DNA of 64,000 nucleotides, taken from positions 1-64,000 of the IMG/VR virus record IMGVR_UViG_3300045256_000058; one strand, written 5' to 3'. The stretch is from a virus. Of this stretch, positions 1 to 64,000 are shown in pieces. The notes below the pieces were generated by a model. The model saw nothing but the letters and a program-made list of their open reading frames with translations, made no database searches and had not been told where the DNA came from. The stretch's first letter is position 1; each line of letters begins with the position of its first letter. A program made the position numbers and the translations under genes.

Positions 1-4
1 TAAT

Positions 5-538
5 ATGAGTAACTTAGTAGTTTGCGGTACAGGTCATAGACCTCAAAGACTAATAGGTGGCTGGAATACATACTATATGCGAGAGCTAAAAAGAGTTACC
101 GATTTAGCTATGTCTGCCCTTTTATATATAAAACCGGATATTGTAATTACCGGGATGGCACTAGGATGGGATAGTGGATTAGGATTCGGAGCATCTCTTG
201 TTAGAAATGTAGAACCAGACTTAAAAATTCACGGATATTTACCTTATACGAATTACAATGCAAATTGGAATGACAAGAATAAGCTAATGTTCGAGAAGTT
301 AGTAGACCAGTTAGATGAATTAAAAGTAATTACGACTGGTGAAGTTACTGACTTTGGGAAAGCTAATATTGATAGAGACATTGCTATGGTTGATGCATCA
401 GATATAGTTTTAGCTCTATTTGATGGAACTGAAGCTGGTGGTACATTTCAAACTATTAAGTATGCGAAATCTCAAGGTAAAACAGTGTTAAACTTATGGG
501 ATATGTATAGGTTACGAGCGGATTATGTACAAAAGTGA
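5..538 (+). CDS. SLOG/DprA-like Rossmann-fold protein
   Basis: This 177-residue protein looks like the phage branch of the SLOG superfamily (DprA/YspA/DUF1273-like). Visible signatures are CGTGHRP at residues 7-13, TGMALGWD at 49-56, RDIAMVDASD at 124-133 and GGT at 145-147; together they form the usual nucleotide-binding pocket of the fold. Family members bind nucleotides or nucleotide-derived ligands, but substrates are mostly unknown, so only a nucleotide-related role is inferred. Its 3' end overlaps the nuclease gene by 14 bases, which argues for co-transcription and translational coupling with the replication genes. The fold assignment is fairly secure; the function is not. Confidence 0.75.
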   Translation: MSNLVVCGTGHRPQRLIGGWNTYYMRELKRVTDLAMSALLYIKPDIVITGMALGWDSGLGFGASLVRNVEPDLKIHGYLPYTNYNANWNDKNKLMFEKLVDQLDELKVITTGEVTDFGKANIDRDIAMVDASDIVLALFDGTEAGGTFQTIKYAKSQGKTVLNLWDMYRLRADYVQK

Positions 539-1385
539 GACTACAAACAATAGCACAGGCGAAAGATTTTACGTTGACAAGGACAATGTAAAATACGTCA
601 GTACAACTACTCTTATCGGATATTACGAGGATAAGAGCGGTCTTCAGGCATGGTATAACAGGCTTGGAGAAGAAGAAGCAAATAAAGTAAGAGATGCTTC
701 TGCTGACAGAGGTAAACAAGTTCACAGCTATGTAGAAGATTACCTTAAAGATAAACTGGCTACTTTTGATATATCTAATTTTGAGGATGTGGGTACTGAA
801 CATCAAATTATTGATATGTTCAATCAACCTATGTCCAGCAAGATTATTGAATTAGGTGAAAGAGCAGTCAATAATTTCTATCGACATACTGTACCTGTGC
901 GAATGGAAGAAGTAGTCTTCTTTTCAGATTCAGTAGCTAGATTTGCAGGTAGATATGACCAGCTTCTCTATATTCCAGAGAATAAATTTTGTCTTGCCAA
1001 CAGTTTTGACACAATCCCAGAAGGAAACTATTTAGTAGACTTAAAGACCAAGAATAAAATGCCTAGATTCGATAAGGCTGACTATTTAATCAAGTATTTA
1101 CTGCAAGGGTCAGCTTATGTTCAGGCATTAAAAGAGATTGAAGGAATTTCAGTAAAGGGATTTATTTTAGTATTTGTTACGTCAAGAAAGTGTCGAATGA
1201 TGTATATCGATGCAGCTAGACTTAGTTTCTACTGGAATCATTTCTACAATATGATGCTTGATTACTACAAAATTAAGCCACTTGACTATACTTGGTCTGA
1301 TATTATTCGAGAGGCAAATTCGACTTACGATTTTACCACACTGGATATGATGGACTACATTCCCGAAGAAATTTATGTTGTCTAG
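525..1385 (+). CDS. PD-(D/E)XK nuclease, RecB/Cas4-like
   Basis: The 286-residue protein carries the metal-dependent nuclease core in order: an RGxxxH element with H67, GRYD with D145, the DLK triad D172-K174 inside VDLKTK, and the Q194-x3-Y198 motif following it. This order is typical of RecB/Cas4-type exonucleases that process DNA ends during phage recombination or replication. No cysteine cluster for an iron-sulphur centre is seen, unlike true Cas4. The start overlaps the SLOG gene, and the primase follows after 37 bases, so it belongs to the replication transcript. The nuclease family call is strong; exonuclease polarity cannot be read. Confidence 0.82.
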   Translation: MYKSETTNNSTGERFYVDKDNVKYVSTTTLIGYYEDKSGLQAWYNRLGEEEANKVRDASADRGKQVHSYVEDYLKDKLATFDISNFEDVGTEHQIIDMFNQPMSSKIIELGERAVNNFYRHTVPVRMEEVVFFSDSVARFAGRYDQLLYIPENKFCLANSFDTIPEGNYLVDLKTKNKMPRFDKADYLIKYLLQGSAYVQALKEIEGISVKGFILVFVTSRKCRMMYIDAARLSFYWNHFYNMMLDYYKIKPLDYTWSDIIREANSTYDFTTLDMMDYIPEEIYVV

Positions 1386-1422
1386 GTGTTAGCATGGTAT
1401 AAGTCACAGTCAAGGGATTACT

Positions 1423-2337
1423 ATGTTCAATATTCTTAACCATCTGGATAAATTGCGAGATTACGGAGAGGTAAAGGAATATGGAACTTGGATGCTTGCT
1501 ACTTGCCCCGTATGTGGCGGGAAACTAAAAATAAATACAAATCCTTCCAAAGAGGGTGCTTACGCTTGTTATACGAACTTTTGTCATGAAAGCTTCGGAA
1601 ACCCAGTTAGAAAACTGTTATATAAGCGTAAGCCTTTTTCTGTTGCAAATAACTTTAATCCTAAGTCATCGGGATATAAAAAATTACCAGACTTAGTGTA
1701 TCCAATACCGATAAAAGCTGAAGCAAAAGATTTTCTAACTAAGGTTACATTCATTCCTCCTACTCAAAAGCGAGAACTAACTAATGGTCATAAAAAACTA
1801 TTTACTTATTTCGAGTACAAAGATTTTCGAGTAGTGAGACTGGATTATCAGTCAGATAATGTGATTAAGAAATTCATTTATCCTGAATATTTCGATAGCG
1901 GAGTTTGGATAGAAGGAGTACCTTTAACATTGACTGAAATTCCGCTATATCGACTTAGTTATTTACAGCCTTCAATAGTTTTTACGGAAGGAGAGAAGTG
2001 TGCAACGATAGCTCAAAAATTAGGGCTTGCAGCAGTGACATTTCCAATGTTTGCATATTCAGAAAGATATATCGATAGATACGTTAGAAAACTTAAAGAG
2101 CGAGGTGTTGACAACGTTCTTTATTTGGAAGATAATGATAAGATTGGTCAGAAAAAAGCTGATACAGTACTGAACTACTGTTATAAAAATGGTATTGGAG
2201 GTAAATCAGCTAATCTAGTATCTATTTTTCCTGATTATTCTAATGTGTCTGGTTTTGATATATACGATGCACATAAGGCATCATTAATTACTACGGGTAA
2301 TGTTATCGATATAGTGGAGAAATGCCTATGTCAGTAG
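1423..2337 (+). CDS. DNA primase (zinc-binding plus TOPRIM-like)
   Basis: The 304-residue protein begins with a CHC2-like zinc ribbon, with cysteines at 28, 31, 49 and 54. The C-terminal half has TOPRIM-like elements: FTEGEKC with E189, and the acidic YLEDND with E236, D237 and D239. This is the arrangement of small phage primases of the bacterial DnaG/T7 lineage that make RNA primers for lagging-strand synthesis. No helicase is fused; the next gene, overlapping by 16 bases, supplies a RecA-like ATPase, so the two probably form a split primase-helicase. An AAGGG stretch lies shortly upstream of the chosen ATG. Confidence 0.82.
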   Translation: MFNILNHLDKLRDYGEVKEYGTWMLATCPVCGGKLKINTNPSKEGAYACYTNFCHESFGNPVRKLLYKRKPFSVANNFNPKSSGYKKLPDLVYPIPIKAEAKDFLTKVTFIPPTQKRELTNGHKKLFTYFEYKDFRVVRLDYQSDNVIKKFIYPEYFDSGVWIEGVPLTLTEIPLYRLSYLQPSIVFTEGEKCATIAQKLGLAAVTFPMFAYSERYIDRYVRKLKERGVDNVLYLEDNDKIGQKKADTVLNYCYKNGIGGKSANLVSIFPDYSNVSGFDIYDAHKASLITTGNVIDIVEKCLCQ

Positions 2338-4031
2338 TGAACGTAAAAGCACTAGCACCTCTTGACTTTAATGTTGAGAGTTATTCAGAAATATTTAAGG
2401 CATATAAAGAAGACCTTGAAAATTACATTCAATCATTTTCAGGGAAAAGAGATGATGATACTCAATATGCTAAAGATTATTTTCTAAGCAAACTGACTGA
2501 AAGATGGCAACCTATATTAGATTTTAATCAAAATAGAATTTTACGAGATATTCAAGAGCTTCAAACTCCAAAAACAGAGTTTATTGCCTCTCTTGGATTA
2601 AAAGAAGCTCTAGCTCACTATAAGCCTGCGGGTGCTTGGTTGATTCCAAATCTTCTAAGAGCGCATGGTGCTATGTATCTATTAGGTGGTGAACCTAAAG
2701 CTGGTAAATCTCTATTGGTTAACTTTCTAATCTACGGTGTTGCACTTTCAGGAGAGTTTCTTGGAAGACCTGTAAAGACAGGAAACGTATTGTATATTCA
2801 GTTAGAAGAAAGTCTAGACACTATCGGTGAAAGATTGTTTCTAGCTGGATTCGGTGATATTACAGATGAAGATACCTCAATGGTAGTCAACTTTGGTCAC
2901 TTAGAAGAAATATCAAGAAAGGTTCAAATAGAAAGAGTCTTTGATATTACCAGTGACTTAGATTGGCTCATTAAAAAGATTCAAGAAGTAAAACCAGCAT
3001 TGGTAGTTGTAGATAGTTTAAGAGCGGCTAGTGTCAAGTCTAGTGCCTCTGAGAACTCAAATGAATTTGGTAAGCTTGTAATCTCTCTTCAACAAGTATT
3101 TAATGTTACGAATACTTGTGGTGTCGTAATTCACCACATGAGCAAGTTAGGTGGTAGAAATGTCAAGAAAACCTCGCTAATTGAACGGTTAGCTGGTCAT
3201 ACTTCTATCTCAGCAGCTTGTTCTGGGATTATTGGTATTATGTCTGAGGAAACTCAAACAGGAAGACTTATGACTCTTAAGACTCTTCCTCGTAATGGTA
3301 CACCTTTGACTCTTACCTATCAAATTAAGACTTCCGATGAAGGTCTATGGAAGTTAGAAAAGCAATGGGAAGATACTCCTATTAACAGTCCTTTTACATC
3401 TAAAATTCTACGTTTTCTAGCTAACAATCCAGACGAGTATTATTCTCAACGTACTCTTGCAAAAGAAATTGGTGTAGAGCTTAGTAACGTTGACTTTAAG
3501 GAAGCATTGCTCTATCTGCAAAACAGTCAAATTATTACTAAGAAGTATCAGAATAAGAAGTTTCATTATTCACTACCTTCAGATTCTCTATGGATTGTAA
3601 ATCCTCAATCTGTAAAGCAAATGTGTGATAACGAAACTATTATCGATGCTAACAATATGGTTCGTTGTGGAGATAGAGAAACATTACGTTCTCTTGTGTC
3701 TATGTGGTCTAAAGAACGTCAGCTTAAAGCTACTGAGGTTCTATTAGCTGAAGAAAGAGCAAGAATTAAACAGCTAATGTGTAGTTGGGAATATGAAGTA
3801 GGTGATGTAGCTCTATACGATGGTGTTAAAGTCACTGTAAAGAGTAAGCATAGTGCTAGTCCTAGTTTGACTCGTAACGAATATGTGATTGATTTCTTAG
3901 GTGAAGATACAATTGTTTCTGAGCAAGCATTGTCACCTGTTTCTATCGTTGCTGAAGAAGTAGAGGATGATGAAGAACTTATTCTCATTGACACACCTAT
4001 TGCTGAGGAAGAATTAACTTTTGAACTGTAA
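2322..4031 (+). CDS. RepA/DnaB-like replicative helicase (RecA-fold ATPase)
   Basis: The 569-residue protein has a Walker A loop GGEPKAGKS at residues 122-130, a Walker B VVVDS at 228-232 and a downstream GVVIHHMSK element near 267-275, matching the AAA_25/RepA-type hexameric helicase family. A putative winged-helix segment lies near 355-420. The C-terminus is acidic (DDEELILID), as in SSB-like interaction tails, which may recruit other replication proteins. Translation could start at 2322 or at a second ATG at 2328; both overlap the primase end, suggesting coupled synthesis. It presumably unwinds DNA ahead of the phage polymerase. Confidence 0.8.
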   Translation: MPMSVVNVKALAPLDFNVESYSEIFKAYKEDLENYIQSFSGKRDDDTQYAKDYFLSKLTERWQPILDFNQNRILRDIQELQTPKTEFIASLGLKEALAHYKPAGAWLIPNLLRAHGAMYLLGGEPKAGKSLLVNFLIYGVALSGEFLGRPVKTGNVLYIQLEESLDTIGERLFLAGFGDITDEDTSMVVNFGHLEEISRKVQIERVFDITSDLDWLIKKIQEVKPALVVVDSLRAASVKSSASENSNEFGKLVISLQQVFNVTNTCGVVIHHMSKLGGRNVKKTSLIERLAGHTSISAACSGIIGIMSEETQTGRLMTLKTLPRNGTPLTLTYQIKTSDEGLWKLEKQWEDTPINSPFTSKILRFLANNPDEYYSQRTLAKEIGVELSNVDFKEALLYLQNSQIITKKYQNKKFHYSLPSDSLWIVNPQSVKQMCDNETIIDANNMVRCGDRETLRSLVSMWSKERQLKATEVLLAEERARIKQLMCSWEYEVGDVALYDGVKVTVKSKHSASPSLTRNEYVIDFLGEDTIVSEQALSPVSIVAEEVEDDEELILIDTPIAEEELTFEL

Positions 4032-4033
4032 TT

Positions 4034-4231
4034 ATGTATGTAGTTACTTATATAGAAGGTGTCTGGGAGTTTTATGAGGCAGGTTTGTTAGGTACATTTT
4101 CTACAATAGAAAAAGGTAAAGAAGCAGCAGAGAAAGACCAAGCTAATCCAAGTAATTTCTATAAACGAGGATATTCTGTTTTTCTTTGTATACCTGACGA
4201 ACCTCCTGAATATGTAGAACATTGGGATTAA
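4034..4231 (+). CDS. small hypothetical protein
   Basis: A 65-residue protein rich in aromatic and acidic residues (MYVVTYIEGVWEFYEAG at the start). It begins two bases after the helicase stop and ends just before the RNA ligase ribosome binding site, so it lies within the same operon. Its size and the repeated Tyr/Trp pattern suggest a small beta-rich fold, but I recognise no family. It is accepted because it fills the space exactly between two secure genes on the same strand. Confidence 0.6.
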   Translation: MYVVTYIEGVWEFYEAGLLGTFSTIEKGKEAAEKDQANPSNFYKRGYSVFLCIPDEPPEYVEHWD

Positions 4232-4242
4232 AGGAGGTTTAT

Positions 4243-4911
4243 ATGAAATTTCCTCGAACTCGTCATTTTTGGTTCTCACCTGGGGCTGGAAGTGGTGACA
4301 AGATTGGCACTGAGTACGGAATGTCTGGACAGTTTAGAAATAAAACTCTAGTCATGACGGAAAAGTTAGATGGTGAGAATCAATTCTGGTCAGCAGATGA
4401 GTTTCACTTAAGAAGCGAATCTTCTACAGGTGGGGCTATTAGAAGTAGAGCAAAAAGTAAGTGGGCAGAGGTAAAACACTTATTGCCTGAAAATATAGGT
4501 GTTTTTGTAGAGGATATTAGTAATATTCATAGTATTCAATACTTAGACTACAGTGACACTTTCTATGTAATTCGTGCCGTAAATACTAAGTTTAATCTGT
4601 ATTACGACCATGAATTTACTCGATATATTGCTAATAAAATCGGGCTACCTAGTGTCCCGTTCATTAAGGAATTCAAAGCAGATACAGCTTCAGGACTTAA
4701 AGCTGCTGTAATGGAGGAAGTCTATAAGCCTTCTTTACTTGGCGGTGAAAGAGAAGGAGTTGTAGTTACTTGCGAATTCAATCATACTAATGGAACTATC
4801 CCTGAGTTGCCAGTGTGGACTGACTACACCGGGAAATGGGTAAGAGAGAATCACGTAAGAACAGATGAACATTGGTCACATAATCCTAAAGACTTTAAGG
4901 ATATTGAATGA
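4243..4911 (+). CDS. RNA ligase
   Basis: The 222-residue protein has the nucleotidyltransferase motifs of RNA ligases: motif I EKLDGEN with the AMP-accepting K41, a downstream FHLRSES element, GVFVED near 86-91, motif IV EGVVV at 171-175 and motif V around K198 in GKWVREN. Such enzymes rejoin broken RNA through adenylylated intermediates; in T4 the role is repairing tRNAs cut by host anticodon nucleases. The start at 4243 is preferred over a TTG at 4222 because AAGGAGG lies at 4231-4237. It overlaps the polymerase start by 4 bases. tRNA genes further right make tRNA repair a plausible role. No polynucleotide kinase partner is visible. Confidence 0.8.
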   Translation: MKFPRTRHFWFSPGAGSGDKIGTEYGMSGQFRNKTLVMTEKLDGENQFWSADEFHLRSESSTGGAIRSRAKSKWAEVKHLLPENIGVFVEDISNIHSIQYLDYSDTFYVIRAVNTKFNLYYDHEFTRYIANKIGLPSVPFIKEFKADTASGLKAAVMEEVYKPSLLGGEREGVVVTCEFNHTNGTIPELPVWTDYTGKWVRENHVRTDEHWSHNPKDFKDIE

Positions 4912-6773
4912 AAGTACATTACATTACACAGGCTTCACAATTAGACTATGTATTTCGTGCTTTTACTTCTAAGGGATATGTTGGTCTAGATACAGAAACT
5001 ACTGGTCTAGACCCTCATACCTCTCGATTACGATTGATTCAACTCGCTACAGATAACGGCATATTTCTAATCGACTGCTTTAAGGTTAAGAATGCGTATG
5101 AATGGGTAAATAAATTACTTCATGCACATCCTTACTGTGTTTATGTAGGTCATAATCTAAAGTTTGATATGAAGATGCTATGGGCTAACGGTATTGAATT
5201 AACTGGCTTAAAGATATTCGATACAATGTTAGCTGCCAATATTTATGAAGGTGGTTTACCTTATAAATTCGGCTTAAAAGATGTAGCAGAGAGATTTCTA
5301 GATGAGAATGTAGATAAAACAGAGCAATTATCAGATTGGTCATTGCCTGAACTCTCTTCATCTCAGTTACATTACGCCGCAAAAGATGCTTGGATGGTAA
5401 AAGAGTTAGCCCCTATTCTTTCTAACTATTTAATAGAAGATGGATTAGAGGCAGTATTTGAGCTAGAAATACGAGCATTATTTTGCTTGGCTGCAATGGA
5501 GTATTTTGGTACTCGACTTGACTTGAATAGATTGAATGAGCTTAGACCAGTTTATGAAGCAAAGCAGCTAAGAGCAGAGAGTGATTTTCTACTTTATGTT
5601 CCGTCTCGTTTTGTTCGCTACAATCTTTTCGGAGAAATCGTAGACAAAGGTGTTGAAGTTACTTCTTCTGACCAAGTATTAAAAGTATTACGAGAGCTAG
5701 GTATTCCAGACCCAGATTGCTTAGAAAATGAGAGTGATGAATGCATACTTGACCCTTTTATTAAATCAACTGGGTCTAACGTTCTAAAACTCTTAGATAC
5801 TGATGAGTATCCCATTCTTGATGCATTATTTGCTCATAGAAAGGTATCTAAACTTTTGAGTGCATATGTATACTCGCTTCCAGAACTAATTAACCCGAAA
5901 ACGGGTAGAATACATCCTCATTTTAATCAGTGTGTTAGAACAGGTAGACTTTCTTCTTCTAATCCTAATGCACAGAATATGCCTCGTCCTAATCCTGATG
6001 AACCTTTATCTATTCGCAGTTGTTTTATTGCTAATCAAGGTAATGTTCTAATTGATTGTGACTACTCGCAAATTGAACTTCGAGTAATGGCTGAAGTATG
6101 TGGTGACGTAGGTATGTTAGAAGAGTTTCTAACTGGTAAAGACCCTTACGCTAACACTGCTGCATTACTAAGCTCTATGACTTACGATGAATTTGTAACT
6201 CTTCCTAAATCTGAGTATAAAAAGCGTAGACAAAATGCGAAAGCTGTTAGATTGGGATATAACTATGCGATGGGTGCTAAGAAGTTTAAGAGATATGCAA
6301 AACAGACTTACGGTGTATCTATGACAGAGAAAGAAGCATTTGAAAATAGAAGACTATATTTTGATGCTTATCCTGCGCTAACCGAGTATCATAAACAGTT
6401 TTTCGATAAGTCAATTTTAGAGGTACGAACATTACCTCCATTTAATAGACGTAGGCAATGGGAAGAATATCCTGGTGTACCTGCGTTAGCTAATCATCCT
6501 ATTCAAGGAACAAGTGCTGATATTACTAAACTTGCAATGGCTCTTATTTATGAAAGATTGTATGACAAAGGTTATTCTCCTTTACAATCTTGGGATATTA
6601 TGCCTATTCTTCAAGTTCATGATGAAATCGTACTTGAATCTACTATTGAATTAGGTGAGGAAGCAAGATTAATAGAACAAACTGCAATGATAGAAGCTGG
6701 CGAGGTAGTGTTGCATGAATGCCCCGTTCTAGCCGAAGCAAAGATTATTGCAAATCTAAGTCAAAAGGACTAA
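4908..6773 (+). CDS. polA: DNA polymerase I (family A) with 3'-5' exonuclease
   Basis: The 621-residue replicative polymerase has a proofreading exonuclease domain opening with GLDTETTGLD at 26-35 (DxE metal ligands) and GHNLKFD near 81-87. The polymerase domain shows motif A DCDYSQIELR at 383-392, motif B with K445 in RQNAKAVRLGYNY at 441-453, and motif C QVHDE at 569-573. There is no 5'-3' nuclease domain, as usual for phage enzymes. The motif B residue equivalent to E. coli Phe762 is Leu449, a variant known among viral PolA proteins. The ATG overlaps the ligase stop, so the gene lies in the replication transcript. Confidence 0.95.
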   Translation: MKVHYITQASQLDYVFRAFTSKGYVGLDTETTGLDPHTSRLRLIQLATDNGIFLIDCFKVKNAYEWVNKLLHAHPYCVYVGHNLKFDMKMLWANGIELTGLKIFDTMLAANIYEGGLPYKFGLKDVAERFLDENVDKTEQLSDWSLPELSSSQLHYAAKDAWMVKELAPILSNYLIEDGLEAVFELEIRALFCLAAMEYFGTRLDLNRLNELRPVYEAKQLRAESDFLLYVPSRFVRYNLFGEIVDKGVEVTSSDQVLKVLRELGIPDPDCLENESDECILDPFIKSTGSNVLKLLDTDEYPILDALFAHRKVSKLLSAYVYSLPELINPKTGRIHPHFNQCVRTGRLSSSNPNAQNMPRPNPDEPLSIRSCFIANQGNVLIDCDYSQIELRVMAEVCGDVGMLEEFLTGKDPYANTAALLSSMTYDEFVTLPKSEYKKRRQNAKAVRLGYNYAMGAKKFKRYAKQTYGVSMTEKEAFENRRLYFDAYPALTEYHKQFFDKSILEVRTLPPFNRRRQWEEYPGVPALANHPIQGTSADITKLAMALIYERLYDKGYSPLQSWDIMPILQVHDEIVLESTIELGEEARLIEQTAMIEAGEVVLHECPVLAEAKIIANLSQKD

Positions 6774-6775
6774 TT

Positions 6776-6967
6776 ATGGCAAAAGGATTTACAGTAAAAC
6801 AACAAATGCACCCAAATATTAAGAAGCTTCTTTTAAGAGACTTTCGTAGTCCGCTAAATGAAGTACGCCGTTTGGATGCAAGTGCTTATGAAGATGAATT
6901 TCTAAATTCTCTTTCTGAGGAAGACCGTAAAAAGCTAAAACAATTAGCGCATGGAACCGGGAGGTAA
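6776..6967 (+). CDS. small hypothetical protein
   Basis: A 63-residue charged protein starting two bases after the polymerase stop. The ATG at 6776 is chosen over an upstream in-frame ATG at 6719 that would lie inside the polymerase gene. It is rich in Lys, Arg and Leu with no cysteine motif, and its last third (SEEDRKKLKQL) should be helical. Its end overlaps the end of the convergent minus-strand gene by 24 bases. Position suggests a replication accessory role, but nothing in the sequence names one. Confidence 0.55.
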   Translation: MAKGFTVKQQMHPNIKKLLLRDFRSPLNEVRRLDASAYEDEFLNSLSEEDRKKLKQLAHGTGR

Positions 6968-7321
6968 TTGTCCAGGTTGCATCATATTCGGATTAGGATT
7001 TCCTACTGAAACTTTACCAGGCGGCATATCTGGAGCATTTACATCCATGCCAGGAACTTTGAAAGGTAAACCTAGACCTGGGTTCTTTTTAATGTCTGCA
7101 AGCATTTTTTCTTGTGCCCGTGTATCAGCACTAGGCATAAAAAGCGGAGCCATCATAAGAGGAAGAGTAGCAGCATTAATAACATCAAATGTTTTACCTA
7201 GCAAGCCTTTTTTGGCTACTTGTTTTGCTGCTGGAGCTGCCGCCTGAACCCCTTTTTGAACTAGAGGATTAGCAAACGGAAGACCGAAATTTGCTGAATT
7301 AGTATCTTTAAGTAATCTCAT
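6944..7321 (-). CDS. virion-like small protein with N-terminal ANF motif
   Basis: A 125-residue protein on the opposite strand to its neighbours. It starts MRLLKDTNSANFGLPF, sharing the M-R/K-LL...A-N/K-F pattern with the proteins encoded at 21706-22890 and 28658-29113 in the virion block. The middle has an Ala/Lys-rich helix and a hydrophobic stretch near residues 48-65 (VINAATLPLMMAPLF); the rest is rich in Pro, Gly, Met and Asn. This composition matches the small internal-protein candidates, so a capsid or ejection role is inferred. An antisense reading (6951-7247, plus) exists but has no homology cue. The 3' end overlaps the preceding gene by 24 bases. Confidence 0.55.
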   Translation of the reverse strand: MRLLKDTNSANFGLPFANPLVQKGVQAAAPAAKQVAKKGLLGKTFDVINAATLPLMMAPLFMPSADTRAQEKMLADIKKNPGLGLPFKVPGMDVNAPDMPPGKVSVGNPNPNMMQPGQLPPGSMR

Positions 7322-7363
7322 AGACTTGAAGTAACTGTACCTATATAACTGTTATTTCTAGTA

Positions 7364-7370
7364 TATAATA
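7364..7370 (+). promoter_or_regulatory. TATAATA -10-like element
   Basis: The sequence GTATATAATA ends here in the divergent gap between the minus-strand gene ending at 7321 and the plus-strand gene at 7388. It matches a -10 box, but no good -35 is found 15-19 bases upstream. The same TATAATA core recurs in other divergent gaps of this window, so a phage-modified or activator-dependent promoter is possible. Confidence 0.35.
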
Positions 7371-7387
7371 AGGACAAAATTGTTTTT

Positions 7388-7639
7388 ATGACAACAATAC
7401 TTGAGTACGAAAAAAGAATGAGTGTTAAAGGACGAAGAGTTTTATGCAAGTACGATAGGTTACTTGTCGATAAAGTAGGTCTTCCGATATTTTTAAGTTT
7501 CAAACCAGATAATCACCTTGTTTTAGTCTTGAAATCTGATGTATCTTCTGATAAAATAAAAGAACTGTTGCAAGTTATATCAAAGTGGTTTGCTAGCTTA
7601 AAAGTTATAGATTGGAATTATTCGGAGAACCATAAATGA
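7388..7639 (+). CDS. hypothetical protein upstream of ribonucleotide reductase
   Basis: An 83-residue protein with a basic N-terminal half and alternating hydrophobic strands (HLVLVLKSD), followed by an amphipathic helix. AAGGA lies about 13 bases before the ATG. Its last four bases overlap the start of the reductase large subunit, so the two are likely translationally coupled. Context would allow a regulator or chaperone of the reductase, but no family is recognised. Confidence 0.6.
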   Translation: MTTILEYEKRMSVKGRRVLCKYDRLLVDKVGLPIFLSFKPDNHLVLVLKSDVSSDKIKELLQVISKWFASLKVIDWNYSENHK

Positions 7640-9336
7640 GTAAGAGATTAGAAGCTAAGGTTTCTAGAGTAAAAAATGAACTTAAAACAATGTTAGAAAG
7701 TACACCTCAACTGGGTGTGGTAGGAAGAGTAAGGGATTGGTTATATGACCCTGAATCTCGGTATCCAGTTAGCTGTACCATTCTAGCAGTTGAAGATACG
7801 ATGGAAGGAGTTAACTCTATTGAATATTCTTGGCTATTTACGTCAAAGAATCTACGCTACGGTGCAGGAGTTACTCTAGATTTAAGTAAATTACGTGCAA
7901 ATGGTACTGACAACGGAAGAGGCTTAGTGTCATCAGGGGCAGTCTCTTTCGCAAAGATTTACTCTTCACTAAACGAAATTCTTCGCAGAGGTGGGAAGTT
8001 CAAGAATGGAGCAGTTGTTGTTTATTTAGATGCTAATCACCCGGATTTACCTGAGTTTCTAGCTCTAAAACCTTCCGAAGCTCCTTGGATTAAGAAAGCA
8101 GTATATGTAGACTCTAATCCCAAATCATCCGACTACATTATGAATAATCCACATTTGGATGCAATTCTTGATGGTGTTAGATATGGTACTGTTTGGCTTG
8201 CTAAAAAGAGATGGGAGCATCCAGATACACATGAAACTATTGATTATGCTCCTGACCCAGCTAATCCTGATAATTACCGTTTATATAGTAATGTCTGCTT
8301 AGAAATTCTTCTACCTAATCGTGGTACTTGTACACTAAGTCACGTTAATTTAGGTCAATGTAATCTTAAGACTATTCGTAGAGCATTTCGTCGTGGTATG
8401 AAGTTTCTCTGCGAACTTCACGGTATTACTGGTGCTGGACGAGATAATTACTATCTATCTCCGACAGAAGATAAGCAAGTAGGTCTTGGAGTCTTCGGAT
8501 TAGCGAATCTATTAGCTCGATATAAAGTTTCATATTCAGACTTTACATTTGCTCTGCAAGGCTATCTGAATCTCGATACTGCTGATGAATTAAACAATAA
8601 AGAAGCATTGCAAAAATACTACGGTAAGAAGGCTGTTGCTCTTGTAGAACAAATCTATCTCGGTTTTCAAGATGCCGCAAAGATTGCTCGTAGATACAAA
8701 ATGAAGAGAGCATTTACTGTTGCTCCTACAGCATCTTGTTCATTCCGTTATCAAGATTTAGACGGGTATACAACTACACCTGAAATCTCACCTCCTATTT
8801 GTCATGCAGAGACGAAGAAGACTGTTAGAGATAGCTCAACATTCGGTCAAGTTGAATATCAATACCCATTAAATGTTGAAACTGCGGCATCGGTTGGATG
8901 GGATATTTATGAAACTCTGGTAGAAAATTGGCAAGACTTAATGGCGACTACTGGATTAGCTCATAGTATTTCATTTAATATTTGGAATCAATGTCCGGTA
9001 GACCGTGAATGGTTTGAAGGTTGGTTAGAAGGTTCAACAATCACCACTTACTATCGTATGCTTGTTGAGCAAGATTTTGTAGATAAGTCAACTGTGGGCA
9101 CTGGATTAGAAGATGATGAACTATTAGCTTCTACTCAAGACTTCTTTATGCCAGTAGATGATGAAGATTCCTATTCTATTCCTCTTGATTTAGAGAACGA
9201 TATTGTTTACACAGATGAACAAACAAAGACAGATTTTCTATCAATGTTTGGTTCTGCTGCGAAAGCCAATGTAGGAACGGATATTGAGCCTGGAGCGATG
9301 TGTACTGAAACTATGTGCGTAGCTTGTGCTGAGTAA
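7636..9336 (+). CDS. nrdA: ribonucleotide reductase large subunit, compact
   Basis: The 566-residue protein shows the catalytic core of class I-type reductases: SCTILAVEDTM with C47 (first redox Cys), SNVCLEI with N219, radical-bearing C221 and E223, GTCTLSHVNL with C232 (second redox Cys), PTASCSFRY in the substrate loop, and C556-x4-C561 at the C-terminus for reduction by a thioredoxin-like donor. It converts ribonucleotides to deoxyribonucleotides for phage DNA synthesis. It is about 200 residues shorter than bacterial NrdA and has no N-terminal ATP-cone, so allosteric activity control may be missing. The small subunit follows. Confidence 0.9.
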   Translation: MSKRLEAKVSRVKNELKTMLESTPQLGVVGRVRDWLYDPESRYPVSCTILAVEDTMEGVNSIEYSWLFTSKNLRYGAGVTLDLSKLRANGTDNGRGLVSSGAVSFAKIYSSLNEILRRGGKFKNGAVVVYLDANHPDLPEFLALKPSEAPWIKKAVYVDSNPKSSDYIMNNPHLDAILDGVRYGTVWLAKKRWEHPDTHETIDYAPDPANPDNYRLYSNVCLEILLPNRGTCTLSHVNLGQCNLKTIRRAFRRGMKFLCELHGITGAGRDNYYLSPTEDKQVGLGVFGLANLLARYKVSYSDFTFALQGYLNLDTADELNNKEALQKYYGKKAVALVEQIYLGFQDAAKIARRYKMKRAFTVAPTASCSFRYQDLDGYTTTPEISPPICHAETKKTVRDSSTFGQVEYQYPLNVETAASVGWDIYETLVENWQDLMATTGLAHSISFNIWNQCPVDREWFEGWLEGSTITTYYRMLVEQDFVDKSTVGTGLEDDELLASTQDFFMPVDDEDSYSIPLDLENDIVYTDEQTKTDFLSMFGSAAKANVGTDIEPGAMCTETMCVACAE

Positions 9337-9345
9337 GTTGTAAGT

Positions 9346-9412
9346 AATACCTCACATTACTATCTAGATAGAACAGTTTTACTGGACTTGTAGTGTGGGG
9401 TATTGTTATAAT
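9346..9412 (+). promoter_or_regulatory. inverted repeat followed by a -10 box
   Basis: Ten bases after the reductase stop, AATACCTCACATTAC (9346-9360) pairs with GTAGTGTGGGGTATT (9390-9404). In RNA all 15 positions pair, two as G-U. The loop of 29 bases adjoins the palindrome CTATCTAGATAG (9360-9371). TATAAT follows at 9407-9412 with TGGACT 18 bases upstream (9383-9388), a 4/6 match to -35. It may end the large-subunit message and restart transcription for the small subunit, or regulate their ratio. There is no clear U-run, so termination is uncertain. Confidence 0.5.
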
Positions 9413-9472
9413 GAAAAAACGAGCGAAAAAGATTTTTTCTAAATTTAAGTTTTAGTATTTTAGAGGCGGTTT

Positions 9473-10201
9473 ATGGGACTAAGTTTTTATGCACAAGTAG
9501 AAAAGAATCGGAAAGTGTGGAGTCCAATTGAGCCTGTGAAATCTGAAGCCGGAGTACCAGGGAGTGAAGATACACTCTCTAGATGCTTTTCGTTAAAGGC
9601 TTTAGAAATTCCAGTAAAAGATTTTATTCTTGATGGATTAGCACGTTCAGAAAGTCAAATTTTAGGTGAAGAAGGTAAAGCTTCTCTGCTTAGAAATACA
9701 ATTGATGAAGAAAAGCATGATATTGCGCTGTATAACTGTATTAAAGTATTTAGTGCATACAATAAAGATTACGAGCGTCTAGTAGCACCTATTGTAGAAG
9801 CATGGATTAATCATCCAGACCATCCAATTACAAAAGCTGCCACCTTAGAGAATGGGATTTTTTTTGTCGTATTACCAATCTATAGACAGTTTGGTGGTGA
9901 GGCAGCTAGAATGACATCTCTAGACATTTCTGCGGATGAACGTAATCATGTGCAATTGCATCGTTATGCTGCAAAGGAATTAGGTTATAGACCATCTAAG
10001 TCTTTGGATAATCTAAGAAAGGCTACTGTTGATTGGTTGGTTGAAAAGTTTGAAGTTCCAGGCTATAATAAAGAAGTCTTTCTAAAAGCTTCAGATAGCT
10101 TGATGTATAAAGGTATTACTTCTGAGCTTGACTTTACACGTACATCGACTGTTCCCGCATTCTTTGAAAGACGTTCAGATACATTACCTTCATATTCCTA
10201 A
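9473..10201 (+). CDS. nrdB: ribonucleotide reductase small subunit-like di-metal protein
   Basis: This 242-residue ferritin-like protein follows nrdA and carries the expected metal ligands: probable D50, E79-x2-H82, E126 and E156-x2-H159. Spacings of about 30 residues within each half fit the four-helix R2 fold. It would generate the radical passed to C221 of the large subunit. It is much shorter than typical NrdB (about 340-375). The position four residues after the first metal His, normally the radical Tyr, is Leu86; Tyr87 is next, so the radical site is unusual. An AGAGGCGG ribosome binding site precedes the ATG. Confidence 0.8.
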   Translation: MGLSFYAQVEKNRKVWSPIEPVKSEAGVPGSEDTLSRCFSLKALEIPVKDFILDGLARSESQILGEEGKASLLRNTIDEEKHDIALYNCIKVFSAYNKDYERLVAPIVEAWINHPDHPITKAATLENGIFFVVLPIYRQFGGEAARMTSLDISADERNHVQLHRYAAKELGYRPSKSLDNLRKATVDWLVEKFEVPGYNKEVFLKASDSLMYKGITSELDFTRTSTVPAFFERRSDTLPSYS

Positions 10202-10252
10202 TTATGAATTTCTATGATGACGGCGAACCGAGAGGTAGCGGACGTTAATATA

Positions 10253-10296
10253 CTACTGATTACCCCTTGACAAACTCAGGGGGTACTTAGTAGAAT
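10253..10296 (+). promoter_or_regulatory. sigma70-type promoter inside an inverted repeat
   Basis: TTGACA (10267-10272) is a perfect -35, with TAGAAT (10291-10296) 18 bases downstream. The -35 and most of the spacer lie in the loop of an imperfect inverted repeat, CTACTGATTACCCC (10253-10266) against GGGGTACTTAGTAG (10280-10293), 11 of 14 paired. This is the best bacterial-type promoter seen in the window and would drive the 74-residue gene, thyX and the genes behind it. The repeat may be an operator or a weak terminator for nrdB. Confidence 0.6.
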
Positions 10297-10327
10297 AGAA
10301 ATAGTTAAGTAGTAGCTAATATATGAA

Positions 10328-10552
10328 ATGCCATATCCTAAGACTAAAAAATGGAAAAAGGTTTATTTCGTAATACAGACTTATCCATTTTTCCAAACTT
10401 GCGGGTTCACATTTTCCCGTAAATATGCTGACAGTATTGCCAGTCAAATCGGACACCTGACTGGGACAAAGGGAAGAGTGGTTGATTTTACAAGAGAAAA
10501 TCTAAAAAAGTTAGATTTCCTTGAAAACCACCCCTTTATAGTAAAGAATTAA
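10328..10552 (+). CDS. small basic hypothetical protein
   Basis: A 74-residue Lys/aromatic-rich protein (start MPYPKTKKWKKVYFVIQ). It alternates short strands and helices, with no metal or nucleotide motif. It is the first gene behind the promoter at 10267-10296 and ends three bases before thyX, so it is co-transcribed with the thymidylate synthase gene. The context suggests an early function; none is recognised. Confidence 0.55.
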   Translation: MPYPKTKKWKKVYFVIQTYPFFQTCGFTFSRKYADSIASQIGHLTGTKGRVVDFTRENLKKLDFLENHPFIVKN

Positions 10553-10555
10553 TTT

Positions 10556-11449
10556 ATGTTTGTACAAATTGTTGCAGATTCGTATAACGAGGATACTCAA
10601 ACTCGTTTTACTTCTTTTATTGTTCGTTTCCCTAAAGTTCTACTTGCAGAATTAAATACTCACAGACAGTTAGTAAGAAATGCTCCTTCTAGTCGAGCTA
10701 TTACAATTACTCGAATGATTCGAAAGGTAGAAACTAATCCTTTTATTCCTACCTTTACTCTAACGCAAAAGGGTATGTCTGGCAATGAAAATATCGAACC
10801 AGACCAAGTAGAAGAAGCAACTAAATTATGGTTAGCTGCGAGAGATTCAGCAGTTAGCTATGTAGGAATGCTTGAACAACAAGGTATTCATAAACAAAAC
10901 TCCAATCGTCTACTAGATACATTTGCATATGTAGACCTTATTCTAAGTGGTACGGATTGGGATAACTTTTTCACACTTCGTACTGCACCTGAAGCTCAAC
11001 CAGAGTTTCGAGCAATTGCTATTGAAATGAAGAGGTTATATGACCAACGTAATTACAAAACTTTATCTCCTGGTGACTGGCATATCCCATTCGGGGATAA
11101 AATTCCTGATGATGTGCCGTTAGAAACAAAGATTCAAATTGCGGTAGCTAGATGTGCGCGTATCTCTTATGAGACTTATGACGGACAATTTTCTATTGAT
11201 GCAGATGTTGAATTATTTCATCGTCTAAAGGGTAGTGGACATCTATCACCATTCGAGCATGTAGCTAAAGCAATTCCTTCCGCAGACTTGGGTATTTTCT
11301 CATACACTTATGGCTATGCAATTCAATTACCAGAAGGTTTACGAGATAAATTATACCTGCTAGATGACGATAGTAAGGTATTGTGGACAAGACAGTATTC
11401 CGGTTTTTATACTTATCGACACCACTTAGAAGATGGTGTTTCTTTATAA
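10556..11449 (+). CDS. thyX: flavin-dependent thymidylate synthase
   Basis: This 297-residue enzyme makes dTMP from dUMP using methylenetetrahydrofolate, FAD and NADPH. The ThyX signature is visible as THRQLVRNAPSSRA at 35-48, corresponding to RHRxxSxxxxSxR with the first Arg replaced by Thr. LSPFEH near residues 234-239 is the second family element, and FFTLRTAPEAQPEFR matches the region that binds the partner subunit. ThyX works as a homotetramer. With the reductase pair it makes the phage independent of host dNTP supply. The replaced first Arg occurs in some phage members. Confidence 0.9.
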   Translation: MFVQIVADSYNEDTQTRFTSFIVRFPKVLLAELNTHRQLVRNAPSSRAITITRMIRKVETNPFIPTFTLTQKGMSGNENIEPDQVEEATKLWLAARDSAVSYVGMLEQQGIHKQNSNRLLDTFAYVDLILSGTDWDNFFTLRTAPEAQPEFRAIAIEMKRLYDQRNYKTLSPGDWHIPFGDKIPDDVPLETKIQIAVARCARISYETYDGQFSIDADVELFHRLKGSGHLSPFEHVAKAIPSADLGIFSYTYGYAIQLPEGLRDKLYLLDDDSKVLWTRQYSGFYTYRHHLEDGVSL

Positions 11450-11464
11450 CTAAGGGTAATCAAT

Positions 11465-11818
11465 ATGAGAAATTACGACCCTGAAAAGATTGAGTTCTAT
11501 ACAGATGGATTAGCCCAACACATTGCTAACACAAAAGCTGTATTAGACTTATTGAACAATCAACCTCGAACTAGAGATACAGATATTCTTCGAGATAGTT
11601 TACTCAAAACCACAGTAGATTTAACAAGTAAGGTAGGTAATACTTTACTCGAATCTATGCTGGATTATTATGATGTTGAACTTCCATATCCTAGACCTGA
11701 TTTAGTTACACATACATTTAATGTTCCTGAATTAGATGATGCGTATGACGTGGCGGATGATTTCGAAGACGATGAAGAATTCTTTGATGAGGAAGATGAT
11801 GATTATGAAACAGCCTAG
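11465..11818 (+). CDS. hypothetical protein with strongly acidic C-terminus
   Basis: A 117-residue protein: a helical N-terminal region of about 75 residues, then an Asp/Glu tail over the last 25 residues (DDFEDDEEFFDEEDDD and similar). Acidic tails like this are used for protein-protein contacts or DNA mimicry. Five bases separate it from the next gene, which also has an acidic end, so the two may have related roles in the same transcript. No known domain is recognised. Confidence 0.6.
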   Translation: MRNYDPEKIEFYTDGLAQHIANTKAVLDLLNNQPRTRDTDILRDSLLKTTVDLTSKVGNTLLESMLDYYDVELPYPRPDLVTHTFNVPELDDAYDVADDFEDDEEFFDEEDDDYETA

Positions 11819-11823
11819 TAGAA

Positions 11824-12399
11824 ATGAAGAATATAGTTACGAAATTCGAAAACATGGTCAGACGACTTAATTATAATCAGATTAAGTTAGTCGGCATTAA
11901 CGCAGAACACGTCAAACAGTGGTCTTGTGAAAAAATGCCCCTTGTAATAGAACAATTAGAACCCCTTGGATGGGACTTGAGTAAAGACACAACTTGGACA
12001 GAAACAGTTTTTGTCAGTACAGTATTAGATTGGTACGGTAATAGAATAGCTCTTTTTCTAACACCGTCATATACGGATTTTGATTTAGCTAAGTCAGTAA
12101 TTAAGACTAAATGTTTTGCTGATTTTAGAAAAGAATTTAAGATTGATGTTCATGCTACCGTACTGATTAATCCTGTAATATTTTTGATTCCTGAAGACTT
12201 AGATAGTCTATACGTTAATTTTGATTTTAATAAAGGCTATAGTGCCATAGACTTTTCACACTTTGATGACGAGGATGAACTAGAAGAAAGTTATGTTGAA
12301 GAGTGGGGATGGTTACAAGCCGAAGATAGTGATGCTATCGAATGGTCAGGCTATCAAATTAAACAGATATTTACTAATACATATACGGAGTCAAAATGA
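11824..12399 (+). CDS. hypothetical acidic protein
   Basis: A 191-residue protein with a mixed alpha/beta N-terminal part and acidic segments near residues 139-160 (FDDEDELEESYVEEWGW). Several Trp and Asp clusters and no cysteine motif are visible. It overlaps the start of the next gene by four bases, so translation is coupled. The function is unknown; being in the nucleotide/replication block suggests an early role. Confidence 0.6.
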   Translation: MKNIVTKFENMVRRLNYNQIKLVGINAEHVKQWSCEKMPLVIEQLEPLGWDLSKDTTWTETVFVSTVLDWYGNRIALFLTPSYTDFDLAKSVIKTKCFADFRKEFKIDVHATVLINPVIFLIPEDLDSLYVNFDFNKGYSAIDFSHFDDEDELEESYVEEWGWLQAEDSDAIEWSGYQIKQIFTNTYTESK

Positions 12400-12812
12400 A
12401 ATTGACAAATAAATATTACACCAAGAAAACTGCTACTGAAGAACCAGTAAAAAGAAGAGGCTTTAGAAAAAGTACTAAGGCAAAAGAATTACCTCCCGAA
12501 CCAGAAATTACTGACATTGTACCAGCTACACCAAGTATTGAACATTACCCTGATTCAGTACTCGTAACAGTAAAGCGGGAAATTGCAGATATTAATAGAA
12601 AATTAGACCTTATCGAAGACCTTAAAGCTATCGAAAAACCACTACAAAAGCGGCTTAGAGTATTAGAGAAGTGTCTTGATAGCCTTAATGTTTTAGAACC
12701 TATTGCAATGATTACAGTTGATACCGATTATATTGAAGAATCAATAGGTGAAACAATTGAAGCTATTAGAGTTGTAGATTCTCCAGTAGCGAATTTATCA
12801 GATTTTGAGTAA
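12396..12812 (+). CDS. hypothetical protein, basic N-terminus and coiled coil
   Basis: A 138-residue protein. The first 35 residues are Lys/Arg-rich and look disordered; residues 55-100 form a predicted coiled coil (heptad-like VKREIADINRKLDLIEDL); the C-terminus is acidic. It is the last gene before the hairpin-promoter element at 12820-12857, so it closes this transcript. A DNA-binding or adaptor role is possible from charge distribution alone. Confidence 0.55.
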   Translation: MKLTNKYYTKKTATEEPVKRRGFRKSTKAKELPPEPEITDIVPATPSIEHYPDSVLVTVKREIADINRKLDLIEDLKAIEKPLQKRLRVLEKCLDSLNVLEPIAMITVDTDYIEESIGETIEAIRVVDSPVANLSDFE

Positions 12813-12819
12813 ACATTAT

Positions 12820-12857
12820 ACCGAGGTATTGTGTTTTACTTACCTCGGTGCTATACT
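12820..12857 (+). promoter_or_regulatory. hairpin overlapping a promoter upstream of the tRNA block
   Basis: A perfect 9-base inverted repeat, ACCGAGGTA (12820-12828) and TACCTCGGT (12841-12849), encloses the -35-like TTGTGT (12829-12834). TATACT (12852-12857) follows with a 17-base spacer. The layout resembles the elements near 9.35 and 10.26 kb: a repeat right after a stop codon with a -10 box at its right edge. It could terminate the upstream message and start transcription of the tRNA and peptidase genes. Confidence 0.5.
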
Positions 12858-12863
12858 ATACAT

Positions 12864-12939
12864 AGCAGGGATAGAGCTACGGTGCGCTCGCCGTCCCCAT
12901 AAGTCGGAGCTTAGGAAGGTTCAACTCCTCCCCCTGCCA
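12864..12939 (+). tRNA. irregular tRNA-Met(CAT)-like element
   Basis: A cloverleaf can be drawn: acceptor pairs GCAGGG (12865-12870) with CCCTGC (12932-12937) or the register shifted by one, D-stem GAGC/GCTC, anticodon loop CCCATAA giving CAT, and T-loop TTCAACT. Several features are off: position 33 is C instead of T, the anticodon stem has a T-T mismatch, the T-stem an A-C mismatch and the 1-72 pair is A-C. A mismatched 1-72 pair is a hallmark of initiator tRNA, but the G-C-rich anticodon stem of initiators is absent. It could be a divergent, decaying or differently used tRNA. Confidence 0.42.
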
Positions 12940-12959
12940 TTACCTTATATTTTCTAACT

Positions 12960-13493
12960 ATGATTACACTTAACGTTCCTTATGCAAGTCAACTAGATAA
13001 TAAATATAATCCTTATGGAACTTGTAACATTACGTCTGTTGCAATGTGTTTACGTTATTTTGGGATTGTTGGAGACGGGTCTGAATCTCAATTAGAAGAC
13101 CAACTATATGACAAGTGTGACCAATTAGGTTTAGATAGACATGACCCTTACGAACTAAAGAAACTTATCGAAACTTTCTATGGTAAACGAGTTCAAGATG
13201 ATTTCAAACCAAATGGAACTTTAGAAGATATTAAAGTTGCTCTAAATAAAGACCAACCATGTATTGTTCACGGTTATTTTACACGTTCAGGTCATGTAAT
13301 CGTAATTAAAGGTTATGACGAAAAAGGATTCATTGTAAATGACCCTTACGGAGAGTATTATGCGACTGGATATGATACGTCTGTCTCAGGAGAAGGTTTG
13401 CATTACTCTTACGATTTGATTGCTGGTGTATGTTCTCCAGAATCTAAATATAATCCAACTGATATTTGGTTACATAGAATTCGTAAAGTATAA
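12960..13493 (+). CDS. C39-like cysteine peptidase, endolysin candidate
   Basis: The 177-residue protein fits the Peptidase_C39_2 papain-like fold: catalytic C22 in GTCNITSVAM, H112 in SGHVIVIKGY and the acidic partner around N127/D128 in VNDPYGE. Phage members of this family often cleave peptide crosslinks of peptidoglycan, so it is a candidate endolysin or virion muralytic enzyme. The 54-residue two-helix membrane protein 113 bases downstream, a holin candidate, supports a lysis role. There is no signal peptide and no separate wall-binding domain. A processing protease for phage proteins is the alternative. Confidence 0.68.
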   Translation: MITLNVPYASQLDNKYNPYGTCNITSVAMCLRYFGIVGDGSESQLEDQLYDKCDQLGLDRHDPYELKKLIETFYGKRVQDDFKPNGTLEDIKVALNKDQPCIVHGYFTRSGHVIVIKGYDEKGFIVNDPYGEYYATGYDTSVSGEGLHYSYDLIAGVCSPESKYNPTDIWLHRIRKV

Positions 13494-13499
13494 ATTCTT

Positions 13500-13580
13500 G
13501 GCAGTATGGTGGAATTGGGTATACACGTCTGACTTAAAATCAGATGCTTCGGCTTGTGGGTTCGAATCCCTCTACTGTCA
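13500..13580 (+). tRNA. tRNA-Leu(TAA)
   Basis: Acceptor GGCAGTA pairs with TACTGTC (one G-U), the anticodon stem is TCTGA/TCAGA around loop CTTAAAA, giving anticodon TAA (reads UUA). A variable arm containing TGCTTCGGCTTGT and a T-loop starting TTCGAAT complete a normal class II leucine tRNA. CCA is not encoded. UUA is a common Leu codon in this AT-rich genome, so codon compensation is a plausible reason to carry it. Confidence 0.9.
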
Positions 13581-13605
13581 TCTCAATTAACTAAAGGAAA
13601 AACTT

Positions 13606-13770
13606 ATGCCTACATTTACTTGGTCACTAATTGATATTGCTATTGCAGTACTTACCGTGCTTCTTATTGGAAGTGCGCTTGGAGTAAATATTGTAACCGG
13701 ATTAAGTATTCCAATCTTACTGTTGGCTCTTGTAGTTTTAGTAATTATTAGAGGATTACCTAGAGCATAG
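13606..13770 (+). CDS. small two-helix membrane protein, holin candidate
   Basis: A 54-residue protein starting MPTFTWSLIDIAIAV, with AAAGGA about eight bases before the ATG. Two hydrophobic segments, about residues 7-24 and 33-48, are joined by a short turn, and the C-terminus is basic (IIRGLPRA). Size and topology fit a class II-type holin or a small superinfection-exclusion protein. It sits between tRNA-Leu and tRNA-Thr and downstream of the C39 peptidase, the one endolysin candidate in the window. The holin role is inferred from size, hydrophobicity and context only. Confidence 0.55.
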   Translation: MPTFTWSLIDIAIAVLTVLLIGSALGVNIVTGLSIPILLLALVVLVIIRGLPRA

Positions 13771-13776
13771 TTACGT

Positions 13777-13848
13777 GCCTCTTAAGCATATGTAGTGATG
13801 TTCCTGTCTTGTAAACAGGGGAACTGGACGCAACTTCCAGAAGAGGCT
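13777..13848 (+). tRNA. divergent tRNA-Thr(TGT)
   Basis: GCCTCTT (13777-13783) pairs with AAGAGGC (13841-13847), the anticodon stem CCTGT/ACAGG holds loop CTTGTAA with anticodon TGT, and the D-stem is GCAT/ATGT. The T-stem CTGGA/TCCAG is intact, but its loop is CGCAACT, so the universal TTC at 54-56 reads CGC, and the closing G53-C61 pair is A-T. U8 and the D-loop GG are also absent. The intact stems and U33 show it is folded RNA; the missing tertiary-contact bases make it highly unusual. Confidence 0.6.
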
Positions 13849-13852
13849 TTTT

Positions 13853-13925
13853 GGGACATTCGTATAGTGGCTATTATGGCGGACTCTTAATCCGTTCGAC
13901 GGGAGTTCAAATCTTCCATGTCCCA
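13853..13925 (+). tRNA. tRNA-Lys(CTT)
   Basis: Acceptor GGGACAT pairs perfectly with ATGTCCC, the anticodon stem GCGGA/TCCGT encloses CTCTTAA (anticodon CTT), and the T-arm GGGAG-TTCAAAT-CTTCC is canonical. Discriminator is A and CCA is not encoded. It begins four bases after the preceding tRNA-Thr, so the two are likely cut from one transcript. The open reading frame that appears to begin at 13918 runs through this tRNA; the real start of that gene is 13942. Confidence 0.85.
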
Positions 13926-13941
13926 TTATTGGAGGTGGATA

Positions 13942-14505
13942 ATGTTTGGTAATTTACTAAAAGACTTACTGGAAGCACAGTATGGTGATTTAGAAGAAGG
14001 TATGATTCATTTATCTCTTGTTACTGAATGGGATAAAGAAGAGGTAGAAAATGTACTTAACAATAATCTCGTTCCTACTAAAAAAGTCTGTCAATTAATT
14101 GAAGATATTCTTCCAGATATGGATAGAGAAGAGACAAATCTTTTCTATGCTACGAGACAATTAACTGAACGACAAATAAAAGGCATGGCTATAAATCGAA
14201 GATTAGTTAAATCGGAGAATAATGTGGCAGCAGACCCAGGCTTTGATTATGATTATAAACCTAGTCGTAAAAATCTTCCAGAAGACCTAAATTACGTACT
14301 TACACATAGACTGAGTAACGATGAAGGGTGGGTAAGGGAGTTTAGTAAACTTTATGGTCATGATTACGATGATATAAAGTATATGTTTCGACATCTTTCA
14401 AACGAGGATGTAAATCATTTATATAGAACAGGTTTATTGACGACAGATGAAGCCAGAGAAATCATTTTCTATGAAGATTTGAATAGAGTTACAGGAAAAT
14501 TCTGA
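13942..14505 (+). CDS. scaffold N-terminal-domain paralogue, unknown role
   Basis: The 187-residue protein starts MFGNLLKDLLEAQYGD; its first 60 residues closely resemble those of the scaffold candidate at 58354-59172 (FGELLLDLIEAQYGD, then T/S-x-L/W-x-x-EEV). The shared module resembles a short helix-turn-helix-type helical bundle. The C-terminal half (SNDEGWVREFSKLYGHDYDD) may be a second, diverged copy. GGAGGTGG lies 10 bases before the ATG at 13942, which is preferred to 13918 inside the tRNA. It overlaps the next gene by one base. It could bind the same partner as the scaffold domain or regulate late genes. Confidence 0.6.
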   Translation: MFGNLLKDLLEAQYGDLEEGMIHLSLVTEWDKEEVENVLNNNLVPTKKVCQLIEDILPDMDREETNLFYATRQLTERQIKGMAINRRLVKSENNVAADPGFDYDYKPSRKNLPEDLNYVLTHRLSNDEGWVREFSKLYGHDYDDIKYMFRHLSNEDVNHLYRTGLLTTDEAREIIFYEDLNRVTGKF

Positions 14506-14726
14506 TGAATACACAAGATGCTTTTGCAGTATTAATGGACAATATTCAAAAAGATGACTCATATGCTATCGCATGGCAATGTAATTTAGCAATGCCATTT
14601 TATGATGCAGGCGGAGATATAAAAACAGCAAACAAAGGAGCAGATGCTATTATGAAACTATTTTTTAATGTAGATATGAAGGAAGTACGAAAACGTTTAG
14701 GTGACAAGAGTGATTTGTATACTTAA
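14505..14726 (+). CDS. small hypothetical protein
   Basis: A 73-residue protein whose ATG overlaps the stop of the preceding gene (TGATG), implying coupled translation and possibly a joint function. The composition is mixed helical (QDAFAVLMDNIQKDDSYAIA), with two Cys/Trp residues near 23-25 and no recognised motif. It ends four bases before tRNA-Lys(TTT). Confidence 0.55.
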   Translation: MNTQDAFAVLMDNIQKDDSYAIAWQCNLAMPFYDAGGDIKTANKGADAIMKLFFNVDMKEVRKRLGDKSDLYT

Positions 14727-14730
14727 ACAA

Positions 14731-14802
14731 GGGCTATTGGCGTAATGGTAGCGTAGTGGACTTTTAATCCATCAGGTCAGAGTTCGACCCTCTGGTAGCC
14801 CA
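14731..14802 (+). tRNA. tRNA-Lys(TTT)
   Basis: Acceptor GGGCTAT pairs with GTAGCCC (one T-G), the D-arm reads GCGTAATGGTAGCG, the anticodon stem TGGA/TCCA holds loop CTTTTAA with anticodon TTT (reads AAA/AAG), and the T-arm contains AGAG-TTCGACC-CTCT. Discriminator A, no encoded CCA. This is the second lysine tRNA in the cluster, in line with a Lys AAA-rich genome. Confidence 0.85.
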
Positions 14803-14839
14803 TAGTATAATGTTTCTATCAGAGCATTTTGAAACATTT

Positions 14840-15475
14840 ATGACATACTCCTACATGGTGGATATAGCCACATTCGGAAACCCACAAAATCGGCAATTAA
14901 AAAAAGCGTGGGAAGAGTTCCAAGGTATTAAAAGTTCAATAAATAGAGTCCCAAGATTGGGTATTCCAGATGATTCTACGCAATATTTGAATCCATCTCA
15001 TATAGTTAGACAGATTAATGATACGAATGAACGTAATCAACTGTTAAAAACTGTCGGTGATGATGTAATTCGAAGAACAGGAAGAGAAACTGGTGTTGAC
15101 CGTAACGTAATGGATGCAATAAATAAAAGCGATAATATGTTTAACTCTGTAGTAAACAAATATCGAGGTAGTGATACTAATCTATTGAATCAAACTGGAA
15201 GAGATATTTACGAAACACCTAGATATGATATAGATAGCAGACAATACGTAGCTTTTCCGCACGGAGGTATGGGAGAAGAACCTATACCGAGCAATCTATT
15301 AAATACTCGCAGATTAAATGCTCATATTAATATTGCTTCTGACCCTGGACATCCCTATAACATGCTGACTCGTCACAGATTATATGACCAATTGACCGAT
15401 ATTAGAACTACTAAAAGACAAACAAGAACTCCAGTAATAGACGATTTACTATCTAGTAATGATGGAGCGATTTAG
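14840..15475 (+). CDS. hypothetical protein with N-terminal YSYM motif
   Basis: An Arg/Asn-rich protein of about 211 residues. Two starts are possible: 14810 (MFLSEHFETFM...) and 14840 (MTYSYMVDIATFGNP); neither has a clear ribosome binding site. I prefer 14840 because the encoded start matches MKYKYMVNFS and MASKYSYMANFS of other small virion-like proteins in the window. The body is hydrophilic, with many Arg and Asp residues, and would suit an internal virion or DNA-contacting protein. The end overlaps the end of the convergent gene by 23 bases. Confidence 0.55.
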   Translation: MTYSYMVDIATFGNPQNRQLKKAWEEFQGIKSSINRVPRLGIPDDSTQYLNPSHIVRQINDTNERNQLLKTVGDDVIRRTGRETGVDRNVMDAINKSDNMFNSVVNKYRGSDTNLLNQTGRDIYETPRYDIDSRQYVAFPHGGMGEEPIPSNLLNTRRLNAHINIASDPGHPYNMLTRHRLYDQLTDIRTTKRQTRTPVIDDLLSSNDGAI

Positions 15476-15923
15476 TCATATAGCTAAAGTTTCTAGCTTC
15501 TGCTCCAGCTTTTTTAGCAGCTTTTGCATTACTTACAAATTGTTTACCTTGCTTAAATCCTTGTCTTTTTGCTCGATTTGTAGCACCCACTTGACCCGGA
15601 CTTAATTGCTTCCATGCAGCAGCAGGTAAATACCGATTTACTGTAATTACATTACCATCAATATCTCTTTGAATTGCAGGGCTACCATCATAAGTAGTCC
15701 AATCTTCTGCTAACCATTTTTTGAGAGAGTTATTTTCAGGTGAAGGCATATCGTCAAGATACTCTCCACCTCTTTCTTTGTATAGTTGAACTGCACGCGA
15801 TGCTTTTCTAGCATTCCATTGACCAGGAATACCATATTTATCACCAGATTTTGTTTCTTCAACTACTTCATCCCAAATTACAGGCTGTTTTCTTTTTGCG
15901 GTTTTACTAAAATATGAGTACAT
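15453..15923 (-). CDS. basic hypothetical protein with terminal FSY motifs
   Basis: A 156-residue Lys/Arg/Ala-rich protein beginning MYSYFSKTAKRKQP and ending with NFSYMTKSLHHY, so aromatic FSY-type motifs like those of the small virion proteins occur at both ends. The C-terminal third (RAKRQGFKQGKQFVSNAKAAKK) is strongly basic and could contact DNA. It lies two bases downstream of the FN3 protein on the minus strand. I infer a virion or DNA-associated role; there is no recognised domain. Confidence 0.5.
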   Translation of the reverse strand: MYSYFSKTAKRKQPVIWDEVVEETKSGDKYGIPGQWNARKASRAVQLYKERGGEYLDDMPSPENNSLKKWLAEDWTTYDGSPAIQRDIDGNVITVNRYLPAAAWKQLSPGQVGATNRAKRQGFKQGKQFVSNAKAAKKAGAEARNFSYMTKSLHHY

Positions 15924-15925
15924 AA

Positions 15926-18691
15926 TTAAGGCGTAGTATCGATAGTTGATGCAGATGAAATACCAGAGATAGAGTGACTGTTAAATCCGTATACTCTCAC
16001 GTAATATACACTTGTACCGGATAAATTTGAAAGCAATGCTTGAGTAGTATCTAAGAAGTCTACAACTATACTTTTTTCTAGGTAATTAAAAGTATTTGTC
16101 TTTGATATTTCAATCTCATATCCTATTGCACCAGAAATAGCTGACCAAACTATAATAGCTTCATTCTCGTTAAGGATAGTTACTGTAGATATAGTAGGTG
16201 TACCGCTTAAATCACTTGATAATGCTGGTAATGCACTCAGAGTAAAGTTAGTAGTAGCAGGTAATGTTCTTGTAGTACCGCTAATACCGTAAGCTCTTAC
16301 ATAATAAGTAATTCCAGCATCTCCGAGAAATGTAACTGCATTTGTACTTGTTTCTATATAGGCTTCTGTAGTTAGAAAATCAGAACGTCTTGACACAAGT
16401 ACTACGTAGCTACTATATACTGTCGCTCCAAGTGTAAGTGTCGTCCTATCAAATGAAGTAGAACCAGCACTAACTGTGATTGTTGATAAAGCTCCATTTT
16501 CAGTAGTATCAGTTAGAAAATCAGCATAATCTTTGCTCTTTTGCGTCGTAAAGTATGCGGGTAATGACATATCTGTATAAGAATTAGAGCTTTCGTTATA
16601 CTGCTGTATGATTACACTATAATCACTATTTGCTGTTAAACCGCTTACATAATAGTTGTCAGTATCTCCAACTGCTACCGGAAATGTATGACCTGTAATA
16701 GGTGTATATGTTCCAGCAATATTTTTCTTTACCTGAATTCGATATAACTTAGATGATGTCTTTTTCCATCTAATTATTGCCGTTGTATCAGTAAGTATTG
16801 GAGGTAACAATATAGGATTACGAGTATAAGCTGAGATAACATTGCTTTTAGCACCGTCAATACCTCCTGCATTGTTATATCCTCTAAAGTAATAATTAAT
16901 TTCATCATTCATTAAATTAGAGATGTCATATTTATTATTTACGGATGTGATTGTTCTTGGATTCCAACCTTGCTTTAGAAACTTAAAATCTTTATCAGTA
17001 GAAACAAGTAATCGATTCAAAATACCTGACCATTCTAGGTATCTTCCATCCGCTGAGAATGAAATAATTGGAGCAGTAGCTAGTGTAGTAAAAGTACCTA
17101 GTACAGAACTGTTTCTATCACCACTTGATGTTTGACCTGTAATGACGTAAGTATACGTAGTTGCAGGCTCTAAAAAGATGTCTAAATAGTAGCTAGAAAC
17201 ATAGCCAATATCTCTTTGATTGTAAAAACCGTCACCTAGAAAATTTGATGAGTCTGCTTGCTTGTAAATTGTAAGCAAATATTTCGTATAGGCAGCATTT
17301 ACAGTCCAATTTAGTCTTGCAGTACTTTGACTTAATTCAGTAACAGTACCTAACCCAATTACAGGTAATGAGCTATTTGTAGTCACTGAAACAGAGTTAG
17401 ATGCAGGACTGATTTCAATATTATTTAGAGCGTATACTCGAACATAGTATGTCGTAGAAGCACTCAATCCATCAAATACAAAAGTATCAACATCGCGTAC
17501 ATAAACTGACCGAAGTATTGAAGCAAAGTTAGAAGCAGTAGAAACTTGAATGTAATATCTAGTGGTGTATGTTCTTTTTACCCAAGTAAACACAAATCCT
17601 GTGGCAAATGTAGTACTAGGAACTAATGCTTGAGGAGGATTAAGAGAGCTATTTATCGCAAGAGTATTAATAGGTCTAATAGTGTATGAACTTGTATTAG
17701 ATGGATGTATTGCTCTGACTCTAAAATAGTAAAGAGTATTAGCAGTAAGCCCTGTAGCTAAGTATCTTGTATCAGTAACCACCGCATTTTCGACTACAAA
17801 TGTACCAAAGTCTGAAGCAGTAGAAATATCTACTCTATATGATGTTGCGTATTGAACAGCATTCCAGGCAACCTCAAACTCAGTATCTTTAGTGTTTCTA
17901 ACTTCACGAATACTGGGGGCACTTAGTCCTACTGTTAAATCACTATAAGTTGCCACATCATCAAGTGTTGTAAATGTAGCAGTATTACTGTATTTAGATA
18001 ATGTAGAGCCTTGTTTAGCTCTTACTCGAAAATAATATGTTGTATTTTCTACTAAAACTGGAATATCGTAGAAGTTTACATTTCCTACATCTAAAGCATT
18101 AACTACAAGAGAAGTAAACGAGCTATCCGAAGCAACATCAAGTATATAACTGGTTGCAGAAGGTACGTTAGTCCAATTTGCTGTAGCCGTAATTGCAGTT
18201 AAATTTGTAACACCAATTGCAATCGGAGCAGTTAGATTAGTTAATGTAGTAAATGTAAAGGTTGTATAGCTAGAAATAGAAGTAGAGTTAGATACTCGTA
18301 CTCGACCATAGTATGTAGTGTTTGGGTCAAGATTTTGAACTTCAACTGCTACAAAACCCTCATTATTGCGTATAGCGGTACAAGTATTTTTACCAATTAT
18401 AAAAGTTAAGTTGTTATAAATCGGAGCTGAATAATCGGCATTAGGTGAAATAGTAACCTTTATTTCTTCTATCTGTTCGTTTGCAGGAAAGAAATTAAAA
18501 GCAATATCTAATGTACCACTTGATACATTTGTAAAGGCTATTACTGGTGCAGATGCACTTAATGGTGTTGTATAGCTAGTATTATCTGAAAGAGTAGTAA
18601 CTGGAATTGTTTCAGAATATTCACTCTCTGATTCAGTTGTAATTGCTTTTACACGATAGTAATAAGTAGTATTTGGTCTTATTGTACTCAT
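15926..18691 (-). CDS. fibronectin type III repeat tail protein
   Basis: The 921-residue protein is a chain of about ten fibronectin type III-like units, recognised by the repeated strand F motif in variants such as NTTYYFRVRAK, STTYYVRVYAL and SVYYVRVYGF, spaced about 85-100 residues apart. Such chains are common as surface decorations and adhesion arms on phage tails. The protein begins in the second half of an FN3 unit (IRPNTTYYYRVKA at residues 4-16), so the first domain is incomplete. No ribosome binding site is evident before 18691. It is last but one in the minus-strand adhesin series. Confidence 0.75.
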   Translation of the reverse strand: MSTIRPNTTYYYRVKAITTESESEYSETIPVTTLSDNTSYTTPLSASAPVIAFTNVSSGTLDIAFNFFPANEQIEEIKVTISPNADYSAPIYNNLTFIIGKNTCTAIRNNEGFVAVEVQNLDPNTTYYGRVRVSNSTSISSYTTFTFTTLTNLTAPIAIGVTNLTAITATANWTNVPSATSYILDVASDSSFTSLVVNALDVGNVNFYDIPVLVENTTYYFRVRAKQGSTLSKYSNTATFTTLDDVATYSDLTVGLSAPSIREVRNTKDTEFEVAWNAVQYATSYRVDISTASDFGTFVVENAVVTDTRYLATGLTANTLYYFRVRAIHPSNTSSYTIRPINTLAINSSLNPPQALVPSTTFATGFVFTWVKRTYTTRYYIQVSTASNFASILRSVYVRDVDTFVFDGLSASTTYYVRVYALNNIEISPASNSVSVTTNSSLPVIGLGTVTELSQSTARLNWTVNAAYTKYLLTIYKQADSSNFLGDGFYNQRDIGYVSSYYLDIFLEPATTYTYVITGQTSSGDRNSSVLGTFTTLATAPIISFSADGRYLEWSGILNRLLVSTDKDFKFLKQGWNPRTITSVNNKYDISNLMNDEINYYFRGYNNAGGIDGAKSNVISAYTRNPILLPPILTDTTAIIRWKKTSSKLYRIQVKKNIAGTYTPITGHTFPVAVGDTDNYYVSGLTANSDYSVIIQQYNESSNSYTDMSLPAYFTTQKSKDYADFLTDTTENGALSTITVSAGSTSFDRTTLTLGATVYSSYVVLVSRRSDFLTTEAYIETSTNAVTFLGDAGITYYVRAYGISGTTRTLPATTNFTLSALPALSSDLSGTPTISTVTILNENEAIIVWSAISGAIGYEIEISKTNTFNYLEKSIVVDFLDTTQALLSNLSGTSVYYVRVYGFNSHSISGISSASTIDTTP

Positions 18692-18716
18692 GGGAACCTA
18701 TAACTCTTATTTAATT

Positions 18717-19412
18717 CTACACTGGAACTCCCCTTGGGAATATCTGACCTACTACTGGTCTTACTGCTCCTCCACCACCACTTCCTACTGGAATAGTAAT
18801 TGTTCCTGCGCGATTTACTTCTTTATAATCAAAATACTCTATTTTTCCATAACTACTACTAAGTATGTAGGAAGTTCCATACTTAAAATTACCGTAACTA
18901 TAAATAACTTGAGAGTTTGAATCTGTATGCTCTAAAGTAAATTCACTAATTTGTACTTTCGCACTTGGTTGACTTGTAAAGAGTAATCGATAGACATAGT
19001 AGTTATTTATACCTATATTTGCTTGACCACTTCCAGAACTAGCATAGCCAGTAGATGTAGTTGGTGTAAATGTAAATAATCTAGCTACGTTATCTGTCCA
19101 CCCAGAGCTTAAACTACTTTGAGTATTCATATCAATCCAATTAGTTCCGTCATCATATGAACCCTGTAGCTTAAAATCAGTAGGTGCATGAGTGGCAACA
19201 CTAGGACATTTAATACTGTAAGAATCAACTAGAGTATTAAACGGTAGAAATATTCTTAACCATTCATTCGAAGCGTTTGTACTAGGTTCCCAATATGTAC
19301 CACTACTATTATCAAAAGCTTTGTACGCATCACTGCTATTGCTACTTGCATCAGCAGTAAATTGAGCAGGCGTAGTATTCGATGTAAGATTAGTGGGTGC
19401 AAAATTAGTCAT
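18717..19412 (-). CDS. F5/8 type C (discoidin)-like tail protein
   Basis: The 231-residue protein contains a discoidin-type galactose-binding fold over residues 10-165: SSDAYKAFDNSSGTYWEP, the aromatic/Trp core NEWLRIFLPF, the FKLQGSYDDGTNW strand and the closing VQISEFTLEH. These domains bind sugars on cell surfaces. The C-terminus is Gly-rich (VGSGGGGAVRP). It overlaps the 402-residue gene by one base and precedes the FN3 protein, so it is a likely receptor-recognition component. Ligand unknown. Confidence 0.72.
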   Translation of the reverse strand: MTNFAPTNLTSNTTPAQFTADASSNSSDAYKAFDNSSGTYWEPSTNASNEWLRIFLPFNTLVDSYSIKCPSVATHAPTDFKLQGSYDDGTNWIDMNTQSSLSSGWTDNVARLFTFTPTTSTGYASSGSGQANIGINNYYVYRLLFTSQPSAKVQISEFTLEHTDSNSQVIYSYGNFKYGTSYILSSSYGKIEYFDYKEVNRAGTITIPVGSGGGGAVRPVVGQIFPRGVPV

Positions 19413-20620
19413 TACACAATACGGATAGCAAGCTTGGAATATGTATATACAGGGTTGTGATTATTAGATATAACTAAATATTCTTCTGTGCCCGAACTAA
19501 CTACAATTCTATCGAACTGATTTACTCCTTGCGAAGCAACCAAGATAATATCGTTAGAAAACTTACCTGTATAACCTTTGCCGCTATAATCTACAAGTAC
19601 CGGAGCCTGAATAGCATCAACTTTATTTGAATTACCTGGATTTTTATAATAAGGAGGGGTACTATCGAATCTCATTTCAGGCAAAATAGTTGGAATATAG
19701 AAACCAGTTCCCATTGGATGATATGAGCCAGAAAATGTCATAAATCTATCAAACCAAGGGTCTACGGGGATAAAGCAATAAGGATAGCTATTTTCATCCC
19801 AATATGAAGGTTTTACAGCAGGTCTAATATACCCGGTAAAGATTGGAGCATGTTGCTGTTGAAGAATAAACACACCTCTTATCTCATCGTGATTAATTGC
19901 TTTGAATTGAATAGGTGCGCTTTGATTTAGTGCATAAGATAATGGGTTAGAAGTACTAATAGTACCGTAAGCCCTTGTTTCTGGTTGATTACTATCTTGA
20001 AAATAACCAATATGATGACTCCATCCAAAAGGTTGATAAGCAGTTTCAGTCATACCATTTACACCTCTATAGTTAGCATCAAATTCACCGTTAGTTAACC
20101 CTGCTTGAGCATTTCTATTTGCACCCGTAGATGGGTTATACCAGTAATTTCTATAAGCTTGACTAAAGTTGCCTGGAAAATGTGGTGCATACCCTCCAAT
20201 TACTGTATCAGCAGATGAAGTTAGATTAGGTCGTTTATTTGTACTGTCCCAACCACCAAACATTGCCCAATGACCACAAACGGTGCGAACATGGGGACTG
20301 CCATATCCCGAATCATATCCCTGCATATAACCACTCCAACCTGCGCGAGTATAGAAATTAAATTGAAGTGTTCCTTTAGTCTTACCAGCATCAAATACGA
20401 TTTCTTTGATGAATCCAGCTAAAGAATTTGCATTTCCTCCATTCCATATATTGTTTCCACCATAATCTTTAAGATATTGGTCAGTAATGTCATAAGTATC
20501 GATGTCAGTATTGGGGAATCCAGCATCTACTAATGCAGATTTCCAAGCAGTTATAAAATCTGTCTTTCTAACCCAAGGAGTTGTTGTTAAATAGCTATCT
20601 GTAATAATTGCGTTTGTCAT
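19412..20620 (-). CDS. putative tail fibre/appendage protein
   Basis: A 402-residue protein rich in Tyr, Gly, Asn and Trp with few charged residues, typical of beta-rich phage appendage proteins. No known domain is recognised; the middle (residues 95-200) has repeated Gly-Tyr segments like YMQGYDSGYGSPH. It lies between the tail-fibre-repeat protein and the discoidin protein in a tight minus-strand series with 4-base and overlapping junctions. I infer a particle-surface role from composition and position only. Confidence 0.55.
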   Translation of the reverse strand: MTNAIITDSYLTTTPWVRKTDFITAWKSALVDAGFPNTDIDTYDITDQYLKDYGGNNIWNGGNANSLAGFIKEIVFDAGKTKGTLQFNFYTRAGWSGYMQGYDSGYGSPHVRTVCGHWAMFGGWDSTNKRPNLTSSADTVIGGYAPHFPGNFSQAYRNYWYNPSTGANRNAQAGLTNGEFDANYRGVNGMTETAYQPFGWSHHIGYFQDSNQPETRAYGTISTSNPLSYALNQSAPIQFKAINHDEIRGVFILQQQHAPIFTGYIRPAVKPSYWDENSYPYCFIPVDPWFDRFMTFSGSYHPMGTGFYIPTILPEMRFDSTPPYYKNPGNSNKVDAIQAPVLVDYSGKGYTGKFSNDIILVASQGVNQFDRIVVSSGTEEYLVISNNHNPVYTYSKLAIRIV

Positions 20621-20624
20621 ATTT

Positions 20625-21704
20625 TTACCATTTTACGCCTGTAAGAGTACAGGTAATACTACGTGATACTGAATCGTTGTTTGTAATGATTATCCAAAGA
20701 GTAGAAGAAGTAAGTGTATAGAAAGCTACTACAGGTGATAAATCAAGTATTAAATTACTTCCTGTTGTTACACACTCTAAAATACATCCATGCTCACCAC
20801 TTAATTCTACCGTAACTGGTCTACTTGCGTCAGCAGATGCGTATGCGGAACTAATATAAACTCTTATTCTCGCTGGGTAGTCTGTTTCTACTTTTGTGAA
20901 AAATCCAATATCATTACCACAGTTAAAACTTTGTGTTTCCGAGGTATTAGATGCGATAGAAGATGTTGTAATTGCAGCACTGTTAGTCGTTAATGAACTC
21001 GGTGCTGAAATATTAATCGTAGCATCACTTCCACTTACGGAAGCGGTTACAGCAGACCCCGTAAAGTTAATACTTGTTGCAGTTCCTTGAGATGTACCTT
21101 CATCTTTAATAGTTAAACTACTTCCGCCGCCAGAGCTAGAAATAGTAAGAGTATTCGCTGTATCGTCATAGGTAAGTGTAATACCTGTACCTTGTTGAAG
21201 AAGTAAAGCTACTCTATCGTCTACCGCTTCACTAAAATTAACGACATCCGCAGCTACGTGAGTATGGTTTACACTAGCTTTTCCGGCTAAATCTGTAATT
21301 AAATTAGCAATTTTAGATTGAGTAATTGCGGCACTAGGAGATATTTGAGCATTAGTAATACTATCGTTAACTAATGTAAAAGTAATTTGATTAGATGCGT
21401 CATTATAAGTAACATCAATCAATCCTGTGTCCACTAATAATGCACCTACTCGGTCATCTACCGCTTCGGAGAAATCTAAAATATCCGTACTCGTTACTAC
21501 AGCTTTAGTCTTATACCATCTACCTATTCCGTCATCAGGATAGATAATATTAGGAATACTTTCTGATTCCATAGAGGCTGGTACAAATATATACCATGCT
21601 TTCTCAGAAGCTACAAGAACTATGTATCTACTTGTCTTAATTGTATTGTCAATTGCTCGTAATGCAGTTAAATCGTCTACTGCATAACCTGTAGAAGCTG
21701 CCAT
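20625..21704 (-). CDS. tail fibre protein with EAVDDRV repeats
   Basis: The 359-residue protein contains the phage tail-fibre repeat FSEAVDDRVGALL...VTYNDASNQITFTL at about residues 78-113 and again FSEAVDDRVALLL...LTYDDTANTLTISS near 158-193. The N-terminal 70 residues (DDLTALRAI ... GRWYKTKAV) resemble the attachment domain of many tail-fibre proteins. The C-terminal 160 residues are Ser/Thr-rich beta structure. It is likely part of a trimeric fibre for host contact. Adjacent genes encode other receptor-binding candidates. Confidence 0.75.
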   Translation of the reverse strand: MAASTGYAVDDLTALRAIDNTIKTSRYIVLVASEKAWYIFVPASMESESIPNIIYPDDGIGRWYKTKAVVTSTDILDFSEAVDDRVGALLVDTGLIDVTYNDASNQITFTLVNDSITNAQISPSAAITQSKIANLITDLAGKASVNHTHVAADVVNFSEAVDDRVALLLQQGTGITLTYDDTANTLTISSSGGGSSLTIKDEGTSQGTATSINFTGSAVTASVSGSDATINISAPSSLTTNSAAITTSSIASNTSETQSFNCGNDIGFFTKVETDYPARIRVYISSAYASADASRPVTVELSGEHGCILECVTTGSNLILDLSPVVAFYTLTSSTLWIIITNNDSVSRSITCTLTGVKW

Positions 21705-21705
21705 G

Positions 21706-22890
21706 TTAGAAAGGAGGTAAGTTTATTCTTGGTTGTGTTGGGTTTCCAGTAACCGTATCATACCAATCATGAATTTCATTTAATCTAAGCGGATTTTTAG
21801 AGACGTTAGTTTTGTTAGTAGCACCTAAAGATTTATATACTACTTTTTGCATCTCAGGATGTCCAGTTACATTCAGTACTGAGCTTCCTGGGTAATTTTC
21901 TTTAAGACCTCTTACAAAACTTTCACCATCAAGCATTGCTTTTGCGTCTCTTCTACTTTGAGGTAGCCATGACGTAACTTGTTGTAGATTTGTACCTACT
22001 TCATCGGGTAAATAATGTCTTGGATTAGGAATGAAATCAGTATTTACAATTCCATTATGTTCAGTAGCACTAGAGATACCCTGTAGTTTATTACCATTCA
22101 TAATCGGACGTACTTGCATATTCGGTACTAGATTATCTTTCATAGAAGCATTTATACCTCGTAAACGAGATGTCAAATTATCTTCTACCTCTTGCTGTTT
22201 TTGAAGATGACGATAATCAATATTTTTAATGAGTCCGGTATTTAACTCAGGATACATTTGACCCCATCTACGAGATAGAATATCCATTCTTAGAGGAGTA
22301 ATCCTAGCAGCAAAATCAGCATGTTTTCTAGCAGCATTATAAGCTGCACCCAATGTAGGATTATCAGTTTTTTCTAGCTTACGAATAGTTTTACGAAGAT
22401 GTTGCGGAATCTTTTTCCATTCATCAGGTGGAATATACGTATACGCATCATTTTTAGTGCTTTTTGGAGCAGACGGAATATCAAAACCATTATCATCGCG
22501 CATTTTGAAGTTAACTATATCGCTCATAAAGCTCCAATTCGCTTTAGTAGCATAATATGCAGGTTGTCTAGGGTCTTCTGCTGCTGGTTTACCACTTTTT
22601 AACTTAATTGCACCGTGTCTCTTTTGAAAGTTTTCACGTCTTTTCTTGTCTTTATGCACATAGTAGTCATCGTACTCTGTGTGACCCCAGTGAACGTTGT
22701 GTGTCTTACCAGTATTAGTATTCTTTACGGTCGCTACATACTTTTTATTTTTACGAGGTGATTTATCAATTTTTTGAATCTTATAAGTCTCACCATCATA
22801 ATCTACAGTTCGACCACCTCTAACTCTTAATTTATTAGGGTCAACAGGGTCACTGGTAGCAGCAAAATTAGCTTGTAATAATAGTCTCAT
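21706..22890 (-). CDS. virion-associated protein with N-terminal ANF motif
   Basis: The 394-residue basic protein starts MRLLLQANFAATSDP, the same opening as the lone gene at 6944-7321. A beta-rich segment follows (residues 20-70, GGRTVDYDGETYKIQKI), then KKRRENFQKRHG near residues 83-94, resembling the Arg/His-rich R-x-x-F-x-x-R-H element of some phage head-associated proteins, then a long helical region. Composition suggests a DNA- or capsid-associated virion protein. The gene lies two bases upstream of the fibre gene on the minus strand. Function unknown. Confidence 0.55.
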   Translation of the reverse strand: MRLLLQANFAATSDPVDPNKLRVRGGRTVDYDGETYKIQKIDKSPRKNKKYVATVKNTNTGKTHNVHWGHTEYDDYYVHKDKKRRENFQKRHGAIKLKSGKPAAEDPRQPAYYATKANWSFMSDIVNFKMRDDNGFDIPSAPKSTKNDAYTYIPPDEWKKIPQHLRKTIRKLEKTDNPTLGAAYNAARKHADFAARITPLRMDILSRRWGQMYPELNTGLIKNIDYRHLQKQQEVEDNLTSRLRGINASMKDNLVPNMQVRPIMNGNKLQGISSATEHNGIVNTDFIPNPRHYLPDEVGTNLQQVTSWLPQSRRDAKAMLDGESFVRGLKENYPGSSVLNVTGHPEMQKVVYKSLGATNKTNVSKNPLRLNEIHDWYDTVTGNPTQPRINLPPF

Positions 22891-22895
22891 AATCC

Positions 22896-23693
22896 CTATT
22901 CTAGGTTATTCCAGTCGTCTTCAGTCATGCTATTCCATATATCAATACTAACATCATTCCACGTAATTGAGCCTAATCCACCCAATAGTATGTTTGAAAT
23001 ATCGACTAACTGAGCATTAGTAATCTTAGGAATAAATACTAGAAAATAACACAATTTACCTGTAAAAGGACTACCCGCAGTATTGTCATTACCTAGATAG
23101 AAAAGATATGGGTCAAAAGTAGGTAAATATCCTTTATTGCTGTTAATAAATCTATCGAATGTAGCACTATTTACTGAGAAATTAGTAATACCTAGTTTTA
23201 CATCGTGATTAAAAATAATTGATTGAGATACTGTTGTTCCAGTAGTCAAATCCGATATATTAGATGTCGCTTTTTCGGCTCCTACATTTCGAATAGCAAA
23301 GTTTTGCACTGCTTTAAGAGTATTTAACTTGTAATCGAGTACATTCGGATAAGTAGATAGCCTGTTTCCAATAGTCAATAACTGCTGAGTAATACTTACA
23401 TCAGTTTGAGTGATAAATAGTGTTGAATATGATTTAGCATTAGCAAATAAAGACCTATCTACCGGATATAAACGGTCATTACTAGAAAAAGATACTCCTT
23501 TACCGAGTATAGATGGATGATACGCACTATTCGATTGTACGAAATCATATTGAGGATAGTCTACTGTATTTTTCCAGTAAAAATTAGTACCTGAGATATA
23601 CAATTTACTACCATTTCTACCATCTAAAAATACTTTGCAAGGTAGATTGTTATCGCTAATATAATCTAAGACTTCTGCTGTCGGTGATGGCAT
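22896..23693 (-). CDS. putative LamG-like virion surface protein
   Basis: A 265-residue beta-rich protein with low charge; the pattern around residues 30-75 and the FNHDVKLGITNFSVNS ... FTGKLCYFLVF segment near 165-215 resemble concanavalin/LamG-type jelly-roll domains seen in its neighbours. The last 30 residues are Trp/Asp-rich (WNDVSIDIWNSMTEDDWNN). Its start overlaps the end of the RuvC gene by 28 bases, so the two are co-transcribed. The fold call is tentative. Confidence 0.5.
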   Translation of the reverse strand: MPSPTAEVLDYISDNNLPCKVFLDGRNGSKLYISGTNFYWKNTVDYPQYDFVQSNSAYHPSILGKGVSFSSNDRLYPVDRSLFANAKSYSTLFITQTDVSITQQLLTIGNRLSTYPNVLDYKLNTLKAVQNFAIRNVGAEKATSNISDLTTGTTVSQSIIFNHDVKLGITNFSVNSATFDRFINSNKGYLPTFDPYLFYLGNDNTAGSPFTGKLCYFLVFIPKITNAQLVDISNILLGGLGSITWNDVSIDIWNSMTEDDWNNLE

Positions 23694-24133
23694 ATTGCTA
23701 CTGCTGCTGCGTCTGCTTCGTGAGAACTTCTAAAGCCTATTCGAGGATTTTTGTTAGCTTCAGTTACATATTTAATTATATCTTCCTTTGTAGCCCTGCC
23801 ATTACCTGTAACTTGTTTTTTGATAGTAGTCGGAGCATATTCAAATACTTTTACTTCGTGTTTTTCGGCGCTATATTTAATAAGACCTATTACTTCGAGA
23901 GTTCGTATATTTTTAGCTAATGTAACCGGACTGAAAAAAGGTTTTTCTATCGCATAACAAAAATTAAAGTTTTCCTTGAAAAAAGGTGGGATATTGTCAA
24001 GTACTTCTACAAATTCAGTATAGGTTTTAATTTTGTATTCATAAGGTTGTAGAAACTCATCTCTTTCAGGACAATAACCGCAAATTCCAATATGTTGAAC
24101 TCCAGGGTCTATACCCATTATCATTGTATTCAT
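23666..24133 (-). CDS. RuvC-like Holliday junction resolvase
   Basis: The 155-residue protein shows the RuvC/RNase H fold signature: GIDPG near residues 7-11 with the first catalytic Asp, AIEKPFF near 69-75 with the catalytic Glu, GNGRATKEDI near 120-129, and HEADAAAVA near 143-151 with the last acidic pair. It would cut branched DNA before packaging. The ATG at 24133 is chosen because the 16 residues upstream from 24181 are hydrophobic and lie in the divergent promoter gap. It is unusual in lying among tail adhesin genes. Confidence 0.85.
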   Translation of the reverse strand: MNTMIMGIDPGVQHIGICGYCPERDEFLQPYEYKIKTYTEFVEVLDNIPPFFKENFNFCYAIEKPFFSPVTLAKNIRTLEVIGLIKYSAEKHEVKVFEYAPTTIKKQVTGNGRATKEDIIKYVTEANKNPRIGFRSSHEADAAAVAICHHRQQKS

Positions 24134-24144
24134 GTTATATAATA
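24134..24144 (+). promoter_or_regulatory. GTTATATAATA promoter-like element
   Basis: This 11-mer lies in the 46-base gap between divergent genes (RuvC on minus, a 54-residue gene on plus) and is repeated exactly on the minus strand at 53672-53682. It contains TATAAT about 36 bases before the plus-strand ATG. No -35 is evident. GTGTACAC, a short palindrome, follows at about 24150-24157 and may be an operator. Confidence 0.42.
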
Positions 24145-24179
24145 GTGGTGTACACAACGACAATAATATCACTAAAATC

Positions 24180-24344
24180 ATGAAGCTTAAGTTAACACCA
24201 GACCTAAAAAATGCTCTTAGAGGGCAACTCGCTTCGATTATTCTGGATGTTATGTTAGACGGTTCTTTAGATACTCCTGACGTAACAGCTACAGCACTTG
24301 AAACTCTTGCAGCAGAAATTAGAAAGCAAAACGTAAATGGCTAA
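24180..24344 (+). CDS. small hypothetical protein
   Basis: A 54-residue protein starting MKLKLTPDLKNALRG, mostly helical with an acidic middle (DVMLDGSLDTPDV). The ATG at 24180 is chosen because the upstream in-frame ATG at 24132 lies inside the RuvC start region. It overlaps the next plus-strand gene by eight bases, forming a three-gene plus-strand unit that ends with the 1,089-residue adhesin. Small partners upstream of adhesins can be assembly factors, but that is a guess. Confidence 0.55.
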   Translation: MKLKLTPDLKNALRGQLASIILDVMLDGSLDTPDVTATALETLAAEIRKQNVNG

Positions 24345-24693
24345 ACCTACATATCAGTTACATCCGCTATCGGAATCAGTCAATTTTCTACCCATCAATA
24401 TTTCTGCCACTTCTTCGGGAACAGCTACATTGCTTCATGAAGTAGATGGTACTAACTATGATGAAGTATGGCTTGATGCGTATAACTACGGTAATACTGA
24501 TGCCATTATTACTTTATGTTTAGGGGGTACGGCAGCACATCAATTAGTGCCTATTCCTGTACCTGCTGGAAGAGGTATTATTCCTATACTTAGAGGTAGC
24601 TCATTTAATGGTGGTATTGACATTAGTGCTTATGCCAGCATTACAAATATGATTGCTGTACTTGGTAGAATCAATAGAATTATCTTTATCTAA
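24337..24693 (+). CDS. small beta-rich virion-like protein
   Basis: A 118-residue protein of low charge, rich in Ile, Gly, Thr and Ala, probably a beta-sandwich (TSSGTATLLHEVDGTNYDEV, then VPIPVPAGRGIIPIL). It lies between the 54-residue gene and the large LamG/propeller adhesin on the plus strand with a two-base gap. Size and composition would fit a capsid or tail decoration protein. No family is recognised. Confidence 0.55.
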   Translation: MAKPTYQLHPLSESVNFLPINISATSSGTATLLHEVDGTNYDEVWLDAYNYGNTDAIITLCLGGTAAHQLVPIPVPAGRGIIPILRGSSFNGGIDISAYASITNMIAVLGRINRIIFI

Positions 24694-24695
24694 TC

Positions 24696-27600
24696 ATGCA
24701 TAGACACTATAGAGATTTGTATGGAATTCCTATTCCAAATACATACTCACATAAGCTCATAGACCCTAGTGCTAGTGAGAATTTATTTTATGAGTCTCTA
24801 TATGATTCTGTCCCAGTTAGTGCTACAAATGGAAGTTTAGATACTACTCATTACGTTATTAATTCATCTTCTGTAACATTTACTAATGGTTATTTAGACT
24901 TAGGTACTATTCAGTTAGAAAACAATTGGACATTAGATGGTTGGTTCTACTTAACCACAGATGTAACGCCAATTTTCTCAATTAATGGAATATTTTCTAT
25001 CGAATATGACCAATCCAACTCTGAATTTGTAATCAAAAGAACTCTTTATGATTCAACAAGTGAGACTCGATATTTATCTTGTACTTTAGCTCTAAATGAG
25101 TGGCATTTTATTAGTTTTGTACGAAATTTTAATATACTTAGTCTTTACGTAGATTTAGTATCAGTAGTAAATATTGATAACTTTTATTATCCTATTGCTG
25201 ATGGTCAAGCTTATGTTGGAAAAGTTGCAAGTAATACGTTTACTGGTAATTTAAGCAATATTCGACTATTAAATCAAGCTTTGTATCCAGTACTAAATAC
25301 TGAAATAGTAGAAGGTATTAAGCACCCTTATTTTGAGTCAAATAACTCAAATAAATACGAAATTATTCATCTTAAGGATAAAGAGTACTGTAATGGAGGG
25401 TTGATTTATCCCTTTTCTAACATTAACAATACTTTTTATGATTATCTAAATTCAAGATGGACTATATCTCCTTCTTCTATTAATACTTCTTGGTTTACAG
25501 GAAGTAATGGACTTGTATTAACACTTGACCCAGGAATAGAGATACCAATTTATTACACATTGGAATTCAGCTTCTCCTTACCTGTAAATGTAAGTAGTAA
25601 TGTTGTTCTATATGCTCAATGGCAATCGAGTGTCTATAGAGGATATTATTTTCTATATGACAATATAGACGGTAAAATTAAATTCGTTTATTATAAACCA
25701 GAATTAAACACTATTGAGACAGTAATTGTTGGTAATTATGTACCTAATTCAACTAATTACATAGCGCTACAACGAATTTCATCAGGATTTGAAATATATC
25801 TAAATGGTGCTAGAACAGTTACCTCTTCTTATGCTTTAGGAAAGCCTCTATCACATACTCACCGATTTAATACAAATGTAAATAATGTAGTTGGTAATTC
25901 TAACCTTTATCTGTATGAATTCATACTTTCAAATCTTAAAAAATACGAGTTTGGATATTTTCCATATCAAGATAACTTTAATTATCAAAAAGTAATACCT
26001 GCTACACTTTCATATCCGTATCATCAAATAGTAGACCCTTTTAAGAATACATTTACTACTGCTATTGACTTTGATTTAAGTGGTAGTAGCTCAATTAGTC
26101 CTGGAGATACAAATGTTTACACTATCTCACAAAAAGGTAGATATAAGTATCCGATTACATACAATATTTACGTCTTATTCGAGGATTTAGATGAGTTATC
26201 AGGAATTGACATTACTAAGCCTAATAGTGTTATTGTTTCTGCTGGTAATGTAGGTACTACTTTTACACTTGAATTAGCTAATTATGTCACTAACCCATAC
26301 AAACGTAGCTTTACAGTAGTTGTAGTTAGTAAATTTGCTAGAAAAAATGTTTATGTCGAGATAAATGATTCTCGTACTTTAGCCCTAACACCGATTACAA
26401 GTATCTCAGGATACGTAGACGGATATTTAACCTCTCAATCAACTGTTTCTGGTACATTACCTAATCTCGCTAATACTCATAACGGAACTACAAGTGCTAC
26501 TAGAAAATCAAGTAATTCGTATGGTTATATCTACCCTCTCACTGATACTGCTGATGCAATTACTATTCCCGAAATAACTGGAATCAAAACTATTGTATTT
26601 TTGTATCGAGAGCTAGTAAATACACCGAGTAGGAGCTATATAGGTCATACAGATTACTACACGCTTAATGGTGGTACTACGTATGAGCTAGTAGGAGCCA
26701 GACAACTTATTACTAATGACTTTATACAAGCAATTAATTTAGAATATCGAGCATCGAGAGTCGAGATTTCAGGTAATGACTCTACTTTTATTGTGTTTGA
26801 TGATAATCTAAATAAACTGTATCTTTATGAAAAAGATTTAACTGGTGCATGGAAATCTACACCTTCTGAAATTGTTCTTGACCTAAATGATACTAATTTA
26901 TTGCAAGAAGCTGCTCTTTCAATTACTAATGACGGTACTATCTTTGCACTAGGTATGAAGAATGGAAATGATGGTGAAGGAGTAGTTCAAATCTGGAGAA
27001 AGACAGGAGATACTTGGACTAAAGACCTTCATCTTGGAAGTCCTGTACCTGCTCCCTATCAAGGTGGTTTCGGACATTCAGTTTCGTTATCAGAAGACGG
27101 ATTGACACTATTTGTCGGAGAAATAGGTTCTAACGCAGTTTATGTATTTGAAAAGAGTACATTGTGGTCTGCTATACCTACAGAAACATTTTTAGGAGAT
27201 TTAAGATTTGGTTTTTCCATCGATACTAATGAGGATGGGACATTATTGGTAGTTACATCAGTAGATGCAAATAGTCTTGATGGTGAAACTCATATTTATA
27301 GAAAAACAACAGGATGGGCAGAAGAAGAAGTACTAAATTACGGCTCTATCTGTAGACTTAACGAAATTACAGAGAAATTATTAATTAGTAACTATCTACA
27401 GTCAGAAGTAAGACTATACGAGAAAATAACGGGTACATGGACACTAATTACTACCTTAACGTCTGCTACTCCTAACTTTGGATATTCAATTGGATTAAGT
27501 CAATCATCTAATATCTGTATTGGTAGTCCAGATGAAAGTAAACTATATCTTTATAAAGAAAGTGATACATGGACAGTACCTCTACAGTTTTCTAACGAAA

Positions 27601-27965
27601 ATGAAACATATGGCTATACAATGTCTGTAAATAACAGTACAATTGTAGTCTCTAACTATGCAAATGTGGTGGAACTAATTACTAATGACCCCGCTGCTGT
27701 TCCTCAAAATGTAATTGCAGTAAGACAAAAAAATATGCCAGCATTACTATCCGATGTAATAGATAATACTGACATACAAATTTTAAGCTTTAGACTAAAT
27801 ACACCACTAACTATAAATAGAATTGGTGTTAGTAAGATTGATACAGGATTAAATGGTATATTTGCGGGTGTTTTATTCTTTAATAGAGTTTTAGCTACCT
27901 CAGAATTAGAAAGTATAGAAACATCTTTAAGTCGCTATCTATCTCTGTATTCTTACTCTTGGTAA
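24696..27965 (+). CDS. adhesin with LamG domains and FG-GAP-like propeller
   Basis: The 1,089-residue protein starts with HYRDLYGIPIP, like the starts of two small tail proteins. A LamG-like jelly roll spans about residues 60-205 (LENNWTLDGWFYL ... NLSNIRLLNQALYP), a second about 280-410 (YYTLEFSFSLP). Residues 680-1010 form repeated GY/GFS-type blades (FGHSVSLSEDGLTLFVG, FGFSIDTNEDGTLLVV, FGYSIGLSQSSNICIG) typical of FG-GAP integrin-like beta-propellers. It is probably a host-recognition protein. It is the largest gene on a plus-strand island inside the minus-strand virion block. Confidence 0.75.
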   Translation: MHRHYRDLYGIPIPNTYSHKLIDPSASENLFYESLYDSVPVSATNGSLDTTHYVINSSSVTFTNGYLDLGTIQLENNWTLDGWFYLTTDVTPIFSINGIFSIEYDQSNSEFVIKRTLYDSTSETRYLSCTLALNEWHFISFVRNFNILSLYVDLVSVVNIDNFYYPIADGQAYVGKVASNTFTGNLSNIRLLNQALYPVLNTEIVEGIKHPYFESNNSNKYEIIHLKDKEYCNGGLIYPFSNINNTFYDYLNSRWTISPSSINTSWFTGSNGLVLTLDPGIEIPIYYTLEFSFSLPVNVSSNVVLYAQWQSSVYRGYYFLYDNIDGKIKFVYYKPELNTIETVIVGNYVPNSTNYIALQRISSGFEIYLNGARTVTSSYALGKPLSHTHRFNTNVNNVVGNSNLYLYEFILSNLKKYEFGYFPYQDNFNYQKVIPATLSYPYHQIVDPFKNTFTTAIDFDLSGSSSISPGDTNVYTISQKGRYKYPITYNIYVLFEDLDELSGIDITKPNSVIVSAGNVGTTFTLELANYVTNPYKRSFTVVVVSKFARKNVYVEINDSRTLALTPITSISGYVDGYLTSQSTVSGTLPNLANTHNGTTSATRKSSNSYGYIYPLTDTADAITIPEITGIKTIVFLYRELVNTPSRSYIGHTDYYTLNGGTTYELVGARQLITNDFIQAINLEYRASRVEISGNDSTFIVFDDNLNKLYLYEKDLTGAWKSTPSEIVLDLNDTNLLQEAALSITNDGTIFALGMKNGNDGEGVVQIWRKTGDTWTKDLHLGSPVPAPYQGGFGHSVSLSEDGLTLFVGEIGSNAVYVFEKSTLWSAIPTETFLGDLRFGFSIDTNEDGTLLVVTSVDANSLDGETHIYRKTTGWAEEEVLNYGSICRLNEITEKLLISNYLQSEVRLYEKITGTWTLITTLTSATPNFGYSIGLSQSSNICIGSPDESKLYLYKESDTWTVPLQFSNENETYGYTMSVNNSTIVVSNYANVVELITNDPAAVPQNVIAVRQKNMPALLSDVIDNTDIQILSFRLNTPLTINRIGVSKIDTGLNGIFAGVLFFNRVLATSELESIETSLSRYLSLYSYSW

Positions 27966-28163
27966 TTATTTAGTGGCATCTCGTTTAGCTCTAGCATCTC
28001 TATCCTCAGCTTGTAGTTTTTCTGATTTAGCTTTAGCTTCTGCTACTTTTGTCTCTGCTTTCGATACAGCATTAGCTACCGTATTTGCAGCCTGTTTACC
28101 ACTCTGATTAGAGGTATCTAAGCCAGTTAATGATGTTAGTTTATACCTATCTTCTTGAGACAT
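27966..28163 (-). CDS. small coiled-coil protein
   Basis: A 65-residue Ala/Lys/Glu-rich protein; residues 25-65 form a strong coiled coil (VANAVSKAETKVAEAKAKSE). It ends immediately before the convergent adhesin gene. A TATAATA element lies 38 bases upstream on the minus strand. The composition suits a small structural or DNA-associated virion component; no family is recognised. Confidence 0.5.
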   Translation of the reverse strand: MSQEDRYKLTSLTGLDTSNQSGKQAANTVANAVSKAETKVAEAKAKSEKLQAEDRDARAKRDATK

Positions 28164-28200
28164 TGCACTATCCTCTTAAATAAGTTAGACTATTAATATG

Positions 28201-28207
28201 TATTATA
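28201..28207 (-). promoter_or_regulatory. TATAATA -10-like element, minus strand
   Basis: In the divergent gap 28164-28228 the minus strand reads TGTATAATACAT, about 38 bases before the coiled-coil gene start. It matches the TATAATA core seen in other divergent gaps. There is no clear -35. Confidence 0.35.
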
Positions 28208-28228
28208 CATAACACTAAAACACTTACT

Positions 28229-28453
28229 ATGGCATCTAAATATTCATATATGGCAAACTTTAGCCTTCTTCGTAACCTTGCAATTGCAGGAGGAGGAGGG
28301 GTAGCTTATGCTGGAGGCTATCTAGGAGCAAAATACCTTCGTGGTGACTTAAAAGACCCTGAAACCGCAGTAAGTGAGACAGTCGGTAATTTAAGCGGCG
28401 GACTTGCTGGCGGTGTAGGTGGTTATCTACTTACAAAAGCATTAAAGGCTTAA
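28229..28453 (+). CDS. glycine-rich membrane-like small virion protein with YMANFS
   Basis: A 74-residue protein starting MASKYSYMANFSLL. Two hydrophobic Gly-rich segments follow (LAIAGGGGVAYAGGYLGA at about 16-33 and NLSGGLAGGVGGYLL at about 54-68) around an acidic loop, giving a helical hairpin of glycine-zipper type. The same design occurs in the larger proteins at 59.2-64 kb. I infer an internal virion or ejection-channel protein; a holin-like function is the alternative. Confidence 0.55.
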   Translation: MASKYSYMANFSLLRNLAIAGGGGVAYAGGYLGAKYLRGDLKDPETAVSETVGNLSGGLAGGVGGYLLTKALKA

Positions 28454-28456
28454 ATT

Positions 28457-28681
28457 ATGTCTAAAATTCAAGTATGTCCAATTTGCGGTATTCAAAAAAT
28501 TGATGGTACATTTAGATTTAGCTATAAACCTAGCAAACCTGTATCAGACGCAGAAGTATTTTCAAAGGTGTGTAGAAGAGTAGTAAAACCAGGCTGTATT
28601 AACTCTTCTACAGAATATTCATCAAATCTTGACTACCCGGAAGTAACAGATGCTCCGTCAATCTCTAGCCATACGTCTTAG
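28457..28681 (+). CDS. small zinc-ribbon protein
   Basis: A 74-residue protein with CPIC at residues 7-10 and C at about 39 and 47 (VCRRVVKPGC), a spacing that allows a zinc ribbon. The C-terminus is Ser/Thr-rich. It starts three bases after the YMANFS gene, so the pair form a two-gene plus-strand unit. Its 3' end overlaps the convergent minus-strand gene by 24 bases. Zinc ribbons in small phage proteins can bind nucleic acid or polymerase; the role here is unknown. Confidence 0.55.
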   Translation: MSKIQVCPICGIQKIDGTFRFSYKPSKPVSDAEVFSKVCRRVVKPGCINSSTEYSSNLDYPEVTDAPSISSHTS

Positions 28682-29113
28682 TACAGCGATATTATTATTT
28701 CTATTAGCCATATTCTGATATTCAGGAAGCACTTGTTTAGCGAATCTATCGTTATTTTCAAGTGCTTCTGCCATTTCTGATTGATGGTCTAACCACGCAT
28801 TTACATATTTAGGATTGCTAATGTTTCTACGATTTTTAGGTAATCCTCCTACTTCATCAGCAAAACCTCTTCTACTATCTTTAATACTAGAAATATTAGA
28901 CATGCGAGTATAATCTCTACCAACTTGACGTTGTTGAGACGGCTCTAAGCTTTCAATCCACTTTAATTTCTCTTCTGGATGAACATTAGGATTACGAAGA
29001 ATCATACCAGTAGGAGTTTCATTAATTCTAGCCATAATGTTATCAAACCCTTTAGTTTGAGTAGGCATTATAACTTTGGGCGGCTTAAATCCAAATTTAG
29101 CTAGTAATTTCAT
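28658..29113 (-). CDS. hypothetical protein with N-terminal LLAKFGF motif
   Basis: A 151-residue protein starting MKLLAKFGFKPPK, comparable to the MRLL...ANF openings of two other genes. The body is Arg/Asn/Glu-rich and helical (QQRQVGRDYTRMSNI). The start overlaps the end of the gene upstream by four bases and the region directly follows the portal gene on the minus strand, so it is co-transcribed with the portal. A head-associated role is inferred. Confidence 0.5.
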   Translation of the reverse strand: MKLLAKFGFKPPKVIMPTQTKGFDNIMARINETPTGMILRNPNVHPEEKLKWIESLEPSQQRQVGRDYTRMSNISSIKDSRRGFADEVGGLPKNRRNISNPKYVNAWLDHQSEMAEALENNDRFAKQVLPEYQNMANRNNNIAVLRRMARD

Positions 29114-29313
29114 TCTCGTACTGCCCTACTATAACTATTTTGAAGTTTATTTTGTTGTTGCTGTTGCTGAGGATTTTGATTTCTATTCATCATAATAGGT
29201 AGAATATCATCTCCTACCTGCATAATAGGCTTGAACAGTTTCATTGCTCCGCTAGTAGCTTGTTCCTCAGCTTCACTAGCAATAGAAAAATTTACCATGT
29301 ATTTGTATTTCAT
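29110..29313 (-). CDS. small protein with YMVNFS motif downstream of portal
   Basis: A 67-residue protein starting MKYKYMVNFSIASEAEEQ. I choose the ATG at 29313 over 29370 because it begins just after the portal stop codon and reproduces the N-terminal motif of other small virion candidates. The C-terminal third is Gln/Asn-rich (NQNPQQQQQQNKLQN), probably disordered. It overlaps the next gene by four bases. It may be packaged with the head. Confidence 0.5.
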   Translation of the reverse strand: MKYKYMVNFSIASEAEEQATSGAMKLFKPIMQVGDDILPIMMNRNQNPQQQQQQNKLQNSYSRAVRE

Positions 29314-29314
29314 A

Positions 29315-30847
29315 TTATGCTCCTGGTGGATAATCCCCTCCTCCGCCACCTTGGTCTGGAGAGGGTGCATTAGGGTCGCCTCCCGGAGGTGCTGGGGGCA
29401 TTGGTGGTTGAGATGCCATCATTAATTGTTGCTGCATCTGAGCCATTTGCAGTTGATTCTGTACTTCTTTTTGAATAGCAGCAGTCATTCCATCATTTTC
29501 TTTCTCTGATTTTTCTTTTTCATTCAGAGCAGGTAGACCAAGATTCTTACGAATTAGTGAAATCACTTCTACGTCATTTTGGTCAAGAATACCCGAAGCA
29601 ATTAGCGATGCAATTGTAGTAAGACGAGAATTAATAATATCTTGGTCTTCTTCTACGTCAAAGATGAATTCTCCGTAGTTATTCTTGAACCAATCAGCAG
29701 GAAAATTAAAATGTAGAAGACGTTTAATTAACTTAGATGTTAACTCTTCTTTTAATAGAGTAGTGAGAGCAAAAATAGTGCTGTCAAAGATACTCTTAAA
29801 GTTCTGTGATAATCCTACGTTTTGAATACCTGACATACCACTATCAAAGATACCTACAGGTACTCCAAAAGCTTGTTGTATCGATTTGTCAATATATCCA
29901 AGTACGTACTCCCAGAATTGACTATCATTTTCTATCTGAATACGTTGAATATCAACATCTAAGTCAGTAACAATGTAATCTTTTTTGTAAAGGTCTTGCA
30001 TCTGATAGTTAAGAGCAATTTGCTTCGTAACTTCAATAGGTTTACCAGACGCATTTTTTAATGGTTCCATTTTGCTATCAACAAGAATAGTTCTACCATT
30101 ATTAGGTACTTTTACGTGAACTAATCCCATCGAGTTATTTTTAGTAGCAAGAGCAAGCTGAGTTAGAACAACTCTCTTTAATTTATAGTAATTAAGAGCC
30201 GCCATTCCATCTCCAACACCCCATACTTCTTTTTCGTTAAAAGTAACACCACTATTATTAATTACGTGAATACATTTCTTATATGGAATGTTAATAGTTT
30301 TTCCATCACCGTTATCGTACTGAATAGCGATAATTTTACCGTTTTTACCAATAAATTTGACTATTTTTTCAGGGTCAAGAACATTGAGGGTAGCTAACCT
30401 CCACTGCCCTTGATGTCCTCTTGCTTTAGAAGTAAATGTAAACTCAGCTATACCGAATCCATAAAGAATTACTGAACTAATTAACTTAAATAATGTTCTC
30501 TTGAAGGATTTATTTAGAGTCTGTAAATTTCCGTTTACAAATGATTCAATTTCTTTCTTAGGATGGGTATAGTTACCGAAAGACTGTACTGCTCTAAGTG
30601 CTTTTAGCGCTACACACTTTGCAGCTACAGGGTCACGTTCGACCATATCGGTAAGGTCTTTAATCGGAGGTCTTTTATCTTCTCCGGGATATGCTAACTC
30701 ACTAATTGTGATAGTAGAGAGAGCTGCAATATCCGTGCTGTATTGCCCCTGATGATATACGTTAAGAGGAGCTGGAATATCTTCGTAGATTAGGCTGTCT
30801 GCTAGGTCAGGTCTTACTTTTGGGTTTTTATACAAATATTTGTCCAT
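29315..30847 (-). CDS. portal protein
   Basis: The 510-residue protein has the portal layout: an N-terminal region with DPVAAKCVALKALRAV near 70-85, a central domain (LNVLDPEKIVKFIGKNGK ... HVINNSG), a helical region with GIFDSGMSG near 335-345 and C-terminal segments (LIRKNLGLPAL). It resembles the Mu gp29/DUF935-type portal family. The dodecameric portal is the DNA gate of the capsid and the base for tail attachment. The last 60 residues are Gln, Met, Pro and Gly-rich and disordered. It is unusual in lying about 25 kb from the capsid gene. Confidence 0.8.
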   Translation of the reverse strand: MDKYLYKNPKVRPDLADSLIYEDIPAPLNVYHQGQYSTDIAALSTITISELAYPGEDKRPPIKDLTDMVERDPVAAKCVALKALRAVQSFGNYTHPKKEIESFVNGNLQTLNKSFKRTLFKLISSVILYGFGIAEFTFTSKARGHQGQWRLATLNVLDPEKIVKFIGKNGKIIAIQYDNGDGKTINIPYKKCIHVINNSGVTFNEKEVWGVGDGMAALNYYKLKRVVLTQLALATKNNSMGLVHVKVPNNGRTILVDSKMEPLKNASGKPIEVTKQIALNYQMQDLYKKDYIVTDLDVDIQRIQIENDSQFWEYVLGYIDKSIQQAFGVPVGIFDSGMSGIQNVGLSQNFKSIFDSTIFALTTLLKEELTSKLIKRLLHFNFPADWFKNNYGEFIFDVEEDQDIINSRLTTIASLIASGILDQNDVEVISLIRKNLGLPALNEKEKSEKENDGMTAAIQKEVQNQLQMAQMQQQLMMASQPPMPPAPPGGDPNAPSPDQGGGGGDYPPGA

Positions 30848-30865
30848 ACACGCATAACTAAAACT

Positions 30866-30872
30866 TATAATA
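30866..30872 (+). promoter_or_regulatory. TATAATA -10-like element
   Basis: ACTTATAATAG in the divergent gap between the portal (minus) and the 274-residue gene (plus), 46 bases before the plus-strand start. A second AT-rich repeat, ATATTAATAT, follows at about 30887-30896. No -35 is visible. Confidence 0.35.
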
Positions 30873-30917
30873 GTTAGTGATACTAATATTAATATCTTAA
30901 CATTACACCCTAGAACT

Positions 30918-31742
30918 ATGGCAGAACCACGATTTCATACAGTTCCTTATTATACTTTTGCCTCACCTAGATACCGAGCAGTAAAGAATAAACAAATAGA
31001 ACTAATTCCAGAGGATTATAATCGCTATGACAGTATTAATGGAACATATGATAAATACTTCCCTCTATATGCTGTAGACGAAAATGAACCCCCAGTATTA
31101 GAGCTTGTAAATGAACAAGGACAAGCTACTAAAATGAAGGGATTAATGGAGTTCATTCCTTTTAGAGATAAATTTACTTACCGTGAAAAAGGTAAGAAAA
31201 ATGAGCGAGTAAATTTGGCTAACAGTAATTTAGAGTATAAGAAAACCTTTTATCAAGAACATCTTTCTATTAAACTCAATCCTGGCTGGAGTTTAATTCA
31301 ATCGAATGTAACTACTGTTGCTGGTAAAGCTAAATTTACTCCTAAATATATTATTCGAGCATTAGGTAATAACACCAGTACTCGGTACAATTTGGCAGTA
31401 AAACTACCTAAACTAAAGTCTACAGAAAGCGGTTATGCGGCAAATGAGTTTAATCCAGGTACTATTGTTGAATACAATGGTAATTTATGGAAGTGTCTAA
31501 AACCAACTAAACTTTATCCACCTTTAACTGTAGCTACTCGTAATGTTGGTGATGACCCAACTACTGAAGAATGGGACAATATTAATCTAGTTACAAATGT
31601 CTTTAATGCTGATGTATTTATAGTAGGAGGTCAGGGAATTGGTTATCTTGCAGAAATAAATGATGAAACCCGTCAATTTAACCCAAATAAAAAAGATGGT
31701 GACGACACTCTAGTAGCTTGGAATCTTTCTTACTATCATTAG
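30918..31742 (+). CDS. putative virion protein with small CBM-like segment
   Basis: A 274-residue hydrophilic protein. Residues 180-225 (FNPGTIVEYNGNLWKCLK ... PTTEEWDNI) match the pattern of short chitin/carbohydrate-binding modules of the CBM5/12 type found in phage tail proteins. The rest is mixed and unrecognised. It is transcribed opposite to the portal and convergent with the 676-residue gene, with a four-base tail-to-tail overlap. A surface accessory protein is a reasonable inference. Confidence 0.5.
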   Translation: MAEPRFHTVPYYTFASPRYRAVKNKQIELIPEDYNRYDSINGTYDKYFPLYAVDENEPPVLELVNEQGQATKMKGLMEFIPFRDKFTYREKGKKNERVNLANSNLEYKKTFYQEHLSIKLNPGWSLIQSNVTTVAGKAKFTPKYIIRALGNNTSTRYNLAVKLPKLKSTESGYAANEFNPGTIVEYNGNLWKCLKPTKLYPPLTVATRNVGDDPTTEEWDNINLVTNVFNADVFIVGGQGIGYLAEINDETRQFNPNKKDGDDTLVAWNLSYYH

Positions 31743-33769
31743 AAACTTGTGACTACACTAGCATCTCCATTTTCATCGTAAGCAGTAAATGTACCGTTAT
31801 TTGTGTTATTTAGAGTAACACTAAATTTATCTGCATCCCAAAAACCACTAGGGAATGTTTCTGGAGCTTCTTCTAGTGCCGCTTTTTGATAAGGATTAGG
31901 GTCACGTACTACAATACTCTCTTTATCATTACCTGCCACTGTAATCATACCGATATTAAGTGATGTAAGTCCTCCTCCACCCAATGCTCCAGCTAATTGA
32001 GAATAAGCAAATAATAATTCATTTTGTCTACCTTGAGCAGTACTATCCGCACCAGCTTCTCCTCCTACAAATGCTCCTTCTGCTGCTGCACCTGTCGCTG
32101 CAATTGAAGAGTCAAATTCTCGGTCAGCAGAGGTACTTCCAATACCTACTCTTGGAGGGTTCAGATGATAGTAGTAAACTCCATCATGCCCAGTAAGCGG
32201 AGGATTCAAATACTGGACAATAAAACTTAATCTACCCTCAGTAGTACCAAAAAACCCAGTCTCAGGAAATGGAGGTGCATCCCAAGTAGTAAGTACACGA
32301 TTTGCCCATTCAGGGTCTTGCTTAAGCTCCCCATAATCGAACATACTTCCTACTTCAGAACGTAACCCAGTAGATTTAGCTCGATGATACCTTTTTGTAT
32401 CTCCGTAGGCATATACAGCAAGTACTTGACCATATCCCCACCAATATTTATATGGTTCAAAATACGAGTATGCCCGTGAACCTCCTGTACTCTTTACTTC
32501 ATATCCGTGTGTAATTGAACCTTTTGCAACACCGAAATTTACTCGTATATAATGTCCCATTGAAGGGTCAGCACACATAATTGGTATAAATCCAGGTGCT
32601 TGATAGCTAACTTTATTTGCAGTTAAATCATAAGTATCTTCTTCATAAGTAGGACGAATAATATTTGTCTCAGAAGTATAGTTTGCAATAGAAAGTCTTG
32701 CTGAATCAGTATTGTAATCAGGACATTGATAGGTAGAACAAACAGTACGATTAGTATTACCGACATAGTTAGCAGTCCCAGTTACATATTCCTGTTTAGT
32801 TACTCTTTCAAGATTATATAAAGCATTTTTAATCTCAGGTCTTTCTACCAAATCAAGTTTATAGTCATGAGTACGAGTAACTCGAATTACTCTAGTGCCA
32901 ATATATTCAGGTTCTTGAAAATTAATCTCAGCGCTACGTTCTCTATGATTTTTTTCTAACTTACCTCTGCACCATGTAAAAGAATAGGTTGGAGTACACG
33001 AATATGCCACTAGAGACATAGAACGAGTTTCTCCATAGGCTCTAAAAGGCTGACCTACAGAAATATATCTACCATTATTAGGGGCAGGCGCATAAATAGG
33101 AATTCTATCAGTTGGTTCTATCGCTAAGGATGCCCAGCAACCCCCTCCTAAATATACAATGCTGGATATATCAAATTGATGTTCAAAACACGGTGGTAAG
33201 TCATTGGAGTCCAGTACATAAGATACTGGAGATGCTAGTGTTCCTAGTCTATTATCCAGAGTATAAAGTCTCCATTTTGTACGTACTGTTTTATCTGCAT
33301 TAGTAATTTCGTCTACTACGTGACATACATGAATACTCCAATCTTCTTTACCGTCACCATTAGCGGTAATAAAACAACGGATATTGCTAGAAGGACTGTA
33401 GAAAGTGTATACAGGTATGTCTGTACCGTATAAATCTTCATCTACAAATATTCCGTAATACTGAGCAAGTTTATCAGTAGTAGGTGCAGGACTAGGATAA
33501 GGTATAGGACTACCTTGACGTAATGCGGCACTTTCTAAATTTTTCTGGGAATCTGCTAGTTTTTTATTTACTTGTTCAAGAGTATATTTTGTTAGTCGTC
33601 TTACAGTAACTAACTTAAACTGATTCTTTTTAAGAGTAGTAGGTCTTCTAGCAGTAGAAATAGTTGTTTTCTTAATTAGGTCAGGATTTACTAACCTTTC
33701 TATGTCATCTCTACCTCGAATATATGACTTACCTGTGTTCTCAGTTCTAATCGTATTAGATTGACTCAT
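31739..33769 (-). CDS. large putative tail/structural protein
   Basis: A 676-residue protein rich in Tyr, Thr, Arg and Gly. The N-terminus has a helical Lys-rich stretch (EQVNKKLADSQKNLESAAL near 62-80); the middle is beta-rich with several Cys/Trp; residues 560-600 are an Ala/Gly segment (AATGAAAEGAFVGGEAGAD). No domain is recognised. Its location between adhesins and the portal on the minus strand argues for a tail or tail-surface component. Confidence 0.5.
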   Translation of the reverse strand: MSQSNTIRTENTGKSYIRGRDDIERLVNPDLIKKTTISTARRPTTLKKNQFKLVTVRRLTKYTLEQVNKKLADSQKNLESAALRQGSPIPYPSPAPTTDKLAQYYGIFVDEDLYGTDIPVYTFYSPSSNIRCFITANGDGKEDWSIHVCHVVDEITNADKTVRTKWRLYTLDNRLGTLASPVSYVLDSNDLPPCFEHQFDISSIVYLGGGCWASLAIEPTDRIPIYAPAPNNGRYISVGQPFRAYGETRSMSLVAYSCTPTYSFTWCRGKLEKNHRERSAEINFQEPEYIGTRVIRVTRTHDYKLDLVERPEIKNALYNLERVTKQEYVTGTANYVGNTNRTVCSTYQCPDYNTDSARLSIANYTSETNIIRPTYEEDTYDLTANKVSYQAPGFIPIMCADPSMGHYIRVNFGVAKGSITHGYEVKSTGGSRAYSYFEPYKYWWGYGQVLAVYAYGDTKRYHRAKSTGLRSEVGSMFDYGELKQDPEWANRVLTTWDAPPFPETGFFGTTEGRLSFIVQYLNPPLTGHDGVYYYHLNPPRVGIGSTSADREFDSSIAATGAAAEGAFVGGEAGADSTAQGRQNELLFAYSQLAGALGGGGLTSLNIGMITVAGNDKESIVVRDPNPYQKAALEEAPETFPSGFWDADKFSVTLNNTNNGTFTAYDENGDASVVTSF

Positions 33770-33816
33770 GAATATGACATAATTAATAATAGATACATAC
33801 CAATTTTAGTATAGAT

Positions 33817-34116
33817 ATGAAACAAATTATCACCAAACCTAAAGATGACGGAACTAAGGAAGGTTCTATCTATCTGAAAATGAATAAGGTAATTAGTACC
33901 TCCAATGAATTTCCTGTAAATAGTAAGGCAGCAGGGGGAGAGCAACCTAAAAAGAAAAAAGGATTGCTAAGAACAGTCGATGACGAAATTTCAGATAATC
34001 CTGCGATTCCTTATATGAGTTCGTATACTAAGCCAATACAAGTAAATAAACACTTGTTTACAAATGCAAAGAACGAAGTAGATAAATTTAAGAACACAAA
34101 AGGCTGGGAAAAGTAA
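33817..34116 (+). CDS. small basic hypothetical protein
   Basis: A 99-residue Lys-rich protein, mostly hydrophilic (EQPKKKKGLLRTVDDEISD), isolated on the plus strand between two minus-strand genes. One base separates its end from the end of the large LamG protein gene. Composition suggests disorder or nucleic-acid contact. It is one of the plus-strand insertions in the virion block; function unknown. Confidence 0.5.
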   Translation: MKQIITKPKDDGTKEGSIYLKMNKVISTSNEFPVNSKAAGGEQPKKKKGLLRTVDDEISDNPAIPYMSSYTKPIQVNKHLFTNAKNEVDKFKNTKGWEK

Positions 34117-34117
34117 T

Positions 34118-37100
34118 TTAATCTTTCGAATACGGCAATAAGGGTGGTAAGAATTCAGTAATGTATCTTGCCACTCCTTTTGTTATGCGTAATCCAGTAA
34201 TATAACCATAAAAGTGACCAATACTGTATCCAATGTCAAAATCAGTACTAAATCCCACGTTTCTAACTTTATCCTCTAACTTACCATTTACATATAGATA
34301 AGTATATTTAACTGTGTTGACTATTGCAATATGTAGCCACTCATTTGTGTCTATGTCTTCTGCAATAGCAGGTAGAGTATAGTTGTCATTTTTGTATAGT
34401 CGAATCGTACTTTCTTCAAGGAAGTAATAAAGCTTAGGATAGCTGTTATTACTAAGTAATCCTGTTAATACTACTCCTTGACCCGGATGTAACGTAGTAT
34501 CTGAAGTATCTTCATCGTCACTGTAGACTTGAGACAATCCGTATTTTAAGTTACCTACTACCTTATAAGGAACAACAGTGAATCGGGTATCGTAATTATA
34601 AAGTTTAGAACTAAAATTAGAATCCAATGCTACATCAATTACATAGCCTATTTTATCCGTATTGTTATAATCCCAATCAAATGCAAATCCTTTTGGAGCA
34701 ATAATCTTAGCTTTATTAGCTTCTGGTAAAAATGCTAATTTCTCACTAAAAATATTAAACGAAGTAGTATCACCAACGTAGAGATTCTTATAGCCAGGTA
34801 CAAATGTATTAAAACTACTCTCCATTGCTACATCTAAAGTATACCCATTTGCTTCGTCTACTTCATCCCAATTAGCATCAAATGAGTTAGAAGTAACACT
34901 GGATGCTGGTAAAGCTGTTGGTCTAGCTAATCTAAACACTGTAGAGCTTTTACTATTCATATAAAACTCAATCGTATATTCTGAGTTGCTTTGAAGAGTA
35001 TCACTTAGATTAAAAGATAGCGAAGAATCTTTACCGTTAAAATAAATAGATTTAGCCAATCCAATTGGACTCGTATCATTTACGACACTTACATTAGTAG
35101 CTGTAATATCAAGATTATGAATCGATTCATCGACAATGTTTACATCTTCTGGTTGTAGTAATACAAGTACATTTGAGTAATTAGTATCAGGAATATAATC
35201 AGGTACTTCTGCTGCTCTAGTTAAAGATGTACCAGCCGTATTATATGTACCTGCTAAATCTTGAATAGTATGAGTAGGTAATTCTACTGTTACATCCCCA
35301 GTGCTTAAAGCAGTTACATAAAAGCTATATTTAGACTCATTAGGGTATTTAAGAAGATTACTTACCTTACAATTTGTGAGGGTTAATTTATCTAATGTAA
35401 ATAACTGTATTGGCTCACTAAATGTTAGTAGTACAGGAAAAGTATAAGAGTTATCATCCGGTTGACTTGTACTTAATGTTGCAGTAACACTGGTATTGTC
35501 TATAAATACGGCACTATTGTTAGTAGTTGCAGTAAATGTTTTATCAGGTATTCCTGGTTGGTCACTAATTGCGATACTGAAATTGCATTGACCATCACTA
35601 AAACTATCTGTAATATCAAGGGTTGCAATGTATTCGTTATATGGCTTTGCAACTACATCTGCTGTATGACCTGCAATCAATACCGTTGGTAGACCTACTA
35701 ATGGAATAATAGATGTGAACTTAAGTGTAATTTTATTACCTGCTGTTGCTACTGAAGAAATATTGTTATTTGAGTATATAGAGATATAGCTAAGTAATTG
35801 TGTCTCATCTGTAATATTCGGTACTTCTTCAAATGGTAATCCTGGCACATTTACTGAGTATGCAGTATATAATGCTTTTCCGAGAGTAAATCGAATGTTA
35901 GAAATGAAGAAATCTACATCATCTACCCGATTTGGATAATATCCAATAAATAAATCACCTTTAGTAATATCGATTGCAGTATTACTTTGAACAATACCCA
36001 CTCTAATACCATTTCGATAAAAACGATACACATTATCTTTTTTAGTAATTGCAAAATGCGGATATTTACGAAGCTGGCTATACGAGTCATTATCCCAAGC
36101 AATAAAATCTGTAGTATCCCGGTCATTCCATGTAATAGAAGGAAATAAATTGCTTATGTTTGTAGCACTACGTTGAAACTTAAGTTGTCCGTTATCAGCA
36201 AATAGAGCAAAACCAGTCTGAGCATTTTCTACTGATAGAATATGAGATTTTTTAGTTGTTGTATTTTGTGTAGAGTTAATTCGTAAAAAGAACTCTATTG
36301 TCCAATCTTGATTGATAGCAGTAGTATATGTGCTTGCTACCGCATTAAAATTGTCATATGTTAGCCCACTTTGTTCAAGTAGTGGACTTACAGCTAATGA
36401 AGATGTCTCACCTAATGGAGCAATTGCATTAGAAAATGAAGTGTTATTTGATATAACCTCAAATAATAATAATTTTGAAGGACTTAAATCATTCAGTGTC
36501 GTACTTATTGATAGCGGAGTCTGAAGTATTGGAAATGAGTCTGAGTAAATACGAACAAGAGGAGCCGATTTTGTTGAAAAAATACCAGTTGATGTACTTG
36601 CACAACCTTCCATTACTTGTACAATTACTGGGTCTTGTTTAATAGGTTCAATATCTAATTCATAAATATGATTGTCTTCATCAATAAATCGAAGCTGAGA
36701 TAACTTACCATTTACAATGCCAATCTTACTTGGGTCAAAATTGGCAATTGCGGCATCAAATCTAAGAGTAACCGTAAAGATGTCTGCGATATAAGGTGAA
36801 CTTCCAGAGCTTAAAAGCGGTACTGGTGCATTCTTATTAACTCTATATGCCTCGCCTTCAAAACTTAATTCTCCTATAGCATAAGAAATATAAGTATTTG
36901 TATCCGCATATCTAACTGTTTTTCTATCTACAAAATTTGCTTGTAACGTACCATTTCCAGTACCCGTACTTGCTTTAAGAGAATAAACATAATTATTTAT
37001 CTTTGTTAAAGATGTAAGACTTGCTCCTGATATACCATCTAATTGAGTGAGACTAAAATCTGCAAGAACTAGATTATCTATTGGTTGAGTCACATAAACA

Positions 37101-39109
37101 TACCATTCTGCTTCATCTGATGAGATAGAAGAAGAAATATCTTTCTTTAGGATTGCTAGTATTCTCGCTCTAGGAGGGGCTAGTTTATTAGCAGCTAATG
37201 GCAGAGGTTGCAATGAATTTTCGTAGAAATAATTATTACTTGACACTAGATTGTATCTAACTTCATTAGTGACTCTGACTCCTTTTATCCCGAATGATAT
37301 TAGAGAATTAATAGTATCTCCTGATTTTCTACCTGCAATTTTATTATATGTACCACCAATCTTTAGACTTAGATTGTTAGTGTATTGATACAAGTCATAG
37401 GCAAATGGAATTGTTTTTTGTACAACTCCGTTTACTAACACATAAATATTATCGTTGTAGCGACAAATGGCAATATGAGTATTTGGTTCGTCATATCCAG
37501 CATTGTACTTAATACTGTCATAGTCAGTTAATCCACTAATACTTGCTCCTCTTTGCATGAAAAATTTAATTTCATTATCGGGAAGTATTTTAGAAGGAGT
37601 TCCACCAAATCCACCAGATAACCCTTCATTCCAATTAATATTTGCTTCAGAAGGATATGTAAGCCAATCCGTACCATTACTAGAAGTTAAAAGAGAGTAA
37701 TATACGCCAGGAGTATTTTTAGTAAGTACGTTTAGATTTACTTTGAGTATTTTTTTGTTATTGCTGTCTAATTCAATGAGAGGTACTTGTTCATATACTT
37801 CATCAGTATTTATGTATTGAATACCATATACATCAGTAAGAAATGACCGTAAACTTCTTCTATTTTCAGCTAAATAATCTCTACTTGGTATTCCATTGAT
37901 AAAAGTAGAAATATAAAACTCAATTGTCCAAGCATCTCCTAATTCAGCACCTATAGTTTTAGTGATGTATTCATTTACACCATCTAGCTCAATAAAACCA
38001 GTTGAAGTATTAGGTACTGTTCTTAGTAACTCTTTATTTGTAAAGTGAGCAGAATAAGAAGAATAATCGTAAACATCATATAAAGCTGGGATGTTAAATA
38101 ATACGTCTTCATAATAACTATCAATTTTATTTCCTATCGGAGTAACTAACGGTAACGGTAAGTTTACTGTATAGAAGGACTGTAAATATCTCGCAGCTTT
38201 AGTAATTCTAAAGTTTGAGATACCTCCTGAAAAAGAAGTATCAATAATATTCTCAGTTGTATCATATGGAGTGAATCCAGAAAAAGGAAACTGAGTATGA
38301 TGAACGTGTGCCCCTATTACCAGCGTATCTCGTAAAGTAGAAGCCGAATTATACCCATTACTTAATGTAAAGTTATAACTAAAAGTATTAATTAGTTGAC
38401 CGTTTTGATAGTAATATAGAGTATTTCCTCGTCTTTCTAACGAAATTGTATACCAAGTATTTTTTACTAAGGGTGCAGAAGTAAGTGTAATTAGATTTCC
38501 AGCAGCAGTATGTACTAATTGACCAGCTACTAGAAATAAACCAAACCCACCCAAATATCCGTTGTAATTAATTGAAGTTGCTACACTAGCTAAATCAGAA
38601 ATACTTCCTTTAGATAAAGCCGACCCTATACAGAATAATGTCTGCCATCTCCAAGGTAATGCAGTCTCATCAGTATAAAAAGTAAGGTCAATTGTAAACT
38701 CATCTGTTCCTAAACTGAAATCAGGATTACCACCATAAAGTACTTCAAAATAAGAAGGATTTACAATAGATGTCCATTGACTTGAGTTAATTTCTGCAAG
38801 TCTTAGAGTATGATTTCGTTTGTTTGGTAGTGTTAGAAAAGTATCTACATTAATGTCTCCAGTACTAGGTAATATTGGATAATCCGTATTTCCATTACTA
38901 ATTACTGTAGGAGCAGAGTCAGAATCAGTACCAGTAAAACTACGTACTTGATACTGATATTTTGAATAATCTCTATATACTGGTAAACCTCTTGAATTTG
39001 TAGACCCATCTAGTCTTAAACATAAAACAACATCATTCCAATACGGGTCTTCGACTATTGGTGCAGAAGCACTGTTCAATAGATATTGTATAAACGTATT
39101 CTTATTCAT
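34118..39109 (-). CDS. large adhesin with multiple LamG-type domains
   Basis: The 1,663-residue protein has at least four LamG/concanavalin-like units, each opening with a strand such as EFTIDLTFYTD, AWTIEFYIS, DWTIEFFLRI or YTIEFYMNS and closing with a motif like ISNFRITKAARYL, IKGVRVTNEVRY, ISNIRFTLGKALY or ITGLRITKGVARY. An FN3-like insert (NSFDANWDEVDEANGYTLDV) sits in the last unit, and Ig-like segments lie near 660-850 and 1150-1400. It is a strong candidate for glycan recognition on the host. It lies downstream of the tail-tip genes on the minus strand. Confidence 0.78.
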   Translation of the reverse strand: MNKNTFIQYLLNSASAPIVEDPYWNDVVLCLRLDGSTNSRGLPVYRDYSKYQYQVRSFTGTDSDSAPTVISNGNTDYPILPSTGDINVDTFLTLPNKRNHTLRLAEINSSQWTSIVNPSYFEVLYGGNPDFSLGTDEFTIDLTFYTDETALPWRWQTLFCIGSALSKGSISDLASVATSINYNGYLGGFGLFLVAGQLVHTAAGNLITLTSAPLVKNTWYTISLERRGNTLYYYQNGQLINTFSYNFTLSNGYNSASTLRDTLVIGAHVHHTQFPFSGFTPYDTTENIIDTSFSGGISNFRITKAARYLQSFYTVNLPLPLVTPIGNKIDSYYEDVLFNIPALYDVYDYSSYSAHFTNKELLRTVPNTSTGFIELDGVNEYITKTIGAELGDAWTIEFYISTFINGIPSRDYLAENRRSLRSFLTDVYGIQYINTDEVYEQVPLIELDSNNKKILKVNLNVLTKNTPGVYYSLLTSSNGTDWLTYPSEANINWNEGLSGGFGGTPSKILPDNEIKFFMQRGASISGLTDYDSIKYNAGYDEPNTHIAICRYNDNIYVLVNGVVQKTIPFAYDLYQYTNNLSLKIGGTYNKIAGRKSGDTINSLISFGIKGVRVTNEVRYNLVSSNNYFYENSLQPLPLAANKLAPPRARILAILKKDISSSISSDEAEWYVYVTQPIDNLVLADFSLTQLDGISGASLTSLTKINNYVYSLKASTGTGNGTLQANFVDRKTVRYADTNTYISYAIGELSFEGEAYRVNKNAPVPLLSSGSSPYIADIFTVTLRFDAAIANFDPSKIGIVNGKLSQLRFIDEDNHIYELDIEPIKQDPVIVQVMEGCASTSTGIFSTKSAPLVRIYSDSFPILQTPLSISTTLNDLSPSKLLLFEVISNNTSFSNAIAPLGETSSLAVSPLLEQSGLTYDNFNAVASTYTTAINQDWTIEFFLRINSTQNTTTKKSHILSVENAQTGFALFADNGQLKFQRSATNISNLFPSITWNDRDTTDFIAWDNDSYSQLRKYPHFAITKKDNVYRFYRNGIRVGIVQSNTAIDITKGDLFIGYYPNRVDDVDFFISNIRFTLGKALYTAYSVNVPGLPFEEVPNITDETQLLSYISIYSNNNISSVATAGNKITLKFTSIIPLVGLPTVLIAGHTADVVAKPYNEYIATLDITDSFSDGQCNFSIAISDQPGIPDKTFTATTNNSAVFIDNTSVTATLSTSQPDDNSYTFPVLLTFSEPIQLFTLDKLTLTNCKVSNLLKYPNESKYSFYVTALSTGDVTVELPTHTIQDLAGTYNTAGTSLTRAAEVPDYIPDTNYSNVLVLLQPEDVNIVDESIHNLDITATNVSVVNDTSPIGLAKSIYFNGKDSSLSFNLSDTLQSNSEYTIEFYMNSKSSTVFRLARPTALPASSVTSNSFDANWDEVDEANGYTLDVAMESSFNTFVPGYKNLYVGDTTSFNIFSEKLAFLPEANKAKIIAPKGFAFDWDYNNTDKIGYVIDVALDSNFSSKLYNYDTRFTVVPYKVVGNLKYGLSQVYSDDEDTSDTTLHPGQGVVLTGLLSNNSYPKLYYFLEESTIRLYKNDNYTLPAIAEDIDTNEWLHIAIVNTVKYTYLYVNGKLEDKVRNVGFSTDFDIGYSIGHFYGYITGLRITKGVARYITEFLPPLLPYSKD

Positions 39110-39114
39110 TCAGA

Positions 39115-40728
39115 TTAGCCGATGTCTTTTTGTACCATAAAGCCTCTCTTTTTAAGAGTGCCTGTGCTATCTTTTATTATACTCAAGACAAACAAATCAT
39201 TCTTACCATTACCGCTTAATAGAGGTATATTACCACCAGGAAATAGAATACTTGAATGAAACTCTACTGTACCTGTATTTTGTCTTAACTCAATAATTAC
39301 GGCTTTAGATGTATTGTTACTTAGTGTCCCAGTTAGGTTAATAATAGTAGATGAACCATCATCTGTAGGCGTATTAACCACATAGTAATCGTAAACTGAT
39401 ACCGAATCCAAATTGATTGCATAAGTTTGGCTAGTTGTAATATTTACTGTAGTAGTTTTAATGTTCGGAGTAAATGCAAGGACTACTTCATTCGATAACT
39501 TAGCTAAAGTAATACTTTCTGCTGGTACACTGCTTGATTTAACTATCCATCTACCGCTTACTGGATTTGAATTAGGTGTAATTACCGTGTCACCATCATC
39601 ATCCGTTGTACTATCCGGGTCAAATACATAGTCTTGCCGTTGTGTAGTTACATAACGTGATTGACCTGCAATATATGAACCACTAGGTAATGCTCTCAGC
39701 GCATCTAAGTCAGCAACAGGTTCACCAACATAAGCGAGAGATTCAATCGTTGTATACGCACTAATCTTTGGATATAGTGATACATAAGTACCTTTTGTAA
39801 TTGCTGAAATAAGCGCTACATTAGGTGTTACTTTAAGTACGAATACTGAGTTTGCTGGAAGTGTTTTACTTAATCGAATTTTAGTATCAGGATATGTAAC
39901 AACAGTATTTACATAATCGATACCAGTTGTGTCTAATAAAAACGTATCTAAACTTAAATACCCAAGTACTTCGACATCAAATGTACAATCAAGAGTACTA
40001 TCTGATACATATGCGTTTAACTGTAACTCTCCTGCTTCTAATCCAGCTACCGCATTATTATGAATGTAATATTTAATAGCTACAGGGTCTTGTGTCACAG
40101 ACGGTAAAGCAGCATTTAGAAACTCATCTTTAGTGACTTGATAAATTTCTTTAGTAGCATTTGTATCGGTTTCATTCAAAGAATTAGAACTAACTAGTTT
40201 CCAGATTCCCTCTGAGCCAGCAATTACTGTAATATTGTCTACTGTTAATACTTCAGTAGATGTAAACTCATATATCTTATTTACGGCGGTTACTTTAATG
40301 CGATAGCCATCAGATGCGCCAAGTGAGTTTAAGTCTGTAATAGCAGCAACTTCAGTAGACCCATTTAATACTCTGTCTGAATTAATAATGACATCACTAA
40401 TAGTAATTGGAGTTACTTGGTCATCTTCATAAAGTCTTTGTTTATAGATAATATGACCTGTATTGAAATTATTTGTAGTATTTGCAACCACATAAATATA
40501 ACGCCAATCTTCATATCCAAAAGTAGCAAATGAACTAGCCGAAATTGTAATCTGTTTATTATTTGGAATAGAGATAGAAGTAGGTTCAGAAGCACTGTTA
40601 CATCCTACTCTGTTTCTAGCCTTTAACCAAAAATAGTAAGTAGTATTACCACCTTGAATAGTTCCTGATTGAAGAGTAATAGTAGGAGCGGGTAAAGTAC
40701 TTCTACCGTGAGCATATGTTGACTTCAT
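39115..40728 (-). CDS. tail appendage protein with N-terminal FN3-like domain
   Basis: A 537-residue protein; residues 10-75 are FN3-like (NTTYYFWLKARNRVGC), followed by beta-rich, Thr/Asp-rich segments. The portion near residues 335-400 (YVGEPVADLDALRALPSGSY ... SGRWIVK) resembles the N-terminal attachment module of the 359-residue fibre protein, so the two fibres may share a docking fold. It overlaps the 64-residue gene by four bases and precedes the large LamG adhesin. Confidence 0.6.
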   Translation of the reverse strand: MKSTYAHGRSTLPAPTITLQSGTIQGGNTTYYFWLKARNRVGCNSASEPTSISIPNNKQITISASSFATFGYEDWRYIYVVANTTNNFNTGHIIYKQRLYEDDQVTPITISDVIINSDRVLNGSTEVAAITDLNSLGASDGYRIKVTAVNKIYEFTSTEVLTVDNITVIAGSEGIWKLVSSNSLNETDTNATKEIYQVTKDEFLNAALPSVTQDPVAIKYYIHNNAVAGLEAGELQLNAYVSDSTLDCTFDVEVLGYLSLDTFLLDTTGIDYVNTVVTYPDTKIRLSKTLPANSVFVLKVTPNVALISAITKGTYVSLYPKISAYTTIESLAYVGEPVADLDALRALPSGSYIAGQSRYVTTQRQDYVFDPDSTTDDDGDTVITPNSNPVSGRWIVKSSSVPAESITLAKLSNEVVLAFTPNIKTTTVNITTSQTYAINLDSVSVYDYYVVNTPTDDGSSTIINLTGTLSNNTSKAVIIELRQNTGTVEFHSSILFPGGNIPLLSGNGKNDLFVLSIIKDSTGTLKKRGFMVQKDIG

Positions 40729-40919
40729 CTACAAAATCCCGATGTTATTTTTGATTGTTTAGATAAAGGAATACTAATTTCAACACCTTTATGCGTAACC
40801 TTGTATCTATCGCCTTCACTAATTATAACAGGGCGTAAATTCTTAAAGGCTTGTTGAAAGTTCGTCATAGTCTGCGAACTAATGTTGTTAATTCTAATCG
40901 TTGTAGGAAATGATGCCAT
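40725..40919 (-). CDS. small tail-associated protein
   Basis: A 64-residue protein (MASFPTTIRINNISSQTMTNFQQAFKNL...) with short strands and a central helix, overlapping both neighbours by one to four bases. Position between the 879-residue tail hub candidate and the 537-residue appendage suggests a tail-tip connector. No family is recognised. Confidence 0.5.
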   Translation of the reverse strand: MASFPTTIRINNISSQTMTNFQQAFKNLRPVIISEGDRYKVTHKGVEISIPLSKQSKITSGFCR

Positions 40920-43558
40920 TATGAGTTACTATCCAACCATCTAGAGAAGTTTGCAGGAATTTGATTTAGAGGAGTACCGTATGTTTGACCAAGTATAGGA
41001 TTAATGAGTACTTTTACTGACTCTTGATTGTTATTTTCATCAGCAATCTGTACTGTTCGTGAACTTATCCCTACACCTACTAATGCTCCACATTCTACTT
41101 GAATATTTTGAGGAAAAGGTATTCCATTAGAGTATTGAACAACTTGTGTAGCTCTTTTTACCACCCAAGCCCCAGGTGTTCCCGGTAGATTACATCCTGT
41201 ATTTATAATACTGCGACCAGAGAAGCTAGTAAATGATAGCTCTGCTGATGCTGTACTTCCACTCATGAGTACATCTAGTCTAAGCTTATTTGCGGCTCCT
41301 CTTAGTGCTTCATCGATGTTTTGAGCAGCAGATACACTTACTGAACCCATAATTTCAGCACCATTGGCAATATTAGAGGTTACATAAGTAATGCTGTTAG
41401 AAAGAGGATTATTTTCATTGCCGTTCTTTACTTCTTCATATACAGGTTTTCTAAGTGTCGCTTTTGGAGGTCTACCATCAGCCAGTGTAAATGTAGTAGT
41501 AGTTAAATGCGATTTATATGAATGGTCTTGAGCGACTCTTAAAGATATCAAGCTAGTATACTGGTCATCTCTTTCTATTCGTTTTGCAGGATATGAAGCA
41601 GCTACTTTTGATGTGTCTACTTTTTGTACTGGAATACTTTTGATACCATAATCTCCAATGGTCATATAATCATGCGACTTATAATACGTACCAGGGGCAC
41701 TTTGTCCTGTTTCCACAGCAGCAATAATCTCATTAATATCCGCATACGCAGTATAACTAAGACCAATCGTATCTCTAGTATTCTTTGATGGTAATACGCT
41801 ATATTTTGTTAGTTCATATTCATCACTACCAGTAAGTACGGTAAGAGGATTAGAGCCAAAGTAATTTCTAGCGTTGATATTGTAGTTTGGGTTCCCAGAT
41901 ATACCTACTGAACTCTTAAATCTACTTCTAGCAATAATCATTAGATTAGGCATCCAATTAGGGTCAGGAAACAATACAGGTACAGGAGTATCATCTCCCT
42001 CTCCTGATTTATTATCTAATTGACTCTTTGGAATATACTGTACTTCCCAATCAATTTCATCTTCGTCTTTATAGTACTTAGAATAAGGTTCAAGAGCATA
42101 ATCTACCTGCTCCCATAGTGGAATCTTTCTATATAGATACTGTTCTAGGTTTACTTTCGCATAGTAAAGTGTCCAGAAGTACTGTTGTCTAGTTAGAAAA
42201 TCAGTGCCTAGTAATAAATCTTTAGTTTGAATAAGAGTCTTTAATGCTAACCAAGCGGCAATACTTCCATTAGCCCAGTTACTAGGGTCTTCTTGAGCAA
42301 ATCTTTTAATTTCCCATCCGGTACTAATTTCTCTTTTTAGATATTGAAGATTAGTATTTAGATACTTTTGATACTCAGGAGGTATAATTACAGGTTCTAA
42401 TGTACCATCCTCTTTTTTTAGCATCGGAGAAATGTTAGGAGTAAAAGATTCATAAACATAAGTAGTTGACTTAATACTTAATAGTCTCCAAACCATAGGA
42501 CGACTGAAATTAGCTTCATCTGGATACCCTAACTTATCTGCTTTTAATGCATTGAGTACATCTTGATAAGCATTATCACTCTCTTGAATATTATCTTTCA
42601 TTAGAGCGAGAACCACATCAGTTTGACTATTAGGTTTTTCGGGGTCTTCTACAAGCTCCAAAGCTGTATGTGCAAATCCAAACACACCAGATAATTCGTA
42701 TGCTGGTTCTCCCCATTTATACTTAGTAATCTTAAATTCTTTTACTGTTCCAGAATTGTCTATCATAATACTCAAATCTCTGGGAAAGATGTCAGCATTT
42801 TGAGCTTCTGGAGGGGGTAAATGAGGTTGATATGCACCTTCGTAGATTACATACTCTTGGTCTTTAATCTCTTGATATTTTTTTTGATTTAGACTATTAT
42901 CGTATTCTTGTTTCTTTGACCACTCTAGAATAGTGTTCTTGTAACAGGGGATAGTATTATATCCGTAAGTAATATTACTAACTACTTTTCCGTTAGTTCC
43001 TCCACCACCTAATCCTCGAAAAGTAAGTGTTGACCCAGAGAATGAATATACTAACCCAAGAATTTCAATTTTATCGTCTACAAATTGTTTAATTGTGGCT
43101 GTTTCTTCTGGAGAAGGTACTTTAGATGTTTCAAATATAAAACCAGGAGGAGCGACATTTCCGGGTAATCCTGCTCTACCTGTAGCAAATGATACCAGAG
43201 AACCGATATTGAAGAATAAAGATGTTTGAGTCTTTTTTACAGCACTTCCTTTATGAGAATCCACAAAATCTTTCATATTAATTGGATACTCGTAAATAAG
43301 CTTAGACACATGAGTACAGCTATATGTTACTTCATTAGTCTTACCTTGATATTCAATTAAATTTTTATTAATCGTTACACCATCTACATAAAATGTAAGA
43401 CCACCAATAGAAATAAGACTACGTACAGGTCTAGTTACTGGTGAATCTGTGTACTCTATGATATTTAATTTAGGGTAATCGTTTATACCCTCTTCTAAAG
43501 TAATAGCTCCGTGTTGGATTTTTAGTCCAAAATCGGCACTTTTATAATTGGTTTTCAC
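40919..43558 (-). CDS. tail tip/hub protein candidate
   Basis: The 879-residue protein follows the tape measure and three small tail genes, the position of the distal tail and hub proteins in siphophages. Its N-terminus is beta-rich (ADFGLKIQHGAITLEEG ... LTFYVDGVTI), as in hub proteins that form the lower end of the tail tube. It includes long mixed regions and ends IPANFSRWLDSNS. No enzymatic domain is recognised. The hub role is inferred from size and gene order. Confidence 0.6.
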   Translation of the reverse strand: MKTNYKSADFGLKIQHGAITLEEGINDYPKLNIIEYTDSPVTRPVRSLISIGGLTFYVDGVTINKNLIEYQGKTNEVTYSCTHVSKLIYEYPINMKDFVDSHKGSAVKKTQTSLFFNIGSLVSFATGRAGLPGNVAPPGFIFETSKVPSPEETATIKQFVDDKIEILGLVYSFSGSTLTFRGLGGGGTNGKVVSNITYGYNTIPCYKNTILEWSKKQEYDNSLNQKKYQEIKDQEYVIYEGAYQPHLPPPEAQNADIFPRDLSIMIDNSGTVKEFKITKYKWGEPAYELSGVFGFAHTALELVEDPEKPNSQTDVVLALMKDNIQESDNAYQDVLNALKADKLGYPDEANFSRPMVWRLLSIKSTTYVYESFTPNISPMLKKEDGTLEPVIIPPEYQKYLNTNLQYLKREISTGWEIKRFAQEDPSNWANGSIAAWLALKTLIQTKDLLLGTDFLTRQQYFWTLYYAKVNLEQYLYRKIPLWEQVDYALEPYSKYYKDEDEIDWEVQYIPKSQLDNKSGEGDDTPVPVLFPDPNWMPNLMIIARSRFKSSVGISGNPNYNINARNYFGSNPLTVLTGSDEYELTKYSVLPSKNTRDTIGLSYTAYADINEIIAAVETGQSAPGTYYKSHDYMTIGDYGIKSIPVQKVDTSKVAASYPAKRIERDDQYTSLISLRVAQDHSYKSHLTTTTFTLADGRPPKATLRKPVYEEVKNGNENNPLSNSITYVTSNIANGAEIMGSVSVSAAQNIDEALRGAANKLRLDVLMSGSTASAELSFTSFSGRSIINTGCNLPGTPGAWVVKRATQVVQYSNGIPFPQNIQVECGALVGVGISSRTVQIADENNNQESVKVLINPILGQTYGTPLNQIPANFSRWLDSNS

Positions 43559-44329
43559 TTATAAAACTTGGTAAATATAACTACTATTAATTATAAACCC
43601 TGTTTTATCTATGGCTGTAAAGAAGTCATTTCGATAATACTCTTGACCTCTTTCGGTAATAAGCATATCAATATCTGACCAATTACTAATAGTATGTGTG
43701 TATGTATTTACTGTTTTTCTACTTACACTTAGATGATTATTAAACACATAAGTAATCGCATCCGTAGAATCAATGAGTTTATATCTTAGATGTACTTTTA
43801 CGGATGTAGAGGGTGTAATTGTAGCAGCTAAGAGAAATTCTTTAGTGACCACTTGATAATCATTTTCAAAGGCACTCTTAAATTGTAACTGAGTAACAAT
43901 ATCGTTGTTCCCAATAAAAGGATAAATGTCCTTAAGTGTAGACATATTACTAATCTCATACTCAACCTCTAAATAAATATCTTCATTGATAGGGCTGAAA
44001 ATATAGATAGCGTCTAAAGTGTTCTTTTGATAGAAACTAATCGGAGAGATATACTGACGTTCAGTATTTAATGTCTCTAATGTCGCATCTTCATATGTAT
44101 CTGTATCAGAAGTAATACTAACAATGCGAGTATTAGCATTTATGCTTGCAAATAAATTGCTTTCAAATGAAGGTGTAAACTCAATCTTAAATAAATAGAT
44201 TGGAGTACTATCTAGAGTATTGACAGTATATGAATCATAGTCATCTATAGATACAAAGTCTTCTGGCTCAATATCTGTAGTAACAAATACGGGTTGTATT
44301 TTAGAAACTGTAGTGTCAGTAGTCCACAT
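43559..44329 (-). CDS. distal tail protein candidate
   Basis: A 256-residue acidic, beta-rich protein (many Thr, Asp, Tyr, Ile). It lies between the small tail proteins and the large hub candidate with one- to six-base gaps, so by gene order it may be the distal tail protein that caps the tube. The sequence alone does not show a known domain. Confidence 0.5.
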   Translation of the reverse strand: MWTTDTTVSKIQPVFVTTDIEPEDFVSIDDYDSYTVNTLDSTPIYLFKIEFTPSFESNLFASINANTRIVSITSDTDTYEDATLETLNTERQYISPISFYQKNTLDAIYIFSPINEDIYLEVEYEISNMSTLKDIYPFIGNNDIVTQLQFKSAFENDYQVVTKEFLLAATITPSTSVKVHLRYKLIDSTDAITYVFNNHLSVSRKTVNTYTHTISNWSDIDMLITERGQEYYRNDFFTAIDKTGFIINSSYIYQVL

Positions 44330-44335
44330 TGTTCT

Positions 44336-44692
44336 CTAAATCTTAATTACTGGATTGTCTAAGTCTACACCTGTCACTGACCACGAACTATACTTTTCTA
44401 CATCAGCTATTCTAAATTTAGCTCCTTGTTGAGTATCTATTACCTTCCATGTTCTACCTCTAAACGAAAAACTACTACTACCAAAAGAAGTAGGAGTAGG
44501 TTTCGGAATAGGTGGATTAGTAATACCTTTTAGAGTAATAGTAACTGTTTCGAATGAATAGCTACCACTAACCACTACGTTATTTATTTCAACAAGAGTA
44601 GTAATGTTGTTAGCTGAGATTTGTCCAAAAGATACTCCGTCATCAGGTATAGGTATTCCGAGAAGCTTCTCGTTAGAATAACGGATAGTCAT
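44336..44692 (-). CDS. small tail protein, paralogue of the next gene upstream
   Basis: A 118-residue protein starting MTIRYSNEKLLGIPIPDDGVS. The first 55 residues align with those of the gene at 44714-45115 (IKYQKVFGVPVAPDAIS), sharing Y-x(4)-L/F-G-I/V-P-I/V...D-x-x-S-x-G and a later Y-x-F/D-x-x-x-L-x-G-I strand. They look like a duplicated tail protein. Position below the tape measure suggests tail-tip assembly. Confidence 0.55.
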   Translation of the reverse strand: MTIRYSNEKLLGIPIPDDGVSFGQISANNITTLVEINNVVVSGSYSFETVTITLKGITNPPIPKPTPTSFGSSSFSFRGRTWKVIDTQQGAKFRIADVEKYSSWSVTGVDLDNPVIKI

Positions 44693-44713
44693 ATCTTTAG
44701 TCTGCTAGTTAGT

Positions 44714-45115
44714 TTAGACGCTTGCTACAACCTTATCAGTTAAGCAAGTAACCTGGAATGAGGTATAGTTTCTAGTAGTACCGCCAATATCAAGAGTACC
44801 TCCATCTTGATAGCCAATAGGTACGCACTTAGCATCTCTGTACGTGAAGATTCCTTCTCCACTTGGGTTAGTCATATCGATTTCACCCTTAGCTAGAGAT
44901 TCAGCATTTGCGTCACATACTGCAACGATTTCTGCTGCCTTAGCTTCGTTAATACCTCTAAGGTCGAAAGTGTATGTCTTCATGTTCAAGTTAATATTTT
45001 GAACATAATCTCCCGTAATAGCCGGATAAGACGCTAAACTTGTTGACCCTTGTGAGATAGCATCAGGAGCTACAGGTACACCAAATACTTTTTGATATTT
45101 AATACTTAAAGTCAT
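44714..45115 (-). CDS. small tail protein (paralogue pair)
   Basis: A 133-residue beta-rich protein starting MTLSIKYQKVFGVPVAPD. An in-frame TTG/ATG-type extension to 45169 exists, but the ATG at 45115 has AGGA 13 bases upstream and begins with the same pattern as its paralogue. Pro-Val-Ala-Pro and a Gly-rich strand pattern (YQDGGTLDIGGTTRNY) are visible. It is the first gene after the tape measure. It may be a tube- or tip-related protein. Confidence 0.58.
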   Translation of the reverse strand: MTLSIKYQKVFGVPVAPDAISQGSTSLASYPAITGDYVQNINLNMKTYTFDLRGINEAKAAEIVAVCDANAESLAKGEIDMTNPSGEGIFTYRDAKCVPIGYQDGGTLDIGGTTRNYTSFQVTCLTDKVVASV

Positions 45116-45220
45116 GTTTAGTTTTAGTTCCTTTGAGTGTAGAAATAGATAGGTCTGAAGTATAGACACTAGCTATCTTTTAGTATGATAATACTATTAA
45201 TATAATACCAGATGTAAATA

Positions 45221-48200
45221 TTACACTCCTCTAGCGTATTTTAGGAGTTGTTGAGACATCTGAGTACTTGTAATTTCAAGTCCTTTATTAATTTGTGTTT
45301 TAACTTGATTTGTAATATCGCCTAGTTTTGCAGCATCTTCTTTGCTTACATTAATATTGACTTGAACATTAGGACTTAAAGCTACGTTGGGTGATGATGT
45401 ACCTTGTGTAGCAGGATTAGAATTAGGTAGCCCTCTTAATCCTCCACCATCTCTAATTGAGTTAAGAGTATCAAGCATTTGACCGAAACTTTTATCTTGA
45501 CGTAATGGAGTTGAATCATAATTAATTTCTTTACTATTACGTAGAAGATTCTTAGTATCCAACAGTGCTTCTTTTTGTAAATCAAAATTAGCAGGACTAC
45601 GATTTTGACCTAGAATACCCAATCTATTCTTAGCACCTTCTCTACGAATATTTAGTTCTGTTAAGTCTTGATTAGTAAATACACTGTCTATCTTCTGTCT
45701 GTTTAGCTGTTGTCTAGCAGCAGTGAACTGTTGACCTTCCTTAAATGCAGCAGGTAAACCTTGTAATTGTTTTTTAATTTCATCAGATGCATTAAATTGT
45801 GCTTTACCGCCTGATGCAACACTAACTAAATCACTTAACAATGCTGTCTGAGTAAGCGAATTCTCATAAGCTTTTTGTTCTAACTCAAGCTGTAAATCCA
45901 TTACTTTTAAGTCAATAATTTCTTTCTTAGACTCAGTACGACTTTGGGCTAATTTAATCTTGTCATCTTCTTTAGATTGCTTTACATCTAAACGTTGTTG
46001 GACGATATTAGCAGCAGGATTATTCTGACCTAGAAAACCAAGTAATCCAGACTGTAGTGAAGATATTGATTTGTTGTTTTCAGAGGCTACTTCACGTTGC
46101 TTTTGGTCAAAATCCAATTTATCTTTGAATAAGTCAGCTTGCTTACCAATCTTGTCTGTTACTTCAGCTACTCTAGAAGCAAATACTGTTAGTTTTTGAT
46201 TTACAGTTTCTAATGCTAGACTTTGTGCTGCTGCTGATTTTTGAGCTTCACCTTCTACTCTTGTTCTTTCCGCAATTGCTTGAGCTTCACGTACAGTCTC
46301 ATCAGAAGCGCCACTTTTTTTAATACCCTCTGCCGCTTTTTGTGCTGCATCAATACGTGCATCTATTGTTCGTACTTCTTTATCATATTCCGCACCAGGC
46401 TTATTTAGAGAAGCTGTAGCAGTAGTAGAAATGCGGCTTAGAGTAGAACCAACACTTGATGTCTTAAATAAACTTCCAGCAGTAGATGATAGATTGTTAA
46501 AGCTAGTAATTACTCGTTCATTTGCTGCAATTTGATTATCTCTAACTTGATTTTCTTCTTCAATCTTTAATGCTGCGGCTTCTGCTGCTGCATTTACTTT
46601 CTTTAGTGCGGCTTCAGTTTTAATTGAAGAAACTTCGCTAGGTAACTCTTTCTTTGCGGCATCTAATGCTTTACCAATTTGTTCAGCTTGCTCACCACTT
46701 GCAGAAGCTAGAGCATCTTCTAATGCTTTTACCTTCGCATTAGCCTTATCGATAGCTTGATTTGCTTCTGTATCAATTTGTCTATCTGGATTCTTAATTT
46801 GAGTAGCTAATCTCTTAAATCCACTTGAGGCAATTGAGCCAGAAAATAGTGAGTTACTAGCTAGTGATTCAAATTGGTCAGCAACTTTATTTGTTTGCTC
46901 AATCAATTTGTTTCTAGCTGCGTATTCTTCATCTACTGATGCTGCTGCATTTTCAAGTGCAGTTGATAGTTTTTGAGCTTGTAACTCAGCTACTTTTGAT
47001 TGCAATTCAGCTTTTCTAGGTGCAGCAGTTGCAGGGTCTTCTAATTCTTTTTTAATGTTGTCAATTTGAGCAGTTAGATTCTTTTGTAGAAGTTCATCTA
47101 ATTGCTTTGTTAACCCACCTCTTGCTACTCCACTAGACTTAAGTACATTTAGAATAGCTGTGTCTGAGGATTGTTGAAACTGTAGAACACTTTGATTTGC
47201 TTCAGTAATTGCTGTCTTTAATTCTGTATATCTCTTTCTAAGTCCTGGGTCAGAGGCAAGTAACTTATTAAAATCAGCACCAGCAGCATTTAATGTACCT
47301 TCTAAATCAGAAAGTAGTTTGTTAGCTGATGCAGGGTCTAGAGATACTTGTGTTTCAATAGCTCCTAGTGAATTACTAATTTGAGGAATTAAATCATAAA
47401 ACTTACTAGGGTCAAGTAATTTACCGCTAAATACCTCACTAGCTTTCTTTCCTACATCAGAAATTTGAGATAGAACAGCAGATTCATTTTGCTTAGATAT
47501 ACTTAATGCAAGAGGTACGCTAGTATCAATAGAATTAAACTTCTTAATTAAGTTAGTACCTAGTGTAGCTTTTAATCTTTCCTCTCTAAATTTCTTTTGC
47601 TGTTCAACTTCACCTTTAGTTACTTTTAACGCAGCTTCAGCATCGGCAATATCTTTTTGACCACCACTAGCTTTGGCAGCATCATATTTTTGTTGAGCAA
47701 TTGCTACTCTCGCATCAAGTAACTCTTTTTCTAACCCAAGTTCTTTTTGTAGAGCTTGTTCATCTTGAGGTGTAATAATTTGACCTTTATCTAACTTAGC
47801 TTTAGCTGCTGTACCTTCAAGACTTAACTTACCCGAACCTGTTTCTTTACCAGAGAAACTGCTAATCTTGCTATTTAATGCTGTTTGAGCTTTATCTGCT
47901 TCCGCAGCTACCATACCGTACTTAGCCATTCCTCCAGTTACAAATCGCATAGAGTCACTGAAGTTTTTACCTACTTGTCCTGCAAAGTCTAGAAAACCAT
48001 TACCTGTCTTTGCTGTTGCGCTATTTAATCCTTCTAAATCATCTGCTAACAGTTTTAGATTAGGTGAGCTATCTAAAATTTCTTTATTTAGACCATTAAT
48101 AGCTTCACCCATAGCTTTGATGTTAGGGTTGGTACTCTTGTTCAGCATTTCACTAAACGTGCTTGCCCAACCAGTAACTACTTGGATACCAAAGGCAGCA

Positions 48201-50554
48201 GCAATACCAACTACACCTAATCCGGCTAATCCTTTTGCAACTACTCCAATACCACCAGCTAAACCTTTCATTACTGCTCCGCCAGCTTTAATAGGAGAGC
48301 TACTTAAAAATTTAGTTAGACCTTCAGGTGCTTTTAACGGTACAGATAGTGATTGATTTAGAAAACCACCAATACCACCTTTAGATAGAACATCCTTTTG
48401 ACTAGATATTAATTTACTTGCAGATTCTCTTACTGACCCTGCTCTATCACCTAATCCTTCGCGTAATGATTTAGCTCTAGCGGAAAAACTTTCCTTAAAG
48501 TCAGAAATAGCACCACCAGCTCTATCTTTGAAACCACTTCTCATGGCTTTAGATTGAGCCGCTTTTACCTTCTTAGACTGAGCTTCTTCAATATCTTTAA
48601 TATCACTTTCAGAAAAACCAATATCTCGATACTTTTGTTTTTGCTTATCTACACCGCTTTCTAAATCTCTTACAAAATCAGGATTAGAATAAGTACTATC
48701 TTCCAAGTCTTTTACTAAATCACCAGATTGACCTTTCTTAGGATTAAGTAATTGTTCTTTATCTAAATCTCTTTGCTTCGCTTTTGCATACTCAGGTGTT
48801 TTAGCAGCCGCAGCAGTAAATTGTTGCTCAAATGATGTTCGGTCAAGCTCACTTTGAATCTTTCTAACTTCAGCTACAGCTAACTTTGCAGCTTCAATAA
48901 TCTTCTCTTTAATTGTAGTAATCGATTCAACAGCTTTACGTTTGATAGTATCCCAGATACTTTCTCCGTCCTTTCTCGCATTACCAAAGGTCTTCTTAAA
49001 TTCTCCTCCAATCTTGCCAATTGCGGCGATTAATATTAGAGGAGCAGCAGCGCTAAACACACTTCCAAAGAAACCACCAATAGCGCTAAATTTAGTTTGT
49101 AGTCCTTGTAACGCACCAGCTACTTTACCAATACCCTCAGCAGCACCAGTAGTAAATGCTTCGGTAACTTCATTAGTTTTTGCAATACTCTCTACTACCG
49201 AAGGTGCAACTCCTTTACCAAAATCTTCTACACCCTCTTGAGATTTAATTCGAGCTTGCTCAAAAGCACCAGTAACAGTTTGACTTCTACCTTTTGCTTC
49301 TTCTTCTAACTTACCTGGGTCAGCTTCTTTAATTTGACCAGAATATTGTTGAAGAGTTTTCTTACCTAACGAACTAAACAATTGCACAGCTTCGACTGAC
49401 ATTTGATTAGTAAAGATTTTTTGAATATTTTCAGGTCTACCACCAGTAGCCTTTTGAAGGTCATCAAGTACTCCAGCTAATCCTTTGTCTTTTAGAACAG
49501 TGGCATTAATTTGAATTGGTTTACCAGCCTCATCTCTAAACTTAGAGAGATACAGGTTGGCTTCTTGTGAACCAGCAGTAATATCACTTAGTAAGCTGGT
49601 TAAACGGTTAGCAGCTTCATCAGCACTTACCCCCTGTGTGGTTAAACCAGCGATAGCTCCAAGCATTTCAGAGAAATCAATACCTAGTTGTTTCGATTGA
49701 ACAGCAAGTCCACCAACACTAGGAGTTAATTGGTCAAGAGTAAGTAGACCAACTTTTGTAGTTTCAAATAACTGAGCCGCTCTTTTATCTGCTGCTTCTG
49801 AACTATCTCCTAAAGCTCTTAAAGCTCTAACTACAGCATTTGTAGAACCACCTAAGTCACCGAAACCAGCTTGACCTAGATTAATAGCAGCTTTACCTAC
49901 GTTTAGATTATCTTTCTTGTTACCAAAACCAGCAGAAGCAATATCATATTGAGCATTAAGAATTTGTACAGAACCTAATGCATCATTAGTAGCTTTTTGT
50001 AGCTCTTTCATTGACTTGATATTTTTATCTATCGAGTCAATACTCTTTTCATTTCCTGTAACGCTAACAGTACCTAAACGATAAGCAGCTTGTTCTACAT
50101 CGGCGTATGCCTTTACTGATTTAGCAGCAAACTTATTGAAATTATCATTATCAAATAGAACACTAAAACCTTGTTGAATGCTACCAATTACACTATTAGA
50201 TGTCGCTTCTAGTGTTTCTAAATTATCTTTAAGCTCACTGCTACCTTGAATAGCTTCTTCAAATGTAACGGTTTTAGTAACACTACCAAACTCTTTCCAC
50301 GCTTTGAATCCAGCCTCACCAATCTTGGTAAGTACATCGAGTTTGAAAGATATGTCAGAAAGGGCTAGTAATGTTCCTACTACACCCTTTGCAGATACTC
50401 CAATAACTTGTAAAGATTTACCAAATTTATCAGCACTATTAGAAGCTAGTTTGAATTGTGCTGTTGAGATTTTTAAGTCAGTATTAAGACCCTTAACACT
50501 TTTTTTAATATCAGTTAAATTTTGGTCTAAATCAAGTAATAATGATGCTGTCAT
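45221..50554 (-). CDS. tail tape measure protein
   Basis: At 1,777 residues this is the largest gene in the window. It is dominated by helix and coiled coil (Ala/Lys/Glu/Gln-rich), with two hydrophobic segments near residues 490-525 (FGSVFSAAAPLILIAAIG) and 755-795 (GLGVVGIAAAFGIQVVTGW), the hallmarks of a tape measure protein. These set tail length and insert into the host membrane during DNA entry. At about 0.15 nm per residue it would measure a tail near 265 nm. The frameshifted chaperone pair directly upstream confirms the identity. No peptidoglycan hydrolase domain is seen. Confidence 0.9.
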   Translation of the reverse strand: MTASLLLDLDQNLTDIKKSVKGLNTDLKISTAQFKLASNSADKFGKSLQVIGVSAKGVVGTLLALSDISFKLDVLTKIGEAGFKAWKEFGSVTKTVTFEEAIQGSSELKDNLETLEATSNSVIGSIQQGFSVLFDNDNFNKFAAKSVKAYADVEQAAYRLGTVSVTGNEKSIDSIDKNIKSMKELQKATNDALGSVQILNAQYDIASAGFGNKKDNLNVGKAAINLGQAGFGDLGGSTNAVVRALRALGDSSEAADKRAAQLFETTKVGLLTLDQLTPSVGGLAVQSKQLGIDFSEMLGAIAGLTTQGVSADEAANRLTSLLSDITAGSQEANLYLSKFRDEAGKPIQINATVLKDKGLAGVLDDLQKATGGRPENIQKIFTNQMSVEAVQLFSSLGKKTLQQYSGQIKEADPGKLEEEAKGRSQTVTGAFEQARIKSQEGVEDFGKGVAPSVVESIAKTNEVTEAFTTGAAEGIGKVAGALQGLQTKFSAIGGFFGSVFSAAAPLILIAAIGKIGGEFKKTFGNARKDGESIWDTIKRKAVESITTIKEKIIEAAKLAVAEVRKIQSELDRTSFEQQFTAAAAKTPEYAKAKQRDLDKEQLLNPKKGQSGDLVKDLEDSTYSNPDFVRDLESGVDKQKQKYRDIGFSESDIKDIEEAQSKKVKAAQSKAMRSGFKDRAGGAISDFKESFSARAKSLREGLGDRAGSVRESASKLISSQKDVLSKGGIGGFLNQSLSVPLKAPEGLTKFLSSSPIKAGGAVMKGLAGGIGVVAKGLAGLGVVGIAAAFGIQVVTGWASTFSEMLNKSTNPNIKAMGEAINGLNKEILDSSPNLKLLADDLEGLNSATAKTGNGFLDFAGQVGKNFSDSMRFVTGGMAKYGMVAAEADKAQTALNSKISSFSGKETGSGKLSLEGTAAKAKLDKGQIITPQDEQALQKELGLEKELLDARVAIAQQKYDAAKASGGQKDIADAEAALKVTKGEVEQQKKFREERLKATLGTNLIKKFNSIDTSVPLALSISKQNESAVLSQISDVGKKASEVFSGKLLDPSKFYDLIPQISNSLGAIETQVSLDPASANKLLSDLEGTLNAAGADFNKLLASDPGLRKRYTELKTAITEANQSVLQFQQSSDTAILNVLKSSGVARGGLTKQLDELLQKNLTAQIDNIKKELEDPATAAPRKAELQSKVAELQAQKLSTALENAAASVDEEYAARNKLIEQTNKVADQFESLASNSLFSGSIASSGFKRLATQIKNPDRQIDTEANQAIDKANAKVKALEDALASASGEQAEQIGKALDAAKKELPSEVSSIKTEAALKKVNAAAEAAALKIEEENQVRDNQIAANERVITSFNNLSSTAGSLFKTSSVGSTLSRISTTATASLNKPGAEYDKEVRTIDARIDAAQKAAEGIKKSGASDETVREAQAIAERTRVEGEAQKSAAAQSLALETVNQKLTVFASRVAEVTDKIGKQADLFKDKLDFDQKQREVASENNKSISSLQSGLLGFLGQNNPAANIVQQRLDVKQSKEDDKIKLAQSRTESKKEIIDLKVMDLQLELEQKAYENSLTQTALLSDLVSVASGGKAQFNASDEIKKQLQGLPAAFKEGQQFTAARQQLNRQKIDSVFTNQDLTELNIRREGAKNRLGILGQNRSPANFDLQKEALLDTKNLLRNSKEINYDSTPLRQDKSFGQMLDTLNSIRDGGGLRGLPNSNPATQGTSSPNVALSPNVQVNINVSKEDAAKLGDITNQVKTQINKGLEITSTQMSQQLLKYARGV

Positions 50555-50563
50555 TTATGAAAA

Positions 50564-50959
50564 CTACTCATTGTTAGAATCATCGTTAGAGAATATGTTT
50601 TCAGACCGCTTTTTAATTTGCCATAAGTTAAACTTGTCAGAAAGATGTTCCCATTCATGTTTTCTGTAGGAAATATCATCTAAAAACTTATTAAACTTAG
50701 TATTTTCAGCTACTTGTAATTTATCCTCTGGATTAATTCTACCACTACTAGCAATATCAATTAACTCCCGACACTTCCAGTAATCGAGAGTTTTAACTAG
50801 CGTCATCGCATTTTCTGCGTAGTAGCTTAATAGAGATGAGTAAAGAAGAGAAATACCCTCATAATTATTTGAATGTAAATTAGGGTAATTTAACTCTGTT
50901 AACGATTTTCTTTTTCTTTTTCTTTTTCTTCTTTCAGTATCGCTAGATACTTGTTCCAC
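50564..50959 (-). CDS. tail assembly chaperone, frameshifted C-terminal part (GT-like)
   Basis: A reading frame of up to 131 codons in the -1 frame relative to the upstream gene, overlapping its last 61 bases. The first residues (ERRKRKRKRKS) are an artefact-like readthrough of the AAAGA repeats; the useful part starts near LTELNYPNLHS and is helical. In lambda-type tails the T extension is made only by -1 frameshifting and recruits tail tube subunits to the tape measure. Its own start at 50959 lacks a visible ribosome binding site, so I treat it as the 3' half of a frameshifted product. It ends nine bases before the tape measure start. Confidence 0.68.
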   Translation of the reverse strand: MEQVSSDTERRKRKRKRKSLTELNYPNLHSNNYEGISLLYSSLLSYYAENAMTLVKTLDYWKCRELIDIASSGRINPEDKLQVAENTKFNKFLDDISYRKHEWEHLSDKFNLWQIKKRSENIFSNDDSNNE

Positions 50960-51372
50960 ATCTCCATGTACGGTAAAAAATGGAGTTGACTAATCTTACA
51001 TGGGGACATTGAAGTTAGATTTCGACTTTCTTCATTAATATCACCATTAAAGAATAGAGAAATAAGTTGTTCCCAGTTTTCTTTAATTAAATCATAGTCA
51101 AGATATTGTGTTTCTCCTGACTTAGTTTTTTCAACTAAAGGAATAATAGAACAAATGGCTCTTAAATCTGCTTCGAGGTCATCTCGATACTCAGAAGTAA
51201 AGTATTTACCGATTGCACCATCTGCCATTACATATCTTTCTACTAGCTTATCTTGTAAATCCATAAGCTTGTCCATGTCTTCAGCAGCGCAACGCATTAT
51301 ATTGACTACTTTGCCATCATCATATACAACTTTTTCAGTCTTGTAAGATGGTCTTGATTTTGTCGTACTCAT
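50899..51372 (-). CDS. tail assembly chaperone (G-like)
   Basis: A 157-residue mostly helical protein ending in an EEKEKEKENR repeat. It is immediately upstream of the tape measure region, the conserved position of the lambda gpG-type chaperone. Its last codons run through an A-rich repeat where ribosomes can slip -1 into the following frame, giving a fusion of about 270 residues. It binds the tape measure in known systems. Identity rests on position plus frameshift layout rather than sequence motifs. Confidence 0.7.
   Translation of the reverse strand: MSTTKSRPSYKTEKVVYDDGKVVNIMRCAAEDMDKLMDLQDKLVERYVMADGAIGKYFTSEYRDDLEADLRAICSIIPLVEKTKSGETQYLDYDLIKENWEQLISLFFNGDINEESRNLTSMSPCKISQLHFLPYMEMWNKYLAILKEEKEKEKENR
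50905..50935 (-). promoter_or_regulatory. probable -1 programmed frameshift site
   Basis: The minus strand reads a run of GAAAAA repeats ending GAAAATCGTTAA, with the 0-frame stop at 50899-50901. The next open frame is exactly -1. The last A-GAA-AAT heptamer, or A-AAA-GAA, could allow tandem slippage; neither is a perfect X-XXY-YYZ site. The purine-rich repeat can itself act as a Shine-Dalgarno-like stimulator. Confidence 0.55.
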
Positions 51373-51733
51373 CGTATATCTCAGTCTTTCCGATATTCAT
51401 CATCACGTTATCATTACTGAAAGAGAAGGTTCCTTTATATCCATATGACTCACTCGAAGTATTTGTTTTCATTAGGCTTGCTATATACAAAGTATCAATT
51501 GTGTAGTCAAATGTTAGCAAATAAGTAAATATAGAGAAGTTGTAAGTTAGAGGTAATATTGAGTCTAAATAAGAACTTACTCTAAATTCAATCATGTTTT
51601 TAAGGTTCTTCCTTTCATCCTCTATAGTAGCATAAATGTCTATAGGGGCAGGATATGTGTATTTATGCCCCTCATGTGTCTCAACAAATATATTGCTAAT
51701 TGCTTTGTAGTGTTTATCAAATACGTGTATCAT
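51335..51733 (-). CDS. hypothetical tail-region protein
   Basis: A 132-residue protein with alternating hydrophobic strands (YLDSILPLTYNFSIFTYLLTF) and an acidic end. It overlaps both neighbours (38 bases with the chaperone gene, 17 with the 197-residue gene), giving a tight operon between the tail tube and the tape measure. A tail morphogenesis role follows from place only. Confidence 0.5.
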   Translation of the reverse strand: MIHVFDKHYKAISNIFVETHEGHKYTYPAPIDIYATIEDERKNLKNMIEFRVSSYLDSILPLTYNFSIFTYLLTFDYTIDTLYIASLMKTNTSSESYGYKGTFSFSNDNVMMNIGKTEIYDEYDKIKTILQD

Positions 51734-52310
51734 TCGAATACTTCAATTTGGTTGGCATTACAATCTTTTTACTCCAATCTACTTGTTGTTCCCATTCAAA
51801 GTATTTAATATCTTGATGTTTAAGAAGATTGCATACATCTCTAAACACCATACAAGCATATTTATGAGTATGTTCATGCTCTTTACCTAGAAAATCATAG
51901 AGTTTGTGATAGATGATATTTGATTTATAGTTTCCATCTTTATCTACCCATCTTGATGCTTCTAATACTGTAATAGAGTGACTAGGCTCTCCGTATTTAA
52001 TTCTACGTGCTTTCTTCTCTCTACTTTTTGGGTCAATAACAACTTGATTGTCTAATAAACCCAAATAGTCAAGACAAATGTGATAATCTTTTTGATTATA
52101 TACTTTGTTTCCTTTAATTACTGGTCGAGGAGTAAAAATATACGTCATTACAGCTCTAGGTGTATCTCTTTCAACTAATTTAAGTTGACCATAAACCCCG
52201 TCAAATGTATCTATTACTGCATACGGCTTTTTTTTGGTACTAAGTTTCTTAGACCAAAGGACTCTTCGTATCCAATCTAAAATATCTAATAGAATTTGAT
52301 TAAGCTGCAT
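51717..52310 (-). CDS. hypothetical tail-region protein
   Basis: A 197-residue basic protein, Lys/Tyr/Trp-rich (RRVLWSKKLSTKKKPYAV), with mixed alpha/beta pattern and several His and Cys late in the sequence. It overlaps the 132-residue gene and follows the membrane protein gene by 15 bases. No domain is recognised; the context suggests tail or head-tail assembly. Confidence 0.5.
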   Translation of the reverse strand: MQLNQILLDILDWIRRVLWSKKLSTKKKPYAVIDTFDGVYGQLKLVERDTPRAVMTYIFTPRPVIKGNKVYNQKDYHICLDYLGLLDNQVVIDPKSREKKARRIKYGEPSHSITVLEASRWVDKDGNYKSNIIYHKLYDFLGKEHEHTHKYACMVFRDVCNLLKHQDIKYFEWEQQVDWSKKIVMPTKLKYSNDTRI

Positions 52311-52325
52311 TTAATTACTCTCTAA

Positions 52326-52721
52326 TTATTTATTATCCTCATCGTCATCATCCGCAACCTCATCTTTTTCAGCACGTTTCTTTAATCGAATTGTGGTTTC
52401 AGTACGCTCTTTTGAGTCAGTGTACATTTTTACACCAACAGCAACAATACCACCACCTGTAACGATAGTAGTTAGAAACTTTTCTGCTAATTCATCTTGT
52501 TTTTTATTATCTAACGCATAGAAAGCACCACCAACTGCGACAAGTGCTAATCCTAATACAACTACATCTCGTAATTTATTAGCAATAGGCAATATTTCTT
52601 GTACAATAGCTTTTCTAGTACGTTGTAATTCTCTGCGGACTTGCTTTTGCTCACCTTTAATTTCTCGTAATAAGGAAATTATCTCGGTTTTCTCTTCGTC
52701 CATATTATCAATCAATTCCAA
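52326..52721 (-). CDS. small membrane protein with N-terminal coiled coil
   Basis: About 131 residues. Residues 5-45 form a charged coiled coil (EIISLLREIKGEQKQVRREL), followed by two hydrophobic segments (VVVLGLALVAVGGAFYAL and TTIVTGGGIVAVGVKMY) and a charged acidic tail. I favour the TTG at 52721, nine bases after GGAG; TTG at 52727 and ATG at 52703 are alternatives. Its ribosome binding site lies inside a perfect stem (52729-52757). It could be a holin-like or tail-associated membrane protein; position in the tail block leaves both open. Confidence 0.5.
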   Translation of the reverse strand: MELIDNMDEEKTEIISLLREIKGEQKQVRRELQRTRKAIVQEILPIANKLRDVVVLGLALVAVGGAFYALDNKKQDELAEKFLTTIVTGGGIVAVGVKMYTDSKERTETTIRLKKRAEKDEVADDDDEDNK

Positions 52722-52728
52722 AAACAAA

Positions 52729-52757
52729 TACTCCTTTATTATATAGCTAAAGGAGTA
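52729..52757 (-). promoter_or_regulatory. hairpin enclosing the ribosome binding site
   Basis: TACTCCTTT (52729-52737) and AAAGGAGTA (52749-52757) are exact complements with an 11-base loop. On the minus-strand RNA the 3' arm is the AAAGGAG Shine-Dalgarno of the membrane protein gene, so the stem can hide it. The U-rich TATTTGTTTTT downstream also makes it a weak intrinsic terminator for the tail tube gene. One sequence could therefore lower expression of the membrane protein after the abundant tail protein. Confidence 0.55.
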
Positions 52758-52787
52758 AGTGTACTTGTATCTATAACTTAGGTGGTG

Positions 52788-53627
52788 TTATGCAGTAGTC
52801 GGGCTTGGCACTCTAGCATTTGTAATGAATAAATCACCATCAACACTTAGGCTAGTTAAACCAATATAAGTAAGTGCTGTTACATCAATACCGTTAAGTC
52901 CATTAGCACTTCCTTGTACTAACTTACCGTCAAGATAAGCAACTGCGGCATTAATTAATAACTTACTTCCTGTTTCGTTGTCAACGGGTTCAAGTCTTAG
53001 TACCGCAAATACGGCTTCCTTAGCCCCATTGTTAAATACAACAGTCGAACTAGCTCCTGCTGAAGATACTGTACTATCGATGTCAACTTCATTTGGATTG
53101 ACAGTAGCAGTACTTTTTCTAACAGCAGTTACTCTTGTTGGAGGAGTAAAATCTAAGTCAGCAACAGCAGATGCGGTTAAGTTCTTATCTAGGAAGATTC
53201 TGCGTGTATCGTAGTCAATACGGTCTACCACACTATTTGCAGCTACTCCATCACCAGATACAGCATCTCCAGCTTTTACACCAATAGTACTTGAGTTAAA
53301 AGTATCAGCATAAACCACATACTTCTGTCCTTTGACAGTATATACAGTTCTTGTAACAGCGGACTTAGCTGTGATACCACCAGTGCTAGTAGAAGCTACT
53401 ATATCACCAACACGAATATTATCGAATGCGCCAGCAGAACCCACAAGCTTAGTAGCTCCATTTGAAAGAGTTACGCCGCTAACTGAGATGTCTGGTGCAG
53501 AGAAATCATCGAAAGTAAGAGGAAGATAAAACTTACCAGCAGCTTCAGCTACATATCCAGCAGAGATAACTCCGTCGAATTCACTTACTACTGATTGTAG
53601 TTTTCTTTGAAACGCAATATTTACCAT
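52788..53627 (-). CDS. major tail tube protein candidate
   Basis: A 279-residue, Val/Ala/Ser/Thr-rich, beta-dominated protein of low net charge, with regular GV/SV strands (ISVSGVTLSNGATKLVG). Size, composition and place two genes after the head-tail connector and five before the tape measure fit the major tail protein that stacks into the tube. A TATAATA-type promoter sits 45 bases upstream and a hairpin follows, as expected for a highly expressed gene. No family motif is certain. Confidence 0.62.
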   Translation of the reverse strand: MVNIAFQRKLQSVVSEFDGVISAGYVAEAAGKFYLPLTFDDFSAPDISVSGVTLSNGATKLVGSAGAFDNIRVGDIVASTSTGGITAKSAVTRTVYTVKGQKYVVYADTFNSSTIGVKAGDAVSGDGVAANSVVDRIDYDTRRIFLDKNLTASAVADLDFTPPTRVTAVRKSTATVNPNEVDIDSTVSSAGASSTVVFNNGAKEAVFAVLRLEPVDNETGSKLLINAAVAYLDGKLVQGSANGLNGIDVTALTYIGLTSLSVDGDLFITNARVPSPTTA

Positions 53628-53671
53628 AGAAATATATCTCTTGTTATTTAGTTATCGTATACGTCTAAATG

Positions 53672-53682
53672 TATTATATAAC
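53672..53682 (-). promoter_or_regulatory. GTTATATAATA promoter-like element, minus strand
   Basis: Exact 11-base copy of the element at 24134-24144, on the minus strand, about 45 bases before the tail tube gene. This is a sensible place for a late promoter of an abundant structural gene. No -35 is apparent. Confidence 0.45.
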
Positions 53683-53688
53683 AGATTT

Positions 53689-54222
53689 TTATACGTTGTC
53701 GTCATCACCGTCAAGAGTAAAAATAGGACACGTAACAGTTACATACTTATAAACAGTGTTATCAGGTGCAATAAAATCTTCGTACTCAATATCAATAGTA
53801 TTCTCTCCACTATTACCCCAATCAATTTGATAGAGATTATCTAAAGAACCAGTAGACAGTACTCGTCTAATTTCTCTACCTACAAATGAAGATATATCGG
53901 CTACTTTAGTTTTTTGTGTGAAAGCAAGAGCATAAATAATCTTAAATTTAGTACTGATTTCGACTTCATTAAAACTATTAGTTTCAGAAGACCTATATAC
54001 TTTTAATACTGGAAAGTCAGTTAAAGGTACAAATAAATCATTAAAAGTACGTATACTCTTAATTACATTATATCTAAGAGCATCATAAAAAGTTTCATTT
54101 ACTTCATTAGCTATGTAATTAGCAATAAACTCACAATCTTTATCAATAAATTTATATCCAAAAGGATAAATAGGACGAGGTGCATACAAGCTTTCGTCAC
54201 TAGCCATCATGATATTTGTCAT
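53689..54222 (-). CDS. head-tail connector/tail terminator candidate
   Basis: A 177-residue protein whose first residues (MTNIMMASDESLYAPRP) lead to a mixed alpha/beta body, with an acidic end (FTLDGDDDNV). The place just before the tail tube gene is where tail terminator proteins occur in siphophages. Its ATG overlaps the stop of the 52-residue gene (ATGA), so they are translationally coupled. Assigned by context only. Confidence 0.5.
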   Translation of the reverse strand: MTNIMMASDESLYAPRPIYPFGYKFIDKDCEFIANYIANEVNETFYDALRYNVIKSIRTFNDLFVPLTDFPVLKVYRSSETNSFNEVEISTKFKIIYALAFTQKTKVADISSFVGREIRRVLSTGSLDNLYQIDWGNSGENTIDIEYEDFIAPDNTVYKYVTVTCPIFTLDGDDDNV

Positions 54223-54377
54223 TTGACCATAATTCCATTCTTCTTAATCTTTTTGAATCCCATTGCAGCAGTAGAAGGGTCAATTAAATCACTGGGTTTC
54301 ATTTCTTTTATTGCAGCAGGAATAGTTTTATTGAGATTCTTAATGATTATTTTTTCAATCTCATTACCTAAGTCCAT
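54219..54377 (-). CDS. unlisted 52-residue connector-region protein
   Basis: A 52-codon gene starting ATG at 54377 (MDLGNEIEKIIIKNLNKTIP) and ending TGA at 54219-54221, overlapping the next ATG by two bases. The upstream gene stops five bases before it. It is Lys/Ile-rich and helical with a basic end (FKKIKKNGIMVK). It fills an otherwise empty gap in a tightly packed operon, which is good evidence that it is real. Minor capsid or neck-assembly roles are possible; none is proven. Confidence 0.58.
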   Translation of the reverse strand: MDLGNEIEKIIIKNLNKTIPAAIKEMKPSDLIDPSTAAMGFKKIKKNGIMVK

Positions 54378-54382
54378 ATTAG

Positions 54383-55063
54383 TTACCAGAAATCAATCTC
54401 TGCTCTGCTTGGATTGTAATAAGTGCGGCGCTGTCGTACTCGAACACCATTACGTACTCCATAATCCCCTTCTTCTAACTTCTCAAAATTACCTGGCATG
54501 TAAAAAGACGGTTGAACATTTGCATTTAACTTATACAAATCAGTATCAGTAATACTATCACCATCAAAGTCATAACCAATTGAATCTTTCAGTGTTTCTC
54601 CTCTAAGAATGAGAGGACGAACTGTTAGCTGTTGTTTGCTCTCATCGTTTTGTAATTGATTCGAAGCATTACTGGCTCCAGGTACAAAAATACCTAAGCC
54701 ATCAAATAATACTTGAAACTCATTTAATGCTTGCTGTCTAAGTACGCTTGAATAGCTATCCGTACTATCAGAAGCTTCAGATTGAGTAGGAAAGTAAGTA
54801 ATATAAATATCACTAACGATAAGTTTTTCTACAATTGATTGAAGATATGGATGCTCGTTTACTAACGGCATTTGATAAATCATACCGAGAAACATATCTG
54901 CAAATTCTTCAATACCTGACCCCACAATGTAAATAAGGTCAGTACCAATCTGAGTACCAGTAATACCTGTAAGACCGTAATCCGTAGAATCTACAACACT
55001 AATCCTACTTTCTAATCTCTTAGAAATACTAGCAATTTTTCCATACTTAAGTGTATTACTCAT
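54383..55063 (-). CDS. putative head-tail connector protein
   Basis: A 226-residue protein with helical N-terminal half, an Ile/Tyr-rich middle (ISDIYITYFPTQSEASDSTDSY) and a basic C-terminus (GVRVRQRRTYYNPSRAEID). It overlaps the 197-residue gene by eight bases and lies between the capsid/adaptor genes and the tail tube, where neck proteins are encoded. No family match is certain. Confidence 0.5.
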   Translation of the reverse strand: MSNTLKYGKIASISKRLESRISVVDSTDYGLTGITGTQIGTDLIYIVGSGIEEFADMFLGMIYQMPLVNEHPYLQSIVEKLIVSDIYITYFPTQSEASDSTDSYSSVLRQQALNEFQVLFDGLGIFVPGASNASNQLQNDESKQQLTVRPLILRGETLKDSIGYDFDGDSITDTDLYKLNANVQPSFYMPGNFEKLEEGDYGVRNGVRVRQRRTYYNPSRAEIDFW

Positions 55064-55649
55064 TACCTAGCCCTAATCCACTTCTTACACTACGTTGCAA
55101 TTCTTTATCTAGTCCTAATGCTTTCGCACTACTTCTAGCTTCTCTTAGCACTCCAGTACTTGTGTTTACCCATCCTCTAGCTTCTCTAATGGATGCTAAC
55201 CCAAGCTCACGTTGTTTACGTTGTTCTTGAATTTTACGTCTAGTTTCAGGGTCTACATTAATTAAGTTAATCTCATTACGTTTAGCTCTTGTAGTGGCTA
55301 GTGGAGGATTCATCATATCCTCATACTGTGACTGAAGGGTAGAAAACTGCTCAGGAGATAGTCGTTGTAAATCCTCATAGCTCATATATTGAAAAGGATG
55401 TAATGGAGGTGAAGCAACCATATTATCCTGTGGTATCGGCATATTTGCATTAGGAGCAAAATTAGCTAGGTTAGTTAAACTATTCGCAAAAGTCATTTTT
55501 CTATTTGTATTAAGTAGATTAGGAACTACACCAATTCGTTTAGCACCCATTTTTCTAATCTTACCTCCTAATGGACGTTGCACTTTAATACCCGGAGAAT
55601 AGTTTCTCCAATTTTGTTCAAGCTGATTTACAAGTACGTTTCCTGGCAT
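55056..55649 (-). CDS. putative virion protein with internal ANF motif
   Basis: A 197-residue Asn/Arg/Leu-rich basic protein. Residues about 50-70 read FANSLTNLANFAPNANMP, containing ANF as in the small virion proteins; the C-terminus is helical and basic. It shares a one-base overlap with the HhH protein upstream and eight bases with the next gene. Possibly a neck or internal capsid protein. Confidence 0.5.
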   Translation of the reverse strand: MPGNVLVNQLEQNWRNYSPGIKVQRPLGGKIRKMGAKRIGVVPNLLNTNRKMTFANSLTNLANFAPNANMPIPQDNMVASPPLHPFQYMSYEDLQRLSPEQFSTLQSQYEDMMNPPLATTRAKRNEINLINVDPETRRKIQEQRKQRELGLASIREARGWVNTSTGVLREARSSAKALGLDKELQRSVRSGLGLGNE

Positions 55650-56137
55650 TATAAATACTTAATAGCGTTGTCGTTAGAATAGGGGACTACTGTTTCAAAA
55701 TCTATATCAAATATATCTTGCCAATGTCTTCCACCTTTTAGAGGAACTCTTTTATCTAGTTCCATTTCAGTTGTAAATCTCTCTTTAGCTCTTTCAGCAA
55801 CTACTTTATTAGCAGTAATCTTACCGATGTATTTTAATGCTGCAATTTCTTCAAGCGTAGCTGAGTTAATCTTCAAACTCTCTTTTACAACTGTCTCTGT
55901 TACTGGCTCTAATACTTTTTCAGTAATATCAAAACTATTGTCAGGTGTGGCGCTAAATTTCTTCTCAACCACTTTATCTACTTCAGGTACTTTCTTTGTC
56001 GGAATTTCAATGTCTGCTAGAGTAACAATACTTTTTCTTCTTGCTTCTGCTAGGTCAATATCTTTTTCATCATGTACACCAGCAGGAACCACTGTTCCGT
56101 GAAAGTTAACGTATGCTGTATGTAATTTATATTTCAT
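55649..56137 (-). CDS. helix-hairpin-helix protein, head-tail adaptor candidate
   Basis: The 162-residue protein has a C-terminal helix-hairpin-helix motif (INSATLEEIAALKYIGKITA at about 101-120), the pattern of DNA-contacting hairpins. The N-terminal half is basic and hydrophilic. It is the first gene after the capsid-gene terminator, so it opens the neck/tail transcript. Phage head-completion proteins of this size are common here, but the HhH makes DNA contact likely. Confidence 0.6.
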   Translation of the reverse strand: MKYKLHTAYVNFHGTVVPAGVHDEKDIDLAEARRKSIVTLADIEIPTKKVPEVDKVVEKKFSATPDNSFDITEKVLEPVTETVVKESLKINSATLEEIAALKYIGKITANKVVAERAKERFTTEMELDKRVPLKGGRHWQDIFDIDFETVVPYSNDNAIKYL

Positions 56138-56188
56138 AACTACTCTTAAATAACTATTCTTATTCTACTATAAGATTACCTAAGACAC

Positions 56189-56214
56189 TAAAAAACCTCC
56201 CATAAAGAGAGGTT
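56189..56214 (-). terminator. rho-independent terminator after the major capsid gene
   Basis: On the minus strand AACCTC (from 56214) pairs with GAGGTT (to 56194) around a nine-base loop, followed by a TTTTTT run (56194-56189). This is a classic intrinsic terminator, placed 38 bases after the capsid gene stop. It would limit read-through into the neck genes. Confidence 0.75.
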
Positions 56215-56251
56215 AATTAGTTTTATTCCGACTTATTTATTCGCGTCTAGT

Positions 56252-57424
56252 TTACGCAAAGTTAAAGTCTTCAAGGTGCATTGCTGTTTCTAGGTCGTTC
56301 AGGTCACATACCTTACGTGCCATACCTTGCTTAGAAATAGTTGGTGCAGTAACAATCATCATACTTGCTGTTGCTGAAATATCTAGAGGTGGTTCCTTAG
56401 ACTTTTCATAAGTACGTTGATACACACCAGCTTTTCCATTGTTTTCTAGAGTTCCACCCAAGCAACGTTCAGCCATTCCCTTCTTCAGGAATACGATGCG
56501 AGTAGGGTCTAGATAACGAGTAGGAATATTATTACCAGTGTTGTCACCATCTAGTTCAAAGTGGTCATCAACAGTTGTAATTGCAGGAAGGAATCTACGA
56601 CGCATTACTTCATTAAGTTGCTCGATAGATACTGTACCTGTCATTGTGCTACCAACAGTTAAGCTGGCAACAACTGCTTCCTTCACAGACTTTTGACGAA
56701 GTAAACAATGTAGAAGTTGTTCTGACATTGCAATTTCATCAGCAGGGAATCCATTCGTGTACTTGTACACATAATGCATGTCCACCAAGTCTTGAATACC
56801 ATCAGCAGTTTCAAACTCAGTCCATTGACGGTCGCCTGTCAAAGGAGCAGGGTAGTGATTGTAAGGAGCATCAAGTGCTTTCTTCCAATCTAGGTTGATG
56901 TTAAGACCAGTACGACTATCCGTGTACTGCATCGAACCTGTTTGAAGTACCTGCCATGCAAGGTAATCTAGAAGGTTAATATGCCCTCTTACTAGAGCAG
57001 AAAGAGTACCAAAAATCAATTCTGCAAGTGAGTTGTCTTGTCCAACTTGAATCTTATCTGTACCAACAGAGATGTTTTGAACAGTGATGCCCTTAGCTCT
57101 TGCGAACTCTTGAACATCCTTCATTCTCCATTGTAAGTCTTCATTCCATTCGTGGCGCAGAGCAGCCTTGAATAGCTTTGCTTGGACTTGACTGAACTTA
57201 CCTTTGGCAATTGATGGGTATTCAGCACCCGTTGCGACTAGAGACGCGATTGGGTCTACTTGCTCAGTAATGTATGCCAACCAATCACGACCATCTTTAG
57301 TCTTCATTGGTACATATTTATCGAGAACTCTAGAACGTTCTTTAAGCTGACGAAGAGTAGTATCAACTACCATATCGGCTGTTCTAGATTCTCTTTGCCC
57401 TTTTAGCCAAGTTTCAATATACAT
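56252..57424 (-). CDS. major capsid protein
   Basis: The 390-residue protein matches HK97-fold capsid patterns of the gpE-like family: VPMKTKDGRDWLAYI near 38-52, GAEYPSIAKGKFSQVQAKLF near 67-86, an E-loop-like basic region and a long C-terminal domain (RTYEKSKEPPLDISATASM ... LDNLETAM-like end). Scaffold candidate and second head gene lie just upstream and a strong terminator follows, as for the most abundant phage gene. There is no N-terminal delta region, which fits a separately encoded scaffold. Confidence 0.8.
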   Translation of the reverse strand: MYIETWLKGQRESRTADMVVDTTLRQLKERSRVLDKYVPMKTKDGRDWLAYITEQVDPIASLVATGAEYPSIAKGKFSQVQAKLFKAALRHEWNEDLQWRMKDVQEFARAKGITVQNISVGTDKIQVGQDNSLAELIFGTLSALVRGHINLLDYLAWQVLQTGSMQYTDSRTGLNINLDWKKALDAPYNHYPAPLTGDRQWTEFETADGIQDLVDMHYVYKYTNGFPADEIAMSEQLLHCLLRQKSVKEAVVASLTVGSTMTGTVSIEQLNEVMRRRFLPAITTVDDHFELDGDNTGNNIPTRYLDPTRIVFLKKGMAERCLGGTLENNGKAGVYQRTYEKSKEPPLDISATASMMIVTAPTISKQGMARKVCDLNDLETAMHLEDFNFA

Positions 57425-57440
57425 TTTTTTCTATATCTCC

Positions 57441-58331
57441 TTAAGCGTTGCGGTAGAATCTCTTGTAAATACGCAAATCACTTAATTTACGTTTAATTTG
57501 TAGGTCGATATATGGTAGATTTTGTTCATACACACCATCGGCTTCAGCAATAGGTGCAATGTGTTCCATTGGCACTTCACTAAAGTCTAGGTTATGCGGG
57601 TAAATACCCAAGAATTCATCTACTCTTGTACCTACAGGTGAGCCACTAGGTAGTGCATAAGCAGCGTTAGCAGCTAGAGTTGCTACTCTTTCACCAGCAT
57701 TGTTAGGTGCAGCGATAGAAAGAATAGTTCCAAGAGGAATAATGCAATCACCTAAGTATCCAGGTTCAGTTGTATTAACGGTTAGAGTAGCTCCACCCGC
57801 TGAACTAAAGGTACTAATTGAATAAGCATCATTAGCTCTAAACAGCAGAGTTCCTGTGCTTCCGATTTGAGTGACGGTTACACCAGCGGCAAGAAGTGCT
57901 GCTGCGTTAGCAGTTACAAATGCTGCGGCTGTGTTGTTTCCAGTCGGAGTTGCAGGTGCAGTTACACTGTAAACTGTGTTTCCAATCTTGATTGAATACA
58001 CGTCATCTTGTGTAAGTGTTCCACCAATAGTTACTTTTGCGTAACCAGCAACACCATAAAGAACATCCCCTACCTTGAATTGGTAAGAAGGATATCCTAA
58101 GCTAACTGCGGTTGAGTTTGTAGCTGTAGCAGCAGTTAGTCTTGTACGAGGAAGGAATCTAACTGCATCATCGATACCGACAATGAAGCTTCCTTCTGGT
58201 ACTAATTTTCTAGCATCGATATTAGGAAGTACATCTTCTCCTTTAAGGACAACTGAAAATGGTGTACGCACCATTGTTTGCCCAAAGAGAATTGGCTTAC
58301 CAGCACCGAATTGTTTTACTTTAATAAACAT
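57441..58331 (-). CDS. head protein with immunoglobulin-like insert
   Basis: A 296-residue protein. The two ends are mixed alpha/beta (VEFGAGKPILFGQTMV-like start, and ISPIYKRFYRNA-like end), and residues 100-190 form an Ala/Thr-rich beta insert (YSIKIGNTVYSVTAPATPTG) of immunoglobulin type. Size and place between scaffold and capsid suggest a head decoration or head-completion protein. Confidence 0.55.
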   Translation of the reverse strand: MFIKVKQFGAGKPILFGQTMVRTPFSVVLKGEDVLPNIDARKLVPEGSFIVGIDDAVRFLPRTRLTAATATNSTAVSLGYPSYQFKVGDVLYGVAGYAKVTIGGTLTQDDVYSIKIGNTVYSVTAPATPTGNNTAAAFVTANAAALLAAGVTVTQIGSTGTLLFRANDAYSISTFSSAGGATLTVNTTEPGYLGDCIIPLGTILSIAAPNNAGERVATLAANAAYALPSGSPVGTRVDEFLGIYPHNLDFSEVPMEHIAPIAEADGVYEQNLPYIDLQIKRKLSDLRIYKRFYRNA

Positions 58332-58353
58332 TTGTGTTATACCTCGTTATCTC

Positions 58354-59172
58354 TTAGTTACCAAAAATAGCATCGAGGTCGCTCTTAACTACTTCATCAA
58401 GTGAAGCTGAGAAGTTAGCTACTGCTGCTTCATCTTCAGTGATGCTATAGTCTTTGAACTCTACGAAATCAGAAGCACTTGTTAGCATTCCTAGTGCATA
58501 ACGTGTAGCAAACAACATTGTGTCAACGTCTACACCATTGTCAGTAGCAATCTTTGCAAATCTAGCAACTCTTTGATTTTCATCAGCAAAGTCACCGATA
58601 AGCATTGCTTTGTATGACGGAGGTAGCAATTGAGCGTCTACATATCTTGAAGCTAATGTATCTAGATTCTTTAGTTCGCTAGAAAGAGCATTAGTGTATT
58701 CAAAAGATGCAAGACGGCTGTTTACGTTCGAAATTTGATTCTTTAATTGGTTATTCTCATTTTGGATATATGAGAAGTATGCTGAAGGTACAGCACCGTA
58801 ACCATATGCAGCCGCAGCCATGTCTTCGGTTTCTCCCATTCCCATGTTGTCTTCATCAGCTTGACCAGCACCTAATTCGTCACTTTCAAGTTGACCAATT
58901 AAGTCTTGACGGTCTTGTGCGTCAACAGAAGTAGCCACATTAACGATTACTTCTAGGTCTTCATCATCTGCTTCTGGAAAGCTTTCAACGATTCCAGCAA
59001 GTAGATTTTCATCTTCTACGATTGTGTCGCCTTGGATAATTGCAACAACTTCTTCTTCAGATAGTCCTGTAGAGTCCATAATTGCTTGAATACCACTATC
59101 CATGTCGCCATATTGGGCTTCAATTAAGTCTAGTAGTAGTTCTCCAAAAGCATTAGTAGGATTAAGTTCCAT
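58354..59172 (-). CDS. scaffold/assembly protein candidate
   Basis: The 272-residue acidic protein is encoded upstream of the capsid genes. Residues 8-55 form a helical module (FGELLLDLIEAQYGD ... GLSEEEVVAII) shared with the small protein at 13942-14505. An acidic linker follows, then AYFSY near residues 130-134, then a coiled coil (NENNQLKNQISNVNSRLASF). The C-terminus carries VANFSASLDEVV. Acidic, coiled-coil and placed before the capsid gene, it fits a scaffold. The AYFSY and ANFS motifs match those of likely packaged proteins, so they could be cleavage or targeting sites. Confidence 0.65.
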   Translation of the reverse strand: MELNPTNAFGELLLDLIEAQYGDMDSGIQAIMDSTGLSEEEVVAIIQGDTIVEDENLLAGIVESFPEADDEDLEVIVNVATSVDAQDRQDLIGQLESDELGAGQADEDNMGMGETEDMAAAAYGYGAVPSAYFSYIQNENNQLKNQISNVNSRLASFEYTNALSSELKNLDTLASRYVDAQLLPPSYKAMLIGDFADENQRVARFAKIATDNGVDVDTMLFATRYALGMLTSASDFVEFKDYSITEDEAAVANFSASLDEVVKSDLDAIFGN

Positions 59173-59202
59173 ATTTTTTACTGTCTCCTATTCATGTATT
59201 TT

Positions 59203-59769
59203 CTAATACATTCCGGGTTGTTTGTTTTGATTCATCAATGCGTTAGCTCCCATTCCAGCACCTAATGCACCTACACCAATTGCTCCAGCCCCGGCAATAT
59301 TCTTAGCGGTATCACTTCCTAGCTTTTGACCTACGTTACCCCAGCGTTGTACTCCTCTTGTACCTTGGTTATATTGATTAATACCTTGGTTTAGATTACC
59401 CCAACGTTGTCCGAACGCTTCTTGTTGTTGAGCTAGTTGTTGCGCTCTTGATGCACTATCTCCGACTTGTCCAGCACGTTGTTGTAACTGTCCCGCCTGC
59501 TTTTGATACATCTGATTGCCGCGCTTGTTTAGAGCCATCATGCCGTCTTCACCCGCTTGTACTAGACCTCTACCTTGTTTATTGATAATTTGTCCAGCAG
59601 CAGCAGCTTGATTTCCAGCACGATTACCTAAATACTGCACACCTTTTTGTAATGGATTAAGAATTGCTTCTCCAAGTCCAGCTACAAAGAAGTTAGCTGT
59701 ATTAGGATTTTGTCCTGTGCGGTAGCTAAAATAAGCGTTAGCACTGTTATATCTATATCCTCTTTTCAT
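59203..59769 (-). CDS. internal virion protein candidate with AYFSY and TANFF motifs
   Basis: A 188-residue Gln/Gly-rich protein starting MKRGYRYNSANAYFSY, with TANFF near residues 24-28. The 5-mer AYFSY is identical to the one in the scaffold candidate upstream. The middle is Gln-rich helix (QQAEAFGQRWGNL-like) and the end a glycine zipper (AGAGAIGVGALGAGMGANAL). It precedes the terminator-like hairpin upstream and sits next to the scaffold. I infer an internal or ejected capsid protein. Confidence 0.58.
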   Translation of the reverse strand: MKRGYRYNSANAYFSYRTGQNPNTANFFVAGLGEAILNPLQKGVQYLGNRAGNQAAAAGQIINKQGRGLVQAGEDGMMALNKRGNQMYQKQAGQLQQRAGQVGDSASRAQQLAQQQEAFGQRWGNLNQGINQYNQGTRGVQRWGNVGQKLGSDTAKNIAGAGAIGVGALGAGMGANALMNQNKQPGMY

Positions 59770-59796
59770 GCTTGTTTTTAAGCCTATATATAAAAG

Positions 59797-59828
59797 AAAA
59801 ATATTAGATTACAATCTCTAATATTTTT
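59797..59828. terminator. bidirectional terminator-like hairpin
   Basis: AAAAATATTAGA (59797-59808) and TCTAATATTTTT (59817-59828) are exact complements with an eight-base loop, giving a 12-bp stem with A-runs on one side and T-runs on the other. The stem is AT-rich, so termination is probably modest. It separates the 190-residue gene from the 188-residue gene. Confidence 0.5.
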
Positions 59829-59878
59829 ACTTTAGGGTATTTAATTGAGTTAGAAAATATAAATACGCTACTTAGTCG

Positions 59879-60421
59879 TTAAGCGCTTACAATTGGTTGA
59901 TTTTCTATATTTTGTGAAGAATCAGGTAATTCATTTAACTTACGTAATGCTAACCCTGCCCCTGCGCCTAATGCTCCAAGTCCTCCAACAGTACCCGCAG
60001 TTCCTAATAAAAATCTATTTGCAGCTTGTCTTTGCTCTACTGGTGATGAAAGTATTTGTACTCCTCGTTGTTTTAGTTGAGTACCTCTTACATATTTAGA
60101 GCTAGTAGGTACATTGGTAGTTCTTAAAGCTGCTCCTTTTACAACACTACCTAATCCAACACCCGCACCAATATCTTCTTGCACGCCTCTTAAATATTGA
60201 CCGGGAGTATTTGATACGCGAGGTAAATATCTATCCTTAAACTGCTTTAGCTGCATTGCATGATTTTCTATCACATCAGGATTATCAGGTATCATATTGC
60301 CTACCATACCCATCATTGGAGATGTAGGACTATTACCAGATGCTAAACCTAATGTATTCCAGAGTTGTTGTTTCGCTTGCCCCATAAAGGCAAAGTTAGA
60401 AAACCTAGTTGTATGTAACAT
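59879..60421 (-). CDS. glycine-zipper virion protein with FSNFAFM motif
   Basis: A protein of about 180 residues. I choose the ATG at 60421 (MLHTTRFSNFAFMGQ), since its start reproduces the aromatic motif of its neighbours; 60451 is an alternative. The C-terminal part is a Gly-rich hydrophobic segment (TAGTVGGLGALGAGAGLAL) followed by LRKLNELPDSSQ. It overlaps the end of the upstream gene by 17 bases. Its place and design suit an ejected internal protein. Confidence 0.55.
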   Translation of the reverse strand: MLHTTRFSNFAFMGQAKQQLWNTLGLASGNSPTSPMMGMVGNMIPDNPDVIENHAMQLKQFKDRYLPRVSNTPGQYLRGVQEDIGAGVGLGSVVKGAALRTTNVPTSSKYVRGTQLKQRGVQILSSPVEQRQAANRFLLGTAGTVGGLGALGAGAGLALRKLNELPDSSQNIENQPIVSA

Positions 60422-61283
60422 TGACTTGTGGCATTCTTGCAAGAGCATCATTTTTCATAACCTTAATTTTACTAGCAATTGCGGCTCTATTGTTATAAAC
60501 CCTACCTCCTAAATCTCCTGCAATATAACCACCAAGAGCATTAGTCCCTATCTTGTAAAGCCTATCCATCGGTGATACTTCAGGTTCGAGTATATTATCT
60601 GATTGTTCAGTTGCACCTTTTACTACACCTAATCCTAATCCTAATTTACGAGTATATGAAAGAGGGGCTTGCATCGCTCTTTCTACTGGTTGTAATGATG
60701 TAATTCGAGTAGGTATTGCAACAAAAGATGCTATCGAGTTGTGTTTTTTCATAAATTGTAACTGCCCACTATCTGCTATTGCTGTTGGTATGTGTTCTGA
60801 TAACTGAGATACGGTTCCATGTAAATCATTAATTTGCTTTTGAAGTACACCTCTTGTTACTCCAGCACCTACACCTACACCTAGTAATCTAAAAGCATTT
60901 TGTCTTTTATATTTTTTGAAATCATTCTGTAATATTCCGAGTTGTGCCGCTATACCATCATTAGGCTCACCGAATACGTACTTATTTGCATAGTTAAGTG
61001 CATCCGTATTATTAACACCTCTAACTCTATTTAGTAATACTCCACCACTTAATCCAGTTAAAGTACCTAATGTTGCTCCTCCAGCTACATTCAATGCTCC
61101 CTTTGCAATTGCTTTCGGTAAAGGCATTCCTTCATCTTGAGCATCTTGTATAGTTTTTTCTAATCCCATACCTCCGCCGATAACCGCACCAATTTGAGAA
61201 CCTCTAACTAATGGAGATACACCACTAGGAGCATTAGCTAGAGGAATAGAAGGAATAGGAGAATGTAGAGTTAGATTAGCCAT
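60405..61283 (-). CDS. glycine-zipper hairpin protein (ejection protein candidate)
   Basis: A 292-residue protein with several Gly-rich hydrophobic segments: GAVIGGGMGLEKT near 31-43, GGATLGTLTGLSGGVLL near 68-84 and LGVVKGATEQSDN ... RLYKIGTNALGGYIAG near 225-260. The last segment aligns with KGGLEQDDN ... RLLKVMTNSGAGALLG in the 515-residue neighbour, so they share a duplicated hairpin module. KKHNSIASF near residues 175-183 has an aromatic F after an S-rich stretch. It overlaps the upstream gene by eight bases. Confidence 0.6.
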   Translation of the reverse strand: MANLTLHSPIPSIPLANAPSGVSPLVRGSQIGAVIGGGMGLEKTIQDAQDEGMPLPKAIAKGALNVAGGATLGTLTGLSGGVLLNRVRGVNNTDALNYANKYVFGEPNDGIAAQLGILQNDFKKYKRQNAFRLLGVGVGAGVTRGVLQKQINDLHGTVSQLSEHIPTAIADSGQLQFMKKHNSIASFVAIPTRITSLQPVERAMQAPLSYTRKLGLGLGVVKGATEQSDNILEPEVSPMDRLYKIGTNALGGYIAGDLGGRVYNNRAAIASKIKVMKNDALARMPQVNVTYN

Positions 61284-62823
61284 AGATAAGTGTATTAATA
61301 GCTCTCGAAATACGAGGTGGTTTTGGTTTACCGTAGTATAGATTTTGCCAAGTCATAGGATTAGCAAGTTTGTTATAAGCTATAACACCAGCTCCGCCTA
61401 ATGCTGCTCCAGCACCAGCCCCTAATCCCGCAGCTAATGCAGCATTTCCAGCAGTATTTGTAATATTAGATGCCGTTTTTCCTAGTCGAGTTAAGTCACT
61501 ATTGTAAATTTCATATTGACGTAATCTTTGATAAGGGTCAGGAATAGCTGCAATAGTATTTAATCTCTCTTCATCGGCATCTCGTTGACTTGCTAGTGCT
61601 GATGCAGTTCCAGCTACACCCCCACCAACAGCACCAGCTAAAGCACCATACTTAAGCCCCTCTACATAAGGAGGTGCGGGCATTGGTCTTGGTACTTCAA
61701 ATCCAAAGTTAGCTGTGTCACCCATATAAGAAAAAGGAAGTATTCCACGAAGTTTAGTGGCAGCTTGACTACCTGTTCTAAGAATATTTCTAGTACCATC
61801 AACAATACTATCTACAGGTCTACTTGTTAAATTCTTTAAGTCCGCTTGTGCCCGTGCCTGTACATATGCAGCAGGATTAGCTCTAAACCCTTGCTGTAAT
61901 GCTTGTTGCTGCGCTTGTTGTTGTCTAAATGCTTGCGCTCTTTTTTGAACTTCAAGTGAACGGTCAGCTTTACGTTGTGCCCTACCAATATCTGCTACTG
62001 CTTGTTGACGTGCTAATTTTTGTTGTTCAGCTTCTTGTAATTTACCTAACTTATCATTAGTCTTTTCTAAGCTACCAAGTCTAGCATTTAAGTTTTCATC
62101 AGTACCCGGAATAAGAGTTTTAATTCCAGTAATACCACCATTAACTGTACCTGCAATAGTACCTGAGATACCTCCAAGTGTACCTCCAAGACCTTGACCA
62201 ATAATTCCACCTAAGCCAGGTAATACAGCTTCACCAGCTACGTGACCAATACCAGAACCAATTAAACTTCCAGCACCTCCACCAATAATAGCCCCAGTAC
62301 CTTTATCAATATAACCAGGAGCAGTTTCTAACACTCTCTTTGCTTTACCGATTGTGTCGTCCACATCCATCTTTCCGATAGATAGAACATCTTTTGCTTG
62401 ATTATATAGCCCAGGCTTCTTAATACCTATCGCACCTTGAGTAGCTCTTTGACGTAAAATTCGTTGTCTTAAGGGTTCATTTACTCCAGGTAAACCAGTA
62501 GCAGATGCTAACTGATTGATTTGTGAGGGATAATCTTTTCTAATAGCGTCAGTAACTAATCCTGCTCCAGTTCCAAGTAATGCACCAGCACCACTATTGG
62601 TCATTACTTTCAACAGTCTTTCGTCTACCGGAACTTCTCGATTATCATCTTGCTCTAATCCACCTTTGGCTAATCCAAGACTTCCTCCCAGTGCTGCTCC
62701 TGCAAGTGCCGGATTAAGAAACTGTGCAGTATCTTTTTTAGAGCCAAGAAAGTATCTTAGGTTTTGTTTTGTACTTTTGTTTTTATACAGGTCAAACTGT
62801 TTTGCTATAAGACTTTCTTTCAT
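61276..62823 (-). CDS. large glycine-zipper virion protein (ejection protein candidate)
   Basis: A 515-residue protein: helical N-terminus with DTAQF near 32-36, glycine zippers near 41-56 and 72-84, a third long zipper near 170-225 (GAIIGGGAGSLIGSGIGHVA), a Gln-rich helix (QQQALQQGFR near 300-312), then FSYMGDTANFGF near 355-366 followed at once by another zipper (GALAGAVGGGVAG). A final zipper lies near 455-490. The motif-then-zipper order appears twice, as if the protein were a fused array of the small ones. I infer an internal virion protein that inserts in host membranes. Confidence 0.6.
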   Translation of the reverse strand: MKESLIAKQFDLYKNKSTKQNLRYFLGSKKDTAQFLNPALAGAALGGSLGLAKGGLEQDDNREVPVDERLLKVMTNSGAGALLGTGAGLVTDAIRKDYPSQINQLASATGLPGVNEPLRQRILRQRATQGAIGIKKPGLYNQAKDVLSIGKMDVDDTIGKAKRVLETAPGYIDKGTGAIIGGGAGSLIGSGIGHVAGEAVLPGLGGIIGQGLGGTLGGISGTIAGTVNGGITGIKTLIPGTDENLNARLGSLEKTNDKLGKLQEAEQQKLARQQAVADIGRAQRKADRSLEVQKRAQAFRQQQAQQQALQQGFRANPAAYVQARAQADLKNLTSRPVDSIVDGTRNILRTGSQAATKLRGILPFSYMGDTANFGFEVPRPMPAPPYVEGLKYGALAGAVGGGVAGTASALASQRDADEERLNTIAAIPDPYQRLRQYEIYNSDLTRLGKTASNITNTAGNAALAAGLGAGAGAALGGAGVIAYNKLANPMTWQNLYYGKPKPPRISRAINTLIYG

Positions 62824-62866
62824 GATTAGTTTTCTATACTTAATATAAGTATACCGTTAGATTGAA

Positions 62867-64000
62867 TTAGACATATGGATAAGGAGGATAACCAGGATAG
62901 ACACTAGGAGCGGGTATAGTAGGTGTCGGAACTGTATCTTTTTTTCTCATTGAGTTAGCTAACATATTACCTCCAAGTAATACACCTCCAGCACCAGCAA
63001 TTGCGGCTCCCGCTTTTAGTAATCCATTATCAGATGAACCAAGTGTTCTTAATTTATTAATTAAATTAGCTCTACCCGCTTGCTCTACTACTTGTTCTCC
63101 CTTTTTGGCAGTAGATGCAGCTTTAGTTCCAACATTAGGTAAATTAGCTGGTATATCAACTGTTCTACCTGTACTTGGTACTTGTGCGGGTGTACCGTCT
63201 GGCATTGTAATGTTAATAGTCAAAGACTTATCTTGAGGAGTAGCTTTACCCCCAGTTTTTATACGTCCTTGTCTAGGTTGTCTTCTACTTGTTGTAGTTG
63301 GTTCTGGAGTTGAAATACTAGAAGCACCTGTAAGTGGGTCTTGTGTAGCAGTATAGTCAATATCAAATGCTGGTTGAGTAGCATTAGGGTCTACTGTTTG
63401 TTGTGTAATTTCACCATTAGTTGATTTAATAGATTTCTCTCCTACAGGTGGTAATCTATTAGGAGCATTAATAAATTCATCTAGCTTCTGTCCAGCATTA
63501 TCACGAAGTCTAGCTAATCGTTGTCCACCAATAGAAGCTAATTGCTTTAATCTATCTGGTGTTAATTGAGATTGAAGTAATTCAGTATCTTGTTTAGCCT
63601 TATCTAATAGATTTGTCTTGCCGTAAACATCATTACCTCCTTCATTATCAAGTAGTCTAATTACTCTACGAATTTTATCTCTACGAGTACGTAAACCAGC
63701 TTGCTTACCTGTAGGAGTGTATTGAATCTCTACAGGTGTTTTTGCTTTAATACCAGTAGGTGAATTATTATCTCTAGCACTAGGAGCAATGTAACTAGGA
63801 GCTACGCTTACTTTGGGATTTACTCCTCTTTGTACAGCGACATCTCTATCGTATATTTGACCTGATGCGATACGGTCAGCTTCTCTTTTATTTCTATCGG
63901 TAACAACTTCTTTAATACTATCTCCAAGACTTCCTTCTGGTAATGCTTCTTTAGTAGTTGGATTCTTACCAGCTAGTACATCAGTAGCAGGTCTAGCATT
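62867..64000 (-). CDS. virion-like protein, 5' end outside the window
   Basis: An open frame on the minus strand runs without a stop from the window edge (64000) to the stop at 62867, giving at least 377 residues. A shorter reading from a TTG at 63223 covers only the last 118 codons. The N-terminal visible part is Lys/Arg/Asp-rich and disordered-looking (IKEVVTDRNKREADRIA), the middle is a coiled-coil-like helix (LDKAKQDTELLQSQLTPDRL), and the end contains a glycine zipper (KAGAAIAGAGGVLLGGNML) and a Pro-rich tail. It belongs to the same internal-protein cluster. Confidence 0.6.
   Translation of the reverse strand, partial: NARPATDVLAGKNPTTKEALPEGSLGDSIKEVVTDRNKREADRIASGQIYDRDVAVQRGVNPKVSVAPSYIAPSARDNNSPTGIKAKTPVEIQYTPTGKQAGLRTRRDKIRRVIRLLDNEGGNDVYGKTNLLDKAKQDTELLQSQLTPDRLKQLASIGGQRLARLRDNAGQKLDEFINAPNRLPPVGEKSIKSTNGEITQQTVDPNATQPAFDIDYTATQDPLTGASSISTPEPTTTSRRQPRQGRIKTGGKATPQDKSLTINITMPDGTPAQVPSTGRTVDIPANLPNVGTKAASTAKKGEQVVEQAGRANLINKLRTLGSSDNGLLKAGAAIAGAGGVLLGGNMLANSMRKKDTVPTPTIPAPSVYPGYPPYPYV

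Follow-up and report, generated by a model that had tools for sequence, protein, structure and literature searches.

A predicted -1 frameshift at a conserved T6 heptamer in the putative tail assembly chaperone gene of a relative of Pseudanabaena phages

Introduction

A -1 frameshift in the tail assembly chaperone pair is a known phage device, described for lambda and SPP1. The slippery site of lambda is G_GGA_AAG. In lambda G/GT the programmed shift takes place late in the upstream chaperone ORF and results in a longer fusion (PMC5009743). For SPP1 17.5/17.5*, a -1 frameshift at UUUUUUC was predicted in a chaperone pair located before the tape measure gene (PMC6316719).

What is new here is a cyanophage member. 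The locus lies in a stretch of 64,000 nt (the window) contained in a 146-kb record of a freshwater virus, which is a relative of phages infecting the cyanobacterium Pseudanabaena. The closest precedent is the pair of the Bacillus siphovirus SPP1, which has the same arrangement and a U6 heptamer; the two are likened by arrangement and site, not by protein homology. They differ in the last base of the heptamer, which is C in SPP1 and A in the window, and in that the window lineage is cyanobacterial. With lambda the window shares a gene pair before the tape measure gene and a predicted -1 shift toward the end of the first ORF. In contrast to lambda, the window pair has a T_TTT_TTN site, a long overlap past the slip site (45–141 nt from the heptamer to the stop of the first ORF) and no profile match to chaperone families. 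Direct homologues with the same T_TTT_TTN and the same -1 phase are present in the Pseudanabaena phages PA-SR01 and Pam2 (MT234670 and ON014754), but there the pair is annotated as two separate hypothetical proteins. The main text of the PA-SR01 and Pam2 papers mentions neither a frameshift nor a chaperone.

Materials and methods

Relatives in phage records were retrieved by tblastn, which gave PA-SR01 and Pam2 at 40% identity. Single-sequence searches of viral contigs with the first frame of the pair (ORF1) gave no match, and those with the second (ORF2) matched 14 residues only in the viral contigs L002 and L003, probably by chance. Since single-sequence searches of viral contigs were unproductive, profiles were needed, and further relatives were obtained by profile searches of viral contigs and bacterial genomes. 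Some entries were grouped (the nearly identical L010 with L018, L019 with L020, L021 and L022 with L025, and L006 and L007, which lie on the L015 contig). This left 11 distinct relatives: L004/L005 (PA-SR01/Pam2), L015, L016, L017, L018, L020, L023, L024, L025, L027 and L052. The last two were fetched after the hypothesis had been formed and were used as held-out checks; of the two patterns used to find L027, one included LHFLP, whereas the site lay outside the patterns used for L052. The distant relative of the chaperone pair in L052 is located at 3001–3722 (PHFO01000056.1, cyanobacterial MAG M5B4). This contig was binned with a cyanobacterial genome and probably represents a prophage, or else a phage that was binned along with it.

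Results

Organization of the locus

The features of the locus are as follows.

51335–51733, minus strand: upstream gene, 132 aa, unknown function (open frame; PA-SR01 and L006 have a similar ORF in this position)
50899–51372, minus strand: ORF1, 157 aa, putative gpG-like tail assembly chaperone, zero-frame product (open frame; homologues in PA-SR01/Pam2 and viral contigs; weak AF2 neighbours)
50990–50992, minus strand: last TAG stop in the -1 frame ahead of the heptamer (-1 frame open from 50989)
50974–50980, minus strand: slippery heptamer T_TTT_TTA, zero-frame codons CAT TTT TTA, most likely -1 site (phase, conservation in 11 relatives, synonymous-conservation peak)
50905–50934, minus strand: purine tract AAA GAA GAA AAA GAA AAA GAA AAA GAA AAT (A_GAA_AAR absent in 7 of 12 sequences)
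50564–50974, minus strand: -1 frame after the predicted shift, 136 aa and stop, putative gpT-like C-terminal part of a 269-aa fusion (stop-free stretch, conserved core, no conserved start)
45221–50554, minus strand: tail tape measure protein, 1777 aa (PHROG tape measure families to 4.6e-18; Pfam PF10145 2.4e-17)

The tape measure gene directly follows the ORF1/ORF2 pair, and the order in PA-SR01 and Pam2 is identical. As described in a preliminary description of the locus, ORF1 is a frame of 157 codons ending at 50899 (TAA at 50901–50899, minus strand), with a run of GAA and AAA codons (50934–50905) ahead of its stop, and the second frame is exactly -1 relative to it and located upstream of the tape measure gene. 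This second frame had been placed too short: it is open from 50989 to 50564 (minus strand), 30 nt further upstream than the opening previously given at 50959, which is merely a GTG codon. Counting the stop of ORF1, the two frames overlap by 91 nt rather than by the 61 nt implied by an interval of 50899–50959, and the fusion, expected at about 270 residues, was computed at 269. The ORF2 homologues, which share the conserved core LLSxYxENxxxLxxxLDYW, are in -1 phase to ORF1 in all 11 relatives; loss of this phase had been named beforehand as evidence against a frameshift. The lambda G/GT-like shift before the tape measure that the preliminary description had proposed is well supported by these relatives.

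The heptamer T_TTT_TTN is conserved in all sequences

The preliminary description had placed the shift in the purine repeat and called it an unusual variant, with no perfect X_XXY_YYZ. A canonical T_TTT_TTA is present at 50980–50974, 15 nt upstream of the interval that it had considered. T_TTT_TTN was found in the same phase and at the same codon position in 12 of 12 sequences (the window and its 11 relatives), and in ten of them (the window and nine relatives) the overlap has no other X_XXY_YYZ; L027 and L052 additionally contain an overlapping TTTCCCG or AAATTTT. The six T's are invariant, and the last base is A, G, T or C across the 12 sequences. The codons at the site are CAT TTT TTA in the window, CAT TTT TTG in most relatives, CAT TTT TTT in L015, CAT TTT TTC in L027 and AAT TTT TTG in the distant L052, encoding HFLP, HFFP or NFLS. 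As both the last base and the amino acids vary, conservation is stricter for the six T's than for the protein motif. To the known cases this adds one of a U6 heptamer that is kept while its last base runs through all four letters.

When nine ORF1 sequences were aligned by codon, no run in the body of ORF1 showed stronger synonymous conservation than CAT-TTT-TTR, and TTG occupies the site in most relatives although it is a rare Leu codon (3–15%). Further conserved synonymous sites were located near the ORF1 start of the relatives, including one codon pair in the overlap with the 132-aa gene, whose end shares 38 nt with the ORF1 start (51335–51372); these are as expected for dual coding with the upstream gene. 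Codon bias alone could yield T_TTT_TTN in single AT-rich members; its joint probability from codon bias was 9e-6, with eight clade representatives treated as independent. The putative gene set of the window contains four in-phase T_TTT_TTN sites, and a RuvC-like gene accounts for two of these; the argument for the heptamer is hence one of conservation rather than rarity. A second T_TTT_TTA, at 50501 (plus strand), belongs to an ORF that overlaps the tape measure gene in antisense.

The -1 frame is open downstream of the heptamer

In none of the nine sequences tested did the -1 frame contain a stop on the way from the heptamer to the end of ORF1 (19–45 codons), whereas 0.6–4.3 stops per sequence were expected from synonymous resampling. 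The resampling probabilities of finding no -1 stop were 0.003–0.4 each; their product, 3e-18, is indicative only, as the sequences are related. Over the same stretch the +1 frame has 1–3 stops. The -1 frame upstream of the heptamer has 8–21 stops within ORF1, the last of them 7–34 nt ahead of the heptamer. The -1 frame is protected from stops far upstream of the purine tract. This is the deciding comparison between the two candidate sites, and it favours the heptamer, as slippage at the tract itself has no need of such openness.

The tract is probably merely a charged linker. It may be considered as a second slip site in the window, with two sites ∼50–70 nt apart feeding one fusion, which we regard as very unlikely; if true, the proportions of short and long chaperone would be tuned by this arrangement. 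Less probable still is a -1 shift at the tract itself (A_GAA_AAA or A_AAA) near the ORF1 stop, which would give a K/E-rich junction and again a fusion of 269 aa. The window tract holds three A_GAA_AAA sites, A_GAA_AAR also occurs in L015, L016, L004 and L027, and an A_AAA or A_AAG tetramer lies close to the ORF1 stop in 10 of 10 sequences (the window and nine relatives). However, A_GAA_AAR is absent from seven of the 12 sequences (L018, L017, L024, L020, L023, L025 and L052), all of which have T_TTT_TTN, and L052 has no A_AAR of any kind after the heptamer. Re-pairing from GAA to AGA in the P site would also be poor, and a shift at the tract leaves unexplained both the invariant T6 and the 19–45 stop-free -1 codons that follow it.

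ORF2 has no conserved start

Without a frameshift, ORF2 would be a separate gene with its own start (the GTG at 50959 in the window). An in-frame GTG with GGAG 2 nt ahead is indeed present, and PA-SR01 and Pam2 are annotated with a separate 74-aa gene. At 2 nt the GGAG is too close to make a good ribosome binding site, and the GTG is not conserved. A conserved ORF2 start, which the preliminary description had listed as contrary evidence, was not found in the relatives; ORF2 of L016 has no ATG, GTG or TTG at all, and the first start in L017 comes 233 nt beyond the ORF1 stop. In L004, L018 and L017 the first start is inside or past the conserved core. We consider a separate gene highly improbable, below either reading of the purine tract as a slip site. 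Least probable of all is programmed transcriptional realignment, in which RNA polymerase would slip on T6 and add one extra U to give the same fusion: a homopolymer of 6–7 T occurs at the site in every relative, but six T's are short for polymerase slippage, and transcriptional slippage would not call for the tandem-slip phase T_TTT_TTN that every relative retains.

The annotated 74-aa proteins (PA-SR01 34378–34599, L004 3603–3824; Pam2 26425–26646, L005 3603–3824) are truncated, as the conserved frame starts upstream. The annotated ATG of PA-SR01 would cut the N-terminal part off the conserved core, and the Pam2 start likewise lies inside the core. In both phages ORF2 is probably translated solely by way of a frameshift, as the C-terminal part of a fusion. 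For the poorly annotated PA-SR01-like cyanophage lineage this names likely tail chaperone genes among what were hitherto hypothetical proteins, and it revises how ORF2 should be read.

Predicted frameshift and its products

A programmed -1 frameshift yielding a fusion of 269 residues is strongly supported by the sequence comparison, and ORF1 and the overlapping -1 frame very probably constitute one recoded tail assembly chaperone gene with the shift at U_UUU_UUA (50980–50974). Phase, heptamer and conservation can be read directly from the sequences; from them we infer that slippage occurs, and that its rate would be a minor one. The majority of ribosomes would translate ORF1 to 50899 and produce a short chaperone of 157 aa. 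A minority would slip back by one base on U_UUU_UUA, with the tRNAs on UUU and UUA re-pairing with UUU and UUU, and would continue in the -1 frame to 50564. The resulting fusion would consist of 133 zero-frame and 136 -1-frame residues. For the window phage and a shift at T6, the predicted tryptic junction peptide is ISQLHFLTVHGDVEQVSSDTER (or ...HFFTVHG...); in PA-SR01 and Pam2 the junction would join the zero-frame LHFL to the -1-frame ALRD. If the two products act as gpG and gpGT do in lambda, the tape measure protein would be coated by the short form, and recruitment of the tail tube protein would fall to the C-terminal part of the fusion.

When the 70 nt following the heptamer were folded in the window and eight other sequences, no conserved 3' RNA structure emerged. 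The window had the only notable z-score (-2.5), and those of the other eight ranged from -1.2 to +0.6. A conserved Shine-Dalgarno stimulator upstream of the site was likewise not seen by eye. Both negative results count against a shift at the heptamer, as does its distance of 45–141 nt from the ORF1 stop.

Profile searches of ORF1 and ORF2 against PHROG and Pfam gave nothing significant; three ORF2 members had a weak match to an unannotated PHROG. The AF2 model of ORF1 was of medium confidence (pLDDT 69). Its first two matches in BFVD were weak: a mycobacteriophage tail assembly chaperone (E 0.006) and a Burkholderia phage tape measure chaperone (E 0.03). Against the PDB, Foldseek returned nothing below E 0.1 for this model, and the HK97 chaperone 2ob9 was a weak match (Z 3.1, rmsd 5.3 over 87 residues). 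The ORF2 model (pLDDT 60) had no meaningful fold matches. The structural neighbours of the ORF1 model are supportive of a chaperone role, not conclusive, and it is mainly the gene order, together with the lambda paradigm (PMC5009743), that suggests this role.

Neighbouring genes and further observations

A candidate tail tube or major tail protein ORF of 279 aa (53627–52788), with no family match, sits in the expected place upstream of the pair. Between it and the 132-aa gene are two genes of 197 and 133 aa (51717–52727); genes of similar size are found in L006 and are absent from PA-SR01 and Pam2. Tape measure proteins act as rulers, with ∼0.15 nm of tail per residue. The PA-SR01 tape measure of 1918 aa, as calculated from the annotated coordinates, and its tail of ∼300 nm (PMC10286775) fit this ruler. 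Elsewhere in the window, the gene at 23669–24181 (minus strand), judged by eye from its translation to resemble a RuvC-type Holliday junction resolvase, has T_TTT_TTC as both of its in-phase heptamers.
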